From contig JAIWOG010000055.1 of assembly GCA_020217035.1 (NCBI GenBank), forward strand, positions 1 to 10,000: a stretch of 10,000 bases of DNA, written 5' to 3'. This document shows positions 1 to 10,000 of this stretch, piece by piece. Source of the stretch: Magnetospirillum sp. (GTDB taxonomy: Bacteria > Pseudomonadota > Alphaproteobacteria > Rhodospirillales > Magnetospirillaceae). The notes beneath the pieces are model-generated. The model did not search any database and was not told the DNA's origin. It saw only the letters and a program-made list of their open reading frames with translations. The translations under genes and the position numbers were made by a program. The stretch's first letter is position 1, and each line of letters opens with the position of its first letter.

Positions 1-782
<782 letters not shown>

Positions 783-788
783 CGACGC

Positions 789-824
789 GAAACCCCGGTG
801 GAGACACCGGGGTTTCTTTTTTTT
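789..824 (+). terminator. Strong rho-independent terminator after ppdK
   Basis: A perfect 12-bp stem (GAAACCCCGGTG at 789-800 with CACCGGGGTTTC at 805-816) closes a 4-nt GAGA loop, which fits the GNRA tetraloop rule, and is followed at once by eight T residues (817-824). It begins 7 bases after the ppdK stop. It should end ppdK transcription and separate it from slyX. Confidence 0.95.
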
Positions 825-878
825 GGGGCGGCGAAGGTTTATCCTGCGCCGCCTTGTTTCCTGCCCGAAAGTGCCGTC

Positions 879-1085
879 ATGGACGAAAACCGTCTGACCG
901 AACTGGAAAGCCGCCTGGCCCACCACGAACACATGGCCGAGGAAATGAGCGAAGTGCTGGCCCGCCAGCAAGCCGAGATCGACCATCTGACCCTGATGGT
1001 GCGGCGGTTGCTGGACCGGGTGCTGACCATGGAATCCGACGGTGGCCGCTCGCCGGCGGACGACCGTCCGCCGCCGCATTATTGA
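879..1085 (+). CDS. slyX: SlyX family protein
   Basis: A 68-residue protein of the SlyX family, a widespread small family whose exact function is unknown. The ATG at 879 was chosen because the family starts directly with the conserved helix; the reading frame is open further upstream but crosses the ppdK terminator. Residues about 1-52 form a charged, heptad-like helix (NRLTELESRLAHHE, ARQQAEIDHLTLMVRRLLDRV) typical of the coiled-coil body, and the chain ends in the characteristic PPPHY. No strong Shine-Dalgarno sequence is visible. Its last 7 bases overlap the 3' end of the convergent rhomboid gene. The family call rests on length, helix pattern and the terminal PPHY motif. Confidence 0.9.
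   Translation: MDENRLTELESRLAHHEHMAEEMSEVLARQQAEIDHLTLMVRRLLDRVLTMESDGGRSPADDRPPPHY
1054..1073. other. GC-rich hairpin between convergent slyX and rhomboid genes
   Basis: An 8-bp perfect stem (CGGCGGAC at 1054-1061, GTCCGCCG at 1066-1073) with a 4-nt loop lies inside the last codons of slyX, just before the convergent overlap. Neither strand has a T-run after it, so it is not a classical terminator. It could still protect 3' ends or slow polymerase for both transcripts. In GC-rich DNA a stem this size may also arise by chance. Confidence 0.3.
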
Positions 1086-2185
1086 AGCGGAGCCTGTTCG
1101 CACAACCCATAGGTGATCAACACCAGACGCAGGGTGTGGTTGCGTCCTTTCAGGCAGATTTCCCGAGTCAGCAACCGAGCCTCGGCCCGGTCGCCCTGTT
1201 CCAGGCGGACCGAGGCCAGCATGGCCCGCAACTTCCATTCGGTGTCGCGGGTGAACAGCGCCGACAGGATGTCGCGGTCGGCCAGGGCGTCGCGCAGCAA
1301 GGTCTCGGCGCCGCCCAGGTCGTCGCGGTTGATCAGCACCCGGGCCATCATCATGCGGGCGCGCGGGTCGCGGGGGTAGCGCTGGATCAGGGTCTCGGCC
1401 AGGGCATCGGCTTCTTGGTCGGTGCGCGGCAGGATGTCGTTGGGGATCACCTGTACCGCCAGCCGATAGGATTCGAAAGTGCGGCCGACCAGCACGAAGG
1501 CCCCCAGGGCGGCGACGGTTCCCAGAACCGTCAGCAGCGCCGCCGGCTTGCAGGCGCGGGGCATTTCCCGATCCGGTGGCCAGCGTCGCAGCATCACCAA
1601 TCCCAGGGTGGTGCCGATGAAGGCGCCACCGCCATGGGCGGCGGCGTCCACCTGGGAAATGGCGGCCAAGGGGGCCAAGGCCGGCAGCAGGACCACCGCC
1701 AGGTTCCATTGCACCATTCGGCGTTCCGGCCCCGCCGGCTGGCGGAAGCTGACGACGAAGGCGGCGGCCAGCAGCGCCATGATGCCACCCGACGCGCCCA
1801 CCGCCACCATCTCGGGCGGGTTGGCGGCGATCGAGGCCACCGCGCCGATCAAGGCGCCGGCGAAGAACACAGCCAGGAAGCGGGCCATGCCGATACGCGG
1901 CTCCAGCAGCCTGCCGGCGAACATCATGGCGAGGACGTTGAGCCCAAGGTGGAAGATGTCGGCATGCAGGAACGGCGCGGTCAGCAGGCGGTGCCATTCG
2001 CCGTCATGCAGGACCTGCGGCGCATGCAGGGCCCCCAGCGCCAGCAAGGTCTTGACTGACGGTGCCAGCCACGGGCCCGATGGTTCGATGGCCAGCACAT
2101 GTTCGGTCACGAACACCCCGGTCAGAACCATCGCCAGGGCCAGGGCGGCGCGTGGAATCGTGTTGACCGAGGGGGCGGGAATCAT
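1079..2185 (-). CDS. Rhomboid family intramembrane serine protease with C-terminal helical extension
   Basis: A 368-residue membrane protein. Rhomboids cleave transmembrane helices within the membrane using a Ser-His dyad. The sequence shows H79-x3-N83 (FHLGLN) in an early membrane helix, the nucleophile motif GASGG with S132, and H184 in AAHGGGAFIG, so all key residues are present. About six or seven hydrophobic segments lie within residues 14-235, including one after the dyad at 214-233. Residues about 240-368 are soluble and helix-rich (DALAETLIQRYPRDPRARMM, AMLASVRLEQGDRAEARLL), resembling TPR-like repeats, and probably serve as an adaptor. The start is the ATG at 2185-2183, which overlaps the cobB stop as ATGA; the frame stays open upstream but there it is only the shadow of cobB. 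Translation is probably coupled to cobB. The substrate is unknown. Confidence 0.92.
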   Translation of the reverse strand: MIPAPSVNTIPRAALALAMVLTGVFVTEHVLAIEPSGPWLAPSVKTLLALGALHAPQVLHDGEWHRLLTAPFLHADIFHLGLNVLAMMFAGRLLEPRIGMARFLAVFFAGALIGAVASIAANPPEMVAVGASGGIMALLAAAFVVSFRQPAGPERRMVQWNLAVVLLPALAPLAAISQVDAAAHGGGAFIGTTLGLVMLRRWPPDREMPRACKPAALLTVLGTVAALGAFVLVGRTFESYRLAVQVIPNDILPRTDQEADALAETLIQRYPRDPRARMMMARVLINRDDLGGAETLLRDALADRDILSALFTRDTEWKLRAMLASVRLEQGDRAEARLLTREICLKGRNHTLRLVLITYGLCEQAPLQ

Positions 2186-3579
2186 CGCCCGCCGTCCCTG
2201 ACCTGACGGCAGAATTGGGCGAAGCGCGGCCCCCACGGGCTGGCGCCGACGCTTCGCATATGGGCGTAATTGGCCAAGGTGTTGCCGACGACGATGCCGT
2301 CGCGGTGCTGGCCGATACCGGCGCCGCGCACCACCTCGTAGGCGAATCGCGGCTCGCCGTCGATGTTTTCCAGCCGCGAATGGTGAAATTCGTGGGCCGG
2401 GGTGATGCCGGGGCCGCTTTCCAGGCGTGGCCAGGGGAAATCGGCGGTTTCGCGCAGGCGGACATAACCGCGCCCTTGGGGGCGGGCATGCATGACCGCG
2501 TCGCCGGGGATCAGCCCCACCATCTGGCGGCGCTGGCCGTTCCAGATGATCGCGCGAGACAGATACATCAGCCCGCCGCATTCGGCGTAGACCGGCATGC
2601 CGCCCCGCGCCTTGGCTGCCAGGTCGGCGCGGAAAGACGCATTGGCCTCCAGCGCCTCGGCCTGGGTTTCGGGAAAGCCGCCGCCGATGAACAAGCCGTC
2701 CAGGTCGTCAGGCAAGCGGGGATCGGTCAGGGCGTTGACGAACACCAATTGGGCGCCGGACTGACGCAGGGCTTCCAAATCGTCGGCGTAATAGAAGCCG
2801 AAGGCCGGATCGCGCACCACGCCGATGCGCAAATCGGCGGCCGGGGCGGGGGGCGCCAAGTGGGGCGACACCTCGACGGGCAGGGTGTCGCGGGCCAGAT
2901 CCATCACCGCGTCCAGGTCGACGCAGGCGGCCACGTGGTCGCGCAAGGACGCGATGGCGGTCTGGGCCTCGGGGGCTTCGTTGGCCGGAACCAGTCCCAG
3001 ATGACGTTCCATGATGCGCATGGCCCCGGCCCGCTGCACCGCGCCCAGGACAGGGATGCCGGTATAATGGTCCACCACCTCGCGCAGTTTCTTTTCGTGT
3101 CGCGGCCCGCCCACTTTGTTCAGGATCACGCCGGCGATGCGCAGGCGGGTGTCGAATGTGCGATAGCCCAGCAGCAAGGGCGCGATGCCGCGGGTCATCC
3201 CCGACGTGTCCACCACCAGCACCACCGGCGCCTCCAGCCAGTGCGCCAGGCTGGCGGTGGAGTTTGACCCTTCCAGGTCGACCCCGTCGAACAGCCCCTT
3301 GTTGCCCTCGATCAGGCTGATGTCGGCGTCGCGGCTGGCGCTTTCGAACAATTGAGTGATGTGCTTGGGTGGCTGGGTGTGGAAATCCAGGTTGCGGCAC
3401 TGCCGCCCGGCGGCAGCGCCCAGCCATTGCGGGTCGATGTAGTCGGGGCCTTTCTTGAACGGCTGCACCACCAATCCCCTGGCCGCCAAGGCGGCGACCA
3501 GTCCGACGCTGATGGTGGTCTTGCCCGACGATTTGTGGGCGGCCGAGATCAGCAGGCGGGGGGCGGCGCGGAAGCTCAT
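2182..3579 (-). CDS. cobB: Cobyrinate a,c-diamide synthase
   Basis: This 465-residue cytoplasmic amidotransferase amidates the a and c side chains of the corrin ring using ATP and glutamine (CobB of the aerobic route acts on hydrogenobyrinate, CbiA of the anaerobic route on cobyrinate). Seen: an N-terminal P-loop domain with AAHKSSGKTT (residues 13-22) and DISLIEGNKGLFDG, then a class I glutamine amidotransferase domain with the nucleophile in YAECGGLMYL (C334) and HEFHHS (from H396) toward the end. Length is normal for the family. The ATG at 3579-3577 overlaps the upstream stop as ATGA, and no Shine-Dalgarno sequence precedes it, so translation probably depends on reinitiation after the trpD2-like gene. 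No other cobalamin gene is in the window, so whether the strain has the full pathway cannot be judged here. Confidence 0.95.
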   Translation of the reverse strand: MSFRAAPRLLISAAHKSSGKTTISVGLVAALAARGLVVQPFKKGPDYIDPQWLGAAAGRQCRNLDFHTQPPKHITQLFESASRDADISLIEGNKGLFDGVDLEGSNSTASLAHWLEAPVVLVVDTSGMTRGIAPLLLGYRTFDTRLRIAGVILNKVGGPRHEKKLREVVDHYTGIPVLGAVQRAGAMRIMERHLGLVPANEAPEAQTAIASLRDHVAACVDLDAVMDLARDTLPVEVSPHLAPPAPAADLRIGVVRDPAFGFYYADDLEALRQSGAQLVFVNALTDPRLPDDLDGLFIGGGFPETQAEALEANASFRADLAAKARGGMPVYAECGGLMYLSRAIIWNGQRRQMVGLIPGDAVMHARPQGRGYVRLRETADFPWPRLESGPGITPAHEFHHSRLENIDGEPRFAYEVVRGAGIGQHRDGIVVGNTLANYAHMRSVGASPWGPRFAQFCRQVRDGGR

Positions 3580-4595
3580 GCTTGGCCCGGCAATTTGCTT
3601 TTGACGCGGTCGCGCCACAGGACCTGGGCGGCGCCTTCCGCCTCGGCGACGCTGGCGGCGCGGCCGGAATAGCGCAGCACCACCGCCATGGTGCCGGCGA
3701 TGGCAGCCGCCGCCATCTCGTCGGCATCGGCGCCGCTCCACAGGGCTTTCAGGCGCGACAGGTCCAGGCTTTCCTCCTTGTCGCGGGTGCCCGACACCAG
3801 GGCCGGCCAATCCTCGGTCCCCGGTTGGCCGTCCTTCAGGAAGAACACCTCGCAGGGCTTTTCCGGCCGGCGTTCCACCTCGCCGCCGTCCCCCTTGAAG
3901 GCGGCCATGGCCTGTTCGCCCATCAGCCGCGAGCCTTCCTGGTGCACCGGCAGATAGGGCGGGTGGGTGACGCCGTTGACGGAAAAAGCGGCGTTCAGCG
4001 GGTTGACCATGCGGGCCACGGTGTGGATGGGCGAACGCAGGCCCAGAAGCTGGCGCAGCGCCATCACCTTGTGCAGCGCCGGCGACATGTGTTCCAGCGT
4101 CATATAGGCGAAGTTGTGGGCGGCCAGGTGGGCGCCGGCCTGGGTGAAGCTTTCCGCCACCGGCACGCCCAGGAAGCGCAGCACCTCGGACGTGTAGACG
4201 CGGCCGGCGGTGTGACCCTCGGCGCCGTGCATGAACACCTTGATGCCGTGCTGGGCCAGGCACAGGGCGGCCAGCACGTAATAGGGCAATTGCCGCGACT
4301 TGCCGGCATAGGACGCCCAGTCCACGTCCACGGCGGGAAGGTCACCCGGTAGGTCCAGGTGGTCCTTGATGCCCAGGGCCAGGCCGGCGGCTTCCTCGGG
4401 CAATTCGGTCTTGACCCTGAGCAGGCACAAGAAGGCGCCCAATTGCGCCTGTTCCACCTGACCTTGCATGATCATGCCCATGGCGGCGCGGGCTTCGTCC
4501 AGGCTGAGCGGCCGCGACAGGTTCGGCCCCTTGCCCAGGATGCGGACATATTGGGCGAAGGGATGTTCGGATGGGACGGGCGCGGAATGGGACAC
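3576..4595 (-). CDS. TrpD2/YbiB-like glycosyltransferase family 3 protein
   Basis: A 339-residue protein with the fold of anthranilate phosphoribosyltransferase: an N-terminal helical bundle (LSLDEARAAMGMIMQGQVEQ, QLGAFLCLLRVKTELPEE) followed by the large alpha/beta domain. The PRPP-binding motifs of true TrpD are changed: there is no GTGGD loop, KHGN is replaced by FMHGAEGHTAGRVYTSEVL, and the acidic Mg-binding DE motif is not evident. This matches the TrpD2 class, of which E. coli YbiB is known as a nucleic-acid-binding member encoded with dinG in a LexA-controlled unit. A tryptophan role is therefore unlikely. The GTG at 4595-4593 is chosen because AGGAGG lies 8 nt upstream; the longer ATG start at 4691 would run through the operator region. 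It is the first gene of the operon with cobB and rhomboid. Its function is inferred only, either a nucleic-acid-linked role or an unknown transferase. Confidence 0.85.
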   Translation of the reverse strand: MSHSAPVPSEHPFAQYVRILGKGPNLSRPLSLDEARAAMGMIMQGQVEQAQLGAFLCLLRVKTELPEEAAGLALGIKDHLDLPGDLPAVDVDWASYAGKSRQLPYYVLAALCLAQHGIKVFMHGAEGHTAGRVYTSEVLRFLGVPVAESFTQAGAHLAAHNFAYMTLEHMSPALHKVMALRQLLGLRSPIHTVARMVNPLNAAFSVNGVTHPPYLPVHQEGSRLMGEQAMAAFKGDGGEVERRPEKPCEVFFLKDGQPGTEDWPALVSGTRDKEESLDLSRLKALWSGADADEMAAAAIAGTMAVVLRYSGRAASVAEAEGAAQVLWRDRVKSKLPGQA

Positions 4596-4603
4596 GGGAC
4601 GGG

Positions 4604-4609
4604 CCTCCT
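4604..4609 (-). promoter_or_regulatory. Ribosome binding site AGGAGG deciding the GTG start of the trpD2-like gene
   Basis: On the minus strand a perfect AGGAGG sits 8 nt before the GTG at 4595-4593. No start codon further upstream in the frame has a comparable site. Confidence 0.88.
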
Positions 4610-4610
4610 G

Positions 4611-4628
4611 GTTGGATTTGTTTCCAAC
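4611..4628. repeat. Perfect inverted repeat GTTGGA-N6-TCCAAC abutting the ribosome binding site
   Basis: GTTGGA (4611-4616) and TCCAAC (4623-4628) form an exact 6-bp dyad with a 6-nt spacer. In the minus-strand transcript the hairpin would end 1 nt before the AGGAGG of the trpD2-like gene. It could be an operator for a dimeric regulator, or an mRNA stem affecting ribosome access or stability. Confidence 0.55.
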
Positions 4629-4659
4629 ATAATACGCTAATATAGCAACGGTCTCGCAA
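4629..4659 (-). promoter_or_regulatory. Possible promoter of the trpD2-cobB-rhomboid operon
   Basis: On the minus strand TTGCGA (4659-4654) is followed after 19 nt by TATTAT (4634-4629), a good -10 match with a spacer slightly longer than ideal. The location in the AT-rich divergent region and the lack of a better pair support it. The LexA-like box lies about 15 bp upstream of this -35. Confidence 0.35.
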
Positions 4660-4666
4660 GGGTGGA

Positions 4667-4695
4667 TTGCTATGGAACATATCATGAACATAAGC
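4667..4695 (+). promoter_or_regulatory. Possible promoter of the radical SAM gene, spanning the LexA-like box
   Basis: TTGCTA (4667-4672), a 17-nt spacer, then ATAAGC (4690-4695). The LexA-like box fills the spacer, a typical operator position for repression. The -10 is mediocre and transcription would begin only a few bases before the ATG at 4708, giving a very short leader. An alternative pair, TTGTTT (4618-4623) and TATAGC (4641-4646) with a 17-nt spacer, would leave a longer leader and place the box downstream of the start site. Confidence 0.35.
4675..4689. promoter_or_regulatory. LexA-type SOS box, GAAC-N7-GAAC
   Basis: GAAC (4675-4678), seven bases, GAAC (4686-4689); read on the minus strand this is GTTC-N7-GTTC, the known LexA recognition sequence of alphaproteobacteria. 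It is part of a longer direct repeat, GAACATA at 4675-4681 and 4686-4692, with an 11-bp period, about one helical turn. It lies 18 bp before the radical SAM ATG and 79 bp before the GTG of the trpD2-like gene, so it could serve either direction. The match is exact in all eight fixed positions; binding is inferred. Confidence 0.72.
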
Positions 4696-4707
4696 TAGGA
4701 TGCGGTC

Positions 4708-5778
4708 ATGGACCACAGCATCACCCATCGTGGCGTCCGGGGCAATCCCGATGGCCGTTTCGAACGTCACAACCGCCAAGCGGTGGATGACGGCTGGGAC
4801 TTGGGTCAACCAGACGACCTGCCCCCCTTGCGGACCAGCGTGCAGGTGGACGCCAGCCGCTCGATCATCACCCGAAACGATTCCCCCGACGTACCGTTCG
4901 ACCGGTCCATCAATCCCTATCGCGGCTGCGAGCATGGCTGCGCCTATTGCTTCGCCCGTCCCGGCCATTCCTATCTGGGGCTGTCGGCGGGGCTGGATTT
5001 CGAAACCAAGTTGTTCGCCAAGCCCGACGCCGCCAAGCTGTTGGAAAAGGAATTGCGCAAGCCGACCTATCGGCCGGCGCCCATCGCCTTTGGCACCAAC
5101 ACCGACCCCTACCAGCCCATCGAGGACAAGTGGCGGGTGATGCGCCAATGCCTGGAAGTGCTGCGCGATTTCAACCACCCGCTGACCATCGTCACCAAGG
5201 GTCACCTGATCACCCGCGACCTGGACATCCTGGCGGCCATGGCCGAACGCCGGCTGGTGCATGTGGGCATCTCGGTGACCACCCTGGACCGCGACCTGTG
5301 CCGCAAGTTGGAACCCCGGGCCAGCGTGCCGGCGGCGCGGCTGTCGGCCATGCGGCGGTTGGTCGCCGCCGGGGTGCCGGTCACCGCCATGGTGGCGCCG
5401 GTGATCCCGATGATCACCGATCCCGAGCTCGAACGCATCCTGGAAGCGGTGGCCGACGCCGGGGCGAGTGGCGCCGTCTATATCCTGCTGCGCTTGCCGC
5501 ACGAGGTGAAGGACCTGTTCGCCGATTGGCTGGACCAGCATTTCCCCGACCGTGCCGGCCATGTGCTGTCGCTGTTGCGGCAGCAGCGCGACGGCCGGCT
5601 GAACGACCCGCGTTTCGGCGACCGCATGCGCGGCGAAGGTCCCTTTGCCCAGATGCTGTCACAACGTTTCCGCCTGGCCTGCCGCAGGCTGGGATTGAAC
5701 CAGGACCGCGGCGGGGATTTGGACGTGGGGCAGTTCAGGCCGCCGCCCAAGGCGGGGGACCAGCTTAGTCTGCTTTAG
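4708..5778 (+). CDS. PA0069 family radical SAM protein (SplB-like)
   Basis: A 356-residue radical SAM enzyme. The 4Fe-4S ligand motif C74-x3-C78-x2-C81 (CEHGCAYC) follows INPYRG, as is usual in this family, and is followed by FARPGHSYLGLSAGLDFETKLF and AFGTNTDPYQPIE in the TIM-barrel core. The family is annotated as DNA-repair photolyase-like through its relation to spore photoproduct lyase, but for the PA0069/Rv2578c branch no substrate is firmly established. The ATG at 4708 has AGGA (4697-4700) 7 nt upstream and is the first start that keeps the conserved N-terminal region. Length is normal for the family. It is a single-gene unit on its strand, divergent from the trpD2-like operon, with the LexA-type box just upstream; this supports a role in the DNA-damage response. 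Confidence 0.93.
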   Translation: MDHSITHRGVRGNPDGRFERHNRQAVDDGWDLGQPDDLPPLRTSVQVDASRSIITRNDSPDVPFDRSINPYRGCEHGCAYCFARPGHSYLGLSAGLDFETKLFAKPDAAKLLEKELRKPTYRPAPIAFGTNTDPYQPIEDKWRVMRQCLEVLRDFNHPLTIVTKGHLITRDLDILAAMAERRLVHVGISVTTLDRDLCRKLEPRASVPAARLSAMRRLVAAGVPVTAMVAPVIPMITDPELERILEAVADAGASGAVYILLRLPHEVKDLFADWLDQHFPDRAGHVLSLLRQQRDGRLNDPRFGDRMRGEGPFAQMLSQRFRLACRRLGLNQDRGGDLDVGQFRPPPKAGDQLSLL

Positions 5779-5890
5779 TCAGTTCGCCGCATAACGGGAT
5801 CTGCAAGTGCTGGCGCAAACGATGCGGGTCAGCTTCTTGCGCTAACAAGACATGCAACTTGGCGAAGGCGGCTTCCATCAGCAACGACAT
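5765..5890 (-). CDS. Doubtful small ORF, 41 codons, unknown
   Basis: Between the radical SAM and yqgE-family genes the minus strand carries an ATG-initiated frame beginning MSLLMEAAFAKLHVLLAQEA and ending GELTKAD, helix-like and amphipathic. It overlaps the 3' end of the radical SAM gene antisense by 14 bp. Third codon positions are only moderately G/C-rich (roughly half to 60 percent by eye), unlike the neighbours, and there is no properly spaced Shine-Dalgarno sequence. I recognise no family. It may be a remnant of a longer gene, a small transferred ORF or chance; it accounts for most of the 5779-5924 gap, where I see no clear terminator or promoter. Confidence 0.22.
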   Translation of the reverse strand: MSLLMEAAFAKLHVLLAQEADPHRLRQHLQIPLCGELTKAD

Positions 5891-5924
5891 CCTGCCCGGA
5901 GAGTGGCATTTCCGCGCCCTAGGC

Positions 5925-6491
5925 TTAGGCGTGCCCGGCATCCATGGACAGCAGGCTGGGGTCGACGCCCAGCTTGTGGATGGCGGCGTCCCATTTGCGG
6001 TCGGGTTCGGTGCCGAACAGCAGGGACGGATCGGCGGGGACGTTCAGCCAGGAATTTTCCTTGATCTCGGCGTCCAACTGGCCGGCGCTCCAACCGGCAT
6101 AGCCCAGGGCCAGGATGCTTTTTTCCGGGCCGGCGCCCAGCGCGATGGCCCGCAGCACGTCCACGGTGGCGGTCAGCGCGATGCCGTCTTGGACGCGCAT
6201 GGAGGAATCGTGCATGTAGTCGTCGGAATGCAGCACGAAGCCGCGCCCACCTTCCACCGGGCCGCCGGTGTGGACGCGGATGGTCTCGCATTCTGGCCCC
6301 ATCTCGATGCCCAGTTGTTCCAGCAATTCACGGAAGGTCAGGCCGTCGAACGGGCGGTTGACCACCAGTCCCATGGCGCCTTCCGCCGAATGGGCGCACA
6401 AATAGACCACCGTCCGCGCGAATCGGGGGTCCTTCATCTGCGGCATGGCGATCAGGAATTGTCCGGCCAGATAGCCTTGGGATTTCTGCAT
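5925..6491 (-). CDS. YqgE/AlgH family protein (UPF0301)
   Basis: A 188-residue cytoplasmic protein of the UPF0301 family, called YqgE in E. coli and AlgH in Pseudomonas. Its biochemical activity is not established. Seen motifs are GYLAGQFLIAMPQMKDPRF, YLCAHSAEGAMGLVVNRP, GGPVEGGRGFVLHSDDY and LGYAGWSAGQLDAEIKENSW, all in the family order, and the length is normal. The ATG at 6491-6489 is preferred because GGTGA lies 7 nt upstream; the ATG two codons earlier (6497) would place that site only 1 nt away, and a longer start at 6533 adds an unconserved arginine-rich stretch. It is transcribed alone on the minus strand, divergent from the thiol transporter gene. Confidence 0.93.
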   Translation of the reverse strand: MQKSQGYLAGQFLIAMPQMKDPRFARTVVYLCAHSAEGAMGLVVNRPFDGLTFRELLEQLGIEMGPECETIRVHTGGPVEGGRGFVLHSDDYMHDSSMRVQDGIALTATVDVLRAIALGAGPEKSILALGYAGWSAGQLDAEIKENSWLNVPADPSLLFGTEPDRKWDAAIHKLGVDPSLLSMDAGHA

Positions 6492-6624
6492 GGTCATGTC
6501 ACCACAGATAGGCCGGAACCGTCTTTCGCGCAACCCTGCTCGCGATCACCATGACCGGGTGTTAAGTTGACAACCCGCCCCACTGTTTGCTTGGCTGCCC
6601 GCCATCTTGGGCAAGGATGAGATC

Positions 6625-8568
6625 ATGAAGCGCCTGTTGCTGGCCCTGTTGGCTTTCTTGTTGGTGTCGTACCAGGCTGACGCCGCCGAGACCGGGGCGT
6701 CGTCCTGGGCCGAGAACGAGGCCGGGAAGGTGCGGCTGGTGGCCGCCACCACCGCCACCGGCAAGGCCGCCAGCATCCGCCTGGGGCTGCATTTCCAATT
6801 GCTGCCAGGCTGGAAGATCTATTGGCGCACGCCAGGCGACGCCGGCTATCCGCCCAAGATCGACTGGACGGGATCGCGGAATTTCGGCCAGGCCGACATC
6901 CTGTGGCCGGCGCCCAAGCGTTTCGTCCTGGCCGGCCTTCAGAACCACGGCTATGCCGGCGAAGTGGTGCTGCCGGTGGACGTCACCCTGCCGCAGCCGC
7001 ATCAGGCGGTCATCGCCAAGGCCGAGTTGGACTACCTGGCCTGTTCGCAGATTTGCGTTCCCATGCAGGCGTCCTTGTCCTTGACCTTGCCGGCGGGACC
7101 GGCCCAGCCCAGCGACTTCGCCCATTTGATCAGCCGTCACGCCGCCCAGGTGCCGGGGCCGGGCGACCGCCACGGCCTGACGGTCGAAACGGTCGAGGCG
7201 GTGGGCCAGGGCGAGCAGTCGCTGTTGCGGGTGACGGTTTCGGCGCAATCGCCCTTCGACCATCCCGACCTGTTCGTGGAGCCGGCGGAAACCGCTAATT
7301 TCGACGCCCCCAAGGTTCTGTTGTCCGCTGATCGGACGCGGCTTGTGCTGGAAGCCAAGGTGGTGCCCGGCACCCTGACCCGGCCGTTGCTCGACGGGCC
7401 GCTGACCATCACCCTGGTGGACGGCGTAAGGGCGCTGGAACAGGTCGTCACCCCGGTTGCCGGCAATGCCGCTGGCGTCGCCCTGGACCAGGGCGCAAGC
7501 CCGCTGTGGGGCATGCTGGGCATCGCCCTGCTGGGAGGGTTGATCCTGAACCTGATGCCCTGCGTGCTGCCGGTGCTGTCCATCAAGGTTCTGGGCGCCC
7601 TGGGCCATGGCGGCGGCGAGTTGCGGCATATCCGCGCCGCCTTCCTGGCCTCGGCTGCCGGCATCGTCGCCTCGTTCCTGGCCCTGGCGGCGGCGGCCGT
7701 CGCGGTCAAGGCGGCGGGCGCCGCCGTGGGCTGGGGCATCCAGTTCCAGCAGCCGTGGTTCCTGGCGGCGATGATCGCCCTGTTGCTGGGCTTCGCCCTG
7801 AATTTGTGGGGCGTTTTCGAAATCCGGCTGCCGTCTGCCTTGATGAACGTGGGCGGCGGCATCGCCCATCACACGCTGTTGGGGCATTTTCTGTCCGGCG
7901 CCTTCGCCACCCTGCTGGCGACGCCGTGTTCGGCGCCCTTCCTGGGCACCGCCATCGGTTTCGCCCTGGCCCGCGGCCCGGGCGAGATCGTCGCCATCTT
8001 CGCCGCCCTGGGCTTGGGCATGGCCGTGCCCTACTTGCTGGTGGCGGCGTGGCCCAAGGCGGCGCAGGCCCTGCCCAAGCCCGGCGCCTGGATGGTGCGG
8101 GTACGCCAGGTCATGGGCTTGGCCCTGGCCGGCACCGCCTTGTGGCTGGGCCTGATTCTGGGTGGCCAACTGGGCCTGCTGGGTGACGACGACGCGGCCT
8201 CGGCCCAGGGCGGCGTCGCTTGGGCGGCGTTCGACCGGGCGGCGCTGGAGTCCCAGGTGGCGGCGGGCAAGGTGGTGTTGGTGGACGTGACCGCCGATTG
8301 GTGCATCACCTGCAAGGTCAACAAGGCGGCGGTGCTTGACCGCGATCCGGTGGCGGCGCTGCTGAGGGGGGGCACGGTGGTGCCCATGCGGGCCGACTGG
8401 ACCAACCCCGACGATGGCATCGCCAGCTATCTGGCGTCGTTCGGCCGCTATGGCATTCCATTCAACGCGGTTTACGGCCCCAAGGCGCCGCACGGCATCG
8501 CGCTTCCCGAATTGCTGAGCGCCGACGAGGTTCTGGCCGCCATCCGGCAGGCGGGGGGGCAAAACTAG
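6625..8568 (+). CDS. scsB: ScsB/DsbD-type membrane thiol:disulfide reductant transporter
   Basis: A 647-residue inner-membrane protein that passes electrons from cytoplasmic thioredoxin to envelope substrates. Seen in order: a signal peptide (MKRLLLALLAFLLVSYQADA); a large periplasmic domain of about 270 residues with a C140-x3-C144 pair (ACSQICVP); a transmembrane core of about eight helices from about residue 296 with the two redox cysteines C313 (MPCVLPVLSIK) and C435 (TPCSAPFLGT); and a C-terminal periplasmic thioredoxin domain with C560-x2-C563 (DWCITCK). All six cysteines are present. The long N-domain and the C-x3-C spacing fit ScsB rather than classical E. coli DsbD, which is shorter and has C-x5-C. 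The ATG at 6625 has AAGGA 7 nt upstream. Its periplasmic partner is not in the window. Confidence 0.93.
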   Translation: MKRLLLALLAFLLVSYQADAAETGASSWAENEAGKVRLVAATTATGKAASIRLGLHFQLLPGWKIYWRTPGDAGYPPKIDWTGSRNFGQADILWPAPKRFVLAGLQNHGYAGEVVLPVDVTLPQPHQAVIAKAELDYLACSQICVPMQASLSLTLPAGPAQPSDFAHLISRHAAQVPGPGDRHGLTVETVEAVGQGEQSLLRVTVSAQSPFDHPDLFVEPAETANFDAPKVLLSADRTRLVLEAKVVPGTLTRPLLDGPLTITLVDGVRALEQVVTPVAGNAAGVALDQGASPLWGMLGIALLGGLILNLMPCVLPVLSIKVLGALGHGGGELRHIRAAFLASAAGIVASFLALAAAAVAVKAAGAAVGWGIQFQQPWFLAAMIALLLGFALNLWGVFEIRLPSALMNVGGGIAHHTLLGHFLSGAFATLLATPCSAPFLGTAIGFALARGPGEIVAIFAALGLGMAVPYLLVAAWPKAAQALPKPGAWMVRVRQVMGLALAGTALWLGLILGGQLGLLGDDDAASAQGGVAWAAFDRAALESQVAAGKVVLVDVTADWCITCKVNKAAVLDRDPVAALLRGGTVVPMRADWTNPDDGIASYLASFGRYGIPFNAVYGPKAPHGIALPELLSADEVLAAIRQAGGQN

Positions 8569-8572
8569 CCCT

Positions 8573-8593
8573 ACAAAATGGCCCGTGCCGGGC
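8573..8593 (-). terminator. Weak hairpin terminator candidate after the antiporter gene
   Basis: A 5-bp GC stem with a 3-nt loop (GCCCG at 8581-8585, CGGGC at 8589-8593) lies between the convergent transporter genes. On the minus strand it is followed by CATTTTGT, a short T-run. A second small stem, GCTGA/TCAGC with a 7-nt loop, lies at 8612-8628. Both are weak. Confidence 0.3.
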
Positions 8594-8630
8594 TGCTCAA
8601 TCGCCGCTCGGGCTGATCGCATCTCAGCGC

Positions 8631-9596
8631 TTAGAAAACCGTGCTGATCAGGTAGGCCGTGTAGCCCCCGTAACACGCCAGCAGCACCGCGCCTTCGATC
8701 CGGTTGACACGTGCAGGCCCCCGGAACCCGTAGCCGAGCACGAACAACGACAAGGTCAGCGCCGCCATCACCATGATGTCGCGGTAGAAGACCTCGGGGC
8801 CGACCTCCATCGGACTGATCATCCCGGCGATGCCGACCACCGCCAGCGTGTTGAACAGATTGGAACCCAGCACGTTGCCCAAGGCGATGTCGTGTTCCCC
8901 CTTGCGGGTGGCGATGATCGACGAGGCGAGTTCCGGCAGCGAGGTGCCCACCGCGACGATGGTCAGGCCGATGATCAAGTCGCTGACACCGAATCCGTGG
9001 GCGATTTCCACCGCGCCCCAGACCAGGATGCGGGAACTGACGATCAACAGCCCCAGCCCCACCACCAGCCAGAAAACCGCACGGCGGACCGGCATGGGGT
9101 GGACCTCCATCTCGTGCTCGATCTCGCTGCCCAGCGCGTCTTCTTTCTTGCGCATCCCCTGCCGGATGGTCCAGGCCATCAGGCCGCCGAATACGGCGAG
9201 CAGGACGATGGCGTCGAGCCTGGTGACCGTGCCGTCCCAAAGCTGCCACGCCGCCAAGGCGGTCACCCCCGTCAGGATGGGCAATTCCTTGCGCAGCACC
9301 TGCGAATGGACGGCGATGGGGCTGATCAAGGCTGTCAGCCCCAGGATCAGGGCGATGTTGGTGATGTTCGAGCCATAGGCGTTGCCCAGGGCGATGCCGG
9401 GGTTGCCTTGCGAGGCGGCCAAGGCCGAGACCACCATCTCGGGCGCCGAGGTGCCGAACCCGACGATCACCATGCCGATCAGCAGCGGCGCCATGCCGAA
9501 ATGGCGGGCGGTGGCGGCCGCGCCTTCGACGAAACGGTCCGCGCTCCAGACCAGCAATGCCAAGCCAAGAATTACAGCGATGAAGGCCAGTGTCAT
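8631..9596 (-). CDS. Calcium/sodium antiporter, CaCA family (YrbG-like)
   Basis: A 321-residue inner-membrane antiporter of the Ca2+:cation antiporter family, built from two inverted five-helix halves. The two alpha repeats are visible: GFGTSAPEMVVSA (46-58) with GNAYGSN (71-77), and VGTSLPELASS (216-226) with GNVLGSN (240-246). The acidic residues E53 and E222 expected to bind ions are present. A charged loop at about 147-171 separates the halves. The ATG at 9596-9594 is chosen because GAGGGGG lies 9 nt upstream and the first membrane helix starts at once; the ATG at 9698 would put the start inside the promoter's -35 box. The physiological ion is not settled for bacterial YrbG-like proteins. 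Confidence 0.94.
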   Translation of the reverse strand: MTLAFIAVILGLALLVWSADRFVEGAAATARHFGMAPLLIGMVIVGFGTSAPEMVVSALAASQGNPGIALGNAYGSNITNIALILGLTALISPIAVHSQVLRKELPILTGVTALAAWQLWDGTVTRLDAIVLLAVFGGLMAWTIRQGMRKKEDALGSEIEHEMEVHPMPVRRAVFWLVVGLGLLIVSSRILVWGAVEIAHGFGVSDLIIGLTIVAVGTSLPELASSIIATRKGEHDIALGNVLGSNLFNTLAVVGIAGMISPMEVGPEVFYRDIMVMAALTLSLFVLGYGFRGPARVNRIEGAVLLACYGGYTAYLISTVF

Positions 9597-9669
9597 ACGG
9601 ATAATCCCCCTCGTCACCGCCCGGCCGAGGATGATCCCGCGCGTCGCCGGATCACGGCCTGGGCGGGCG

Positions 9670-9698
9670 AATATCGGTTCCAGGCACCGCGTCGTCAA
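9670..9698 (-). promoter_or_regulatory. Sigma-70-like promoter of the antiporter gene
   Basis: On the minus strand TTGACG (9698-9693) is followed by a 17-nt spacer and GATATT (9675-9670). Transcription would start near 9663, giving a leader of about 65 nt before the ATG at 9596. Both hexamers are close to consensus and the spacing is ideal. It separates the antiporter from the upstream cyclic-nucleotide-binding gene; I see no clear hairpin terminator in the rest of the 9597-9758 gap. Confidence 0.6.
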
Positions 9699-9758
9699 GG
9701 GGAGACGGGTGTTTTTGCCGGACCAGTGCCGCCGCCAGCCTATCGGGGGAAATCCAGG

Positions 9759-10000
9759 TTAATTCCGTCGAGCCTTCAGGCGTGATCGGGCTTCGGCCAG
9801 TTCGCGGCCCATCTTCCTGATATCGTGCAACAGGGTCTCCAGCACCAGGATCACCAGATCGGGGGTGCGGTTCAGTTGCGACTTCAGCGCCGCCTTGGGC
9901 AGGACCAGGCAGACGGTGTCTTCCGACGCCTCGGCCGAGGCCATGCGCGGTTCGTCGTCGATCAGCGCCATTTCGCCGAACACGCCGCTTTCCTGGACCT
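9759..10000 (-). CDS. Cyclic nucleotide-binding domain protein, C-terminal part (5' end outside window)
   Basis: About 79 C-terminal residues are in the window. The phosphate-binding cassette is visible at the right edge: GVFGEMALIDDEPRMASAEA, with the glutamate of GEM and the arginine of PR in the positions that contact cAMP or cGMP in this fold. A C-terminal helix of about 35 residues follows (LNRTPDLVILVLETLLHDIR) and the chain ends in basic residues, ARSRLKARRN. There is no winged-helix DNA-binding domain after the cassette, so this is not a Crp/Fnr transcription factor; it is a stand-alone sensor or the end of a larger protein. Ligand and role cannot be told from the fragment. Confidence 0.88.
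   Translation of the reverse strand, partial: VQESGVFGEMALIDDEPRMASAEASEDTVCLVLPKAALKSQLNRTPDLVILVLETLLHDIRKMGRELAEARSRLKARRN

Follow-up and report, generated by a model that had tools for sequence, protein, structure and literature searches.

A putative LexA operator conserved upstream of a PA0069-family radical SAM gene and inverted in one clade of Magnetospirillum

The window analysed here is the whole stretch of 10,000 nucleotides from a Magnetospirillum draft genome. Within it, two divergent transcription units are separated by a gap of 112 bp (4596-4707), with trpD2 on the minus strand (GTG at 4595) and a radical SAM gene on the plus strand (ATG at 4708). The gap contains a direct repeat in the form of an alphaproteobacterial LexA-binding site, and the question raised by this locus is whether this repeat serves as an operator and, if so, for which of the two flanking units. 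The features considered are as follows.

1079..2185, minus strand: rhomboid-TPR protein (weak match), with its ATG overlapping the cobB stop
2182..3579, minus strand: CobB, cobyrinic acid a,c-diamide synthase (NF002204, 432.6 bits, cut-off 254), with its ATG overlapping the trpD2 stop
3576..4595, minus strand: TrpD2-like protein, PRK09071 family (NF006564, 387.4 bits, cut-off 257), with a GTG start and AGGAGG at 4609-4604
4629..4634, minus strand: predicted trpD2 -10 element TATTAT, within a block, CAT[AG]ATACGCTAATATAG, that is conserved between the window's genome and five sister genomes
4675..4689, plus strand: putative LexA operator GAAC-ATATCAT-GAAC, a perfect GAAC-N7-GAAC direct repeat with conservation, inverted relative to most orthologues
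4696..4701, plus strand: predicted -10 element TAGGAT of the radical SAM gene, at positions -12 to -7 and 6 nt before the ATG
4708..5778, plus strand: PA0069-family radical SAM protein of 356 aa (NF033668, 516.9 bits, cut-off 360; Radical_SAM, PF04055)

The intergenic motif

The letters at positions 4675-4689 of the plus strand, GAACATATCATGAAC, are the sole exact GAAC-N7-GAAC match within the window. They match all eight fixed positions of the GTTC-N7-GTTC direct repeat, so that the reading of this site as fitting an SOS operator, made in a first-pass annotation of the window, was confirmed. The same annotation had put the chance matches expected in the gap at about 0.003, and the density of the motif in the genome (112 in 3.54 Mb) also gives a value of about 0.003. 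Genome-wide, the motif count is uninformative as evidence for the site and was discarded: the motif is not enriched, with 112 exact matches against 154 for the reversed control pattern. When up to one mismatch was allowed, four matches were found in the window against 5.6 expected. The site stands far beyond chance because orthologous upstream regions share the box (84/90, see below), and not because of how often the motif occurs.

Conservation upstream of the radical SAM gene

Conservation was examined in an order-level sample of 90 genomes out of the 130 that score above the family cut-off, taken mostly by score order and with the window included (upstream loci L157-L186 and L207-L266). In 84 of these 90 regions, the 300 nt preceding the PA0069-family radical SAM gene contain an exact box in one or the other direction. 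Controls applied to the same regions, namely the half-sites at spacings N4-N6 and N8-N12 and seven permuted half-sites with N7, gave 0-4 hits each. Each of the six genes without the exact box has a site with one mismatch no more than 250 nt away, the one in L224 lying at an unusual place. These sites are weak evidence, because other spacings yield such sites in 5-17 of the 90 genes within 100 nt, and they were set aside as support for the missing genes. In the window's own family, the exact box is found at 19 of 25 loci.

A collection of named genomes showed the exact box at 42 of 80 loci, or of 78 once L041 and L070, which have less than 200 nt of upstream DNA, are left out, with controls giving 0-7/78; the highest of these was spacing N11, with its hits at scattered positions. 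Judged by their record titles, the 42 box-bearing loci are alphaproteobacterial except for L033, the title of which is odd, L095, which is unplaced, and L067 (Rhodanobacteraceae), where the box lies at -288. Only one-mismatch sites were found at L074 (Ruegeria, alphaproteobacterial) and L048 (unplaced). None of 35 loci from non-alphaproteobacterial or unplaced records carries the alphaproteobacterial box within 250 nt upstream, but six of the 35 have CTGT-N8-ACAG upstream (six control patterns, 0/35); the radical SAM gene therefore accompanies two unrelated LexA-type motifs. A xanthomonad-type LexA motif was identified at none of these 35 loci, using a search pattern that may be wrong.

Predicted promoter of the radical SAM gene

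The layout around the start codon was analysed in 81 orthologues, namely those of the 82 with a forward box in which the start lies within 40 nt of the box (window excluded); as start we chose the first ATG in frame downstream of the box, or in one case GTG. A TANNNT element ending 4-8 nt before the start was found in 63 of the 81, compared with a mean of 10.4 and a maximum of 21 in 500 shuffles, and the profile across the set has T at -12, A at -11 and T at -7. A Shine-Dalgarno word at -16 to -5 occurred in none of the 81 orthologues (shuffle mean 3.3). The window itself reads TAGGAT, 6 nt, ATG, yet its AGGA at 4697-4700 would count as a Shine-Dalgarno word under the same rule. From the frequent TANNNT element together with the missing Shine-Dalgarno words, we infer a leaderless mRNA whose promoter has the operator at -33 to -19: the radical SAM transcript looks leaderless, with a predicted RNA start at or beside the ATG at 4708, and the operator would cover the -35 region and spacer of the predicted promoter. 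This layout matters because leaderless mRNAs are translated without a ribosome-binding leader.

The reading in which we place high confidence is that 4675-4689 is a LexA operator repressing the radical SAM gene at such a leaderless promoter, with the trpD2 operon having its own promoter and not being a direct target. LexA bound at 4675-4689 would block RNA polymerase by covering -33 to -19 of the radical SAM promoter, and DNA damage would release the gene through RecA-driven self-cleavage of LexA. The divergent trpD2-cobB-rhomboid operon would use its own promoter, the -10 element of which lies about 40 bp from the operator, and is most likely no direct LexA target. What the analysis shows directly is the sequence, its conservation, the protein families and the presence of a lexA gene in the genome, while operator binding, the transcription start, repression and induction are all what we infer.

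An inverted putative operator within the genus

The radical SAM gene is present in 10 of 13 genomes of the genus. The window's genome and five sister genomes possess an exact box at -33, in which the eight fixed bases are kept while the spacer varies (ATATCAT, AAAATAA in two genomes, AAAAAGC, AAAAGCA and AAAAGCG). Alignment of the gap among these genomes showed that the half-sites and the trpD2 promoter block are kept and that the stretch between them has diverged. The exact box is missing in the other four genomes with the gene (G001, G007, G009 and G010); these, as well as G160 of the same family, pair a left half AAAC with a right half GAAC at unchanged spacing, a near-site that overlaps a one-mismatch forward box in G001 and G009.

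Of the 84 exact boxes in the order, 82 take the form GTTC-N7-GTTC when read in the direction of the radical SAM gene, for the most part GTTCTTGWWWTGTTC. The opposite reading belongs to the window's genome and its five sister genomes, which form a single clade (support 100/100 in a tree of 29 rows). Among the individual loci, the inverted operator is seen at L116-L121 and overlapping near-sites at L122-L125 and L309, from related genomes. Because double sites occur in related genomes, the comparison suggests an inversion route through a GAAC pair that came to overlap the older GTTC pair, one of the two being lost afterwards. Tree support is weak on the branches that separate double-site from forward-box genomes and would order these steps, and one genome scored as forward, G212, possesses just a one-mismatch box.

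LexA and other boxes in the genome

The genome encodes a LexA protein scoring above the model cut-off, and an exact box was identified 57 nt before lexA. Another lies 25 nt before a gene for a Y-family polymerase (Pfam IMS over its cut-off, NCBIfam Pol IV models below theirs). Both come from 20 stretches picked by eye among 100 listed sites, which do not amount to a census, and many of the 20 fall inside reading frames. For recA, no exact box was found in the upstream stretch examined (L196).

Several other sites were noted in passing. The recA upstream region (L196, about 858-919) contains GAAC-N6-GAAC as well as near-sites with one mismatch (two of them) and with two mismatches. An exact box, GAACGATAAATGAAC, is located some 200 nt ahead of an mraZ reading frame (L193, 1054-1068; G000 C181:6453-6467) and could be due to chance; mraZ usually heads a division and cell-wall cluster. 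Exact boxes are also found at L188 (1128), L189 (1113), L190 (1148) and L191 (1148), two of them intergenic and two overlapped by opposite-strand reading frames alone. The reading frames near these four boxes gave one Pfam match, PG_binding_1 beside L191, and it is possible that the genes concerned are unnamed SOS genes.

The trpD2-cobB-rhomboid operon and alternative readings

The three genes on the minus strand overlap at their start and stop codons. The rhomboid-TPR assignment is weak: the Pfam matches of this protein (Rhomboid PF01694, 24.3 with a cut-off of 22.6; TPR_19, 28.6 with a cut-off of 25) were obtained with the piece 1079-1795 only. A tblastn search of the named genomes with the proteins of the window placed trpD2 and cobB beside the radical SAM gene in three of 80 loci, the first three listed, a count that may overlook distant cobB genes. 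We also searched the order for boxes upstream of NF006564 genes (70 of 109) and found them in four regions, three of which belong to linked genes of the genus and one to an unlinked gene. In two genomes of the genus (G001 and G009; L123 and L124), the gene directly upstream of the radical SAM gene resembles trpS by eye, with the G001 trpD2 lying beyond it.

The first-pass annotation had proposed one SOS operator shared by both units, so that LexA would repress the radical SAM gene together with the divergent trpD2-cobB-rhomboid operon. The box does sit in the sole gap between the two divergent genes, and in the window's genome and five sister genomes 45-46 nt separate its start from that of the trpD2 promoter block. 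There is also a precedent, given in that annotation and borne out by the accessible text of PMC10123104: in E. coli, LexA regulates an operon that contains dinG and ybiB, the latter encoding a TrpD2 protein. The two organisms have in common a TrpD2-type gene that is controlled by a LexA operator or lies near one; the E. coli gene shares its controlled operon with dinG, whereas the window's gene is divergent from the radical SAM gene and its product scores below the cut-off of the YbiB model (NF006005, 149.6 bits against 185). Where trpD2 is not linked to the radical SAM gene the box is nearly always missing, an exact match within 300 nt occurring in just one of 67 genes (at -282) and a match with one mismatch within 100 nt also in one of 67, compared with 3-6 of 67 for other spacings. 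G003, a genome of the same genus, has trpD2 and no box, and the radical SAM gene was not found in it. The near-box of G010 begins 97 nt from the start of the trpD2 block, not 45-46, and the trpD2 of G001 is some 1.2 kb distant from the radical SAM gene. With the predicted trpD2 -10 element at 4634-4629, the operator would occupy roughly -53 to -67 relative to the trpD2 start predicted from this element, upstream of the predicted core promoter. A shared operator is accordingly unlikely on these findings and was set aside: the trpD2-cobB-rhomboid operon is a neighbour that is probably not controlled by the operator. Conservation, to which the annotation had looked for a decision, upholds its proposal for the radical SAM gene (84/90 orthologues) and not for the trpD2 side (1/67 unlinked genes), and with this its suggestion that corrin amidation and an intramembrane protease take part in the DNA-damage response is not sustained.

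A variant of the shared reading, which we consider improbable, gives the inverted operator double duty: LexA would repress the radical SAM gene and modulate or activate trpD2-cobB-rhomboid from about -60, the inversion having come about through an overlapping double site whose traces persist in related genomes. A location at about -60 from the start is a typical activator position, and the LexA of R. sphaeroides reportedly has dual activity on recA. If this were true, DNA damage would switch the two units in opposite directions. That a different regulator with a similar direct repeat binds the conserved site is very improbable, given that the same motif precedes lexA and the Y-family polymerase gene in this genome and that six of the 35 non-alphaproteobacterial or unplaced orthologues bear the unrelated CTGT-N8-ACAG instead. 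The idea of a functionless chance match can draw on the genome's 112 exact matches, which are fewer than those of the reversed control, and would have to account for the box of 84 orthologues out of 90, where the controls reach 0-4, and for sister genomes in which the spacer changes and the fixed bases stay; its probability is accordingly minimal. The preferred reading thus remains that of an operator for the radical SAM gene.

The radical SAM enzyme

The nearest Magnetospirillum-labelled loci encode radical SAM proteins with 89% and 78% identity to that of the window, while L033, labelled Stygiobacter, has 79%. The first-pass annotation had described the gene as SplB-related. No spore photoproduct lyase model was among the NCBIfam matches of the protein at E 0.001, although the library presumably includes one, and a profile search of PDB sequences gave no spore photoproduct lyase chain at E 10; a fold search was therefore used. 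Among solved structures, those closest to the model of the enzyme (mean pLDDT 76) are spore photoproduct lyase chains (ranks 1-6, TM 0.51-0.56), in agreement with that description, the best being PDB 4fhc (E 2.3e-9, TM 0.56, 18% identity). Like spore photoproduct lyase, the protein possesses a CxxxCxxC motif, and the cysteines of this cluster (C74, C78 and C81) are the only ones invariant in 28 relatives. Spore photoproduct lyase uses a hydrogen-donor cysteine outside the cluster, which therefore has no conserved counterpart here. We would not name the protein a true spore photoproduct lyase, as the three cluster cysteines alone are invariant and neither sequence search gave a match to this enzyme. 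Its substrate is plausibly damaged DNA.

Relation to described systems

PA0069 itself is reportedly on the SOS list of P. aeruginosa. LexA control of splB has been predicted in alpha- and betaproteobacteria (Sanchez-Alberola 2012, PMC3323433), and for this reason the SOS link of the radical SAM gene is to be regarded as already known. What the window has in common with the system of PMC3323433 is an SplB-type gene with a predicted LexA-binding site in alphaproteobacteria; that study, in its accessible text, covered multi-chromosome species (among the alphaproteobacteria Rhizobiaceae, Brucellaceae and Rhodobacteraceae), without Magnetospirillum, and the same text makes no mention of leaderless promoters or inverted operators. 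In the Bacteroidetes, an SOS-regulated SplB radical SAM protein (COG1533) is described in PMC8565304, with other motifs and other repressors, so that an SplB-type radical SAM gene under LexA-type control is again the common element in the part of the paper available; the same part cites Cirz 2006 on P. aeruginosa. A radical SAM protein is also named in the core SOS regulon of Gram-positive bacteria in the available portion of PMC7739468, while splB is unmentioned in that of PMC1839093. A literature search for LexA paired with PA0069 found nothing. The splB of the 2012 prediction in alpha- and betaproteobacteria is likely to be the NF033668 family. Neither the leaderless layout nor the clade-specific inverted repeat was met in the accessible literature, for leaderless promoters within a limited search.

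Implications

What had been a guess about a single site becomes an SOS-type operator that is retained by 84 of the 90 orthologues sampled across the order and for which a promoter layout is proposed. The tempting link of corrin amidation and a rhomboid protease to the SOS response is removed as unsupported. With its inverted direct repeat, the window's clade is a natural experiment on whether the orientation of a LexA operator is of consequence. For the organism, the operator points to a radical SAM enzyme that is probably made when DNA is damaged.
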